Shown piece after piece: positions 1-64,000 of a DNA stretch of 64,000 bases. Position 1 is the first letter of the stretch; the number at the start of each line of letters is the position of its first letter. Made by a program: the position numbers and the translations under genes. Under the pieces are notes generated by a model that saw only the letters and a list, made by a program, of their open reading frames with translations, did no database searches and was not told where the DNA came from. Origin of the DNA: Asterias amurensis (lineage: Eukaryota; Echinodermata; Asteroidea; Forcipulatida; Asteriidae); NCBI RefSeq assembly GCF_032118995.1, contig NC_092660.1:21122001-21186000 (forward strand), in the 5' to 3' direction.

Positions 1-206
1 AAATTTTTGACTCCCATAAATGGCCGACCGTGTTAGTTCGCACAGTAAAAGGAAAACCACGCAATTTCGAGGCAAATTTGTGTGGATCATTGTATTCTAC
101 TTTTAAAACATCTTTCCAACCATATGCATTTTATATAAAAAAGGTTACAAACGCTTTTTATAGACCAACTCGTCCGATCCAAGGCAACGTGTTCCTTTTA
201 ATAAAC
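1..206. mobile_element. Foldback element family A, right half (cut by window edge)
   Basis: It starts in the palindrome centre (TTTTTGACTCCCATAAATGG) and runs to the arm end CAACGTGTTCCTTTTAA, matching 5515-5708. Confidence 0.8.
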
Positions 207-779
207 TCAATGTTAACCTGTTTTTTTTTTTTTTTTCAAAGGTTCTTTCTTTGTTTGTTATACATTTGTTCTATTTGTTTTATTGTTCTGGGTTATGTTT
301 TGTTTGTTATACGTTTGTTCTATTTGTGTTATTGTTCTGGGTTATGTTTGTCTCCATCTTCTTCTTCTTCTTTAACCTTCAATGATCTGACGTGCAAGAT
401 ATCTTGGCATGTAGGTCTGGCTAGGGTTATACCATCTGACGCATTTTTCATGAGTTATTTGTCCAACATAGGCAGCAACGAATGAGTATAAGCACATAGG
501 CCTAAAACGAAGAATTTTAATTTGAATGCAAACATTTGGATAACGTTTGCCCATTAATGAAAATGAATGGTTGACCAGCTCTAGCTGCAGGCTTTAACGA
601 AATTGAATGAGTCTTGCTGCCTGATGAAATTGAATGATGTAAGTTGACCACTGAATGTTTAACTATTGAAATTGAATAACTCCTTTTGACTCTTTAATGC
701 TGATTCAAAGTGCATTCATTCTCAAAACGAAATTGATTGAGCCAGGAGTTAAAATGAATGTATTTTTGCTGAAATTGGC
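207..779. other. Non-coding, low complexity
   Basis: T-run at about 219-235, a direct repeat of GTTTGTTATACATTTGTTCT at 256 and 304, a TTC run, then degenerate GAAATTGAATGA words from 600 to 770. No exon is recognised. Confidence 0.5.
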
Positions 780-1120
780 CAGGAAAACCTATAATAACCT
801 TACTTGGTAGTGAGTAATGGGGAGAGGTTGAGAGTAAGAACGAGTATGTAAGAAACGGCTCCCTCTGAGTTGACGTAGTTTTCGAGAAAAAAAGTAATTT
901 TCCACGAAATTGATTTCGAGACCTCAGAATTGGATTTTTTTTTTACGTCTCGAAATCAAGTATCAGAAAGCACACAAGTTCGTGTGACAATGGTGTTTTT
1001 TCTCTCAATATTATCTCGCAACTCCGACGACCAATGAGCTAAATTTTCACAGGTTTTCTTTGTTATGCTGAGATACACTAAGTGAGAAGACTGTGTCTTT
1101 AAAATGAATCAGATGCTAAG
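780..1120. mobile_element. Diverged foldback element of the B group in the first visible GPCR region
   Basis: It contains the B-group core: GAAACGGCTCCCTCTGAG, GATTTCGAGACCTCAG against CGTCTCGAAATCAAG, and CAACTCCGACGACCAATGAG. The outer arms are eroded. Confidence 0.7.
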
Positions 1121-1223
1121 ATGTAACAAATCCGAGGAAGATTATTCTGAAGATAATTATATCAAGTTTTCCCCTTATAATCACTTGAGATCAATAACCT
1201 GCACATCTGTCCGCTCCCTGTAG

Positions 1224-1347
1224 GTGTTATGCTGTACTGTTTCCACTAGAGACTAAATCAGTGTTAACAATGGGTCGCACCAGGAGGATGGTAGCCATTA
1301 TCTGGATGTGGTCCTTTCTCACGTGTACACCAACACTCTTCTCAAAG
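1224..1347 (+). CDS. GPCR exon: end of TM3 to TM4/ECL2
   Basis: It is preceded by a pyrimidine-rich tract ending CTCCCTGTAG and followed by GTAACA. One base completes a split codon from the previous exon; then 41 codons run to a complete AAG, so the exon leaves in phase 0, matching the next exon. Confidence 0.8.
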
Positions 1348-4300
1348 GTAACACTCCGGGTTCTTTTTCAAGAATAGTTTTCTCTGAGCGAAGTATGTTC
1401 TATTTCCCAACGATAACATTATGTACATGTGTAAATGTAATTTATATACCACAGGCCTAGTACGTATAGCAGTGTCATGTCACACGAGGAAAATTACAGG
1501 CAACCATTAAGTTCCAACCATATCCAAGAACAGAATCCATTCATGATATCTTGAGACATTGTTTGAAACTACTCATGGTGCTACAAAAATGATATTTTTA
1601 GCATGCACTGTATACTTGGTTGCCTCCAAGTTGCCTAGTGTGACATGGCCGCTATGTTACATGTTTTTACATAATACATGATGGACTTGAGATAATGTCA
1701 GGATCTACACAATTTTGTTATTATTTTAAATTTTTTAATTGACGATTGATGAGCACTTTTTTAGAAGCAGCCCTTTTTGGTATGTGTGCAACATCTTAAA
1801 TTATATCTTCAATTTTTTCGAAAGATAAAGAATGTTTTGATCTTAATTTCGGCAAAGAACCGTCCCAAATTGGACCTAGGCGGCCAGAGGCAGGTAACGA
1901 AAGGGGCTGGGACATCGACTGACAAAAGTAATCACCATATTGAGGACTGGACCGAGAAAAATTAAATATCTGAAAAATTAAATATCCATCTCAGTTGACT
2001 GTCAACATAACACACCAAAAAATTAATTATCTGCAAAAAAAATTAATTATCACTTTTATTGAGCTCAGTTAAACCATGGAGCTCCAATGGTTAAACCACG
2101 CAAGCCTCCCCTTAGCCGGTGTCCGTATGCTATACTCTCACACTTGGGCGAATATTCTTGCGAATATGGATATTTGAAATTCGCGGTGAATTCGCCCAAA
2201 ATTTGCGAATTGATAGTGAATATTTTCACGTTCGCCCTCGGTCACCCCTCGACCTGTCCGTACCAATATGTTACGATTTTTTACGAATGCTTAACAATGC
2301 TAGCCAATGATTGCCAATGCCTTACAATAGCTTACGAAAGTTACCAACGCTTACGCACGCTTTACCAACGTTACTAATGGATACCAATGCTTACGAAAAT
2401 CTACGGCGAATGACTGTCTTCGCAACATTTGCTGAAATTAAAAAGCGCTTCCCAACGCTGTTTCACACTGTTGCGAATAAAAATAAGTGAATGTGCTTAC
2501 GAATGAAAAAATTGACAATCGCTCATACTTTGCAACATTCGCCGTGTCTTCGTAAGCGTTCGTAACAAACTCGGAGCGGTTACCCGTCACGCCCCATCTC
2601 CTTACGAAGATCGGTCAACTTACAAACCGGTTTGTTAATTTCAGTGAATGTTGCGAAGACGGTCATTCGCCTCGACATTAGTTTGTATTTGCGTTTGTAA
2701 CCTTCCCGGGTCCCCTTTCTTACAAATGTGGTGTTTGTCAAACGAACAAGTGGCCAGAGCGAGATTCGCCCCGGTATGTATAGCAATCGCGGCCGCGTAA
2801 TCCATTGTTCGGAAATTAGTTAAAAAATGGCAAGACATTGGCAACGATGGTAAGACATTCGTAACATTCCTAAGTGCATTATTAACGTTTGTAAGCCCTT
2901 TCGTAAGCATTCGCAGCAAGCATTCGTAACATTCGCTAGCAATCGCTTCATTTGTTTAAAATTGTTGGTAAGCTCAGTCGCGACGTGCGCAACGTTCGTT
3001 GCCTATTTGTAAGGCATTGGCTAGCATTGTCAAGCGTTGGTAAGCATTCGTCATATATTGTTAAGGAGAGGTCGATGGACGACCGAGGGGTGACCAAGAT
3101 GAAAATATTTACCATCCAGTCGCAATTGTTTGGCGAATTCACCGCGAATGTAAACATTTTTATTCGCCAGAATTTATTCTTAATCGCAAAAATAATTGCC
3201 ACATTTTGATTGAGTGATCTTCGAAAAAAAGGTGGAGAATGACCAGTGAACGTTCCGAAATTGTTATCAATGCTTACGGAACACGGCGAATGTTGCCAAG
3301 TTTGAGCGATTGTCAAATAATTCCATTCGTAAGCCCATTCGCTAGCATATTTTCCCTAGTGTGAGAGTAGCATAAGGGATTTTTGTCAACCTGGGATTCC
3401 GTCCACCGGTGATTCCGTCCCCGTATTGGAAGTTAACAAGGGTTGAAAGAGGATGGTTCAAAAGAGGGCGCTACACTAGAAGTTGTACACAGTTTACAGT
3501 ATGGGGGACATAATCTCCGGGGGATAGAATCTCATCCAAGGTCTGCTAAGTAAAAACAAATCCAACCGTTCCTGCACCACAAAACTCTTTACCAAGTAAA
3601 CATTAGCTCCAGTAAAAAATTGCTAATTGGAAATACAGTTTTAAAGGTCTGAATGCAGTTGCAAAGAGAAATACAAACAAAGGGTAGTTAAAAACATTAA
3701 TCCTTGTTCATCGTATGTCCTCATTAACTCCGGACTGAATATAACTAATAGAGTAACGAGGGACCAAACAAACCGGATTAGTAAGGGTTTGGGGTGTTTT
3801 TATAATGTTTTGGTCTCAGTATTCTTCTCCGGGACACATGTTCATTGTCATAACAACACGTTTAAATGAAGCTTGAAGATTTTGTAGTTCAATCTATGTT
3901 CTATTGAAACTGAGTTGACTTTGATTGGCGCTTTCAAATACAATAGATTGTTTATTTTTAACTGTTGCTATTTGTTTGTATTCCCATATCTGCTTCACTG
4001 ACAGACAACAAGAGATTTTGAAATGAATGGGGACGAATGGACAGCGTGCAATGATGCCTGGGCCTCTGATGAAGCCGCTCTCGGATACACCTTCTACGTC
4101 ACTGTCATCCTTTTTGGGTTTCCTACGCTTGTTCTGGGTATTTGCTATACCCTCATCGTCTTCAGGTTGTACTCGAGTAAGCGGATAACGAAACACATGA
4201 GGCCACTGTCTGTGGTAAATATGACCGTGAACCGGGGGGCAGAGCAAGGAGAAGATGGCACCATGGGGATCAGTGGGTTGGAGGGGTCAACACCAGAAGA

Positions 4301-4991
4301 AGGGGCTGAGAGGATAGCCAAGAAATGTCTTAAACGACGTCATCGTCGGCAAAAGCATGACACCGAAGACGACAGCATCAGGGTAAATACATCAGAAAAG
4401 CTCATGCTTCCTCGTTGTCTTTGTTACAATTATTATTATAACTATGTTTCATTCTCATTATTTGTTTTATTTGTTTGTGATCGTTGGATCGATGACAAAG
4501 TTGAGTTTCTTGGTAAAAATTGCGAGCAACCGTCGTTTGAACTAATTACAGGTGTTCTTCTAATACAACTCATCTAGCATAATTATTTATTTGTGACCCC
4601 ATCTAGCATAATTATTTATTTTTGTTTGTAGCGCATTGTTACAATGCTCATGTTGGTTGTTGTTGTCTTCATTGTCTGCTGGGGACCTATGTTCTGCTAC
4701 GCTCTACTCCTCAAAGCTAACTTGATCAAAATCAACAACTCAAAGAACACCGCCTGGAAGATCAGCCTAGCCCTACACATCATGGCCTACGGCAATAGCT
4801 GCACGAACCCCTTCATCTACGCCTTTGTGTCCAAGAGCTTCAGGGAGGGGTTCTTCACGGCATGCCGGAGCTGTCGGGACCAGAACGGGGCTAAGAAAAG
4901 ACGGGGACAGATGCGGTCCTTTGGTAGTGGATATAACACCAGGATGGCAACACTGACAACTAATACCACCAGACGAGTTGGCTATAACTAG
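1224..4991 (+). CDS. Class A (rhodopsin-like) G-protein-coupled receptor, 3' three coding exons; 5' part missing
   Basis: Three exons (1224-1347, 4005-4382, 4632-4991) join in phase with GT-AG introns. They encode the end of TM3, ICL2, TM4, ECL2, TM5, ICL3, TM6, TM7 and the C-terminus of a peptide-type receptor. Visible hallmarks are CYAVLFPLET just after the expected DR of the TM3 motif, a TM4 tryptophan (IIWMW), an ECL2 cysteine (TACNDAW), the TM5 proline (FGFPTL), TM6 FIVCWGP and TM7 NSCTNPFIY. ICL3 is long, acidic then basic. Residues before TM3's end must lie in exons left of the window or in unrecognised sequence before 1224. The residue after the expected R is C rather than Y; DRC and NSCTNP recall vasopressin/oxytocin-type receptors, but the rest does not settle the ligand class. 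The class A call is firm; the subfamily is unknown. Confidence 0.85.
2125..3376. mobile_element. 1.25-kb foldback element in the GPCR intron
   Basis: The ends are TATGCTATACTCTCACACT and AGTGTGAGAGTAGCATA. Further in, GTGAATTCGCCCAAAATTTG and GTCACCCCTCGACC at left pair with GACCGAGGGGTGACC and TTGGCGAATTCACCGCGAA at right. The middle is rich in short TTACGAATGC / TTACCAATGC-like words on both strands. No transposase ORF is visible. Confidence 0.75.
3463..3472 (+). promoter_or_regulatory. CTCF-like core AGAGGGCGCT
   Basis: It matches the AG(G/A)GGGCGC core of the bilaterian CTCF motif. It lies in the GPCR intron, just outside the 2125-3376 foldback. Motif match only. Confidence 0.35.
4005..4382 (+). 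CDS. GPCR exon: ECL2, TM5, ICL3
   Basis: The acceptor is TTCACTGACAG and the donor follows AGG at 4383 (GTAAAT). The exon has 126 codons, phase 0 on both sides. It carries the ECL2 cysteine, TM5 with FGFPTLVLGICY, and a roughly 80-residue ICL3 rich in acidic residues and then KRRHRRQK. The open frame continues past the donor to 4577, but that part is intronic because TM6 resumes at 4632. Confidence 0.85.
4632..4991 (+). CDS. GPCR exon: TM6, TM7 and C-terminus
   Basis: The acceptor is TTTGTTTGTAG. The exon has 119 codons plus a TAG stop. It opens RIVTMLMLVVVVFIVCWGP (TM6), continues to NSCTNPFIYAFVSKSFR (TM7 NPxxY-type motif and helix 8), then a CRSC cysteine pair suited to palmitoylation and a short tail rich in Arg and Thr. 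Confidence 0.88.
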   Translation, partial: RIVTMLMLVVVVFIVCWGPMFCYALLLKANLIKINNSKNTAWKISLALHIMAYGNSCTNPFIYAFVSKSFREGFFTACRSCRDQNGAKKRRGQMRSFGSGYNTRMATLTTNTTRRVGYN

Positions 4992-5074
4992 CTTTCAAAA
5001 GTTTTTTGTTTTTTTTTACCAAAACGATCGTAGTCTGGGTCCAATACTCTCTTGTTACTTTCCACACTGCAGAA

Positions 5075-5084
5075 AGAGGGCGCT
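5075..5084 (+). promoter_or_regulatory. CTCF-like core AGAGGGCGCT
   Basis: The context is CTGCAGAAAGAGGGCGCTAT, about 85 bp after the GPCR stop codon. Motif match only. Confidence 0.35.
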
Positions 5085-5314
5085 ATGCCAGATGATGCTA
5101 TCATCCCAAGTAGGGACCGTAATTATTACTAAAAAACATTGTTCCTAAATCTTGAAATGCCGCATGAAATAATTAATGTATTCGAATTCGACATAGGGTC
5201 TATGAAGGGTGAATTGTTTCATGCACCAGTTGGGACTCAAGTTCTGGTTCTGGTTTAATACACTTCAAAAACTGGGGTCAAATTGACACCTAGTTTGTGT
5301 TTATTTAAACACTG

Positions 5315-5708
5315 TAATGTTAAAGGAACACGTTGCCTTGGATCGGTCGAGTTGGTCTTTGAAAAGCGTATGTATTCGTTTGTTATAGAATGCATATGAT
5401 TAGAAAGATATTTTAAAAGTAGAGTATAATGATCCACACAAATATCATTAGAAATTGCGTGGTTTTCCTTTAACCTCGTCGACAAACACGGTCGGCTATT
5501 TATGGGAGTCAAATTTTTGACTCCCATAAATGGCCGACCGTGTTACTTCGCAAAGTAAAAGGAAAACCACGCAATTTCGAGGCAAATGTGTATGGATCAT
5601 TGTATTCTACTTTTTAAACAACTTGCTTACCATATGCATTTTATAACAAACGGTTACAAACGCTTTTCAAAGACCAACTCGACCGATCCAAGGCATCCTT
5701 TAACTTTG
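5315..5708. mobile_element. Full foldback element, family A (TTAA-flanked)
   Basis: Nearly the whole 390 bp is one palindrome. The arms start TTAAAGGAACACGTTGCC and end (GCA)TCCTTTAA; the centre is GAGTCAAATTTTTGACTC. Both flanks are TTAA, as expected from TTAA-targeting DNA transposases such as piggyBac or Kolobok. There is no coding capacity. Confidence 0.85.
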
Positions 5709-5809
5709 ATTCTCTGTTCATATGCAACACCCATGTGTCAATTTAAACACCTCAGTTGAGTTGTTTGCTGTGAAGAAAATGAGTCATTTGAGCACAGATG
5801 TGTTTTGTT

Positions 5810-5948
5810 TCAATAAACAAGATTTGACGAGAATGTTCTCGAGAATGGAGCCGTTTCTCACCATGTTTAACACCATCAACCTCTCCTCGTTACTCGTCAC
5901 CACGAAAGGTTTTATGCTAATAACTATTTTGAGTAATTACCAATAGGG
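5810..5948. mobile_element. Family B half-element
   Basis: GGAGCCGTTTCTCACCATG through TTTTGAGTAATTACCAATAG matches the right third of 29472-29862. The left two thirds are absent. Confidence 0.65.
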
Positions 5949-6559
5949 GTGGTGTGGCTTTAATAACCAAGCGATGCCATTATATAACTGTTTTTACTGA
6001 TTTTCGAGTGGTTTGCAGTGTCTATTAATAATTGGTTTCATTATTTAATCACGGCTTTTACCTTTCCAGACGTTGTAGAAATAGTTTTAGTATAAATAAA
6101 TGTTTAAATAAAATAACTAATAATACTAATAGCATTAATTTAAACAACATGTTCGCTGAGGCTCGTCCACTGTTTTCTGCAGTACTTGTATCTGTGCCGT
6201 AGTACAGTGTATTAAACGTAATTACATTTACATTGGTCATTATACTTTCGGGTCATTGGCTTAAAGCTGAACGAATGAAAAAACGTGTGTGAACTCGCTA
6301 CAGGCTAGGTTGCAGACAACATCATGCATGTCCGAGCACCAACGCGACGATTGCACTACCATAGACTCCTACAGCAAACATTACTATGCTAACTTTTCAA
6401 AGAGTTCTCAAAGAATGGTTATTAACTTGAAAACCATCATCAACACCCGAACGAAACGCGTTTCCAAAGCGACTTGCCGCCAGTTTTTACGAGGCATTCC
6501 TCTGATTCCCAAGCTTAATAGGACCAATTATTTTTGTGGTTAAAATGATAGTTGTTATT

Positions 6560-6745
6560 GTTGTAAAGCTGTTTTGTACATTTCTGGCAGGCCCTTGTTT
6601 TTTGAGATTTTTTTATAAACTAATGTTGTATTTTCTAATGTAAAGCTTTTTAATAATTATTGTAATATTTTTATTGATTGTAAATTATGTCGCAATTCAG
6701 CGGTATGCTGCGATGTCATTTTTAAATAAATAAATAAATAAACCA
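6560..6745 (+). mobile_element. Probable LINE 3' tail
   Basis: A TTTGTAAATT-rich stretch with GCAATTCAGCGGTATGCTGC ends in (AAAT)n at 6724-6742, the form of CR1/L2-type 3' ends. No reverse transcriptase is recognisable upstream. Confidence 0.4.
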
Positions 6746-8559
6746 TTCATAAACCGCCCGGGCCGAGAGCATTTTAACGGATTCGGCGCTTGGAAATGTG
6801 TTTTATTATTATAATCATTATAAACTCACACAATTTGAGGACAATGTGGTAGAAAGCTTCCCTTAATGTTACTCGCTGAGGTGCTGATGTTTTTGAGATT
6901 GAGTAAAACAATAAGTCAAGAAAATAATTTTAGCATGCAAAACGTATAAATTTTATGTAAATCTGTGGACATTGTGCTTTGTGTTGCATACATCTTTTAA
7001 AGCTGACAATCCATTATCAAATCTATTCAAAAGTAGAAACCCAGAACCCCGGTTTGTAATAGATTATTTCAATTACATAATAATCAATTATAGTTGCATG
7101 ACTCCCAACAGAATGTTATGTTCGGTTAACAAACAAGTCAACATGGAGGAAGAAATAGAAATGGAGATAAATGAGTGCACCCCAACGGCAGTGCACCGGT
7201 CTCTGTCTGCTGGCGCCCTCTTGTGATAAACTTTTAACACACGACTGTTTCATGAAGTGGAATTCATTTCACTGAGGGAAAACAAAACACAAGAAGTCTT
7301 AGATCTCTCTAGTGCTCAACACTAAGGTAATCAATAGCAATTCTGTTAAAATATGTAGGTCTATTGTCTAAAGATTTGAATTGTAAATGAGTTATTCACC
7401 TTCGTCATTACTCTAACTACTTTACCTGATTGTAGTACAGTGTTTTGTGTTTTTTTATCGTGAGGGTATGAAGAAAAAACCATGGTAACTGAAATAATTC
7501 ATCAAATTCAATGGGGAGGGGGGAACATTTCAGATTGAAGCAACAAGGCTGTGTAACTTTCACTTGGCACATTCAATAACAGTTCAAAATCATATCTGCA
7601 CAAAGCTACCATTTCAACCCTTTTCCGGAGCAGAGCGCCATGCCCCCGCCGCGCGTCTTGCGGCGGATATTATTTTTGTTTGTTAGTTTCAATTATTTTA
7701 CAATCAAAACTGACTCAAGGATTACTCTGAAACTAAGGCGTGATAAGCATGTTACGCAATATACTATCTAGCTGAATGTCCACTGGCAGTTGTCAAAGAA
7801 CAACAGTCCACCATATCACTTATGTTTCTGTTTGAAGGCCCGACGCGATGATAAATGCACTGAATGAATGCCGTGCTGGTATTGAAAATGCAGTCATTCT
7901 GTTATCTCTGTGATGTAAACTTGTCTATCGACAACTCAGCTAACCGGGCCATAGCCTATGAATAAATAGCGAGGTTAAGTAGTTTACCTTGCTTATCAAT
8001 ATTCGTTCTACATGCTGGAAACTAAATGATAGGCATTGTCTAAATATATGTGTTATAGGGAGGCCTATAAATAAATATTAATGTGGTTGTGGGAAATATA
8101 CAATTAATGGTCATTAAATTTGTGTATTCGGGTTTTGATATTACTTTGTAATTGTATGTTGCCCGAACTATAATCCCGTTCACAGCGCTTCCTGATAAAC
8201 TCGATAATACACCCATCCATTCTCTTCTCCCATCCCCGGGCCTGCCCCGCCCATGCTTTTTACATCCAATAAGTTTAATTCCTACCTTAGTTCTTTAATA
8301 TTAATAATAATAATAAAAAGGAAACTTTATAATTCGCCATGTCTGTCGCAGTGACACTCCTGGCACAGGACCCCTCAAGGCTACAACTAGGACTAATTAA
8401 AAAAGAAAAAAGAAAAAAAAAAAGAGGAGAAGCTGCTGAATCAGGAGAGATGGCTTTTGAGTTGGTTCTTGAGTGTTTTGAAGGAAGTTTCCTTTATGAT
8501 ATTAAACTATCTGTTCGATTTCATGATGGACGATGCATATTTTGACCCCGATACTAAAG
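6746..8559. other. Intergenic, no gene seen
   Basis: AT-rich with short unsupported ORFs (6972-7226, 8339-8545). Apart from the CTCF-like site at 7212 I see nothing to annotate. Confidence 0.5.
7212..7221 (-). promoter_or_regulatory. CTCF-like site, best context (ACAAGAGGGCGCCAGCAG)
   Basis: On the minus strand CACAAGAGGGCGCCAGCAG fits the extended CTCF consensus CCASNAGRGGGCGCC apart from the first bases. It lies between the GPCR and the TLCD4-like gene. Confidence 0.45.
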
Positions 8560-8875
8560 GAACACGTTGCCTTGGATTGGTCGAGTTGGTCTTTGAAAAG
8601 CGTTTAAACCGTTTGTTATAAAATGCATAACGGTTAGAAAAATTATTGTAATTGCGTGGTTTACGTTTCTCGTCGACAAACATGGTCGGTCACTTATGGG
8701 ATGGCCGGCGACTGTTAGTTCGCAAAGTAAAAGGAAACTCACGCAATTTCGAGACAAATGTGTGTGGATCATTGTTATTTTAAAACATCTTTCTAACCAT
8801 GTGCATTTTATAAAAAACGGTTACAAACGCTTTTCAAAGACCACGAACTCGACCGGTCGCAAGCAACGTGATCCT
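8560..8875. mobile_element. Foldback element family A, internally deleted copy
   Basis: The left arm starts AAAGGAACACGTTGCCTTGG and the right arm ends CAAGCAACGTGATCCTT. The centre is shortened and the flanks have drifted from TTAA. Confidence 0.75.
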
Positions 8876-9269
8876 TGTGATCAAAGGACCGTGCCCCCAC
8901 GCTTCTCCAAACATAAAACAGCCGTTGAGTTGTGTTCACAACCTCTCTCGGCTCCGCCCAACCTCTTTATTTTTGGCCGGCCGCCGGATATGACGTTATT
9001 CTAAAATGGCCGCGCTTAGAGGGTATCGAGAAAAGTAACTCGGAAGAATTTGAAAACAGATTGTTTGAAATAACTTTTCTTGTGGTTCTTTATTTGAACA
9101 GTCCAATCGCCCAGGGCAAGCTAAGAGGTATGTGAACACAGTAGTCATTGTAGTGTGCCTGTTAATTCGATTTATCGTAAGTTTTCAACAAGAAGTTTGG
9201 CTACATGTCAGTCGTATGGTCCTTCTTAGTAGTAGTACTATATATAACTATGTGGCTACGCTACACTAC

Positions 9270-11330
9270 AGTAGGAGGTCTTGTTTTCGAGGTGTTCCTA
9301 AAGTCGTGGCAAATCTTTTACCTCTCTGTGCGCGATGTAAAAAGTCCCTAGATAAAAATTGTGTGGTTTTATTTAGCAAGCAAAGAGTCTCCTCTCCATT
9401 GACCAAAACTTAGAAACACTGCAGCACGTAAGGCTCCACTGGTTATTTGCACTTGTATCGTAGGAGGTCCTGTTTTCGAGGTGTCCCTAAATTCGTGGCA
9501 AATATTTTACCTCTCTGTGCGCGATGTAAACAGTCCCAAGATAAAAAATGTGTGGTTTTATTTGCCAAGCAAAGAGTCTCCTCTCCCTTGACTAAAACTT
9601 AGAAACACGTAAGGCTCCACTGAATATTTGCACTTGTAAATGCAAAAAGTTTGCTATTTTAGGCATTTCTACAAGGTATAAAAATATGCCATAATGTTGA
9701 GGCCATATAAAAATATTTGCCCACTGAAAAAGTTTCATCAAACACTTTTTCAATTCACAATTCATGATGATCAAATCATGTGACTAAATATATTGCTGAG
9801 CATTCTGGAAAAAAAATAGAGAGGCTTAAAGAAGCCATGTGCCTTATATCATTTTCTAATAGTTTTGGAGATTTTTTTTTGAACCCTCCGATCAATATTA
9901 TTATTTATATTAAAATTTAAACGAGCAGCTTGTTGATTCAATTATCACTGTTTATTTATACGCTTTATTATAAATTTTAAGAAAAAAAAGGGGGAAAAAA
10001 ATAGATAAAAATCAGATTTGAAAGCCAATGATTATTCACACTTTTTATTAAATGATTTATTTTTGTTATTTTTTGCAAATTACCATGGTAATTTAAAAAT
10101 TTCATTAAAAAATGTTTTGAATAAAACGAAGACAACTGCTGGCTATATAGTCATACACAGAGTCTCAAAGAACACTTGTAGTCACTGTAGATGTTTCTTC
10201 CATGTATGGCTTCACCGGGAAACCATGCTTTCTTGTTTGCGTGAAAACAGGAAAAACTCAAAACAAATGGGGCCAGTTGAAGTCATCGAAGATCGGTGTG
10301 TAGTGTGAACATTTCAATGTCCATCAAGTTTTAATATATGTTTGCATACTTCATATTAACAAAAGAAGGTAATTTGGGCATCGGTTGATATAAGGCATCA
10401 TTACTTTTTTCCCAATTCAAAGAAAAAGGCATAATAGCGTGAAAACTGGTAAGAGGAGGATATAATAAGTTGTAATGTAAATGCAAAAAGTTTGGTATTT
10501 AGTTAGGGGGTTAGGCATTTCTACAAGGTACAAAAATATGTCATAATGTTGAGGCCATATGAAATTATTTGCCCATCGAAAAAGTTTCATCAAACGCTAT
10601 TTCAATTCACAATTCATGATGATCAAATAATGTGACTGAAATTTTTGGTGTGCATTCTGGGAAAAAAAAATACAGTAGGCTTAAATAAAGAAGCCATACA
10701 GTGTGCCTTATTTATTATATCATTTTCTAATGTTTTTTGAGATTTTACTTTTTAACCCTAAAAAAATATCAATACTATTATTAATATAAACAATTTAAAC
10801 ATTAGCTTGTTGATTCAATTATCACTGTTTATTTATACGCTTTATTATAAATTTTAAGAAAATAAAAAAATAACAATAAAAATAAAAATCAGATTTGAAA
10901 GCTAGTAATTATTCACACTTTTTATTATTAATTTTTTAATTTTTGCAAGTTACCATGGTAATTTTTAAAACTTAATAAAAAAATATTTTGAATAAAATGA
11001 AGACAACTGCTTGCTACAGAGTCAAACACAGAGTCTCAAAGAACACTAAGTAGTCACTGTAGATGTTTCTTCCATGTATGGCTTCACCGGGAAAACGTAC
11101 TTTCACGTTTGCTGTGAAAACAGGAAAAACTCAAAACAAATGGGGCCAGTTGAGGTCATCGAAGATCGGTGTGTGGTATGGACATTTCAATGTCCATCAA
11201 GTTTTAATATTTGTTTGCATACTTCATATTAACAAACAAAGATAATTAGGGCATCGGTTGATATGACATCATTATTTTTTTCCCAATTCAAAGAAAAAGC
11301 CATAATACCGTGAAAACTGGTTATATAGAA
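9270..11330. repeat. Direct duplications of about 190 bp and 840 bp
   Basis: TAGGAGGTCTTGTTTTCGAG at 9270 recurs at 9462, carrying about 140 bp of near-identical following sequence. Then 9636-10450 (AATGCAAAAAGTTTGCTATT onward) recurs at 10481-11320 with small indels, including ACTGTAGATGTTTCTTCCAT and TGGGGCCAGTTGA. Short ORFs in both copies are frame-broken relative to each other, so I see no gene. Confidence 0.75.
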
Positions 11331-11389
11331 GAGGATAGTAGCCTCCGGCGTAGGGTCATTATAATTAAAAACACAATCAAAAACAATCA

Positions 11390-13038
11390 AAAACTAAACG
11401 ATTTTTTTTTTTAAATCATCTATCCAACTTTTTTACAATGACACTAACACTTTTGAGTGTAGAAATCTTAAAAGTCTTGTTTTTCTGTTGCGAGAGATAA
11501 TTAATCCACTATTTACAGTGGCACTGGCAGTGCCAATTAAAAATGCGTTATATTATAATGTACGACAATGAGCGACGTCATTTTTTTATATGTTTTAAAA
11601 CCTTTCATTGGTTGGTATTCTATTGAATATTCAGAAGCTAGTATGGCAGGCAAAATAAATAAAAAAGCTCATTCAATTACTACTATTTATTAAACAAATA
11701 TAATAACATTTTTGTCCCAAGTTGGTTAGAATCCGGAGATATCGCAAGGGCAAGGGAAGGCATGAGTCCATGACAGTAAACACCCTGACCCCCTTGAAGC
11801 ACAAACACTTCAAAACAATCTGTTTTCCCCAATTTCAGACCAGCAATGTTTGGTTGCAGGGGTAAGTAAGAAACCAATCTGTTATATTTTCTCTCTAGCA
11901 TTACGTTTATCAGAATTTATTTAATACTGTCTGCAGTTTTCTCTGAAAATGTTTTAATTTTTCCCCATGTTGGCACACCATAGAATCCCAAATAAATGAT
12001 ACTTAATCTAGCAGATGATAATGTGTTTTGAATTTTAGAGGTTGGATGATGTTTCTTAAGTTAATCTTAGACTCATAGTTGTTTGCACTAGTGATTTATA
12101 CAAAAATTCATCATTTTATAAATGTTTGAGCATAACCTACGTGTACGACAGGAAACTTTACTCTCAGCGTGATTAAGCCTGACAAAAATACAAACCATGA
12201 GTAAACGGCACTCACAGCAGAGCTTCTGTCATCGGTGGAGTTTGCACAGTCCCGCGGTAAATGGGAATCAAAGTTGGGGTTTCAAAACATGAGGGTTGAT
12301 AATATATGACGCTACATCGACCCTCACATGTTTTCGAACCCAAGCTTTGATTCCCGTTAATCTTTTATACCGTGAGACTGACAAAGCTCCACCGATGACA
12401 GAAGCTCTGCTGTACTCACAGTCTGTATTTTCGTCAGGCTAAATCATTCTGAGAATAATGTTTCCTGTCGTACGTGTATGTTATGCTTAAATATTTGTAA
12501 AATGATTTAGTTTTGGCATAAATCACTAGTGCATTAATATTAACAATCAAATTTACAATGAGTCTAAAAACTGTACATGCTTTAAGAAACAGATCAACCC
12601 CCTTTAAATTTCAAAACAAAATTATCATCTGCTAGATTGCGGAAAAAATTACATAATTAATGTAAAAATGGAGAAAAAAAAAGTTGGTTTCTTACTCCTG
12701 AAACCAAACATTGCTGGTCTGAAATGGGGGAAAAACAGATTGTTTTGAATTGAAGTGTTTGTGCTTCAAGGGGTTGGGTAGTTGCGATAATGTAACCCTC
12801 CTCCCAATGGCCATCGGGAGGAGGGTTACAGTATCGCAATTACCCCATACTAGCTTCTGAATATTCGTTAAAATACCAATCAATGAAAGGTTTGAAAACA
12901 TGACGTTGTCGTACATGTGGTATGGATTGGCTAGATAGTTGATTATCTCTCGCAACAGAAAAACAAAACTTTTAAGTTTTCAACACTGCATTGTAAAAAG
13001 GTTGGATAGATGATAAAATAAAAAAAAATAGTTTTTCA
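11390..13038. mobile_element. 1.6-kb palindromic (foldback) element
   Basis: Arms pair over most of their length. Examples: AAATCATCTATCCAACTTTT (11413) with the complement at about 13000; TGTTGCGAGAGATAATTAAT (11487) with 12938; GGTATTCTATTGAATATTCA (11613) with 12860; and GAGCTTCTGTCATCGGTGGA (12222) with 12388. The centre is near 12305. The left arm is about 180 bp longer. No ORF of note. Confidence 0.78.
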
Positions 13039-14057
13039 ATTTTCCTTTTATACTACTGAAAACATTGACACCAGGATACGTAGTAGTGACTGCTGAACTG
13101 TAGTGAGTTTGTCTGGTCGGTAATAAATTAAAGTCGTGGGGGTGGGCGGTTCTACTGGTAGTGCGTATGTGTGGTAGTGCGTACATGTATGTGTGGTAGA
13201 TCAATGCAAGTTTTTACAAGTCAGTTCAGGAAGTGTCTATGGGAGACGCCAACATCAATGTTTTGTTCACAAAATGTCATCAAAGGATCGAAATAAACAA
13301 TTTTCACTTCACCCTTCTGATAGTTTCGGCTGCAATGAATAATGTTTGTTAAATTTCAGCTTCCTCAGTAAGATAAAAATACACACAAGTAGAAGTCAAA
13401 ATTTAGTTTAGTGTCAATAAATATTTGTAATATTTAACTGATTCATGTGATTTAAGAAATTAAAAATTCTGATGTTTTTAAGAATCTTGTGTCCCTTTGT
13501 TTTCTGAGTTCACAATTTAAATTCAGCTCCTGATCATGAGTTCATGTTTGACTGGGAGTAATTCTTCTATAAAATTATAATCAAATATTTATTGTACATG
13601 TATTGCAATTTCCATTCAGTGTAAGATTTCATGTTTTCGAGCTCTGTAGTGTTTCTTTTGTTAAAAAGGTGAAGCCATGTAAAAAAAATTGTCATTGGTA
13701 TTTTATTTGTAACAACCTGTGTTTTTAGTGTCGCTTTGTGATGTGACACTGAAAGTGTTGTTTTTCGGTAGGCCCTATTGTTTCTTTTCTACTTGTTTTC
13801 AGTTATATTGTTCTTGTTGGGCCCAATTTATTTTATTTACCCCAAAATTATAATGTTTTTCTTCTTGACTTTTAATAGATACGATTTCAGACTATGAAAA
13901 ATAATGATAAAAGAAAGAAGGCTTTCAATTTCTACCCAAATAGGCCTACAAGTTTTAAAGAATGTTTGCTCTTTACACAATTGCAGAGTGAGTGGTCACA
14001 CTGTATTACATTCACTGTACTCCTACCTGATTAACATAGAGTCTGTCATCAGTCAAC
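13039..14057. other. Upstream region of the TLCD4-like gene
   Basis: It presumably contains the promoter and any 5' UTR exon. No TATA box or initiator can be assigned with confidence. Confidence 0.4.
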
Positions 14058-14269
14058 ATGGACATAACGAATGCTACTCTTACTACTACTTCAAGCCATG
14101 CCAGCCAAGACTTCTTGGACGAGGCCACAGCTAAATACCTACCAGTGGTTTTTGCAAGTTTTATTGTCAGCTGTTTTATGGTGTTTGCTATGAGTCCATT
14201 TCTGTCAGCGAAGTATGTACCAGCGTATAATAAACTGTCACCATATGAACAGGGCGACTGGAACACAAG
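14058..14269 (+). CDS. TLCD4-like exon 1 (coding): N-terminus and TM1
   Basis: It runs from ATG through 70 codons plus two bases; donor GTACAT. The start of the family WN(S/T)R motif lies at the exon end. Confidence 0.82.
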
Positions 14270-17200
14270 GTACATCAGAGTAATATCAGTTGACTGACTT
14301 GACTACTTGACTACTGTCTGACCAATACACTGTCAATTATTTATGATGATGTTCAGCGCATTGTTGCTCACATTGTTCACAGTCAACTCTCCTCCTACGT
14401 AGACCATAGGATGATCGCTAAAATTCTTCAAGATGCATATTTGACTTGATTTATTTATTACCAAATGCAATGATTTGAGCGTAAAATAGTAATAAACCGT
14501 TATTTACGATGTCTATTTAGCCAAAAAAGGGATTAGTTAAAATATTTAGGTTGATCTGAAATGCCTCTGATGTTGAACGCATTTTTGTAATACTTTATTT
14601 GCCCTCTCCCCTTCTTTCACAGAATGGTATCCATGTTCCACGCTTCCATAGTTAGTATAATCAGTGTGTACAATTTAATCAACGATAACAAGATTTCCGA
14701 AGATACTTTATGGTAAGTAGCGATGATTCGTTGGGGTACCTTGAGTTTACAAAAAAAATCTCCGTTTCAATAGGTCTTATCCCAACAGGCACACGACGTC
14801 TTTCTGACGTCATATTATGGTTGATTTTGAGTATCGACGTCAGATTACCAAAAAGTGACTAAAATACAACGTCAGATTGGCGACAAGAATCAATTGTAAA
14901 TTAATAACGACGTATGGACGTCGTAAGATGGTCATGACTATGATAACTAAAATGTAACCGAAAATGAACGTTACATTTTAGGTAGATTTATAACGTAATA
15001 GTAACGTCATTGACCAGACGTTGCTTAGACGTAATTTTATTGTCATAGTCTAACCATCGTTTTATTACAACAGTCTGACCATAATAAGACTTCGCATTAG
15101 TGTTTGTATTTTAACCAGATAGTAACGTCACTGAGCAGACGTTGCATCTAGACGTCTTTTGTATGTCCCTTTGTAACCATAATTGTATTACCATAAGCCA
15201 ACCATAAACAAACGTCATATTATTCTTTGTATTATACATGTTATAACCATGATAACCAGTTAGTAGCGTCATTAAATTTTGGTCAACCTGTGACGTCATT
15301 ATGACGTCATATTATGTACATCAGTATTCCGTCATATTATGGTCAGCTTGTGACGGCAATTTACCGTCACGACATCATTTGCATATTATGCAAATTTTTA
15401 GGTCAGAATAAGATGTGGTTACATACTACAACAATTATACAACAAATTTATCGTAATTAGATACTGTAAACACATGTTTTGTTTTGTTTGTGTTAAATAT
15501 CAATAGATTTTGTGATAAATTAAATGTGTGAACTAAATTTGACAGCTTAATTCCAAAATATTAATTAAAACTACAAAGTTTTAATTACAATCTGTAACAC
15601 CCATGAATTCAAAATTCTTGAAACCGATCGGTACACACATGCTGTACCATTGAATAGTATATAGGTGCGGTGACTAGAGGTCCAGGAAGGGAGGTCAAGT
15701 GGATTGTATGTGTGCATTGTATTAATTGATAATGTTAATAATTAAAAATAAACTAACTAATAAATAATAAACATTATATGTTGATGTAAAGTCAAGTTTG
15801 GGGTATTCTAATGACGTCTAAACGATGTCATTAATTGCCTATATGCCAACGTCGGTTTGTGGTCGGAAAACTTACAATGTATCATGGTCGATAACAGATC
15901 TTACAAACTTTCACATAGAACCATGAGCCGACGTCACCCGACGTCGGGATTTGACATCAAGTTTTGGGAAATTTGCCGACGTCTAAATGACGTTCATTTA
16001 TTGACCGTCTGTCAACGTCGGTTTGTGGTCGGAAAAATTATGTTGTATCATGGTCGATAACAGCTGCCTACAAACTTTCACATCTTGTGCTTGCTGGGAT
16101 AGTTTATCATTATTATTATTTTTTATTTGACCGATACAAACAAACCAAAGTTACAATAGCACAAGACTGTACATTTCAACAGAAAAAAAAACAGTTATAA
16201 AAAAACAGAAATAAGGAAAATAAGTACTAAATTAAATAAACTATTAAACACAATTAAATAAATAAATAAATTGAATAAGAAAAAAAAACATGCAGGAGGA
16301 GAGCAAAACCAAAAGGGAACGACAACTAGAAGGGATAAAGAAAACAAAGACAAATCATGCAGGTCAGGGGTAACAAAAGTAAACCAAATTACTGTTGCTC
16401 GGAAGCATGCTGCCACACGCATGACCAACAAACACAATGAACTCAGAAACAACAATAGGGAAAGGAAAATTAAACTGGGGATTGTTCACGACCTGCATGC
16501 AAACAAATTAAATATCTATTCCTATGTGTGGTTTAAACAATGACCCTTAAAAGGAGGCGGATCAAGGTCATAAGAGGACAAATTACAGCAGCTTCACGAA
16601 TGACGGGTGGTATAGTGTCCCAAAATCTGGGAACTCGATGGGAGGGTGAATGGAACAATGAGTCGGTACGAGCGGAAAGATTAGCAGAATGTGAGTGATT
16701 CATGATGATGAGGATTAATGAAAACCCCGGTAAGAATGGATTCGCAATGAGCTGTGCCATGTAAAACTTTGAACACAAAGGCACTGATCAGCAAATAATT
16801 ACATCTGCAATCTGTCCTCACAAGACATAACTCTGCGCCTTTGTTTAAGAGCAAGATTGGTGGCTGTAAGGATGCCATGCTGGGAGAGCATACTCTAAAA
16901 TTGGGGGAACAACAAATTTATACAGAGAGAAAATTGCGTTAGTAGAGGACCCCCTAGCAACTAATCTGATGAAACCTAACATGCGGTTGGCTCTGGCAAC
17001 TACTGAGGAGGTATGAGCCATGAGAGTTTGGAATTGAGTGTAAGTCCTACTGATGTGACTTGGTATAGTCTATTGGAAGAGTACATGGTTGTACAATATT
17101 GGGTCAACAAGGTTCCTGCATCTTGTGATATGCAGGACCTTGGTTTTACTAACGTTGAATGTGATTTCATTTACATCGGACCAGTCCGTAAGCTTATCTA

Positions 17201-20200
17201 AGTCGCATTCATAAATACCTAAGACAGTATAAATCCATTCTGATTGGTCGAGAGGACATCACTAGGGGTTGTTTGAACGGATGATATAACACCAGTAAAA
17301 AGTGTTATAACACACGTGTGCTTGCACCTGTGCTTATAACACAGTTTCTTCATTCCTATTGGTCGAGAGCAACGGCTGGAACAGTTGTACCACATCACGA
17401 GATACGTGCGACGCGCACAGCAATCTCCTTATAAGGAGTTGTTTACCCGAGGGCCTTATCATTTCATAGCTGGAGGGATGTTGTGTTGAAAGAAATCATT
17501 GAACAATTGCATTTATTTTACTTTTTGACCACAAAGTGTTGATGTTTTTTGACCGAATAGGTATTTATGAATTGGAATCAAAGTGTGTTGAATCGGTTCT
17601 CAATTAGCTGTTTAAACCCGCCGAGGCCAAGTTCTTGATAATTTACCTCGACTTTGTCTCGGTAAAATGATCAAGAACCAGGCCTCGTTGGGTTTAAAAC
17701 ACTAGTTGAAAACCTCTTCACCACACAGCGATTCCCTTATTGAAGCACATGTTCGTCATTGGCGTTTTCTATTGTGCGGTACAAAAGTATTTTATCTGCA
17801 AACAACACACAAGTGAAGGAAATTGGATGAGGTATGTCATTAACAGAAAGATTAAACAGTAACGGCCCTAATACACTGCCTTGAGGTACACCAGAAGTAA
17901 TGTTAACCCAGGAGGAGACTCCGCCCCATGTTTATGTTTTATACAAGATTTGAAATTTACATTTCTTTCTAAGTGTAAACTTTGCAAAAGCTTTTAACCA
18001 CTTCCCCAATTTCATAAAGCTGCTTTTTAAGCACGAACAGTAGAGAAGCAAAGCAAACTTATAAGTGCTCACTTAAATATGGTTACCAGCCAAAATTGTG
18101 TTTGACATCAATCTGTGACTGGTATCCTGCCTATTTTTTGCATTTTAATAGATGAAATAATAATTGGTCTAAAAAGATGAAAAAAAGCTCAAGTACTAAA
18201 CTTCAAAGGTAGTGTACAGCCTGTTTCACATGAGCTCTCCAAATGATGGTCGTTGCAAACAAAATAACATCAATAAAAAATCTCAGATATGCGTCACTTC
18301 AAATGAATCTGTGTGATAAAATCACCATAGACCCCTGTTATAAACAATGGGGATCACGACCTCTAAGTGTTGCCGAGATCAGTTATGTTAAAATGACACA
18401 CGGCATGATAACAAAGGTCCCATGCATTGTGCAACGATTGCAGTACACGTCATCACCCGGTCGATGGTCGTTCTTTTACTCAAAATGGTGTCAACGGAAC
18501 AAATGTTGATTTCGACAATAAGTTTAAATTGCTGTCCTTAAAATTGTCATGCTATGACCACGAAGCTACTGATCGTGAGATCGGCTGCTGGACCAGTGGG
18601 TGTTTCCAACTATTCTATTTACAGTTCACAAGTTATCCTCTATTTAATCCTGGTCATACTTACAAAATACAAAATGCTAACAAGTCTATTTATTTATAGT
18701 AAATAGTGGATTATAAACTTTATAGATTACTGCTGATGCATATGAATTACATAGGCCCTATGTACAGGCTTAGAAAATTATCTTTGAGAGGGCAAGGCCA
18801 TCTTCATTTTGCAAAGGGCACTTCTGTTTAAAATTTAAAAGTGTATTGGAAACTTTTGTAAAACGTCACTGAGGTTAAGACCAGGGCAATTGAAGCCGTG
18901 TCCTCCGTTTAATTCCGTCCTGTGAGCATTTTCATGTATTTTTTAAAGCACTGTACATCAAATCTGAAGCTGATTTTGTTTTTTGTACTTTGTTTTTAGT
19001 TGACTTTTGCGATGGCATTCTAAATTGTCTTCATATTTTTTAACCCTGGTCTTTTGCATGGAGTAGATTTGTCTTTTTGTTTTACAGGCATGATATTCTT
19101 CATAATTCTTGATTTTTGCTTTTGAAAATTACTGAGATTTTATGTTCTGCAAAAGTCTATAAACGCTCTTGTACTCAATACAATTTCCTACTTAAGTTTC
19201 TAAATATGCATTGTAAAATAAAATAACTTGTTCATTTCTTGTAGATATATTTAGTACATTTATTACTGACTTTTAACCATCTGTATTACAGGCACTTGTG
19301 ACTTCCAACATTTTTGTGGTTCATTTTGCTTTTCTTTTCTTACATTCAGGGGTACCAGTGACTTGTCAAGAATCAATGTGTGTATTATTTCTGGTTACAT
19401 GATGGCAGGTACAGTAACACTTGATGGTTCAAATTTAAACTGAACTAGGCATCAGTTGCAACAGATGTTAACTTAAAGGGTACATACCTTGGGTTATTAC
19501 TTCAAAAATTAATGACCATATATAGGGCTAAACTTACTTGGTAAGAAGCATTCAGCTGTTGGTAGTGTATAACATATCAGCTTGTTTTAGAAACAATTTC
19601 CTTACACGTATAAGGGATGTGCCTTTTAAAAAAGGGATAAAAAGTTTCTGCATGAAACTATTTTCAAGGTAGTTCATCCATTGATGGCACTATTTAAAAC
19701 GCTGCCGCCAAACTTTGAAAGAGCACAAGAGCAGGGGGTTTGGGGTGGTTAGAATAGAGGTTGTGCTTGAATTTGATGATATTGTCAGAGTTTTAAATGT
19801 CAATTGAATTTTTCCCCCCAGATCTGATAGCCATGATCATGTGGTTCCCTCTGAGAGAATCCTGGATCTACTTTCTTCACCATATTGCTGTTCTTTATCC
19901 ATTCTTAAACAATGTGGTAAGTAGAACAATTTATTCTGTTCATGAATCAGGATTCTAGATGGCACCTGGTGCCAGTGAAAATACGTTGTATTTACCATCT
20001 AAGCTGTTACGCTGGCATTTATTTTTTTATTATTTTAATTTTAAGGAGAACCCCCTGAAAAACAAGCATAATATACCATAGGGATAGCTTAGTGCTTATT
20101 TCAACAGACCATCCTACGATGAAAATCAAGAAAAAAAGAAAGGAAATAATGGTTATTGGACTATGCCTCACTCACTGGAAACTATGAGAGATACAACAAT

Positions 20201-23200
20201 TAGCATCAAACTGCAATCATAGTTACTGTAAAACAAGACAATACTTAAAGGGAAGGTACACGTTTGGTAATTATTCAATACAAGTATGAACCTAAAAACT
20301 GACTTGGTAACGAGCATTGGAGAGCTGTTGAGAAAAGGCTCCCTCTGAATTGGCAAAGATTTTGAGAAAGAGGTAACTTCTCACTGAAATAATAAAATAC
20401 TTCTAGCCAGAAGTCTTTTTTTCCTGTCTGAAAGCACACAAAGTTGTCCAACAATTGAGCTCAAATTTTGACAGGCTTGTTATGTTATGCTTACAATGCA
20501 AGTTGGGATACACCATTCATTCATTCATTCATTCATTCATTCATTTCTTTATTTTTACACACAAAGAAAAGTGGTATAATTTACATTATATCATAGTGAT
20601 TAATTTAGTTTTTAGTTTCCGCTTAAATAAGAATAAACCCTGTATTTTTTCAAAGAGGTATTCAAGGAATTCCACAGCTTAGGCCCTTTATGCATGACAC
20701 TTTGTTGAGTTATAATGGTAAGAGCATTATGGTTGATGAAAATCAGTAGACTGCCTAGTGAAGTGAGAGTGGATATCTAGATTTTTGCTGAACTTTGAAC
20801 ATTGAGTTTAGGCAGTTTTTTATTGTGAAGCTACTCCATGAAGTGAAAAGACTGGTCTTTGACAATTACCAAACGTTTTCAGTGCCTTAGGCTGTTCCAG
20901 ATTTTTCACAGCTAGGAAAGCCCTGTCAAAACTTTGTACAGTTCTTGCTGCAGTCATACCCTGAGGACCGGGAGCATAAATCTGTTGAGTAGAAGAGATT
21001 GCCTGGTTAGTCGAGCTGCGAGCTGCCTTACAGGTGGAACAATCTATTTCAGCAAGGTGGGGCACTTTATGCACTGCATCCTACATATAAACAGGAGGCT
21101 GCTGCAACATTCTTTGATGGGATAAACTGCTAAGATTATGCCTCAGTTGCTCTTCCTGGCTTATTTCTATCAGGCGACATGCTCTCCTTTGGATTTTATC
21201 AAGAGCCGAAAGTTGGACTGTGCTAGCTCCAAAGCAGGCTAGAGGTGCGTACTCCATCTTGCTTCTGGTGTACGTCTTCTAGATGGTAACAAGACCAGCC
21301 TTGCTGAAAACTGGACCCAATCTCCGCAGCATTGAAGTCTGGTGACAGCAGTGCGGGTGATACTTTTAAGATGTATCTTCCATTCCAGTTTGCAAGAGAA
21401 AGTAACCCCAAGAAGTTTCATCTCCGGCTTGTTATTGACAACCTGGCCTTGGAACATGATAGGTGGATGATTTTGGATGTCCTTCATGTTGGACACAGTG
21501 AGACACTGACTCTTGGTAGGCTCAAATTCAACTTTCCACAGTCTGACCTCAGTTGTTTATCCATTCCAAGTCTTCTTGTACAGGTGTAGTTGTTTAGCAG
21601 CAGCTATTCCCATGCTTGATCTTGTTTCAGGAGGTGAGTTCTTGATGGATGTGAGTTGGTTCTTGAATAAGTTGAACTAGGCCATGCATATTTGCAAACT
21701 GCTCATTGGTATCTTTCCTCTCCTTCCATCTGTAAGGCCACGGTTCGAATCCCATGTGGGTAACTACAAGGATCAGGGTTAAAGGATTTTCCTTGGAATA
21801 GTTCTAGGCTAAAACAGTGATTAAATTGCTTTTCTGACAGTTCTTAGCTTCAAATTCATTATTGTGATGTTAAATACTAGATATGCCAACCAAGCTTAAA
21901 GGAACGTTACAGAATTGGTAAGAAATAAAAATCTTGAAGATCACAGATAAACATAAAACTTACACGGTCTATTGAAGATAATAGTAGAAAACATCCCTTG
22001 AAATATTTCTGTCTGAAATTTTGTATTTGATGAGAAATACAATGTGAATAATCTAATTTTGCATTCGGGGGTTATCGCTCGGTGAGCATATTATTTATTT
22101 GTTTTGCTACGATACAATGCAAAATTTGTAATCGGGTTTTTCACTATTCTCTCGTGACCCAGATGGCCGAACGATCTCAAACTGCCACAGATTTGTCAGT
22201 TTATGTATAATTTTTATGGTGGATTACATAATTAATAAAACCAGCTCTTTTATAGCGAAATTAAAAAAAAATTATCAATGCGCTTTACACACAAGCAATG
22301 GCAAATATAATACACAAGAATAAATAAGTTTTGAGGTTGCGTTTGAAAGCTAAAACTGGTGGAGAGGACCTCAAGGTATGCGGTATGTTGTTTCAGAGAG
22401 TTGGCGTGAAAACATTGAACGGTCCATCGCCTTTTTGGAATGGAAAGACATGTAATGTCCCGGCTCGATAGCAGGCCTTCCCTAGTTGGTACATGGGTGG
22501 CAATGCAGTCTTTCAGGTAGACAGGCGAAAGATCATTCAGAGCTTTGTAGATGTAGAGTAGTGTTTTGAACTTGATCCTTTTGTCAATTGGCAACCAGTG
22601 TAGAGAGTTTAACAGAGGAGATGTGTAATGACGACGTGGAATCTGGAATACAATGCGGTCTGCCCGATTTTGTAGGCGCTGCAGACGATACACATATTTG
22701 TTCTTGGATCCCGAAAGGAGTGCATTAGCATCTAAAGTCCAGCTTTGAAAATACAAGAGCCCGTATTGCATTTGAACAAGCGTCACAGTCCAGAAACCTG
22801 CGAATTCTCGCCAAGTTCCACAGAAGAAAGTAAATAGATTTGCGCAGCAATGTAACGTGATCTGACATGGTCATGGCTGTATCGAAAGTGACACCAAGGT
22901 TCTTGATGGTTGAAGATGGAGTAATTGTAGCTGAACCGATCTGTATGGTGCTCTCACTGTCCGCAACTTTTTGCTAGCAAAACCAATTCTGTAATGTTCC
23001 TTTAAATATACATGTAGCATTTGAAGCAGGAAATTAGTTTTAGAAACTTTTGGTCCAGCATCCTGTTTATTTTTGCTTCGCAGAAAACTTTAAGCATTGT
23101 TTTCAGCTCATGCTGCTCTATGACACTGGGTCCTTTTCTTGCTAAGTTTGATTTCTATATACTTAGAAAACAGTTTGATATCTACACACTGAGCACACAG

Positions 23201-26200
23201 TTTGATATCTACACACTTAGCACACAGTTTGATTTCTCCATACTAAGCACAAAGATTGATTTCTCTATATTTAGCACACATTTGCTGCCTATTATACACT
23301 TGCTTAAAATGACATAACAAGGGGAAGGTCACATGCATCGTGGCCGAGTGGTCTAGTTAACCGGAACTAAACTCTAGTTTGAACAGCAGCAGGGTGTGGG
23401 TTTGATTCCCAATGACGCTTGTGCCCTTAAGCGAGGCACTTAACCATAACTGCTCCATAAAAAAGTTGGAACAGTAATTCATTCTGCTCTTCCAGTCAGG
23501 CTCCTTGTGGATGATAACCATGACTACATCCTGATGGACCGCGATGGGGGTAATCAATGGACCCAGGAGGGTTGCAACGTGCCCCTGGTATTAGTTAATT
23601 TGGGTGGATAGCCCAAATCAGTGAGGCGATCTTTCACAAAAGAAATAACAATAACACAAAGGTTGTGTTGTACCTAACCCTGCAGGTCTTTGGAGTGTTG
23701 ACTTACTTTACTAATATTAGAATTCTGGCGGAATGTTCCACGGTCTTTGTCAACAATAGGTGAGTGTGAATCGCATGCTTCTCATTATTTTTTTTACTGG
23801 GAATTTATACATTGGTTATCACTCTTAAAAATTGAAGGTAATAAAAATAATAGTTCGAAGCCTCCAGCAGCTTTTGATAGTAGCTCCATGATTGTTTTTC
23901 CATTAAGTGGTTGATGTGAGGGCATCCATGTTAAATAGATCATTATCATTATTATTATTATTTATTTGGCAATTTCACATAAAAAATAAAAAGTCACAAA
24001 AAATTAATGCAAATGTAATAAAACTCTTTATGAAAACATTAAATATAAAAATATATACATCTGGAATCGAGTTCTAAAACAAACAGAAATAAGTCCTGAA
24101 ACCAGAATCCTTTGATTATATTATTCACTAAAAGGCACCTGGAAATATAATTTGTTTTCTTTCAAACATAAGAGTATATGCTTACGAACAATAAAACATT
24201 TTTTTTAGTAATTGTTTGTCACGATTTATATGTTTAAAAAATATATAAAGTTGTTTGGGGGGCTGACTTCGCCTACCCCATTTGTGACGTCAATCGAGGC
24301 AGACTTTGCCTGCAATGCATATAGTAAACACACGTGCAAAGTACATGTACGTCCAAGTCGTGAGTTGGTACATTTCAAAAAGTGTTTTTTTCTGCATTCA
24401 GCAGCAATACACCTGGTCGGCATTGCTGGGAAAAATTTTTTTTTTCTTTTTTTTAAACGTACAAACTCATGACTTGGTCCGTACATGTACTTTGCAATTG
24501 TGTTTACTCTACGCATTACAGGCAAAGTCTGCCTCGATTGACGTCACGAACAGCGCCCTCTCGGGTCGGGGTCTACTCTTAAATTTGTAAATAACATAAG
24601 AACTGACTGATTGTTTAAAACCTTAGTTAACTGTTTATTCACATTCCACTCATCAAAACACATATATTAGTGACAAAAGCTTTATTTTGAAAAAATACCA
24701 CTTCCATGTGACTTTAAACTGTCCCGTTTTATTTTACATTCAAAATTATTAACAGGCAAATATATCAAAATAAAATTAGGTAAATGATAAGTTAAATACA
24801 ATCTTTGTTTGAATTCGAGCAGCTTCCTTAAGAAGTCACAGTTTTCTGAGTACTCTTTTTCTTTCTTTCACTGATGTGTAGCTTTCACATTAAATCTTCT
24901 GACACAAATTATTTTACAATCCTGTCCAGGTAGACTTGCGTTACCAAAACACTTTTATCTTCTCTAAATTTCGCTTCAACGCAGTGGCTGTCTTTCAGAT
25001 ATAAATTACATTAGTATTAACAGTTTTGGTGTATCTTCCACCTTGGCTAAATTTAACAAATCAATTGACGAAAGAAATTAAAGCAAATTGATACTGATAC
25101 TGGTTCTGGCTCTTGACCGTCACTGTCGGCTAGGTTGCGGGCACTCTGTCCATCTAGACTCTTGGCAATCTGGCCCTTCAGATGTTTCCCTGTCTTCTAT
25201 GGACTCTTCAGTAGGTAGCCCAGTGTAAGGGAGGCCGTCTAACTAACCCCCATTTGCCGCCGTAAACCCCCGGATCCCGGAGGTTTTTCTTTTACCACTT
25301 TAATGAGCTTATTATCTACAGGTCAATTCACAACCCCACACTACGTCACACGAATATGCATGAGCTTTACTCAAACAGGCTGGGGCAGTGGCTTCAACAA
25401 AGGGACCAATTATAAGCACCTTTCTGCAGAGATCTTTAGAAATTGAGACACAACACTTTGATTGCTCCCCTTTGTTATGGCTGCTCACTTCACGGACAAG
25501 CCCTAATCCGCTGTATACATTGTAACTAATCTATGTTGTTGCATTGCTTATTCAGACGTTAATCCCCCTGGCAAGGGACTGGGGTTTTAATGAGCCCTTC
25601 GGCCAGAACATGACCTCTTTGGTGCTGGCATAATCATGATTTATGCAATCCTTTTGTAAGTGTTCACTGAGTTAAAAGCCGCCTGGATCCGGCGGTTTAC
25701 GGCGGCAAATGGGGGTTAGTTAAAGACGGCCTCCCTAAAAGTCCTGGCAATTTCAGTCATCAATATCATTCTCAATTCTTTCGTTTAATCTCCAATCATC
25801 ACTCAAGGCCATGGTTTCTCATTTTTATAGCGTTTTAATGCAACTTGCACTGGTTGGTGGCTATGTCGCAGAACCTCACACGTCCTCTCACTCTCAGCTT
25901 TCTAGATATAAAAAGGGGCAGGCAGTAAAAGAGAAAGCAAACTATGACTGAGGACAACAGAAAGACATCAACAGTCCTTTCTTAATAATGATTTAATAAT
26001 AAAACAGTATTTATACATATAGCGCAATATGAATTTAAGCATTCCTCAAAGCGAAATGAAAAGCATTAATACGAAAACAAAATTTGTATTTTCCCCAAAT
26101 AAAGCCCACAACAAATTCATATAAAATTAGGCCAGACCAGCTGTTGCCTAAATTAAACCATTAAAAAACAATACAAACAACTTAAGGATCTGAAAAATTA

Positions 26201-26911
26201 CTCTTTAAAGTAAAACTTAAAGGTATAAATAGCCAAAATGATTAAAATGCCTAAATGCTGAAAATTACATAGAAACTTTGTATACATCTCCTCACTCCTC
26301 TATGATCAATTTCTGAACACCTACTCACCCCCCCCCCCTCCACTTGCATCAGTATTGATATTTTACTCAACTCCTTTGATACTATTTTCTTTCTAGTACA
26401 AATTATTTGTTTCTAAGATGAATACACGCCCGCACATATGCATGCATGTGACTTGCGTGTAGGACCAGTCAATGAGTGTAACTACAATATTTATTCTACT
26501 GCAAGTTTCATATTACCTTAGAAATATAACATCATTACGTTTTGTTTTGACCATTCTCTTTCTATGTCCATTCACATAAGGTGGCTAATGAGTGTGTTGG
26601 GTCACAGAGACAGCAAATGGTATATGATCAATGGAATCACCATGGTATTTGTATTCTTCTCGTGTCGCCTAGCAATCCTTCTACCCTACTACACTGTCGC
26701 ATATCAGGCCATCGGGAGAGCCGTCGCTGCCCTCCCAACTGTGCTTATCGTGGCTTGGATTCCTTGTGGATTTATAATGGACATTCTTAATCTCTACTGG
26801 TTCCGCAAGATGTTCAACGGAGCAAAAAATATGTTACTTGCTGAGCAGACAAAAGACAACAGCGATGACAGTGTTCAGAAGCGAATGACAAACCGAGTGA
26901 AAGGAGAATAA
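14058..26911 (+). CDS. TLC-domain multi-pass membrane protein, TLCD4 (TMEM56)-like, complete
   Basis: Six exons (14058-14269, 14623-14712, 19350-19408, 19822-19916, 23686-23759, 26581-26911) splice in phase to 861 nt, giving 286 residues, close to the vertebrate TLCD4 length. TM1 lies at about 28-47. The TLC domain starts at about 68 (WNTRMVSMFHA) and contains SGYMMAD (115-121), the family's His-His pair (FLHHIA, H140-H141), NIRILAECSTVFVNNRW (162-178), INGITMVFVFFSCRL and a C-terminal membrane segment ending MDILNLYWF. The tail is hydrophilic and basic. TLC proteins act in ER or plasma-membrane lipid handling; relatives TLCD1/2 affect membrane phospholipid composition, while TLCD4's reaction is not established. 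The ATG at 14058 is chosen because it opens the frame before TM1. Introns are full of repeats. Identity is from remembered family motifs; TLCD4 is preferred over other TLC members. Confidence 0.85.
14623..14712 (+). CDS. TLCD4-like exon 2
   Basis: Acceptor CTTCTTTCACAG, donor GTAAGT. The exon completes Arg71 and encodes MVSMFHASIVSIISVY, matching the conserved start of the TLC domain. Confidence 0.85.
14780..16099. mobile_element. ACGTC-rich DNA element with terminal inverted repeats, TA-flanked
   Basis: The left end is TCCCAACAGGCACACGACGT and the right end, read inward, TCCCAGCAAGCACAAGATGT; TA lies on both sides. Both subterminal parts are full of GACGTC words (ACGTCATATTATGGTCAGC type at left, CAACGTCGGTTTGTGGTCGG type at right, the latter twice). 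There is no transposase. It lies in intron 2 of the TLCD4-like gene. Confidence 0.75.
16108..17920 (-). mobile_element. Decayed jockey/CR1-type LINE, minus strand, interrupted
   Basis: The 5' part (17735-17920) encodes GVPQGSVLGPLLFN and FADK, a reverse transcriptase B/C region whose second Asp is changed to Lys. It resumes at about 17205 with LTDWSDVNEITFNVSKTKVL and continues with several stops through PPILEYALPAWHP and SHRVPRFWDTIPPV to a tail CAAATAAAAAATAATAATAA (16108-16130). The gap between the parts holds a palindromic insertion. It lies in intron 2 of the TLCD4-like gene. Confidence 0.75.
17205..17735. mobile_element. Palindromic insertion within the LINE remnant
   Basis: It contains two inverted-repeat systems: ATTCATAAATACCTA (17208) against TAGGTATTTATGAATT (17560), and a near-perfect hairpin at about 17592-17712 (AAACCCGCCGAGGCC against GGCCTCGTTGGGTTT). 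The flanking LINE reading frame makes sense only when this block is left out. The exact ends are uncertain. Confidence 0.5.
17921..19349. other. Intron 2 of TLCD4-like gene, 3' part
   Basis: AT-rich intronic sequence with a family C foldback fragment at about 18005-18080. Short ORFs at 18243-18699 have no family resemblance. Confidence 0.5.
19350..19408 (+). CDS. TLCD4-like exon 3 (59 nt)
   Basis: Acceptor TTACATTCAG, donor GTACAG. It encodes GTSDLSRINVCIISGYMMA, the segment that aligns with the SGY(L/M)-x-D element of TLC proteins. Confidence 0.82.
19822..19916 (+). CDS. TLCD4-like exon 4, carries the His-His pair
   Basis: Acceptor TTTTTCCCCCCAG, donor GTAAGT. It completes Asp121 and encodes a membrane segment followed by FLHHIAVLYP, the conserved TLC HH site. 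Confidence 0.87.
20513..20835 (-). mobile_element. 5'-truncated LINE 3' end with (AATG)n tail, inside a foldback element
   Basis: Read on the minus strand it ends in an (AATG)n tail (plus-strand ATTC repeats at 20515-20543). A decayed frame just before it contains the GPKLWNSL-type C-terminus of CR1/L2 LINEs. The foldback element is interrupted exactly here: GGGATACAC before and AGTGAAAAGACTGGTCTTTG after belong together in other copies. Confidence 0.6.
20515..20543. repeat. (ATTC)n microsatellite
   Basis: Seven tetranucleotide units forming the tail of the minus-strand LINE end at 20513-20835. Confidence 0.9.
20820..21640 (-). mobile_element. Decayed LINE reverse transcriptase C-terminal fragment
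   Basis: The minus-strand frames hold PEMKLLGVTFSCKLEWKIHL and then scattered stop- and frameshift-broken segments (LDKIQRRACRLI) of the LINE region that follows the RT. No full ORF remains. It lies in intron 4 of the TLCD4-like gene. Its edge at 20830-20880 adjoins the displaced end of a foldback element. Confidence 0.7.
21722..21815 (+). mobile_element. SINE fragment (B box only)
   Basis: GGCCACGGTTCGAATCCCAT is a consensus RNA polymerase III B box. Its A-box side is missing. Confidence 0.45.
21895..23007. mobile_element. Foldback element, family E, split by a LINE insertion
   Basis: The left end is TTAAAGGAACGTTACAGAAT and the right end ATTCTGTAATGTTCCTTTAA, with TTAA on both sides. The CR1-type fragment 22240-22985 lies between them. 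The interior GATGGCCGAACGATCTC recalls the other TTAA families. Confidence 0.78.
22240..22985 (-). mobile_element. CR1-type LINE remnant (RT 3' end), inserted in a foldback element
   Basis: On the minus strand one frame reads YRLQRLQNRADRIVF, then LLNSLHWLPIDKRIKFK and YIYKALNDLSPVYL, the classic post-RT region of CR1-group LINEs. Upstream (22786-22975) the frame shifts but still shows TIKNLGVTFDTAMTM. It is flanked by the two halves of a TTAAAGGAACGTTACAG foldback element. Confidence 0.85.
23130..23285. repeat. Tandem repeat, about five units of 30 bp
   Basis: CACACAGTTTGATATCTACACACTTAG-type units with drift, in intron 4 of the TLCD4-like gene. Confidence 0.8.
23335..23660 (+). mobile_element. 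tRNA-derived SINE
   Basis: It starts with a tRNA Ser/Leu-like head: A box GTGGCCGAGTGGTCTA and B box GGGTTTGATTCCC spaced as in a tRNA, followed by a non-tRNA body (CCCTTAAGCGAGGCACTTAA) and an A-rich end. The head cannot form a mature acceptor stem, so it is a SINE and not a tRNA gene. It ends about 25 bp before TLCD4-like exon 5. Confidence 0.7.
23686..23759 (+). CDS. TLCD4-like exon 5
   Basis: Acceptor CTAACCCTGCAG, donor GTGAGT. It encodes VFGVLTYFTNIRILAECS and FVNN. A tRNA-derived SINE ends about 25 bp upstream of the acceptor, so the branch point must lie inside or next to SINE sequence. Confidence 0.87.
23942..24190 (-). mobile_element. Probable LINE 3' end, minus strand
   Basis: On the minus strand it ends GCCAAATAAATAATAATAAT, with AT-rich 3' UTR-like sequence before it. 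No coding part remains. Confidence 0.4.
24245..24575. mobile_element. Foldback element with TGACGTCA in both arms
   Basis: TGACGTCAATCGAGGCAGAC and AAAGTACATGTACG at left pair with GTCTGCCTCGATTGACGTCA and CGTACATGTACTTTGCA at right, around a core CAGCAATACACCTGGTCGGC. A relative lies at 44490-45005. Confidence 0.75.
25226..25737. mobile_element. Non-autonomous DNA element with about 55-bp terminal inverted repeats
   Basis: The left end AGGGAGGCCGTCTAACTAAC and CCCCCATTTGCCGCCGTAAA is mirrored by TTTACGGCGGCAAATGGGGG and GACGGCCTCCCT at the right. About 510 bp, non-coding, in intron 5 of the TLCD4-like gene. Confidence 0.8.
25738..26580. other. Intron 5 of TLCD4-like gene, 3' part
   Basis: AT-rich with a C-run at about 26329-26338. 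Nothing else is recognised. Confidence 0.5.
26581..26911 (+). CDS. TLCD4-like exon 6, C-terminal half of TLC domain
   Basis: The acceptor is CATTCACATAAG, with a weaker pyrimidine tract than its neighbours. It completes Arg177 and encodes 109 residues with two or three membrane helices, then a charged tail to TAA. The in-frame ATG at 26564 is upstream of the splice site and is not the start. Confidence 0.85.
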
Positions 26912-27013
26912 CTTCAATCGTGAGACATTGTTTCTTCTGATTTTGTAATGAATGATAATTGTTGGTATTTCACGTGAAAGTGATGATGCTTTTTTAAATG
27001 TTTGAAGTGCTCG

Positions 27014-28333
27014 AAAGTGCCGAGCGCTGTGATTGGTTAAGCATAACTGTGTAAAGCTATGGTTGGTAAACTTCACTTCGGAGCGCTGTGTTTGGTGTAG
27101 CTTCACTGCAGGGCGCTGTTATTGGTGAAGCTTCACTGCAGACCGTTGTGATTGGTGAAGCTTCACTGCAGACTGCTGTGTTTGGTGAAGCTTCACTGCA
27201 TGCAGGGCACTGTGATTGGTGTAGCTTCAATGCAGACCGCTGTGATTGGTGAAGCTTACCTGCAGAGCGCTGTGATTGGTGAAGCTTCACTGCAGAGTGC
27301 TGTGATTGGTGAAGCTTCACTGCAGAGCACTGTAATTGGTTTAGCTTCCCTGCAGGACGCTTCTATTGGTAAAGCTTCACTGCAGACCGCTGTGATTGGT
27401 TGAGCTTCACTGCATGCAGAGTGCTGTGATTGGTGAAGCTTCACTGCAGACTGTGTGATTGGTGAAGCTTCACTGCAGACCGCTGTGATTGGTGAAGCTT
27501 CACTGCATGCAGGGCACTGTGATTGGTGAAGCTTCACTGCAGACCGCTGTGATTGGTGAAGCTTCACTGCAGACCGCTGTGATTGTTGAAGCTTCACTGC
27601 ATGCAAATTGCTGTGATTGGTGAAGCTTCACTGCAGACCGCTGTGATTGGTGAAGCTTCACTGCATGCAGAGCGCTGTGATTGGTGAAGCTTCACTGCAG
27701 ACCGCTGTGATTGGTGAAGCTTAACTGCATGCAGAGCGCTGTGATTGGTGAAGCTTCACTGCAGAGCGCTGTGATGTGTGAAGCCTCACTGCAGACCGCT
27801 GTGATTGGTGACGCTTCACTGCAAAGCACTGTGATTGGTGAAGCTTCACTGCAGAGCACTGTGATTCATGAAGCTTCACTGCAGAGCGCTGTGATTGGTG
27901 AAGCTTCACTGCAGAGCATTCTGATTGGTGAAGTTTCACTGCAGAGCGCTCTGATTGGTGGAGCGCTGTGATTGGTGAGGCCATACTGCAGAGCGTTGCG
28001 ATTGGTGAGGTAATACTGCGGAGCGCTGTGATTGGTGAGGCCACACTGCGGAGCGCTGCGATTGGTGAGGCCATTCTGCGGAGAGTTGCGATTGGTGAGG
28101 TAATACTGCGGAGAATTGCGATTGGTGAGGTATTACTGCGGATCGCTATGATTGGTGTAGCTTCACTGCGGAGGGCTGTGATTAGTGAGGCCATTCTGCG
28201 GAGAGCTTTGATTGGTGAGGCCATTCTGCGGAGCGCAGTGATTTTTGAGGCCATACTGCGGAGAGTTGCGATTGGTGAGGCCATTTTGTGGAGCGGTGTG
28301 ATTGGTGAGGCCATACTGCGGAGCCATTGTGAT
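27014..28333. repeat. Minisatellite, about 42 units of 30-34 bp, CCAAT-box bearing
   Basis: The unit is GTGATTGGTGAAGCTTCACT plus GCAGACCGCT, with some units carrying an extra TGCA. Nearly every unit has ATTGGT, the reverse complement of an ACCAAT box, and AAGCTTCACTGCAG. From about 27960 the unit changes to GATTGGTGAGGCCATACTGC, a second subfamily. The array starts about 100 bp after the TLCD4-like stop codon. Long ORFs on both strands are by-products of a unit length divisible by three. Confidence 0.92.
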
Positions 28334-28609
28334 AGCACTTTGATGATTATACCTCTAGCATCAAATCGTTCTAAGAATTGAATTCTTTATCAGATTTACT
28401 TATCCTCGTACTGCCTATATTTTTCATATTCATCCACTTTTCATATATCAAACTCAGAGCTGGCAAATTGTGTGGGCTGACAACCAAATTTTACTTATCA
28501 ACAGTTTGGTGCAGATATAGGGAAGATACTGACCTCTGGATGGAAAATTTCCATCCATCCAAGTTAAAAGTTTTACCCAGCCCGTTATTGCCCATATTCA
28601 TAAAGCTGC

Positions 28610-28977
28610 TTAAAGGGAAGGTACACGTTTGGTAATTCAAAACAAACATTAACTTAAAAACTGACTTGGTAATGAGCATTGGGGAGCTGTTGATAGTGTA
28701 AAACATTGTGAGAAACGGTTCCCTCTGAAGTAGCATAGATTTTGAGAAAGAAGTAATTTCTCACTAAAATTATGAAAGACTTCTAGCTAGAAGTCTTTTA
28801 TTCCTATCTGAAAGCACACAAATTAGTCCAACAAGGGCGTTTTTTCTCTCATCATTTTCTGGCAACTTCAACGACTAATTTAGCTCAAATGTTCACAGAC
28901 TTGTTATTTTATGCTTATGTTGGGATACACCAAGTGAGAAGACCGGGCTTTGACATTTACCAAACACGTACCTATCC
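28610..28977. mobile_element. Full foldback element, family B'
   Basis: The arms are TTAAAGGGAAGGTACACGTT and AACACGTACCTATCCTTTAA; TTAA is present on both sides. The centre has ACTTCTAGCTAGAAGTCTTT. The interior is related to family B. Confidence 0.82.
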
Positions 28978-29471
28978 TTTAAGCTCTTTGAAAACAATAC
29001 CATCAATTGGGCTTTTTTTTTAAGTACATGTACTTAATAAAAGTACACTTTTTCGTACACATTATTACATTGTTAGGTTTCCACCATTGAACTAATACTG
29101 ATGATGTTAGCGCTACAGCTTCCATTTACCAGTGTATGCAGTGACAACCAATATTTATCAGATAATAATTAATATAAAATATTTCTCTAGATTTTTAAAA
29201 GTTAAATTTTGACTTGATTTTCAATAACGAATGAACCTTAAGTCGAACATGTGTAGTTGAAGTGACAGTTCATTTTATTCATTAACAATATAATGCAAAC
29301 TAAATATAAAATTTACTAAAGATAACTATTTTTTTATTACATTCAGGTGCCTTTATATACAATCTTAACTGTCATCGATTTAATCTAGGCCTAATGTCTT
29401 TGCCTTTGTGCTCCTTATAAGAATGTCTTACATAAAGATTAACAAATATAATGTGAAATTGTCACAAAACA

Positions 29472-29862
29472 CATTAAAGGCAGTAGACACTATGGGTAAT
29501 TGTCAAAGACTAGCCTTCACAGTTGGTGTATCTCAACATATGCATAAAATAACAAACCTGTGAAAATTTGAGCTCAATCGGTCATCGAAGTTGTGAGATA
29601 ATAATCATAGAAAATTAACCCTTGTCACACAAAGTTGTGTGCGTTTAGATGATTGATTTCGAGCCCTCAAGTTCTAAATCTGAGGTCTCGAAATCAAATT
29701 CGTGGAAAATTATTTCTGCCTTGAAAACTATGGCGCTTCAGAGGAAGCCGTTTCTCACATTGTTTTGTACTATCAACCTCTCCCCATTACTCGTAACCAG
29801 TAAAGGTTTTATGCCAATAACTATTTTGAGTAATTACCAATAGTGTCCACTGCCTTTCAGAC
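29472..29862. mobile_element. Full foldback element, family B
   Basis: The arms are TTAAAGGCAGTAGACACTAT and AATAGTGTCCACTGCCTTT. The centre is a hairpin, TTTCGAGCCCTCAAG against TGAGGTCTCGAAATCAA. It shares its interior (TTTGAGCTCAATCGGTCATC) with families B' and D. Confidence 0.82.
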
Positions 29863-30583
29863 ATGTAGGTACTAATCTTGAACTCAAAGTAAGTTTTGAA
29901 ACTTTGCATGGTGGGAGTGTAACTAGGTAAGGTTTGTGGTTTGTGAGCCGCGTTGGGTCTGAAAAGAAACTGTTGGTTGACAACTCATTGTTCAATCAGT
30001 ATGCTCAAATCTTCCCCTAAAGATGATCAGAACATATCGATCTAGACATTGAGTTGTTAACCATCGGTTCGTTTAGAACCAACAACACGAAAACAATTTA
30101 AACATGGTTCTACTGCAGACCTTACTTATCTTGAGCTATTTAATACCTTTTTCTTTTCGCGTAGAAAAGAAAAATCTGTTTGTTTTTAAAGGCTGTGCAT
30201 TTACAATCAATTTACTATGTAAAACAGCTGCTAAACTTCAATTTGGTTGTAACTTTTTAAAACAAATAAATGCAAACCCTTTGCTTTTGAGTTGCTACTT
30301 CAATGAAAACTGGCACAGGAATTTATTTATTCAACTTTTGACTTTATATTACTGGGTCAAATGTGGCAATTTAAATTCATTTAGGAACTTTGCAAAAGCC
30401 CCCACAGCAAAATCCCAGGGCACTACTGCAATTGATGTTGGTACCCTGGGTTATTTTGAGGCCTGCTTGTAGATAAATTCGTTCACATACATGTACATGT
30501 TGTAACTTTATACCCAGTGTTTCCGCCATTACTTGGATGGAAATGCATCCAGTGTTATTTATTTCATCACAGCCTTTACAGAC

Positions 30584-30962
30584 ATTAAAGCCATTGGACC
30601 CTTTCGGTACAGAAAAAAAAAAAAAAGTTCACAGATTTACAAATATTATACAGGGTTTACAGAAGGTAGTGGTGAAATACTTCTCTTGAAATATTATTCC
30701 ATGAAATGCTTTACTTTTTGAGAAAACAGTAAAACAATATCAATTCTCGTTAACGAGAATTACAGATTTATTTTAAACACATGTCATGACACAGCGAAAC
30801 GCGAGGATACAAGGGTGGGTTTTCCCATTATTTTCTCCCGACTCCGATGACCAATTGAGCCAAAATTTTCACAGGTTTGTTATTTGATATAGAAGTTGTG
30901 ATACACGAAGTGTGGGCCTTGGACAATACTGTTTACCGAAAGGGTCCAATGGCTTTAATTGA
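30584..30962. mobile_element. Foldback element, family D
   Basis: The arms are TTAAAGCCATTGGACCCTTT and AAAGGGTCCAATGGCTTTAA, with TTAA on both sides. The centre is AATTCTCGTTAACGAGAATT. The right-hand interior (CTCCCGACTCCGATGACCAA) is shared with families B and B'. Confidence 0.82.
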
Positions 30963-31484
30963 TGATGATGCAAAAATTAAACAAAATGGTTTCATGATAC
31001 ATGTATGTGTACTTCATGTAGATGAAATGCATCCCTGTAAAGGCAGATACAACAGTTGCAGGTTGTTTTTATTTCTGTCAGTTAGCACGGGTCTTTACTT
31101 TTTCAGGTTTAGGATATCGTATTAGTGCAAATTTAAATTATTGGTACAATTATAAATATTTATGCCAAAAATAGTTCATAGCCAGACGTTTTTACCCCTA
31201 GCAGAATCTTTCTGTATAGGATAATGCTTGAGGTGCACACCAATAGTGTCCAGTGTCTTTGAGAACTGCTTAAATGACTGTTGAGGTTAACTATAAAAAA
31301 AATAACACCTCGGCTAAGTAATAGTTTAACAAATGTAGCTGTTCACTTGTAGATTAAGTTCTAATTACAATTTTGTAATACTAAGCTGTGTTAAAAACAA
31401 AATGTGATTTATGGCGTCCTTGAAGTTATTTACTTCATTCTTTTACTCTATCTTGACAGTTTCACCTGTTTGCACAATGGGTAA

Positions 31485-31680
31485 ATAGTATACACATATT
31501 GACTGGCAATGAGGTAACTAGTGTACTTCTATTCCCCCGAAGTACTTTGAGTGATCAGAAGAGCGACCTATTTCCCGAGGCCAAAGGCCAAGGGAAATGG
31601 GTCGCTCTTCTGGTCACAGGCCCGATGGGGAATAGACGTACACTAGTTATCGAGTTATGTCAGTCAATATGTGTTTTATA
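31485..31680. repeat. Long hairpin, about 190 bp
   Basis: CATATTGACTGGCAATGAGG and ACTAGTGTACTTCTATTCCC at left pair with GGGGAATAGACGTACACTAGT and CAGTCAATATGTG at right. The inner pair is AGAAGAGCGACCTATTTCCC with GGGAAATGGGTCGCTCTTCT. Confidence 0.8.
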
Positions 31681-31754
31681 ACACAGCTCAGTCTTAAAAT
31701 GTCAAATAAGAACAGAAAAGGGAATTTTGTAGTTTGTTCACGGTTCAAGTCAAG

Positions 31755-31764
31755 AGAGGGCGCT
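31755..31764 (+). promoter_or_regulatory. CTCF-like core AGAGGGCGCT
   Basis: The context is TCAAGAGAGGGCGCTGTAAC, between the TLCD4-like and CCDC152-like genes, which converge here. Motif match only. Confidence 0.35.
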
Positions 31765-31949
31765 GTAACCGCGGGCACTATTTGCAAAGACTAGTGCCCG
31801 CTCTGATACTATTCCCACAAAACACGCGCGCACGATCACTAGCCTATATTAGTTCATCCAATGTGACCGTTTTTCAGCCAACCAGAATACAGAATAAGCA
31901 AGAGGTGTGTTATAATTGTACCTATCGTGCCATTCGTGCAGAATAATGG

Positions 31950-32387
31950 AGCGATTTAACAATAGCATGATGGCGTCATAGGTTTGGATTAATTAAGGAT
32001 AAATGAACATTCAGGTCAAAACGTCAGGCTATTAGAACTATTTTTAGTACTTATAACATGGGTCATTTTGATTTGTAAGCAGTTCGTAACAGCTTATTCT
32101 AATGTTTTCATCAATATTGAAGAATTAGAAAAAAGAATGATTATTTGTAATAAGCATGTGTATTATATGTAAATCTTTCATATTTGCAAATAACTAAAAA
32201 GATTGACTTTAAAGATTGACTTAAAAGATTTGCTTTAAATAATTTTTGGATAAAACTGTATTCAGCTATATAATTTATTGATTACTTTTTAATTGAAACA
32301 TTGGACTAGAATTTGGTGTGGTGTGAATAATATTTTCTCTTCCATTGTCCATTAAAAATATATTATTTTACTTGGCTTATTGCTACA
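31950..32387. other. Intergenic AT-rich stretch
   Basis: No ORF, repeat or motif stands out before the 111-bp array. Confidence 0.5.
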
Positions 32388-33163
32388 ATCAGCTTCTTTC
32401 TTTCTTGTGGTTATATCAGTTCAAACTAGGAAACTATCACGAGATGGTTTAGTGAATTAACAGGAAACATTGCGTTGTGCCTTTCCTAAACCAACCTTCT
32501 TTCTTTCTTGTAGTCAGGTAGTTATATCAAGTCAAACTAGGAAACTATCACCAGGTGGATTAGTGAATTAACAGGAAACATTGCGTTGTGCCTTTCCTAA
32601 ACCAACCTTCTTTCTTTCTTGTAGTCAGGTAGTTATATCAAGTCAAACTAGGAAACTATCACCAGGTGGATTAGTGAATTAACAGGAAACATTGCGTTGT
32701 GCCTTTCCTAAACCAACCTTCTTTCTTTCTTGTAGTCAGGTAGTTATATCAAGTCAAACTAGGAAACTATCACCAGGTGGATTAGTGAATTAACAGGAAA
32801 CATTGCGTTGTGCCTTTCCTAAACCAACCTTCTTTCTTTCTTGTAGTCAGGTAGTTATATCAAGTCAAACTAGGAAACTATCACCAGGTGGATTAGTGAA
32901 TTAACAGGAAACATTGCGTTGTGCCTTTCCTAAACCAACCTTCTTTCTTTCTTGTAGTCAGGTAGTTATATCAAGTCAAACTAGGAAACTATCGCCAGGT
33001 GGATTAGTGAATTAACAGGAAACATTGCGTTGTGCCTTTCCTAAACCAACCTTCTTTCTTTCTTGTAGTCGGGTAGTTATATCAAGTCAAGCTAGGAAAC
33101 TATCACCAGGTGGATTAGTGAATTAACAGGAAACATTGCGTTGTGCCTTTCCTAAACCAACCT
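32388..33163. repeat. Tandem repeat, seven units of 111 bp
   Basis: Units contain TTCTTTCTTTCTTGTAGTCA, AACTAGGAAACTATCACCAG and ACATTGCGTTGTGCCTTTCC. The first unit is diverged; the other six are almost identical, which suggests recent expansion. Confidence 0.92.
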
Positions 33164-33437
33164 CTGTCAATGATTGGAGCATGTTTGTGGGTAGCAGGTT
33201 TGTCTATTGAGACTGAGGATTTTAAGAGAAGGATGAATCATATTGAGTGAGTAAGTGGATGACCCAGGCACAATTTAATTGAAAACATTGGGAGAACAAT
33301 GAGAAATTCACGATATATTACAGGGTCAACAAATGTACATGTATGCCATTGTGTATGTGGCTGACATTGGGAAAACCTCGCACCTGAGAAAGCCATACAG
33401 TCTCTACACGTGTATGAATGGCTACACCCCTACATGT

Positions 33438-33882
33438 ATGTTTCGACATCATGCCTATGTTTCGACATCATGCCTATGTTTCGACATCATGCCTATGTTT
33501 TGACATCATGCCTATGTTTTGACATCATGCCTATGTTTCAACATCATGCCTATGTTTCGACATCATGCCTATGTTTCAACATCATGCCTATGTTTCAACA
33601 TCATGCCTATTTTTCAACATCATGCCTATGTTTCGACATCATGCCTATGTTTTGACATCATGCCTATGTTTCAACATCACGCCTATGTTTCAACATCATG
33701 CCTATGTTTCAACATCATGCCTATGTTTCGACGTCCCGTCTTTGTTTCGACATCATGCCTATGTTTCGACATCATGCCTATGTTTCAACATTATGCCTAT
33801 GTTTCAACATCATGCCTATGTTTCAACATCATGCCTATGTTTCGGCGTCCCGTCTTTGTTTCGACATCAAGCCTATGTTTCT
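33438..33882. repeat. Minisatellite, about 23 units of 19 bp
   Basis: The unit is CGACATCATGCCTATGTTT with C/T changes at fixed positions. A variant CGACGTCCCGTCTTTGTTT appears twice, 114 bp (six units) apart, a sign of block duplication. Because 19 is not a multiple of three, all three forward frames stay open with a 57-bp period. Confidence 0.92.
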
Positions 33883-33999
33883 TAAACGTTTACTCACTCT
33901 AACCCTTTCCCAACCATATAAATCATCAGGTTGTAGTGGGACATACATCCAAAATCCAATACTAGTTAGTATTTTCCTTAACAATAAAGCGCTGGATTG

Positions 34000-34122
34000 T
34001 TAGAGTTTACGTTTACCACCTGTTGCTGATGAATGTTGGCTAAGCTTTCTCTTTAAGTCATTGACAGTTTGTTTTAGATGAGCAACTTCTCTTTCTGAAG
34101 CTGCCTGGGCATTCAACATTTT
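34000..34122 (-). CDS. CCDC152-like exon 8 and stop
   Basis: The acceptor is CTCCATTTCAG. 40 codons plus TAA, encoding the last coiled-coil helix (EREVAHLKQTVNDLKRKL) and a basic tail. Confidence 0.82.
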   Translation of the reverse strand, partial: KMLNAQAASEREVAHLKQTVNDLKRKLSQHSSATGGKRKL

Positions 34123-37100
34123 CTGAAATGGAGAGAAATAAAATAGAGATCAAAATCAAGAAATTCAGATCTGGTTATTGGTGTAACTTGATGAAGTTCC
34201 ATCACTTATTTAGAACCGTTTGTAAAAAGAAAAAAAAAAAAAGAGTTAGTCATAGGATTTCCTTCAGATATAAAAAAAACTAAAACTGTTTGCTACATGT
34301 ATGACATGAATCTGAACATTGCCTCCAATGACGTGAATGATGCCACTCCCTTATGTAATGGAGGGGGCATGGAGTGGGCAAAAGCTGCTGTGTAAAACCT
34401 TTGTTTATGTCACTGATTAGCCGGAGTGCCTGCTCCCCAAACATAACATTACAATTTAATAATAAAAAAAATTTAAGAAAATGTTCTGCAGGTCCCCATA
34501 GTAAAAAAAAAAAAAAATTTGAGCCAAGATGTAGTAAACTATTGCACTAGAAAAAGACAGAGTAACAATTTCTCACCTCTCTGAAGATATGACTGCCGAC
34601 AGAAGCCGGTTTTTCATTTCGTTGGATAGTTCTTGTGTTAGCACTCTGTAGTTTTAACAGTTTGGCATCGTACTGTAAAACAAATAAAACAAAAACAAAA
34701 CGAGACTCTTAAAGGCAGTAGACACTATTGGTAATTGTCAAAGACTAGCCTTCACAGTTGGTGTATCTCAACATATGCATAAAATAACAAACCGGTGAAA
34801 ATTTGAGCTAAATCGGTCATCGAAGTTGCGAGCTAATAATGAAAGAAAAAAAACCTTTTCACGCGAAGTTGTGTGCGTTTAGATGGTTGATTTCGAGACC
34901 TCCAGTTTTAAATCTGAGGTCTCGAAATCAAGTTCGTGGAAACCTATTTCTTTCTTGAAAAATATGGCACTTCAGAGGGAACCGTTTCTCACAATGTTTT
35001 ATACCATCAACCTTTCCCCATTACTCATCACCAAGAAAGGTTTTATGCCAATAGTTATTTTGAGTAATTACGGGGAGTGTCCACTGACTTTATAAGAGTT
35101 GTAAAGAACCAGAGTGTAACATTTATTACCTAAAATTAAACCATTTCCTTTATACCTCCAATCTCAACTTGACAATCCCAGTCTGGTGACCCTTCTCAGC
35201 TTCAGCAATTTGCTTCTTAAGTTGTTTATTCTCAGCTGACTTAACTCGAACTTCTTTCTCCATAGCTGTGAGCTCTTTTGCCTCTGAGGAAATCAACAAT
35301 TGAAAGAGTAAAGCACAACATTTATAATATGACTAACAACTTGTTTTTACCATTTCACCAATGTGTATTATTTAAAGTACTCTATACTCTGTACTTTCCA
35401 AATTTCTGTGTAAAATATCCACTGGAAAATCACTCGGGCGGGATTTGGGTTGACACACAAACTTTGCATGGCAAGAGGCAGTAAAAATCTTGAGGGTGTC
35501 ATCCAACGGCCCATTAAACAAATTAACATCTACTAAGATGATATAGCTCTGTAAGGCATGATGGGTAACTCTTTGATGTTTTTGAGGCAAAGGTTGTTGT
35601 CTTGATGGCTTTGTCTTACTCTAACTGTGTCTTTAAATCTTTCAGTTGTCATTTTATTTGTTTCAAGATGTTTTGAAGGTAACATGGAGATCTTTGAAAA
35701 ATTTCATGAAATAAGAAGAAATCCTGAAAATTCACAGGACTTCATGTATTTTATTTTATTGATAATGGGAAAGGTGGCAGGGGTCTAAAATTTGTTAACC
35801 GAATCAGTGCTGTAAATTGACAATTTAAATTAAGTGAATTGACTAAAATGGGCTACAGATTGTAAGAATTACGTAAATGATCTGACTTAGCATAATGGCC
35901 TGTTGATGAGTTTCCTCTATCTGGCATGTGTGTTCAGCGTGGACTTCTTCTAGTTGTCTCTCTACTGTAGTAATAGTTTCTTTACATTCCTATAAATATC
36001 ACAAGTAGGTAACTCATTATACTTTGTATTTTATTCCGAAACTGGAACAGACCCCATAACCCTGCTGAGGGTTTCTGTATAATAATAAATTACAGTTTGT
36101 GAGGAAGTCGCACAGAAAGCTAGGAGTGTTAACTTTTAAACAAAAACATACATTTGTAATGCACCATTTACCACACAGTTTTATTTCTTTTTAAAATGGT
36201 AAATAAACAGAAATTTTGCAACACACCTTAAGCTTCATCACAATAGTTCAACAAACAAATTTATACCTATGTTTCCTGCCAAGATAATGATGGAACTACT
36301 TCAGTTCAGAGATTTAGCTTCTAAAAACTCATTTTACTTTTGGGAAATTCTAAATTTGCACCAGGGAAAAAGAACATTGTGTTTTACCTTTCACTGATGT
36401 ATCATTATACTGATAATGTGCTTTGCCAAATAGAGCAGATTATCAGTCACAAATTTGACATTCGACATAGTTTTGCTGGTAACTTTACTCTGGTAGGCAA
36501 TACACACTGTAGTTTTGTTGTGCTGAGCTTTTTTGTGCATCCCAACCATAACCCAGTTCAACCTGGCAATGATGTTTCATATATCAAAGCAAAAGTCATA
36601 GAACACAAACATTATCGTGCTTTGCAACATAGAACAGAATACCAGTCAGAAATTGTATATGTGATTTGGTAATTTTGCTGGTAACTTAATCATGTTTATT
36701 CTGGTAGGCATGTAGTTTTGGCGTGCTGAGCTGTCTTCGTGTGTGGAACTGGGTCCAGTCACCACTGCGCTTTTACCCTTATAAGAATCAGACAGTTGCA
36801 TCGGTTGCATCAAGATTTATTTTGCTCATCTCTTCAGTAGAGCCTCGCTCTTCAACTAGCAACTATCCCAAATATATTAATGGTAATTTTGGCTGACAAC
36901 AGCTCGTCAACCCTTCCATGGCAAAACACTGAGCCTAACTTGATCAACAATGACATTAATTGAGAAAAGCAAATACAGAGAGAAGCTGTTTTGCCATAAA
37001 ACGTGACTAGAGTATAAGAAGAGACCGATCGGTTGACCCATTTCACCTGAGGTCATCAGCAGAAAAATCTTGAATGCGCCATACTGGGCCCAATTTCATA

Positions 37101-40100
37101 GAGCTGCTTAAGCACAAAATTTTGCTTAAGCAAAAAAATCCTTGCTTAGTAAAATCAGATTACCGACCAAGACTCCATTCAATTGTTATGCTAAGTAAAC
37201 AACAGCTAAATACCAGTCACGAGCAATGTATATGGCATGAAATTTTGGCCAGTAACATGTGTAAAACAAGCGAGCTAATTTCGTGCTTAAGCAAATTTTG
37301 TGCTTAAGCAGCTCTATGAAATTGGCCCCTGGTGGGCAATTTCACTGTGCGTTTTTATATATAACTCTATGCTGCGCGTCATGCAGTAAAGTGTGCATTT
37401 TAGGCGACGCGGCGTTAATACACGTAAACCTAACTGCCAACGAGCGTGGCATTGTTCGCTGTGTGTGATGCGCGTGCAAGGGATCAATAGGCACTTTATT
37501 TTAGTATTTACATCAAAGTATGCCTTTGAAACTTTGAAATTGGAAACAAAAATCCCCTCAATTAACCCAAAATAATGTTGTGACATTTTAAGTTAGGTCT
37601 GTTTTGCCATGATTGTAACTAGCGGGATGCCGCGCGGCTAGATGAGGAGGATTCTAGTATACAAATGCTGTAAAAGGTAATGTGGGGGCAAGGGAGGTAT
37701 TCTTACAGGTAATAATCATTTCGTAGGATTGGATACGAAATTGTATTTATGATCGGTATGGAAATTTGTCATTAATGTTGTATTTTGACAAAAATTAATT
37801 GTTGAGCGTGCACAACCCAGTTGTGAAACGTCGCGACGCGTCGCCTCCTCTCCTCACCTTCTCTCTTGCGTTCCCCAACTTAAGGAATTGGTGTTTGTTG
37901 CTGGAATTGAGCTTTAATATTGGGGATGGGTATACTTGGCAATGATGGTACTTGGCATGATATGTAGGGTATTTCGTAATATTTTAGTGTTGATCGAGCG
38001 GGCCAACGGCTTATCCGTAATGTGGATTATGTTTCGCCTCTTTTACGCATAGTTTTAATTCATTCGGCTTTTGTCATTGTGTCAATTTTATCCACTGCAT
38101 TGAGTATTTCCCAGCTAAGATGTCTGATGTAAGGGTAATAATTCTTAGTCGAGTACAAATATAGCACGTACACTGCTCCAATGACACACTTATTTTATTG
38201 TTTTGAGCACATTTGGTACAGTTACACTTGGCAAAATGTACATCCTGAGTCCCGCCCAAACTGCTTTCAATATAGTTACGAACTTATGAAACATTTGCCT
38301 TGTTATTTTGAGGGTCTGTACATCCAGTTTTTATGGTGGCCCTGAAGGGACATCGCATATCGCAAACGTGTGCGCATACGTATGCAATGTCGTGAAACAA
38401 TTCGCGAATATGTGCGCACACGTATGCAATGTCGTGAAACAATTCGCGAATATGTGCGCACACGTATGCAATGTCGTGAAACAAATCGCGAATATGTGCG
38501 CACACATATGCAATCTCGTGAACCAAATCGTGAATATGTGCGCACACGTATGCAATTTCGTGAACCAAATCGTGAATATGTGCGCACACGAATGCGATTT
38601 GTTTTGCAATGTCGTGAATTTTATTGCATACCATGTTGCATACCATTAAGATGATGTCATAGTTGTGGATAATTTGTTACCGATCTAGGGAGTACTGTGG
38701 CGCTACATCAAGCTCCCTCTGTAAAGCATGTGCGCCAAAATTGGTTCACCAACATGATCAAGCAGCAGGAAGTTGCAACTTTGATGGTACTCGTTGTGGC
38801 TGCATGTTTAATCGAGTTGTTGAATAACGGTAATCACGACTCGGCTAAGCATTCAAAAGTTGCGCCTTTACACATAGTCACACTAGTCGCCCAAGCTTAG
38901 TCACCCAAGCTTAGTCGCCCAAGCTTAGTCGCCCAACCTTAGTCGCCCAAGCTTAGTCGCCCAAGCTTAGTCGCCCAAGCTTAGTCGCCCAAGCTTAGTC
39001 GCCCAAGCTTAGTCGCCCAAGCTTAGTCGCCCAAGCTTAGTTGCCCAAGCTTAGTCATAACCCTCTATTTGCTGTCTCTTCAGTGTAAGGAGATTTGACA
39101 GGGCAATACATATCTATGTACCTCTTTCACAGCATCAATGTCCTCTTTAATTCTCTGAATTGTTTCCTTGAGTTGCTTGTTCTCATCTGTCAAGAAAAAA
39201 AGAGATGATTGGTTCATCTTTCCTCACTAGTGACAAACTGGAGAAAGAAACAAATTTGGAAGGTCATTTTGGTGTTTTAAATCATTTTAGGTGGTGGTGC
39301 GAGGGCGGTCGGGGGGGGGGGGGGGATGGGGGGCAGAGGTCTGAGCATTTGTAACCACTTGCCCTACAACTACCCCCCCCCTCTAGTTATAACCATACAA
39401 CATTACTACAGTCACTAGAACCACAAACAACTTCATTTCCGTATCAACAACAATTGCTATTTTTTCAGAACTTTTTTCTATTAAGTAAAAATAGTCTGGA
39501 AAAAACATATTTTTGTTTTTTTTGTGTTTGACAAAAAAATATCATCTAGAGATTGATTATTAAAAACAACTACACAAAACTCTTAGAAGTAAATACTGAA
39601 CTTTTCTTGGTCACACTGTCCTGAAGGCAAGATATAATCTAAGAAGTAAATACTGACCTTCTAGATTGCATTTCTTAGTCACACTGTCCTGAAGGCCAGA
39701 TATAATCTAAGAAGTAAATATACTGACCTTGTAGATTGCATTTCTTAGTCACACTGTCCTGAAGGCCAGATATAATCTAAGAAGTAAATACTGACCTTCT
39801 AGATTGCATTTCTTATTAGTCACACTGTCCTGAAGGCCAGATATAATCTAAGAAGTAAATATACTGACCTTCTAGATTGCATTTCTTAGTCACACTGTCC
39901 TGAAGGCCAGATATAATCTAAGAAGTAAATATACTGACCTTCTAGATTGCATTTCTTATTAGTCACACTGTCCTGAAGGCCAGATATAATCTAAGAAGTA
40001 AATATACTGACCTTCTAGATTGCATTTCTTAGTCACACTGTCCTGAAGGCCAGATATAATCTAAGAAGTAAATATACTGACCTTCTAGATTGCATTTCTT

Positions 40101-43100
40101 ATTAGTCACACTGTCCTGAAGGCCAGATATAATCTAAGAAGTAAATATACTGACCTTCTAGATTGCATTTCTTAGTCACACTGTCCTGAAGGCCAGATAT
40201 AATCTAAGAAGTAAATATACTGACCTTCTAGATTGCATTTCTTATTAGTCACACTGTCCTGAAGGCCAGATATAATCTAAGAAGTAAATATACTGACCTT
40301 CTAGATTGCATTTCTTAGTCACACTGTCCTGAAGGCCAGATATAATCTAAGAAGTAAATATACTGACCTTCTAGATTGCATTTCTTATTAGTCACACTGT
40401 CCTGAAGGCCAGATATAAACTAAGAAGTAAATATACTGACCTTCTAGATTGCATTTCTTAGTCACACTGTCCTGAAGGCCAGATATAATCTAAGAAGTAA
40501 TTATACTGACCTTCTAGATTGCATTTCTTATTAGTCACACTGTCCTGAAAGCCAGATATAATCTAAGAAGTAAATATACTGACCTTCTAGATTGCATTTC
40601 TTAGTCACACTGTCCTGAAGGCCAGATATAATCTAAGAAGTAAATATACTGACCTTCTAGATTGCATTTCTTATTAGTCACACTGTCCTGAAGGCCAGAT
40701 ATAATCTAAGAAGTAAATACTGACCTTGTAGATTGCATTTCTTATTAGTCACACTGTCCTGAAGGCCAGATATAATCTAAGAAGTAAATATACTGACCTT
40801 CTAGATTGCATTTCTTATTAGTCACACTGTCCTGAAGGCCAGATATAATCTAAGAAGTAAATATACTGACCTTCTAGATTGCATTTCTTAGTCACACTGT
40901 CCTGAAGGCCAGATATAATCTAAGAAGTAAATATACTGACCTTCTAGATTGCATTTCTTATTAGTCACACTGTCCTGAAGGCCAGATATAATCTAAGAAG
41001 TAAATATACTGACCTTCTAGATTGCATTTCTTATTAGTCACACTGTCCTGAAGGCCAGATATAATCTAAGAAGTAAATATACTGACCTTCTAGATTGCAT
41101 TTCTTAGTCACACTGTCCTGAAGGCCAGATATAATCTAAGAAGTAAATATACTGACCTTCTAGATTACATTTCTTATTAGTCACACTGTCCTGAAGGCCA
41201 GATATAATCTAAGAAGTAAATATACTGACCTTCTGGATTGCATTTCTTAGTCACACTGTCCTGAAGGCCAGATATAATCTAAGAAGTAAATATACTGCTG
41301 ACCTTCTAGATTGCATTTCTTATTAGTCACACTGTCCTGAAGGCCAGATATAATCTAAGAAGTAAATATACTGACCTTCTAGATTGCATTTCTTAGTCAC
41401 ACTGTCCTGAAGGCAAGATATAATCTCACGCAGCTGATTCAACTCTGAAAAATAACAACATTTATAAATAAAGACATTTTATATACAAACTTGCTTTATT
41501 ACTCTCCTGTTGTATTCACATTATTCCTCAATAAATTAGTATTGTAACCGTGAACAATGAAAAACAAAATAAATACATCACATAAACAACTGTTTACAAT
41601 AAAACAAGAAACAAATTAAAAAAGTATACAAAGGCCTAAATGAAAATACATGCATAATTCCCATTTACTCCTTCATGAAGAGAAACAATTAGATAGATCG
41701 TATAATTAAAGTGCGCCTTCTGTCAGTGTAGTGTATGCAGACACTAAGTGATCCGTTTATAGAATAGGATGTCATTGTTTCATGCGAGATCTTGTTGTAC
41801 GAGAGCTCTGTTGTTTTGCTTGTTTTAACCACGTGAATAGAACCCAAGTATTGACGACGTAAGAACACAATCAGTCAGTGCTGCTTCTCTTTATGTTGAA
41901 TTGTATAGTCCCCAAAGCATCCTAATTGAAACATCACACATACTCTTCATGTAGTCAACTGGCAAGCAATTTCAGGTTTTAACATGGGAGGAAAAGGGAA
42001 GTAAAACTCGTTCAAAATGCAAGGCTCTGGTGGCTGGGTTCAAACTGGCTACCAAGGTAAAAGGCAGGAACAGAAACCACCGAGCCAACCCGACCTAATT
42101 CTAAAGGTTTTGCCAAGTGAGGACACCACACAAGTAGTGTCATGGGTGGGATTAAAACCCCCACTCTGATAACTCTGATGTTCATAGCACTGATACCACC
42201 TTGCTTCTACTCACCATCTTGTGAGCTGTATTCTCAAGTAGTGTCATGGGTGGGATTAAAACCCCCACTCTGATAACTCTGATGTTCATAGCACTGAGAC
42301 CACCTTGCTTCTACTCACCATCTTGTGAGCTGTATTCTCAAGTAGTGTTATGGGTGGGATTAAAACCCCCACTCTGGTAACTCTGATATTCATAGCACTG
42401 ATACCACCTTGCTTCTACTCACCATCTTGTGAGCTGTATTCTCAAGTAGTGTCATGGGTGGGATTAAAACCCCCACTCTGATAACTCTGATGTTCATAGC
42501 ACTGAGACCACCTTGCTTCTACTCACCATCTTGTGAGCTGTATTCTCAAGTAGTGTTATGGGTGGGATTAAAACCCCCACTCTGGTAAATCTGATGTTCA
42601 TAGCACTGATACCACCTTGCTTCTACTCACCATCTTGTGAGCTGTATTCTCAAGTAGTGTCATGTGTGGGATTAAAAACCCCACTCTTGTAACTCTGATG
42701 TTCATAGCACTGATGATACCACCTTGCTTCTACTAACCATCTTGTGAGCTGTATTCTCAAGTAGTGTCATTGGTGGGATTAAAACCCCCACTCTGATAAC
42801 TCTGATGTTCATAGCACTGATACTACCTTGCTTCTACTCACCATCTTGTGAGCTGTATTCTCAAGTAGTGTCATGTGTGGGATTAAAAACCCCACTCATG
42901 TTCATAGCACTAATAATACCACCTTGCTTCTACTCACCATCTTGTGAGCTGTATTCTCAAGTAATGTCATGGTGGGATTAAAAAAAACCACTCTGATAAC
43001 TCTGATGTTCATAGCACTGATACCACCTTGCTTCTACTCGCCATCTTGTGAGCTGTATTCTCAAGTAGTGTCATGTGTGGGATTAAAACCCCCACTCTGA

Positions 43101-45861
43101 TAACTCTGATGTTCATAGCACTGATACCACCTTGCTTCTACTCACCATTTTGTGAGCTGTATTCTCAAGTAATGTCATGGTAGGATTAAAAAAAACCTAT
43201 CTGATAACTCTGATGTTCATAGCACTAATGATACCACCTTGCTTCTACGCACCATCTTGTGAGCTGTATTCTCAAGTAGTGTCATGGGTGGGATTAAAAC
43301 CCCCACTCTGGTAACTCTGATGTTCATAGCACTGAAACCACCTTGCTTCTACTCACCATCTTGTGAGCTGTATTCTCAAGTAGTGTCATGGGGGGATTGA
43401 TAAACTCAATTTACAGGTGTTTTTTGCACTGAAACCACCTTGCTTCTACTCACCATCTTATGAGGGGTATTCTGAAGTATCATATGGGTGGGATTGATAA
43501 ACTCAACTTATTTCTTGCACTGATACCGCCTTGCCTACTACTCACCACCTTTGAGTTAATCTCAAGTAGTGTCATGGGTGGTCTGGCATGATAATAAACT
43601 CAACCTACTGGCGTTTCTTGCACTGAAACCACCTTAGCCTACTACTCACCAACTTGTGAGGTATTCTCCGTCTTCTTATCCAGCTTAGCTTGGCTGGTCA
43701 GAGTCAAAATCTCCTCTCTCAATGTATTGTTTTGGAGAACTAAATCCTGATGTTTCTGAAATGATAGTATTTTGAAATAAATTAATCCTCTCATCGAATT
43801 ATACATTTTAAATAATATAATTAATAATCTTTTCAAAAAATATAATCTTTAATTCTAAAAAGAGGTTTGTATGCCCATGGCAACCCCACTATTACCAATA
43901 CTCACCCTTAATATCGATATTGCATTTCTAAAGGCTTCCTATTCGGGATATGGGTCGCAGAATGTTTTTTTAACTTTTGTTTAATTGTACTTCTAAGTTC
44001 TTTCTTGCTGTAAAAAATGAAAATCACACTTCAATTCATTTTAACAACAGTCAACATTAATATTTTATAAACTGGATAAACCTGTAGGTTTTGTTCACAG
44101 AAAACCATTGTGAAACATGGTCAGTTGAGTAACTAACTTATATTTATAACATTTTAACAATATTATTTGAGTTACTTATACTATAGGGTATTAGTACGAG
44201 ATGTCCTCACTGCATGATGTGGGCGCTTACTATCACGATTCCCCTCTTACATGTAAGCGCCGAATTTCTGCGCTAGCCTTGGAAGCCTAGAATGCCTAGT
44301 AACTGGAAGTATGCACGCGCATAAGCCAAAATTGCCGCTAACCCATGAAATACGCTTGCCGTAAGCACAGAATTCCCTGCTTCCGTAAGCGCCGATTGTA
44401 CAGTAACCAGAGCCATTAAGTTGGGCACAGGTGTATTGCGGCTGGATCCATTAAGTTATTCCATGTTATTTACAAATTTGAAAATAAGCCCGACCCGAGA
44501 GTGCGCTGTTCGTGACGTCAATCAAGGGGGGATGAATCGCATGCAGTGCCAACCCAAGATAGCGACGCTTGGCGCAAGTTAAAAACATGCCCTCAAAGTT
44601 GAAACAATTTTGTTTACGTTAGGCAAATGCTCCTTTAGGTTTGTTACCTCTTTCAGGTACCTTCTTCGACTTCCCCACTAGCTTGAAAAATTGTTGGGAT
44701 GGCGTCATGTTTCAGAAAAGAACTTTTCTCTTCATGTCAAAATGTGTAGTGTATGCCGGATTCTCTAAACACGACGGCTAGAAGTGTTTGCTGCACAACG
44801 CTGGAAAAGGCTTTAGTTGTTTTGCTGCATCCAGCAGCAATTAATACACCTGGTCGTCATTGCCGGTAAAATGCATGAAAAAAACTTTTTTCGAAACGTA
44901 CAAACTTAGGACTAGAACTTGATTGTATTTGCATTTGTGTGTTTGATGTTCGATCGAGGCAAAGTCTTTCTCGATTGACGTCACAAAAGGAGTAGGCGGA
45001 GTCACCCCCCACACAACTTTTTTTTTTTTTTTTTTTTTTTAACATATTAATCGTTAAAAACAGTCCCTAAAAAAATAGTTTATTGTTCAGAAACACTCTA
45101 ATGTTTGAAGAAAAACAATTCTATTTCCAGGTGACTTTAATTGTTTATTCATATTCCACTCATCAAAACAAGCTTTATTTTGACAAAATACAACTTCCAG
45201 GTGACTTTTAGTATACGAGGTCACAAGGAGGGAATAAACTGCCAGGACCCCATACCCTGCGTAAGTTGTGTAATGTAAAGGCTGATTATGACATGACTAG
45301 AGACAATAGAGACAGTGTTTGAGTGGAAGTCACTTGAATGAAAGGAGAAGACACTAAGACAGGCCGTCAGTCTGTCAATGCTCTACAAGATACAGCACAA
45401 CCAATGGCACCATCAATGCCTCCCATCATGTTCACCCGTTACCTGTCTCCAAATAACCAATGATCCCTCCAACAACAGATCATAACCCTTGTAAACTCCT
45501 GACCACCAGTATCACATGATCACTATATATAATATAGCTGCACTCGGCTTTATGAAAGTTCCTTCAACAGTCAACTCTGGAACCTGTTCCCAGTTATGGT
45601 GTTGGCCGCCCCTACCTTATCAGAGGCCATCAGTTAGGGGAGGAGTTGCATCAATCAATGCAAGTCTATTAATTATTATTTATAGACTAGGCCTACCCGC
45701 ACTTTTTAGGCTTTAGTTACTATATAACTTAATAAGCAGCAGCCCAGTTTTTACTTGCACTTTGTATTTGTCTCTTTACTTACCCCGTACCAAGTCGTGA
45801 AATCTTTGGAAAGCAAATTGAGGTCTACCTGCCTACTTAGTCTACGTGAACTTGTATCCAT
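34000..45861 (-). CDS. Coiled-coil protein, CCDC152-like, complete eight-exon gene
   Basis: Minus-strand exons 45861-45784, 43755-43650, 41444-41376, 39186-39122, 35989-35887, 35283-35156, 34672-34577 and 34122-34000 join in phase to 768 nt, giving 255 residues, about the length of vertebrate CCDC152. Diagnostic stretches are VDLNLLSKDFTTW near the N-terminus, ENKQLKETIQRIKE, IVKLRLEYDAKLLKLQ, and a tail with HLKQTVNDLKRKLS ending GGKRKL. These follow the order and spacing of CCDC152 as I remember it. The protein is almost entirely predicted coiled coil, with no signal peptide, membrane segment or catalytic motif. Its cellular role is poorly known. Introns 2 and 3 contain tandem arrays derived from the neighbouring exon ends, and intron 4 has two further arrays. 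An AGAGGGCGCC motif lies about 150 bp upstream of the ATG. Confidence 0.8.
34577..34672 (-). CDS. CCDC152-like exon 7
   Basis: Acceptor TTGTTTTACAG, donor GTGAGA. 32 codons in phase 0 (YDAKLLKLQ then HIFRE). Intron 6, just upstream, holds a full TTAA-type foldback element at 34710-35096. Confidence 0.82.
34710..35096. mobile_element. Full foldback element, family B, in CCDC152-like intron 6
   Basis: It is a close copy of 29472-29862 from TTAAAGGCAGTAGACACTAT to GGAGTGTCCACTGACTTTATA. It fills most of intron 6. Confidence 0.82.
35156..35283 (-). CDS. CCDC152-like exon 6
   Basis: The acceptor ends TTTCCTCAG; the donor is GTATAA. It encodes a Lys/Glu-rich coiled coil ending in GIVKLRLE, one of the best-conserved parts of the family. 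Confidence 0.82.
35887..35989 (-). CDS. CCDC152-like exon 5
   Basis: The acceptor is GATATTTATAG and the donor is a GTCAGA-type site after ATGCTAA. 34 codons plus one base (ECKETITTVERQLEEV onward). The phase fits exon 6, whose acceptor leaves AG to complete a Lys codon. Confidence 0.78.
35990..37084. other. CCDC152-like intron 4, part next to exon 5
   Basis: An imperfect direct repeat (TTTGCTGGTAACTTTACTCTGGTAGGCA at about 36473 against about 36676) and unsupported short ORFs. No exon is recognised. Confidence 0.45.
37085..37331. mobile_element. Foldback element, family C, in CCDC152-like intron 4
   Basis: The arms are GGGCCCAATTTCATAGAGCT and AGCTCTATGAAATTGGCCCC, each followed by paired copies of TTGCTTAAGC. 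About 245 bp, non-coding. Fragments with the same AATTTCATAAAGCTGCTT motif occur near 18010 and 28595. Confidence 0.8.
37332..38353. other. CCDC152-like intron 4, middle part
   Basis: Mixed composition, with a GC-rich patch (GTCGCGACGCGTCGCCTCCT) near 37830. Short ORFs have no support. Confidence 0.45.
38354..38620. repeat. Minisatellite, about six units of 42 bp, in CCDC152-like intron 4
   Basis: The unit is TATGTGCGCACACGTATGCA followed by ATGTCGTGAAACAATTCGCGAA. The first part is a long alternating purine-pyrimidine tract. Both strands stay open in several frames through the array. Confidence 0.9.
38884..39055. repeat. Minisatellite, about 12 units of 14 bp, in CCDC152-like intron 4
   Basis: The unit is TAGTCGCCCAAGCT, almost invariant. 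It ends about 65 bp from exon 4. Confidence 0.92.
39122..39186 (-). CDS. CCDC152-like exon 4
   Basis: The acceptor ends TTGACAG; the donor is GTACAT. It encodes ENKQLKETIQRIKEDIDAVKE with clear heptad spacing. Confidence 0.8.
39311..39333 (+). repeat. G-run, possible G-quadruplex
   Basis: Fifteen G followed by AT and six G, in intron 3 of the CCDC152-like gene. It is on the non-template strand relative to plus, so the gene transcript has the C-run. Confidence 0.7.
39606..41375 (-). repeat. Minisatellite of about 25 exon-3-derived units (70/73 bp), CCDC152-like intron 3
   Basis: Each unit, read on the gene strand, holds the last 49 or 52 bp of exon 3 (ATATCTGGCCTTCAGGACAG to AATCTAGAAG), its donor GTCAGTA, and about 20 bp of intron ending TTACTTCTTAG. 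Units of 70 bp and 73 bp (an extra in-frame AAT codon) mostly alternate, giving a 143-bp higher-order period. The array runs straight into the real exon 3. Confidence 0.93.
41376..41444 (-). CDS. CCDC152-like exon 3
   Basis: Acceptor GTTATTTTTCAG, donor GTCAGTA. It encodes LNQLREIISCLQDSVTKKC. It is the only unit of the adjacent array with the full exon 5' part (CTGCGTGAG) and a real pyrimidine tract, so it is taken as the functional copy. Confidence 0.8.
42118..43649 (-). repeat. Minisatellite of about 14 units (104 bp) carrying the exon-2 splice donor, CCDC152-like intron 2
   Basis: On the gene strand each unit begins AGAATACAGCTCACAAGATG then GTGAGTAGAAGCAAGGTGGT, echoing the exon 2 end (GAGAATACCTCACAAGTTG) and its donor GTGAGTAGTAGG. 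The unit continues with GTGGGGGTTTTAATCCCACC. Twelve units are close copies; the two nearest exon 2 are diverged. Confidence 0.9.
43650..43755 (-). CDS. CCDC152-like exon 2
   Basis: Acceptor CTATCATTTCAG, donor GTGAGTAG. 35 codons plus one base (KHQDLVLQNNTLREEIL onward). Its last bases plus the donor are the sequence echoed about 14 times in the array that follows in intron 2. Confidence 0.8.
44490..45005. mobile_element. Diverged foldback element related to 24245-24575, in CCDC152-like intron 1
   Basis: The left has GTTCGTGACGTCAATCAAGG, the middle CAGCAATTAATACACCTGGT, and the right TCTCGATTGACGTCACAAAA followed by a T-run at 45017-45039. The interior differs from the first copy. Confidence 0.65.
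45784..45861 (-). CDS. CCDC152-like exon 1 (start codon)
   Basis: ATG at 45861-45859, 26 codons, phase 0, donor GTAAGT. It encodes VDLNLLSKDFTTWYG, which matches the family N-terminus in register with exon 2. Confidence 0.75.
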
Positions 45862-46011
45862 GACTACTTCAAAACGGTTTTAATGACTCAACAAAATTGG
45901 GCAAATTAAATGAATGCAAATGACACCATTTCTGTCAAAACATTGGTTACGTTCAAGTGATTTCGTGCGTGGAGTCATTCGTTGAAAGTTTGGGTAACAA
46001 GAGAGGGCGCC

Positions 46012-46021
46012 AAACATACTG
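46012..46021 (+). promoter_or_regulatory. CTCF-like core AGAGGGCGCC near the CCDC152-like start
   Basis: The context is CAAGAGAGGGCGCCAAAC, about 150 bp upstream of the minus-strand ATG at 45861, so in the promoter region. Motif match only. Confidence 0.4.
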
Positions 46022-46374
46022 CGTGACGGCAACTTCTCGAATGCGTGTGATGGGGGGGAGCTTGCGCACTAATAATGTCCACGTCACTCAATGGGTGCGA
46101 CTCGAAGAGTAGAGCAATAAAGTCTAATTGTTGTTTTAGGAAAAATTATTTTAACTTGTGGATGTTTGAAGTATTATTAAGGTAAGCATTTATTTGGGAT
46201 GGGGAAAACCACAAGGGTTAAAGACACTGGACACTATTGGTAAATTGCCAAAGACCATGTAATTCTGCAAAAAGTAGATTCTGCGCATCCCAAACACTTT
46301 TGAGATAGTAAAACCTTTCCTCCAAAAAGTTCGCAAGGCAAAATTCGCAAAAGGTGCGTTATAAACAGGAGTAT

Positions 46375-46738
46375 TATTAGCTGTTCCAACCGTCCGTCGG
46401 AACAGGTATTGTTTTCGTCGAGATTTTTATTATTTTTATTATTATTAGCTGTTCCGATCCAGTCGGAACAGCTATTGTTTTCGTCGAGATTTTTATTAGC
46501 TGTTCCGACCGTCCGTCGGAACAGGTATTGTTTTCGTCGAGATTTTTATTACTTTTATTATTATAGCTTTTCCGACCGTCCGTCGGAACAGGTATTGTTT
46601 TCGTCGAGATTTTTATTATTAGCTGTTCCGATCCAGTCGGAACAGCTATTGTTTTCGTCGAGATTTTTATTAGCTGTTCCGACCGTCCGTCGGAACAGGT
46701 TTTGTTTTCGTCTAGATTTTTATTGTTTTTATTATTAT
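46375..46738. repeat. Array of six hairpin-bearing units of about 55-65 bp
   Basis: Units alternate between two hairpin types: TTCCGACCGTCCGTCGGAA and GTTCCGATCCAGTCGGAAC. Each is followed by TTGTTTTCGTCGAGATTTTT and ATT repeats. Both strands are open by chance. The array abuts the repeat starting at 46738. Confidence 0.85.
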
Positions 46739-48249
46739 TCTTTGTTTCTCCCCTAAATCCCATAGCGTTTGTACACGTTTTTGTGGCAGCCTAATCTCCT
46801 AAACCATAATACGAAAGTGTGAGTTTAATATACCAAATTGAAGCTTAGAACATAAGCTTAATTCTTATCGTAAAAAAATATTAATTTTTTTAATTAGTAA
46901 GCCGTAATTAGGCTTATGAATATTTAATTAGCAAACCTAGTTAACACCATATCTCAAAAAGTAGATCGCCGATCCTGAAACTTTTTTCAGCTATCCACTA
47001 GTCAGGTCCTATTAATGTGATATCCGACATAAAATTCTGGACGACGTCACCATGACGTCATGTATTGTACGTTGTGTGTCTGTGCACAAACACAATGGCT
47101 CTTGAAGTGTAAACAAACCCATGTTTCGGAAACATGATTTATTCGATTAAAATTAAATTACATGTTGTACACTTCCCAAAACTGCCTTAGATTAAGATAT
47201 ATTTTATTGATGGTCATTTTAAAAGCATCGGAACTTATAGAAACAGTGTAATTATTTTTAAAAACCTGTATTTCCGGGGAAGTTTTTTCAAAGATCATGG
47301 GTACGGCGTAAAACTTGATTTGAATAGTCAAAATTGTAAATTGTTAAAAGTCCTTTTTCCATTTTCGACCGGTGTTATTGCGTTTTTTTGTTCAATATGC
47401 ATAGATTTCTTAAGGTCACTGACTAGCACAAGTCTAAACTTGTTCCCAAAATTTGACAAGCCTGAGCATGGTGCGTCGTGGACCGGGTTCGTTTCAGGCG
47501 ACGAGCGTGGACGACGAAAATAGACCGCCCGGGATTTGGAGTTATTTACGGGTACAGTCACCTTGTTCGCGCCGGGGACCATTTGCCTAAACTAATTCTA
47601 GTATTTCGCGTTACGTTCGGAAATTAGACCGTGACAAACAAAAACTCTTTGACAGGAATACAAAAGCAGAGATTTTATTATGGTGACGTTTCTATGGTGG
47701 TTGAGTGGCTCAGTTTAATAGAGCTGCTTATAATAAACAGGGAAAAATTTTGCTTTACAAAAAGTGCAGAAATTGAGCAGAACATCTGGATTCACAACTT
47801 GAACATGAGGCATGGTTAAGCTGCTTTTGTGTTTAAAAAGCTATTATGTAGTTTGGTCCAGGGCCATCGGCTTTTAAAGGAAAGAATCGCAGTGCTTACG
47901 TAATCAGGGAACTGTGCTTACGCTAAGCGTATTTTACAGCTTAGCAGGGAATGAGTTCTTCACGTCACAGTTCGCATCAAAAAATTTGCTACAGTTGACC
48001 AATTGTGCTCAACTCCTGCGAAACTTTCACTGCGAAAACAGTGACTTAAAAATTTGATTTGCATTCGCAGGAAAAACCGTGCTTTACTTTAGACAAAAGT
48101 AGGCAGGGGCGACTAGTGTGCTTGGTGTTAAAGTCGCGACTACAAATTATTATTTGAGTCGCGACTACTGTTTTTCTCTACTCCTGTTACAATCGTGTCC
48201 ACACATCGACTACAAAATTTGTCCCGACTACCTTTTTGGTGAACCAGTT

Positions 48250-48635
48250 GTGTTGCTTAAATTAATATTGCCCTTGCGGCATGGCTGCACAAATCTTGAG
48301 AACCCGTACTTTATCTCGACAAGTGTCATGTCATAGTTAGGTTTGAAGTGCGGCTAGTCGAGTAGTAAATTTCACTAGTCACACCCATTCGCAACATAAT
48401 TAATATTGCCCTCGCGGCACATAGCGGTACAAATCTTGATGAGAATCCGTATTTTATCTCGACAAGTGTCGTAGTCAGGTTTGAGGTGCGACTAGTCGAG
48501 TAGTAAAATTCACTAGTCACACCCATTCGCAACATAATTAATATTGCCTTTGCGGCACATAGCGGCACAAATCTTGAGAATCTGTATTTTATCTCGACAA
48601 GTGTCGTAGTTAGGTTTGAGGTGCGACTAGTCGAG
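48250..48635. repeat. Tandem repeat of about 150 bp, 2.5 copies, inside copy 1
   Basis: GCGACTAGTCGAGTAGTAAA, ACACCCATTCGCAACATAAT and TATCTCGACAAGTGTC recur. Each copy contains the palindrome CGACTAGTCG. Confidence 0.8.
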
Positions 48636-49069
48636 TCATGATGCGAACTTGCTTAATGAAAAAGATTCAGTGCTCTGCAGAAGAATTTAATTTTGCGCTT
48701 ACGTCAAGCGAAATAGACTGCTTATAGCAGGGATTTCTTTTGTTTGTGTGCTTTCCAAGCTTGCATATTTCACAGCTTAGCAGGGATATTTTTACTTGTG
48801 CGCGGGGAAGCTTTTCATATGTAATCTTTGCTTTGAACTAATTGCACAGATATTTCAGCGCCTGAACAGTAAGCGAAGAATGGTGGTTGTATAATAAATG
48901 GGCAGTTTGGTTGAAGCAGATAGAGCCATAAAACTGGGCCGTGTTCTACAGGGGAAATTGTAGCTTGACATTTTATGACAGTTTTGGGCTTTGCGACGTA
49001 CACATACAAATACAGAGTCGGATACAGACATTACCGTGCACAAATCGTGCAATTGAAACGTCTCATAAG

Positions 49070-49079
49070 AGCGCCCCCT
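49070..49079 (-). promoter_or_regulatory. CTCF core AGGGGGCGCT inside the dispersed repeat, copy 1
   Basis: On the minus strand this is the vertebrate-like CTCF core. The same site is kept in copy 2 at 51548-51557. Confidence 0.4.
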
Positions 49080-49364
49080 ATCGGCAGGAGTAGGAAAATA
49101 AAGGAGTATCCTACAAATTAATTATGTGTTTTTAAACACGTAAAATAATATCAAATGGAAGCTTTAGGATGTTTAGCTTAATTCCTATCATAAAACATAT
49201 TAAAATTCTTTATAAATTAACCACCAGTGACCCTCATTTGCATATTAATTAGGAAATCTTTGCAGCATCATATCTCAAGAACTTCACGGCCGACATTTCA
49301 ACTGTTTGTTCTTAAAGATTGCTTGGGGGTTGGAGATTAATTTGAAAAAAACTGTGACCTCAAG

Positions 49365-49925
49365 TTGACCTCTACCTCCGCGTCAACCGGAAGTGTCACC
49401 ATATCTCAAGAACTATACAGCAGATTTTCAAAATATTTTCAGTTATAAACTCCTTAGGCATAAAATATTAACTTTAAAAAACCGTGACCTCAAGTTGACC
49501 CCTTCTTTCAGGTCAACCGGAAGTGGGACCATATCTCAAGAACTATATAACAGATTATCAATTTTTGTTCAGTTATAGACTCCTTGGGCATTCATGATTA
49601 GTTGAAACAACTTTGACCCCATGTTGACCTTTACTTCCGGGTCAACCGGAAGTGAGCCCATATCTAAAAAAGTAAAAAGCTAATGTTCAAACTTCAGTTA
49701 TAGACTCTAAGGCAATAGATATTAGCTCTTGGAAAACTGTGACCCTATGTTGACCTCTACTTCGGGGTCAACCGGAAGTGGGACTATATATCAAGATCTT
49801 CCCAACCGATTGTTTTCACTTTTTCATTTATAGACTCCTTGGCATTGCAGATTAGTCTTTGGTAGCTGTGGGCCCATTTTGACCTTTACTTGCGGGTCAA
49901 CCGGGAAGTGTGACCTAATATCAAG
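49365..49925. repeat. Degenerate ~115-bp repeats with CCGGAAGTG palindromes, copy 1
   Basis: About five units each carry TTGACCTCTACTTCC then GGTCAACCGGAAGTG, forming ACTTCCGG/CCGGAAGT hairpins, followed by CATATCTCAAGAACTATA. The same block recurs at 51835-52370. Confidence 0.8.
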
Positions 49926-50048
49926 AGCTATACAACTTTTTTGAAACTATTTTTCAGTTATAGATTCCTTGGGCAATGAAGCACATAATCCAAGCAAAAC
50001 ATCACGGAACAGCTTCGTGTTTGTTCACAAACACTTAATGTCTAGTTA

Positions 50049-50087
<39 letters not shown>

Positions 50088-51547
50088 TTTGTTTCTCCCA
50101 AAATCCCATATTGTTTGTACACGTTTTTGTGGCAGCCTAATCTCCTAAACCATATCCCGAAAGAGTGAGTTTATTATACCAAATTGAAGCTTAGAACATA
50201 AGCTTAATTCTTATCGTAAAAAAATATTTAAATTGTTATTTAATAAGCCTTAATTAAGCTTATGAATATTTAATTAGCAAACCGAGTTAACACCATATCT
50301 CAAAAAGTAGACTGCCAATCCTGAAACTTTTTTCAGCTATACACTAGTCAGGTCCTGTTAATGTGATTTCTGACATAAAATTCTGGACGACGTCACAATG
50401 ACGTCATGTATTTCACGTTTTGTGTCTGTGCACAAACACAATGGATCTTGAAGTGTAAACAAACCCAGCTTTCGAAAACATAATTAATTCGATTAAAATT
50501 AAATTACACGTTGTACACTTCCCAAAACTGCTTTAGATTAAATATTATTCATTGATGGTCATTTTAAAAGCATCAGAACTTATAGAAACAGTGTAATTAT
50601 TTTTAAAAACCTGTATTTCCGGGGAAGTTTTTTCAAAGCTCATGGGTACGGCGTAAAACTTGATTTGAATAGTCCAAATTGTAAAACTGTTAACTTGACC
50701 AAGTCCTTATCCCATGTTCGACCGGTGTTATTGCGTTTTTTTATTCAATATACATAGATTTCTTACGGTCACCGACTAGCACAAGTCTAAACTTGTTCCC
50801 CAAATTTGACAAGCCTGAGCATGGTGCGTCGTGGACCGGGTTCATTTCAGGCGACGAGCGTGGACGACGAAAATAGACCGCACGGGATTTGGAATTATTT
50901 ACGGGTAAAGTCACCTTGTTCGCGCCGGGGACCATTTCCCTAAACTAATTCCAGTATTTCGCGTTACGTTCGGAAATTAAACCATGACAAACAAAAACTC
51001 TTTGACAGGAATACAAAAGCAGAGATTTTATTATGCTGACGTTTCTCTGGTGGTTAAGTGGCTCAGTTTTATAGAGCTGCTTATAATAAACAGGCAAAAC
51101 ATTTTGCTTTACAGAATTGCAGAAATTGAGCAGAACACCTGGATTCACAACTTGAACATGAGGCATGGTTAAGCTGCTTTTTGTGTTTAAAAAGCTATTA
51201 TGTAGTTTGGTCCAGGGCCAATGGCTTTTAAAAGAAAGAATCGCAGCGCTTACGTAATCAGGGAATTGTGCTTACGCTAAGCGTATTTAACAGCTTTAGC
51301 AGGAAATGTGTTCTTGAGCGTCACAATTCGCATCAAAAAGTTTGCTACAGTGAACTCCTGCGAAACTTTCACTGCGAAAACAGTGACTTAAAAATTTGAT
51401 TTGCATCCGCAGGAAAAACCGTGCTTTACTTGTGACAAAAGTAGGCAGGGGCGACTAGTGTGCTATAGTGTTAAAGTCGCGACTACAAATTATTATTTGA
51501 GTCGCGACTACTACAGAAATCGTGCAATTGAAATGTCTCATATAAAG

Positions 51548-51557
51548 AGCGCCCCCT
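51548..51557 (-). promoter_or_regulatory. CTCF core AGGGGGCGCT inside the dispersed repeat, copy 2
   Basis: It is the counterpart of 49070-49079, so the site travels with the repeat. Confidence 0.4.
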
Positions 51558-51834
51558 ATCGACAGGAGTAGGAAAACAAAGGAGTATCCTACAAATTAAT
51601 TGTGTTTTTAAACACGTAAAATAATATTAGATGGAAGCTTTAGGATGTTTAGCTTAATTTCTATCATAAAACATAATAAAATTATTTATTAATTAACCAC
51701 CAGTGACCCTCATTTGCATATTAATTAGGAAATCTTTGCAGCATCATATCTCAAGAACTTCACGGCCGACTTTTCAACTGTTTGTTCTTAAAGACTCCTT
51801 GGGGGTTGGAGATTAATTTGAAAAAACTGTGACC

Positions 51835-52370
51835 TCAAGTTGACCTCTACTTCCGCGTCAACCGGAAGTGTCACCATATCTCAAGAACTATACAGCAGAT
51901 TTTCAAAATATTTTCAGTTATAAACTCCTTAGGCATAAAATATTAACTTTAAAAAACCGTGACCTCAAGTTGACCCATACTTCCTGGTCAACCGGAAGTG
52001 GGACCATATCTCAAGAACTATACAACAGATTATCAATTTTTGTTCAGTTATAGACTCCTTGGGCATTCAAGATTAGTTTGAAACAACTTTGACCCCATGT
52101 TGACCTTTACTTCCGGGTCAACCGAAAGTGAGCCCATATCTAAAAAAGTGCAAAGCTAATGTTCAAACTTCAGTTATAGACTCTAAGGCAATAATAATTA
52201 GCTCTTGGAAAACTGTGACCCCAAGTTGACCTCTACTTCTGGGTCAACTGGAAGTGGGACTATATATCAAGATCTACACAACCGATTTTATAGACTCCTT
52301 GGCATTGCAGATTAATCTTTGGTAGCTGTGGGCCCATGTTGACCTTTACTTACGGGTCAACTGGGAAGTA
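51835..52370. repeat. Degenerate ~115-bp repeats with CCGGAAGTG palindromes, copy 2
   Basis: It is the counterpart of 49365-49925 in the second long repeat. Several palindromes have drifted (ACCGAAAGTG, ACTGGAAGTG). Confidence 0.78.
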
Positions 52371-52519
52371 AGACTTTATAACATGAGCTATACAACTTTT
52401 TGAAACCCTTTTCAGTTATATATTCCTTGGGCAATGAAGCACATAATCCAAGCAAAACAACACGGAACAGCTTCGTGTTTGTTCACAAACACTTAATGTC
52501 TAGTTGTTATTATTATTAT

Positions 52520-54780
52520 TAAAAATTTTCAAGCAACATTTGATATGTTCACAAGGCTATAGCATTGTACACATTTTCACAAATTTTGAAGCAAAATTTG
52601 ATAAATTCACAAGGCTTGTACACGTTTTCTAGTAAAATTTGATGCAAAATGTGATAATTTCACAGGTTATAGCCAAGCCTTGTGTAGACATTTTGGAGCA
52701 AAATTTGACAAATTCACAAGGCTATAGCCTTGTACACATTTTCATAGATTTTGAAGCAAAATTTAATAAATTTGCAGGGCTACAGCCTTTTTCAAGCTAC
52801 AGACATTTTCAAGCTAAATTTGAAAAATTCACAAGGCTTGTACACATTTTTTAGGAAAATTTGAAGCAAAATTTGATAATTCCCAGGCATGTAGCCTTGT
52901 AAACAAGTTCAATAGGCTATAGCTTTGTCACATTTTCTAGGAAAATTTGAAGCAAAATTTGATAATTCCAAAAGGCAAAATTGGCAAAAGGTCCGTCATA
53001 AATACAATTATTATTATTACTACTATTAAAAATTTTCAAGCAAAATTTGACAAGTTGACAAGCCTTGTACAAATTTTCACAAATTTTGATGAAAAATTTG
53101 ATAAATTTACAGGGCTTGTACACATTTTCAAGCAAAATTTGACAGGTTCACAAGTCTGTAGGTTTTGTACACATCTTCTAAAAGAAAGTTGAAACAAAAT
53201 TGGATAAATTCAATTCAATTTAATTCAAAAAACTTTATTTATCCTTTACAGGCAATTACAAGTTTGACACGTTCACAAGGCTATAGCCTTGTCAGATTTT
53301 CACAAATTGTTAACCAAAACTTGAAAAATTCACAAGGATTATAACCTTGTTAACATTTTGCAGGAAAATTTGAAGCAAAATTTGATAAATCCACAAAGCT
53401 ATAGCTTTGTAGACGTTTTCAAGCAACAATTGACAAGTTCACAAGTGTACATAGCTTTGTACACATTTTCTAGGAATATTTCACAAATTCACATGCTAGA
53501 GCCTTGTACACATTATTCACACAAAAATTGACAAGTTCAGATAGCTACACATGTATAGACTTGCACACATTTTCTAGAAAAAAATGAAGAAAACTTGATA
53601 AAAAGACAAGGCTATATATATAGCCTTGGACACATTTTCTAGAAAAATTGGCAAATTCACAAGGCCTAGAGCCTTGTACACATTATTCACAAATGTTCAA
53701 GCAAAATATCACAAGTTCAGATAGCTATAGGCTTGCACACATTTTCTAGAAAAAATTGAAGAAAATTTGATAAAGTCACATTTTCAAGCAACATTTGACA
53801 GGTTCACATTCACAAGGCTAAGACCTTGTACACATTTTCACAATTGTTTAAGCAAAATGTGACAAGTTAATAAGGCTATAGCCTTGTACACATTTTCACA
53901 AATTTTGAAGCCAAATTTGATAAATTTACAGGGTTACAGCCTTGTACACATTTTGAAGCAAAATTCAACAAGTTCACAAATTTTGAAGCAAAACTTGTAA
54001 AATTCACAAGGTCCTGACACTGTACACATTTTCACAAATTTTCAAGCAAAATGTTAAAAATTAACAAGGCTATAGCCTTGAACACATTTTCACAAATTTT
54101 CAAGCCAAATTAGAAATTCAAAAAAAAAATTGACAAGTTTACAAGGCTATCTGCCTTGTACACATTTTCTAGGAAAATTTGAAGCAAAACTTGTTAATTT
54201 CACAAGGCCTTGTACACATTTTTAAGCCAAATGTGAAGCCAAATTTTATAAATTCACAAGGCCTTGTACACATTTTCCAGCAAAATTTTACAAATTCACA
54301 AAACTATATAACCTTGTACACATTTTCAAGCAAAATAAGTATAGCCTTGTACAAGTTTTCAGGCAAAATTTTGCTAAATTCACAAGGCTTCCGCTTTATA
54401 TAGCCTTGTTGCATTTTAAAGCAAAATTAATTCACAAGCCCTTCTTGCATTTTCAGGCAAAATTTGATAATACACCAGGCTATCAAGGCTACAGAATTGT
54501 ACACATTTTCATAGAAATTTTGACAAATTCACAACTTAAAGGCTAGCCTTGTTGCATTTCAGAGCAAAACTAATACACATAGCCTAGTACAAATTTTCAG
54601 GAATAAATTTGATAACAACTCAAGGCTTATGAATTGTCTTGTACACATGTTCAGGCAAAATTTGATACATATCGCCTTGTTGCATTTTTGAATAAAATTA
54701 ATACACTTAGCCTAGTGGCATTTTTAAGCAAAATTAGATAAATTCACAAGGCCTTGTACACAACTTCAGGCAAGAGTTGA
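52520..54780. repeat. AT-rich degenerate tandem repeat region
   Basis: Irregular units of roughly 60-70 bp combine TTTTCAAGCAAAATTTGA, CAAATTCACAAGGCTATAGC and CTTGTACACATTTTC. GGCTATAGCC is a recurring palindrome. It is broken once by a LINE-like tail near 53205-53260. Non-coding. Confidence 0.85.
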
Positions 54781-54789
54781 TGTACAGGG

Positions 54790-55149
54790 TTTCGCCCCCA
54801 AAAAGTTATCCTACTGTTAAGGGTTTGTCATAACACTGATATCAAGTTCCCTATTGCAAGCAATATATTTAATATTAAAATTTGGCCTATTCTTTCTGGT
54901 AAGGTTCGTTGAGAAACGTGCAGCAGGGCTAACAACGTGCAGGTCCAGGGTACCAGCCCCCTAGGGAGTACTTCCATTAGCTGACCGTTTGCGATAATAC
55001 CAGCACCATCCTCAGGTGAGGAACCTGAATGCACCCTTAAGATTAGCCAACCAGCGATCCAGGCTGGAAGTTATGTAGGACCTCAACTGCCATGAGTGTC
55101 CTGCAGCCGATTTCACAAAACGCTAGGATTAATCCTACATTGTAACTCG
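54790..55149. other. Unique sequence between two arrays
   Basis: About 350 bp of normal complexity. No long ORF or motif that I recognise. Confidence 0.45.
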
Positions 55150-55990
55150 AGTTAGGACGATTTAGATATACCATAGAAACAGAAAAGAGTGTGTGATGAA
55201 CAGTTTCATGACCAATGCAGTGTTGACCCACAGTAGATATACCATAGACACAGATAGGAGATGTGTGAACAGTTTCATGACCAATGCAGTGTGGACCCAC
55301 ACAGTAGATATACCAAAGAAAGAGATAGGGGATGAGTGAACAGTTTCAAGACCAATGCAGTGTGGACCCACACGGTAGATATACCATAGAAACAGATAGG
55401 AGATGTGTGAAAAGTTTCATGACCAATGCAGTGTGGACCTACACAGTAGATATACCATAGAAACAGAGATGAGATGTTTTAACAGTTTCATGACCAATGC
55501 AGTGTGGACCTACACAGTAGATATACCATAGAAACAGATAGGAGATGTGTGAACAGTTTCATGACCAATGCAGTGTGGACCCACACAGTAGATATACCAT
55601 AGAAACAGAGATGAGATGTTTTAACAGTTTCATGACCAATGCAGTGTGGACCCACACAGTAGATATACCATAGAAACAGATAGGAGATGTGTGAACAGTT
55701 TCATGACCAATGCAGTGTGGACCTACACAGTAGATATACCATAGAAACAGAGATGAGATGTTTTAACAGTTTCCTGACCAATGCAGTGTGGACCCACACA
55801 GTAGATATACCATAGAAACAGATAGGAGATGTGTTAACAGTTTCATGACCAATGCAGTGTGGACCCACACAGTAGATATACCATAGAAACAGAAAGGAGG
55901 TATGAACAGTTTTATGACCAATGCAGTGTGGACCCACACGGTAGATATACCATAGAAACAGATAGGAGATGTAGTAACAGTTTCATGTAA
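55150..55990. repeat. Minisatellite, about 12 units of 71 bp
   Basis: The unit is ACACAGTAGATATACCATAG, AAACAGATAGGAGATGTGTG and AACAGTTTCATGACCAATGC. Two variants (GATAGGAGATGTGTG and GAGATGAGATGTTTT) partly alternate. It ends about 290 bp before the LINE ORF. Confidence 0.92.
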
Positions 55991-56248
55991 GCTTGTTCCT
56001 TTTCCTTTTAAAAGACCGAGTCCCAATTATAAAAGACTCTGTGGAGCCGATCCTGGGACAAACCAGCTCTAGAAATTGGGGCTTGATGTTGAAAGCGGTG
56101 ACCGCAGATACAGTGTGCAAAAGGCTTCAAGCCGACATAGACCGGCAGCCCAGAGCACTTTGGTTAAACGAACGAGGTACCAATATTTGAGTACATGAAC
56201 ATTTAGTGGATAACCTGACATAGTCAAATATGGATGTCTGCCGGGGAC

Positions 56249-56266
56249 CCCCCCCCCCCCCCCCCC
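56249..56266 (+). repeat. C-run of about 18 bp before the LINE ORF
   Basis: A homopolymer C tract directly upstream of the LINE start codon region, prone to length error in assembly. Confidence 0.8.
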
Positions 56267-56280
56267 GCTGCGTGTAGCGC

Positions 56281-57303
56281 ATGGACCCCCAACAAAGAGG
56301 CAAAATAATGGGCTGGTTCAAACATTCTAGATACCACATGAAACCAAGTGAAAATGGTCATCACCATCATGCTTTTAGTATGGCGCCGTTCAATGGCGAC
56401 ACGTTCTCTCGAGCTCTGATGATTTTGTTGTTTTTATGTGTTTTATTGGGTGCAATATCTGCTGTTTCACTCAAATATAGCAGAGATGAGCTGTTATTCC
56501 TTCGGTCCAACGTTGGTGAAGCTACAACCAGTGTTGATTTGACAGAAATAGAGACATTTTGCCAGCCGATTGAGGACAACAACTCTGTTCAACATGTTGG
56601 CCAGCCACGGTACACAAAGCACCATAGACGGAAGAGAGGTAGGAGAGGCGGACTGCTGGTCAAGCTACGCAATCGCAAGGGTAAAACTCCAGTACCTAGC
56701 ATCATTGTATTCAATGTCCAGAGACTTTACAACAAAATGGATGAATTGATCTACCGTATTAACAACCAGAATGACTATAAAAATTGTTGTGTATTTTGTT
56801 TCTCAGAAACATGGCTTAAACTTTCACATCCTGACTCTATTTTGCAACCCTCTGGATTTACCATTTATAGACAAGATCGTGACCCTGTTATTACAAAGAA
56901 GGGGAAAGGTGGAGGAGTATGCTTTTTAATCAACAATAAATGGTGCACAGACATTAGGATTATATCTAGTGGTTGCTACACTGATGTGGAATATTTGGCA
57001 ATCAAGTGTAGACCCTTTTATCTACCAAGGGAGTTTTCATCAGTTACGCTAACATCAGTGTACATTCACCCTAAAGCGGACACCGATGTTGCTTTGAACA
57101 CTCTCTCTGATGTTATTTCAAGCTACGAGAACGCAGACCCAGAAACCCTAACAATTGTTGCAGGTGATTTTAACAGGGCAAACTTGAAATCCGTTGCGCC
57201 TAATTACCGGCAATTTGTGACATGCCCCACCCGAGGTTCTGCCACCCTGGACCATTGTTACTGCCCAGTGAAAGGTGCCTTACAAGTCAATACCTCGTGC
57301 TAG
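56281..57303 (+). CDS. LINE ORF, N-terminal region and AP-type endonuclease (5' half, frameshifted end)
   Basis: 340 codons. Residues 1-140 hold a hydrophobic segment (about 45-63) and a very basic patch (HHRRKRGRRGG), a layout seen in some CR1/L2-group LINEs. From about 140 the apurinic-type endonuclease runs with NVQRLYNKMDEL, SETWL (Glu176), GGGVCFLI, VYIHP and VAGDFNRA (Asp296, Asn298). The SDHS catalytic motif is missing from this frame and appears in the next frame, so there is a single-base frameshift at about 57280-57300. A TAG two codons upstream of the ATG supports this start. A C-run (about 56249-56266) lies just before. This is one piece of a copy that can no longer make an intact protein. 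Confidence 0.88.
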   Translation: MDPQQRGKIMGWFKHSRYHMKPSENGHHHHAFSMAPFNGDTFSRALMILLFLCVLLGAISAVSLKYSRDELLFLRSNVGEATTSVDLTEIETFCQPIEDNNSVQHVGQPRYTKHHRRKRGRRGGLLVKLRNRKGKTPVPSIIVFNVQRLYNKMDELIYRINNQNDYKNCCVFCFSETWLKLSHPDSILQPSGFTIYRQDRDPVITKKGKGGGVCFLINNKWCTDIRIISSGCYTDVEYLAIKCRPFYLPREFSSVTLTSVYIHPKADTDVALNTLSDVISSYENADPETLTIVAGDFNRANLKSVAPNYRQFVTCPTRGSATLDHCYCPVKGALQVNTSC

Positions 57304-58672
57304 CCTCGGTAACTCTGATCACTCAGTGGTGTTTCTCATTCCAGCCTACAAGCAAGAACTTAAACAAAGCAAACCTACAAAGAAGACGGTGAGGATATGG
57401 TCTACTGCGTCAGTTGATCAGTTACGCGGTAGTTTTGAATGTACCACATGGGACGGCTTTAGTCAAGGCACGGGCCTTGATGAGTATGTTGAAACAACTA
57501 TTGATTATATCAACTTCTGTGTGGATTCGTGTGTTCAAACCAAAGTTCTGACACAATATCCTAACAATAAACCTTGGTTCAATAAGAAAATTAGAAGAAA
57601 GCTTCTTGCCAAGGATGAGGCCTACCGGTTAAAAGACGTCAACCCTGAAGAATTCCGCTTAGCCAAATCATCTCTAAAAAAAGGTATTAGAGATGCTAAA
57701 CGATCTTTCAAAATCAAACTTGAGGATAGATTTGACACTAACAATCCTAGAGAACTATGGGGTAACATCAATCTAATTACCCAGTATAAGGGCCCTGTCA
57801 AAACAACGAGTACAGATGACGCAACACTTCCTTCTCAACTGAACAACTTTTATAGTCGCTTTGACAACGCAAATGCCACCGCACCAGCAACTGTTCCGGA
57901 GAACGATAACGAGGCACCATTCACAATCAGCGCATCAGATGTCCAACGCAAGTTTTCTCGCCTCAATGAACATAAAGCGGCAGGCCCTGATGGAATTTTC
58001 CCCCGACTATTGAAATTCTGTTCTACTCAGCTGGCTGGTGTTTTCACTGACATTTTTAACTTATCTTTGCTGCAACGTAAAGTTCCTCTTTGTTTTAAAC
58101 AATCTGTTATAATACCTGTTCCTAAGAAGAAGTCCATTTCGAACTTAAATGATTATAGGCCAGTGGCACTGACTTCAATCCCAAAGAAAATTTTTGAAGG
58201 TTTCGTTCTTCAATTTCTTAAATCAATTTTACCTCCTAATATGGATAGTCATCAATTTGCTTACAGAACTAATCGTAGTGTTGAGGATGCAATTTGTCTC
58301 CATGAAGTTTTGCGCCATCTTGAGCAATCTATGTCTTATGCTAGAATTCTTTTTATTGATTATAGTTCTGCTTTTAACACAATTGTACCATGTAAATTGC
58401 ATTTTAAACTTATCAATGACCTCGAGCTCCCTGTTTCAATTTCTAATTGGATTCTAGACTTTTTATTGGAACGTCGTCAGGTTGTAAGAATTGGTAGTTG
58501 CACTTCACATTCTCTTGTGTTAAATACTGGTACTCCGCAAGGTTGTGTCCTGTCACCACTTTTATATTCATTGTATACTCATGATTGTAAAGCGACCAAC
58601 CCCAATTCGCTTGTTGTTAAGTTTGCAGATGATACTAGTCTAATTGGTTTAATTCTAAAATTAAACGAATAG
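57275..58672 (+). CDS. LINE ORF, endonuclease end and reverse transcriptase, truncated by DIRS insertion
   Basis: 465 codons continuing the LINE protein in the shifted frame. It opens with the endonuclease SDHS motif (residues 14-17), then a basic linker and the reverse transcriptase: AAGPDGIFPRLLK, ALTSIPKKIFEG, LFIDYSSAFNTIVP (motif A), GTPQGCVLSPLLYSLYTHDC (motif B region) and FADDTSL (motif C, Asp452-Asp453). From 58656 the frame enters the DIRS element and stops after a few foreign codons. The rest of the reverse transcriptase resumes at 63461. Confidence 0.92.
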   Translation: MPYKSIPRASLGNSDHSVVFLIPAYKQELKQSKPTKKTVRIWSTASVDQLRGSFECTTWDGFSQGTGLDEYVETTIDYINFCVDSCVQTKVLTQYPNNKPWFNKKIRRKLLAKDEAYRLKDVNPEEFRLAKSSLKKGIRDAKRSFKIKLEDRFDTNNPRELWGNINLITQYKGPVKTTSTDDATLPSQLNNFYSRFDNANATAPATVPENDNEAPFTISASDVQRKFSRLNEHKAAGPDGIFPRLLKFCSTQLAGVFTDIFNLSLLQRKVPLCFKQSVIIPVPKKKSISNLNDYRPVALTSIPKKIFEGFVLQFLKSILPPNMDSHQFAYRTNRSVEDAICLHEVLRHLEQSMSYARILFIDYSSAFNTIVPCKLHFKLINDLELPVSISNWILDFLLERRQVVRIGSCTSHSLVLNTGTPQGCVLSPLLYSLYTHDCKATNPNSLVVKFADDTSLIGLILKLNE

Positions 58673-58718
58673 AATGAAGTTTAATTGGAATTCTACTGAG
58701 TCTATCACCGACACTGAA

Positions 58719-58834
58719 GGACTTACATGAGATTACACTTTCCACCGGAGTAATTAGTCACAGTTGAGAGAACATGAAAAGATGTTCCTGGTATAAATGC
58801 CCCACCACGCCCAGTGCTCCCCAATACATTTTTC
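58719..58834 (+). repeat. DIRS left inverted terminal repeat
   Basis: 116 bp starting GGACTTACATGAGATTACAC and ending CCAATACATTTTTC. It is the reverse complement of 63321-63436 with no mismatch that I could see. Confidence 0.93.
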
Positions 58835-58904
58835 ACCAAGGAACATTGTGCCCGGCGAAAATGGGGTGGGTCAACTAATTAAAGTTGCAACCTATGTGGA
58901 GGGA

Positions 58905-59032
58905 ATGTAAGTCCTTCAGTGTCGGTGATAGACTCAGTAGAATTCCAATTAAACTTCATTCTATTCGTTTAATTTTAGAATTCCACCTCGTCATCACCTC
59001 CACTTCGGACTTACATGAGATTTTAGAGCACA
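58905..59032. repeat. DIRS internal complementary region
   Basis: It is complementary to the left outer extension (58651-58730) followed directly by the right outer extension (63421-63465), meeting at GAATTC. In the DIRS model this region templates completion of the ends during formation of the closed circle. Confidence 0.93.
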
Positions 59033-59206
59033 GAGACGGGCAACATGCAATAAAAAACGTGATTGTGTATACGACTTGATGGTTTTATCACAATTTATTA
59101 ACGTTCTATAGCTCTGAACTCTTTAACTGTTGTAAACATAATAAGCAAGAGAAAATCGTGCATTAATATAACAAATTACATTTTCATTTCTTAAGAAACG
59201 ACCAAC

Positions 59207-60190
59207 CTACTTGGTTGTACCAGCCAAAACTGCGTTTGCAAAGCTGTGATCTGTTTGCCCTACTGGTTTGTTATAAAATTTAGCAAAAGTACTACTTCTC
59301 GCCCAATGGCCAGTACTTAAAATAATGTTCAGTGGTACTCCATTCTTAAAAGCAGCACTGCATGCAGCAGATCGAGTACTATGTGCTGTGAACTTGGCTG
59401 TGTCGATGCCAGCCTTATGCAACGTGTTCTTTATCCAGCGAGAGATTGTCTCTGACCTTACTTGTTTGTGGGGTGATGCATAGCTTACAAACAAACACCG
59501 TTGTTTACCCCTTAGGGATTTCGTCTTAATTAAATACTGTTTTAGCGTCGTCATGACACAAAGTTGGTCATCATGAGGATACCTCGGTAACACCAAACTA
59601 ACAGGCTGTTTGCCAATCTTGCTGGTTTTCGTCAACTTAGATACAACAAAGATAATTTTTGTAGCTGTAACTTCAGCGTCGTCTAAATTAAGTAGCGACA
59701 AAGTTTGACATCTTTGTCCTGAAATCAATGCAACAAGCATAACTAGCTTCATAGTGAGTTCTTTTAAGAACAACTTATTAGACGGACCCAAATTTGTTAA
59801 GTATTGTAACACAGTATTAACGTCCCATGTACAAGTATATCTGGGTATTGCAGGTCTCATGTTGAAGACACCTGTCATGAACCTTTTTATCAGGGGGAGA
59901 GACCCAATTGGTGTCCCATCTATAGGGGCTAGTATTGCTGACAATGCACTACGTAGTGTGTTCAGTGTGCTGTAACTACTACCCTTGTCAAATTCCTCTG
60001 TTAAGCAGTCTAGGATCACCGCTACAGTCGCTCGAAGTGGATCACTCTTTGTTCGAGCACAGAACAGAACCCATTTTTGGATCGCTGATCGGTAAGACTT
60101 CTTGGTTGAAGTCCGCCAGGATGAGATAATAATGTCGGCAGCGTGCTGCGAAATTCCCTGGCTCTGTAAGTTTTCCCTGACAAATGGCAT
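59207..60190 (-). CDS. DIRS tyrosine recombinase
   Basis: 327 codons. The C-terminal catalytic domain shows the tyrosine-recombinase set: Arg160 (SGQRCQTL), His270-x-x-Arg273 (AHSTRSA), His295 (TGHW) and the nucleophile Tyr306 (KFYNKP). The N-terminal part (about 1-115) fits a SAM-like core-binding domain. The enzyme integrates the circular DNA intermediate. The ORF overlaps the end of the RT ORF by about 170 bp in another frame, as usual for DIRS elements. It appears intact. Confidence 0.94.
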   Translation of the reverse strand: MPFVRENLQSQGISQHAADIIISSWRTSTKKSYRSAIQKWVLFCARTKSDPLRATVAVILDCLTEEFDKGSSYSTLNTLRSALSAILAPIDGTPIGSLPLIKRFMTGVFNMRPAIPRYTCTWDVNTVLQYLTNLGPSNKLFLKELTMKLVMLVALISGQRCQTLSLLNLDDAEVTATKIIFVVSKLTKTSKIGKQPVSLVLPRYPHDDQLCVMTTLKQYLIKTKSLRGKQRCLFVSYASPHKQVRSETISRWIKNTLHKAGIDTAKFTAHSTRSAACSAAFKNGVPLNIILSTGHWARSSTFAKFYNKPVGQTDHSFANAVLAGTTK

Positions 60191-62142
60191 GCCATCAGTT
60201 GCAGCCGATCTCGCAATGGGTGTAGTCTACCTGAGGAAGGGAGTGAGAGTAAATTAGTTCTTTTTGGCAAAATAATTGGTTTGTTCACCAACAGTTTAAG
60301 CATCTTAGGAAACCATGCTTGTGTATGCCAAAGTGGAGCAACAAGTATGGCTGTTGACTCCTCATATTCGATCTTTGTCAATACTTTCCCAATAAGGCAG
60401 AACGGGGGAAACGCGTAGACCTTATAGTTTGTCCAGTCTAGCGTGAATGCATCATTGAAAAATGCGTTTGGGTCAGGTTTCCACGATACATAAGGTTGAA
60501 TCTGATGGTTCAATCTTGACGCAAACATGTCAATATTTGGCGTCATAAAGATATCGATAATCTTCCGGAAAACTTCTGGGTGTAACTTCCATTCGATATC
60601 TTCACGGAAGTGACGTGATGCAAAATCAGCACTCACATTTTCAATACCCGGCAAGAATGAAACGGACAGCCATATTTTCCTATTCAAACACCAAAGCCAG
60701 AATTCCCTGGCCAGTTCATTTAACTGAACGGAGTGTGTGCCGCCAAAAAACGTTATGTATGACACGGCAGTTGTATTGTCCGATTTAAGGTGTACGTGAA
60801 TGTCCTTATGTTTACTAAAAAGGGACTGTAAGGCAAAAAAGCAAGCTTTAAGCTCAAGGTAGTTAATATGCCATGTAGCTTCCTCAGCTGACCACTGTCC
60901 ACCTAACATATGCCCATTGCAATTCGCACCCCAGCCATTGAGGGACGCGTCAGTTTCAACAATGAAATCGGGCTTGTTTCTGTGAATGGGGGCACTAGCA
61001 TACTGTAGGTTAGTAAGCCACCAGTTTAAGTCTGCCTTAGCTTGGTCAGACAATGACATTCTTGCATCAAAATCATCATGGTTTGCAGTCAATGCTGCGT
61101 TTTTCTCAGATTCAATAGATCTTCTGAATAATGTACCGTACGGTACGGCAATATCACAAGAGACTAAAAAGCCCACTACTTGGGCAACGTCCCTAATTTT
61201 GGGAAGATTGGCAACAATAATGTTATGAATAGCCGCTTCAATTTTCCTCTTTTTTGCTGGAGGAATAGCAATTGTCATGTTTTCTGAATTTATTGTAAAA
61301 CCCAGAAACACAATGGTCTTCGTGGGTTTCATGACAGATTTCCCAGTATTGACTATAAATCCTAACTCTTGGGTGAGGGCAACTCGAGCTTTAACATTGG
61401 TTATGCACTCTTCTTTTGTTGCACCTATCAACAAAGCGTCGTCAATGTAGTCACAAGATTCGTGTCCCATTAGTCTTAAAGAGGCTATCAAAGGTTTCAT
61501 TATCTTTGTAAATACCCTTGGTGCACAAGCTAAACCGAAAGGCAGACAGGTAAATTCGAACAATTTGTTCTGCCACATAAAACGCAAATATTTGCGGTGG
61601 TTTTTGGCAATCGGTACTGTGAAGTACGCATCTTTAAGATCAATTGATGCCATAAAGCAGTGTGGTCGGATTAATTGCAGAGCAAAATGAATTGTTTCCA
61701 TTTTAAAATGGACATAGGCCACTGATTTATTCAACTGGCGAAGGTTGATAATTGGGCGAAAAGTCCCGTCTTTCTTTGGACGGATGAAAATGTTTGATAC
61801 AAACTCACCATATTCATGGGTAGCATGTGTAATTGCTCCTTTTTGGAGCAGTTTATCAATTTCCTTCGAGATAATTTCAACTTCATTGGGAACAAATTTA
61901 ATTTGTTTAGGGGGGAACGATTGTAAGGGTCGTTTCCCAAATTCTATTTCATAGTGCTTTATAGCATCTAGAACCCACTTATCTGAAGTTATTTCTTGCC
62001 ATTTTGTAACAAATTGTGCTAATCTACCTGCAATTTTGCTAGATTTAATGCATGTTGTACTTACCAGTGCACTGGTTGTACTTGTAGGGACATGCCGAAT
62101 TACTTTGCTGTTTCCACATCTTGTCGTGGCTTGGCATTCCAC
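60022..62142 (-). CDS. DIRS reverse transcriptase-RNase H polyprotein
   Basis: 706 codons. The reverse transcriptase runs from about 85 to 300: FIRPKKDGTFRPIINLRQLN, motif A IDLKDAYFTVPI (Asp168), LPFGLACAP and the YIDD box (232-235). RNase H spans about 393-515 with Asp398 (VETDAS), Glu430 (YLELKA), Asp455 (KSDNTT) and Asp506 (SADFASR). After it comes DPNAFFNDAF, YAFPPF and LVAPLWHTQAWFP, the conserved post-RNase H segment of DIRS proteins, sometimes annotated as methyltransferase-like; I cannot confirm an enzymatic domain there. The start overlaps the gag-like ORF by about 40 bp, so the first part may be made by frameshifting or reinitiation. Confidence 0.94.
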   Translation of the reverse strand: MECQATTRCGNSKVIRHVPTSTTSALVSTTCIKSSKIAGRLAQFVTKWQEITSDKWVLDAIKHYEIEFGKRPLQSFPPKQIKFVPNEVEIISKEIDKLLQKGAITHATHEYGEFVSNIFIRPKKDGTFRPIINLRQLNKSVAYVHFKMETIHFALQLIRPHCFMASIDLKDAYFTVPIAKNHRKYLRFMWQNKLFEFTCLPFGLACAPRVFTKIMKPLIASLRLMGHESCDYIDDALLIGATKEECITNVKARVALTQELGFIVNTGKSVMKPTKTIVFLGFTINSENMTIAIPPAKKRKIEAAIHNIIVANLPKIRDVAQVVGFLVSCDIAVPYGTLFRRSIESEKNAALTANHDDFDARMSLSDQAKADLNWWLTNLQYASAPIHRNKPDFIVETDASLNGWGANCNGHMLGGQWSAEEATWHINYLELKACFFALQSLFSKHKDIHVHLKSDNTTAVSYITFFGGTHSVQLNELAREFWLWCLNRKIWLSVSFLPGIENVSADFASRHFREDIEWKLHPEVFRKIIDIFMTPNIDMFASRLNHQIQPYVSWKPDPNAFFNDAFTLDWTNYKVYAFPPFCLIGKVLTKIEYEESTAILVAPLWHTQAWFPKMLKLLVNKPIILPKRTNLLSLPSSGRLHPLRDRLQLMACHLSGKTYRAREFRSTLPTLLSHPGGLQPRSLTDQRSKNGFCSVLEQRVIHFERL

Positions 62143-63341
62143 CGAGTGTCTCGGTGTCTGTTGTGGCGCTGATAGTTTAAATGACCACCTCTTCTGAATT
62201 GGCTGGTGTAGTTCGAATTACCCCTGTTGTTGTGCATGGGTCGTTTCCGATCATGTTTGTCGTTTCCTCTGAAAGTTGACCAGCCAACTTTGTTCCCAAT
62301 TTTGTTGGTCTGCTGTATGTCCTTGCACTGTTGGGGCAAGTCATCACCAAATAAAAACCCTGTTACGGGCACATGTGGCGAGCAAAGACCAGAAAATTGT
62401 TTGTTAAGATCGGGCTTAATCAAATCCCGTCTTCGCACATTCAGTTCCTGGTTGGCGTGTCCAATAATGGCCACCGCATCCAATAGCTTGGTGATTTCAA
62501 CCTTGAAATCAGGGTTTACCTGAGTGGGCGGGTCAGTAGCAGCGGGTCTGGACATAAGTGAGTTTATTACCCCAACTACGGGTATAATTCCTTTAAGAAG
62601 TGCCTGTTGCACCTTCTGGAATTTTATGTCCTGAGAGCGAGTCTTTGGCTTTAGTGAGCTCCATATCTCGGGGTTAACCCGAGTGCACTCCAAATTTTTG
62701 ACGTTGGTCGGTCTTTGGATGGTCTTGAGCTTTTCCACGGCCTTGTCCTCCGGCAATTTATGGCGGACCATTTTATCCACTACCTTAGCCAATTTGTCAT
62801 TGACTGCATCGGCAGTCGGTGCATCCTCCGCATATAGTTGTTCAAAATTGTCCAACAACTGGTCATCTGGGCATAAGGTTTTTGACCCCTGCTGGCTCTC
62901 TTGAAGGAGCTCGTCTATGGCCTTTGAGGCACTCTCCGTATCAGATTCTGAATCCGATGACAGTCTAGGCCGCTTGGCGGGTCGACTGAGAATCACTGTT
63001 TGCATGTTTTCGATGGCTTCGGCCATACATGCAAGTTTCCCTGAAACATCCGCAAATTCTTGCCGGGAAACCGTGTCTGATGACGGGACCGTTGAGCGCT
63101 TAGGCTTTCGGCCTTTAACTTTCGGTTTGCCCGAAACTAAGCCAATTGATGAATTGTCATCTTGTCCCAAACCCGGGTCTTCCTGGGTATCAATTGCACC
63201 CGATGGGCCAGCCATCAACTCAAGGAGATCTGGTTCGTCGTAGTTGTCCATGGTGCAAAGTGCCAACATATACCCGTAATTGTACGAAGTATAGAGATTC
63301 GATGTACATACTCCGGCACAGAAAAATGTATTGGGGAGCAC
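62100..63341 (-). CDS. DIRS gag-like ORF1
   Basis: Up to 413 codons. The longest frame starts in the terminal repeat; the internal Met at residue 31 (MDNYDEPDLLELMAGPSG) is a more likely start because it leaves the repeat free for promoter and leader. The protein is acidic and Ser-rich at first (SSDSESDTESAS), has a middle region with leucine-rich helices, and ends in a basic Arg/Gly/Asn-rich tail (HDRKRPMHNNRGN). There is no CCHC zinc knuckle. Its position and composition fit the capsid-like or RNA-binding ORF of DIRS elements. Confidence 0.85.
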   Translation of the reverse strand: MLPNTFFCAGVCTSNLYTSYNYGYMLALCTMDNYDEPDLLELMAGPSGAIDTQEDPGLGQDDNSSIGLVSGKPKVKGRKPKRSTVPSSDTVSRQEFADVSGKLACMAEAIENMQTVILSRPAKRPRLSSDSESDTESASKAIDELLQESQQGSKTLCPDDQLLDNFEQLYAEDAPTADAVNDKLAKVVDKMVRHKLPEDKAVEKLKTIQRPTNVKNLECTRVNPEIWSSLKPKTRSQDIKFQKVQQALLKGIIPVVGVINSLMSRPAATDPPTQVNPDFKVEITKLLDAVAIIGHANQELNVRRRDLIKPDLNKQFSGLCSPHVPVTGFLFGDDLPQQCKDIQQTNKIGNKVGWSTFRGNDKHDRKRPMHNNRGNSNYTSQFRRGGHLNYQRHNRHRDTRWNAKPRQDVETAK

Positions 63342-63436
63342 TGGGCGTGGTGGGGCATTTATACCAGGAACATCTTTTCATGTTCTCTCAACTGTGACTA
63401 ATTACTCCGGTGGAAAGTGTAATCTCATGTAAGTCC
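63321..63436 (-). repeat. DIRS right inverted terminal repeat
   Basis: 116 bp, the partner of 58719-58834. It lies upstream of the gag-like ORF and overlaps that ORF's longest possible 5' end, so it probably contains the promoter and leader. Confidence 0.93.
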
Positions 63437-63460
63437 GAAGTGGAGGTGATGACGAGGTGG

Positions 63461-64000
63461 AATTCAAAATGACGATGAAAGTGCTTGTCGTGCTCAGATT
63501 ACTTCTGTTGTTAAATGGTGCGAGGAAAACAATCTCATATTAAATGTAGACAAAACAAAAGAGTTGATTGTGGACTTCCGTAGGAAACATAAGAACATTA
63601 AAGAGCCTGTTTATATCCATGACAACGTTGTAGAACAAGTTGGTAGTTTTAAACTACTCGGTACGTACATTGCCAATGACCTTACTTGGAACATTAATTG
63701 CCATGAAATTCTGAAAAAGGCCCGTCAACGTTTATTCTTTTTACGTAAACTGAACTCATTTGGTGTTCGTAAGTGTATTTTAGTAAATTTTTACCGGGCT
63801 ATAATTGAAAGCATCCTTTGTTCATCCATCATTAATTGGTTTGGTCGTGTTTCTGCCAGTGATCTTCGCAAGCTGAATTCTGTTGTACGATCTGCAGAGA
63901 GGATTATCGGTGCTAGCCTGCCATCACTTGAATCAATCTATAGTCACAGAATGTGTAAACGCACTAGGTCTATAATGCAGGACGAGTTCTACCCAGCAGC
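63461..64000 (+). pseudogene. LINE reverse transcriptase C-terminal part, 3' of the DIRS insertion (runs off window)
   Basis: Directly after the DIRS right end one open frame encodes NDDESACRAQITSVVKWCEE, then the thumb-type segment with LILNVDKTKE, FKLLGTYI, SILCSSIINWFG and LRKLNSVVRSAERIIG, typical of CR1/L2/jockey-type LINEs. It continues the frame broken at 58655, showing that one element was split. The LINE 3' end is beyond the window. Confidence 0.9.

Follow-up and report, generated by a model that had tools for sequence, protein, structure and literature searches.

Tandem copies of two exon ends and their donor sites in consecutive introns of a CCDC152-like gene of the starfish Asterias amurensis

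What should be made of a gene in which two true donor splice sites stand beside 38 decoy copies of themselves, 37 of them with an intact GT? Such a gene, which is CCDC152-like, lies on the minus strand of a 64-kb stretch of the Asterias amurensis genome (the window, by which we mean the whole stretch of DNA analysed). We consider it very probable that both of its arrays are passive exon-boundary ('mirage') minisatellites, such that the true donors are used and the arrays are removed along with the introns.

The exons and arrays are listed in Table 1. A single open frame runs across exons 2, 3 and 4, and the protein was identical to human CCDC152 at 15 of 38 positions across the exon 3/4 joint (E 1e-4 for a single comparison). 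The product of exon 1 likewise resembles the start of the human protein. Because of the phase of exon 35156..35283, at least one exon must be missing between it and exon 4; it was sought twice in the sequence and not found. Vertebrate CCDC152 adjoins selenoprotein P, and a search for this neighbour within the window revealed no SECIS element and no other Rfam family at gathering thresholds. When 12 splice sites of the gene were tested for copies (a count that omits the stop-codon end of the last exon and the start-codon end of exon 1, which are not splice sites), only the donors of exons 2 and 3 had them.

Table 1. Exons of the CCDC152-like gene and repeat features in its introns, in window positions
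Feature	Position	Strand	Remarks
Exon 1, coding part	45784..45861	-	26 codons from ATG; donor GGG/GTAAGT at 45783; from sequence and frame
Exon 2	43650..43755	-	106 bp, ends in phase 1; donor TTG/GTGAGT at 43649; from frame, acceptor and donor
Second array (intron 2)	42131..43581	-	Period 104 (TRF); holds 14 decoys copied from the exon 2 donor
Exon 3	41376..41444	-	69 bp, phase 1 to 1; donor AAG/GTCAGT at 41375; from frame
Array units 2-25 (intron 3)	39639..41354	-	24 copies of the last 49/52 bp of exon 3, the donor and ~21 bp of intron
Terminal unit 26 (intron 3)	39580..39638	-	TCTTGCC as in the exon, without donor, then unique intron 3 sequence; end set by eye
Exon 4	39122..39186	-	65 bp; donor GAG/GTACAT
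Later exon	35156..35283	-	Phase implies at least one further exon between exon 4 and 35283
Later exon	34577..34672	-	
Last coding exon	34000..34122	-	Stop TAA at end

The exon 3 array has 26 unit starts, the first at 41424 and the last at 39638 on the minus strand; unit 1 is the exon's own end. Units are 70 or 73 bp long, with exceptions of 76 bp (one), 71 bp (two) and 68 bp (one). In each of units 1-25 the exon-end part measures 49 or 52 bp and the intron part that follows it 19-24 bp, the latter being 21 bp long in 21 of the 25. A donor is present in every copy from unit 2 to unit 25, as AAGGTCAGT in 23 and AAGGTCAGC in one, and AGGTCAG is kept in all 24. This anatomy confirms the original prediction, made from the DNA letters, that an exon end and its 5' splice site had been amplified in the adjacent intron, while the predicted number of about 25 decoys is corrected to 24 decoy donors. 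All 25 unit joints end in CTTCTTAG, and the acceptor-like sequence that had been proposed for the joints was seen at every one, as TTTACTTCTTAG in 24 and ATTACTTCTTAG in the other; pyrimidines made up 11 of 14 positions at the joints read, the same as in the acceptor of exon 3 itself. Duplication by dimers, a further element of the prediction, is supported by the alternation of long and short units at 19 of 23 neighbour steps in units 2-25 (shuffle mean 11.9, p 0.002), a pattern with breaks, and TRF scores of 3250 at period 73 and 3317 at period 143 are far above chance. The suggested homogenised middle and older-looking outer copies were also found: TCTTGCC is carried by units 1 and 26 only, and the 24 units between them all contain TCTGGC (TCTGGCC in 23, TCTGGCT in one), so that the array combines a homogenised middle with excluded outer units. 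Judged from the sequence, the direction of copying is from exon to intron, because exon 3 sits in an open frame across exons 2-4 and matches CCDC152. At the sole differing codon, human CCDC152 has a glycine, as in the array and unlike the exon, and this agreement clouds which of the two bases is older.

A second array of the same kind, absent from the earlier account, occupies intron 2. Its match to exon 2 is continuous over the exon end and the intron, scoring 77 where none of 1000 shuffles exceeded 32; the exon part by itself is weak, scoring 26, which was equalled or exceeded by 9 of 1000 shuffles. GT is kept in 13 of its 14 decoys, and the remaining one has GC. Among the best candidates in the assembly, matches to the exon 2 unit fell at this locus only, and a 151-bp query against the 491.5 Mb assembly gave 25 matches among the best candidates, all at the exon 3 array. 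Tandem arrays are generally known as trouble spots for assembly, and the exon 3 array could in principle be an artefact, which we regard as exceedingly improbable. The differences among its units are structured, and its length of 1.8 kb is far below HiFi read length. Moreover, the assembly was made from PacBio HiFi data with a consensus QV of 48.51, according to its report (PMC10625585), and a false array of 1.8 kb is therefore unlikely. The same paper describes a library pooled from nine tissues.

As had been predicted, the decoy donors of the exon 3 array run into a stop, in all 24 cases prematurely, and the same holds for 14 of 14 in the exon 2 array. Inclusion of a pseudo-exon led to a stop for each of the 25 units tested (unit 1 being the exon's own end). 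Decoy use would thus give early-stop mRNA, and the gene could tolerate the arrays only if splicing largely passes them over; the frame keeps open without any new intron. The donor 9-mer is the same as that of the true donor in 23 of the 24 exon 3 decoys. Since the decoy donors match the true donor and the joints read match the true acceptor in pyrimidine content, there is no evident reason why the decoys should be ignored, and this counts against the passive reading. The original prediction had allowed that the array is either ignored or acts as a splicing switch, in which regulated decoy donors or pseudo-exons would yield early-stop transcripts and so lower expression of the gene; because every decoy gives a stop, such a switch could only reduce expression. 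The early stops in both arrays would suit this role, as would the acceptor-like joints, which make each copy a complete 49/52-nt pseudo-exon. However, stops are expected by chance after the frame is left, adjacent pseudo-exons are merely 19-24 nt apart, a distance too short for an intron, and nothing found in the analysis supports decoy use. For amphioxus genes with such structures, normal splicing is reported (PMC3087553, PMC3902484), leaving the switch part of that statement unsupported, and we consider regulated decoy splicing highly unlikely.

Those amphioxus arrays, termed 'mirage' minisatellites, occur in Adh3, the globin genes BflGb6 and BflGb9, troponin C and PGBD5, and are described as tandem repeats across an exon-intron boundary in which the splice site is copied along, with unit sizes ranging from 10 to about 160 bp (PMC3087553, PMC3902484). 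Many of the copies in the published cases, not all, contain splice signals. Array length in this class varies between haplotypes or cells; the starfish counts come from a single haploid assembly. In BflGb6 the middle is homogenised and the end units are excluded (PMC3087553, PMC3902484), and splicing of genes with mirages was undisturbed by RT-PCR (PMC3087553), as is also reported in PMC3902484. The starfish units resemble them in spanning the exon-intron boundary and carrying splice signals and, at exon 3, in the homogenised middle with excluded outer units. They differ in their host, in the presence of arrays at two successive donors within a single gene, and in their 24 and 14 decoys, compared with 3 and 6 units in two BflGb6 haplotypes in the same sources. 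The hosts in the available published material are cephalochordates, which Asterias amurensis is not; we take this as the range of the class so far and not as a defining trait. No mirage minisatellite of an echinoderm was among the papers that literature searches listed. Under the passive explanation, each array would have started from a single short duplication whose ends met at shared bases (the joints, read by eye, carry AG/GAGA-like bases) and would have grown by slippage or unequal exchange, in the exon 3 array partly via 143-bp dimers, with its middle probably homogenised. The amphioxus reports suggest that the cell keeps to the true donors and that the arrays leave with the introns, and by analogy splicing at the true donors of Asterias amurensis is presumably undisturbed.

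Intron gain by tandem duplication (ATP2A1, potato RdRp, fission yeast) offers another comparison, since its AGGT copies are possible donors and acceptors, as PMC4974935 describes. Like these, the starfish tandem copies carry AGGT; unlike them, they are repeats of an intron's own donor placed within that already existing intron, with no new intron evident. The arrays also resemble ordinary minisatellites of Asterias amurensis in their tandem arrangement and near-identical units. A general enrichment of donor motifs in minisatellites was considered and rejected: donor-like sites in 43 arrays from 264 kb showed none (mean shuffle p 0.54, one of 43 below 0.05), in a weak test to which the two mirage arrays themselves gave p values of only 0.056 and 0.076. 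These arrays, 26 from 20 loci of 10 kb and 17 from the window, had periods of at least 25 and at least 1.9 copies, with overlapping rows merged and shorter periods dropped. Four candidate arrays were read by eye, and three were without an evident adjoining exon; an open frame was present, by eye, at candidate L017:9561-9661 on the minus strand.

An addition to the passive explanation, and not its opposite, is that the T-to-G change, the one base by which all 24 copies depart from the exon, completes a 9-bp RNA helix, predicted to pair CUGGCCUUC with GAAGGUCAG, which would bury the decoy donors, the true exon keeping a mismatch. We consider this unlikely, and quite unlikely the fuller proposal that the array silences its own decoys, with hairpins forming during transcription while the mismatched true exon stays usable. 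The array could then spread because RNA structure silences its decoys, and splicing tolerance would shape which minisatellite units can spread. Among single changes outside the donor, T-to-G ranked first of 162 for donor-opening cost in a lone 63-nt unit and first of 183 for RNA stability in a 70-nt unit. RNA stability compared with shuffles gave z values of -2.7 for the short copy, -3.1 for the long copy and -0.6 for the exon unit. When 50 nt of upstream and 15 nt of downstream sequence were included, the opening cost was 10.6-15.7 kcal/mol for all 24 decoys and 8.7 for the true donor, and in an array built from 8 copies the T-to-G change lifted the true/decoy openness ratio in three of three settings (0.36 to 0.88, 0.50 to 0.99 and 0.97 to 1.52). 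In intron 2, openness of the true donor exceeded that of the median decoy by a factor of 1.8 to 52. However, the pattern was found after the fact, and the costs overlapped in other contexts: 3.2 for the true donor and 3.2-4.7 for decoys with 30 up and 15 down, 3.6 and 3.1-8.9 with 50/50, and 7.5 and 5.8-10.9 with 80/40. Among 183 changes in the built array, T-to-G came only 9th, 60th and 39th when ranked by how far the decoys were closed, and 68th, 70th and 67th when ranked by the true/decoy ratio. In the real array, openness of the true exon 3 donor ranked 16, 19, 6 and 14 of 25, and relative to an all-T array the true/decoy ratio rose in two of four settings and fell in two. The unit fold in intron 2 was unremarkable, and in three of four settings the mean decoy there was at least as open as the true donor. 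Once neighbouring units are included, the predictions do not make the true donor clearly freer than the decoys.

The same change may have acted in DNA: units with a stronger hairpin would slip more readily in replication, so that this version took over the array, a reading compatible with the passive explanation that we judge rather unlikely. T-to-G ranked 2 of 183 for stability as minus-strand single-stranded DNA but only 56 of 183 on the plus strand, and the unit as DNA was not significantly more stable than its shuffled versions (z of -1.0 and -0.7 for the copies).

Passive exon-boundary minisatellites in this gene would extend a lancelet repeat class to echinoderms, and such arrays have been proposed as an origin of new introns in the available part of PMC3087553. 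The 38 decoys beside two true donors provide a natural test of splice-site choice, bearing on how one site is correctly chosen by the cell when near-identical sites lie a few dozen bases away.

The end of exon 3 of the CCDC152-like gene, together with its donor, was amplified within the next intron, as the original prediction had stated. Of the 26 units in the array, the first is the end of exon 3 itself, 24 are donor-bearing copies (decoys) and the last is a terminal copy that lacks the donor. In each copy, 49 or 52 bp from the end of the exon precede 19–24 bp of intron, with an extra triplet in the long form. The predicted 70/73 alternation held for 19 of the 23 steps between neighbouring units (p 0.002); eight short-form units were identical to one another, as were seven long-form units. 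The outermost units were also rightly said to differ from the inner ones, in that exon 3 and the terminal copy carry TCTTGCC and the remaining 24 units TCTGGC (the T-to-G change). Of the 25 unit joints, 24 have the sequence TTTACTTCTTAG and the other has ATTACTTCTTAG. All 24 decoy donors would run into a stop if used, as had been proposed, and each of the 25 units tested as a pseudo-exon (unit 1 being the exon's own end) introduced a stop on inclusion.

The features of the gene are collected in the table. Exons 2, 3 and 4 join into a single open frame of 80 codons, and the residues of exons 3 and 4 were identical to human CCDC152 at 15 of 38 positions (E 1e-4, one comparison); the gene name depends on this human sequence. 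Exon phases indicate that at least one exon is missing between 39122 and 35283, where a search found none.

Features of the CCDC152-like gene (window positions)
Feature	Position	Strand	Remarks
Coding start	45861	-	
Exon 2	43755-43650	-	canonical AG/GT sites, open frame
104-bp array, intron 2	42131-43581	-	
Exon 3	41444-41376	-	canonical AG/GT sites, open frame
Exon 4	39186-39122	-	canonical AG/GT sites, open frame
Later exon	35283-35156	-	weak match, collinear; alone at chance level
Later exon	34672-34577	-	weak match, collinear; alone at chance level
Last later exon, stop at end	34122-34000	-	weak match, collinear; alone at chance level

The array in intron 2 was not mentioned in the original prediction. 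Its unit aligned to the end of exon 2 and, unbroken at the boundary, to the donor with some 93 bp of the intron, with a score of 77 compared to at most 32 across 1000 shuffles; the exon part on its own was weaker (score 26, equalled or exceeded in 9 of 1000 shuffles). Thirteen of its 14 decoys have GT and one GC, all lead to an immediate stop, and the most worn copies adjoin exon 2.

Searches of the genome (491,506,623 bases, 23 contigs) placed every match at this locus, 25 for the exon 3 unit and 14 for the intron 2 unit, among the best candidates scored. The paper on the Asterias amurensis assembly describes PacBio HiFi and Hi-C data, 22 scaffolds, 491,537,102 bp and a consensus QV of 48.51 (PMC10625585); a second assembly of this starfish is smaller, at 482,994,179 bp (PMC11090083). 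Among the 12 splice sites tested (six donors and six acceptors of the exons found), boundary-crossing copies occurred at two, the exon 2 and exon 3 donors. Donor-like sites were not enriched over 43 minisatellites in 264 kb (the window and 20 loci; mean p 0.54), a weak test because the two arrays reported here themselves reach only p 0.056 and 0.076.

We found no evidence for the splicing switch that had been suggested for the array. A four-unit stretch of the exon 3 array folded better than 200 of 200 shuffles (z -4.6), and in each copy CUGGCCUUC is predicted to pair with the donor-containing GAAGGUCAG, where exon 3 carries CUUGCCUUC, leaving one mismatch. In a lone unit, the predicted cost of opening the donor was 9.0 kcal/mol for the exon and 12.9 and 14.0 for copies. 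The T-to-G change ranked 1 of 162 for this cost and, for unit stability, 1 of 183 as RNA (14 on the opposite strand) and 2 of 183 as minus-strand DNA (56 on the plus strand), which is striking because this is the only base separating all copies from the exon. With neighbouring units able to pair, the true exon 3 donor ranked 16, 19, 6 and 14 of 25 for openness in four settings, and the true/decoy ratio moved from an all-T to the real array as 0.19 to 0.36, 0.51 to 0.39, 0.53 to 1.04 and 0.56 to 0.35. In a built eight-copy array, T-to-G raised this ratio in all three settings, but among the 183 changes it ranked 68, 70 and 67 by its effect on the ratio and 9, 60 and 39 for closing decoys. The true intron 2 donor ranked 2, 5, 5 and 7 of 15 (four settings). 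Hairpin masking of decoy donors during transcription is thus a possibility, and a bold reading arrived at post hoc.

Other arrays lie nearby. Two downstream of exon 4, at 38884-39056 (14 bp units) and 38369-38595 (42 bp units), gave no match to the tested splice sites of the gene. An array with about 23 copies of a 19-bp unit (33437-33881) starts about 120 bp past the stop codon, perhaps in the 3' untranslated region, and a 111-bp array (32410-33163; 6.8 copies, 98% matches) is apparently recent. About 500 bp upstream of the coding start, arrays of 51-68 bp units (46372-46724) form strong hairpins (GTTCCGAC/GTCGGAAC; folding z about -3.6 to -11.7). Among the sampled 10-kb loci, a 325-bp satellite fills one entirely (L010:1-10000), and in another a 48-bp unit containing AAGGTATGC occurs twice (L017:9561-9661, minus strand) within a single open frame, which may represent either a repeat in coding sequence or a small mirage.

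In globin genes of amphioxus, exon-intron boundaries have been duplicated in tandem, and such repeats were called mirages after the Adh3 case; the authors report RT-PCR suggesting undisturbed splicing, and homogenisation that leaves out the outer units (PMC3087553). Troponin C and PGBD5 are further amphioxus cases (PMC3902484). Both starfish arrays share the anatomy of the amphioxus mirages. Searches of open-licence PubMed Central papers, made in part with echinoderm terms, returned no echinoderm case among the matches listed. The phylum is new for mirages as far as the searches go, and the starfish arrays are a genuine instance of an established type, present twice in one gene.
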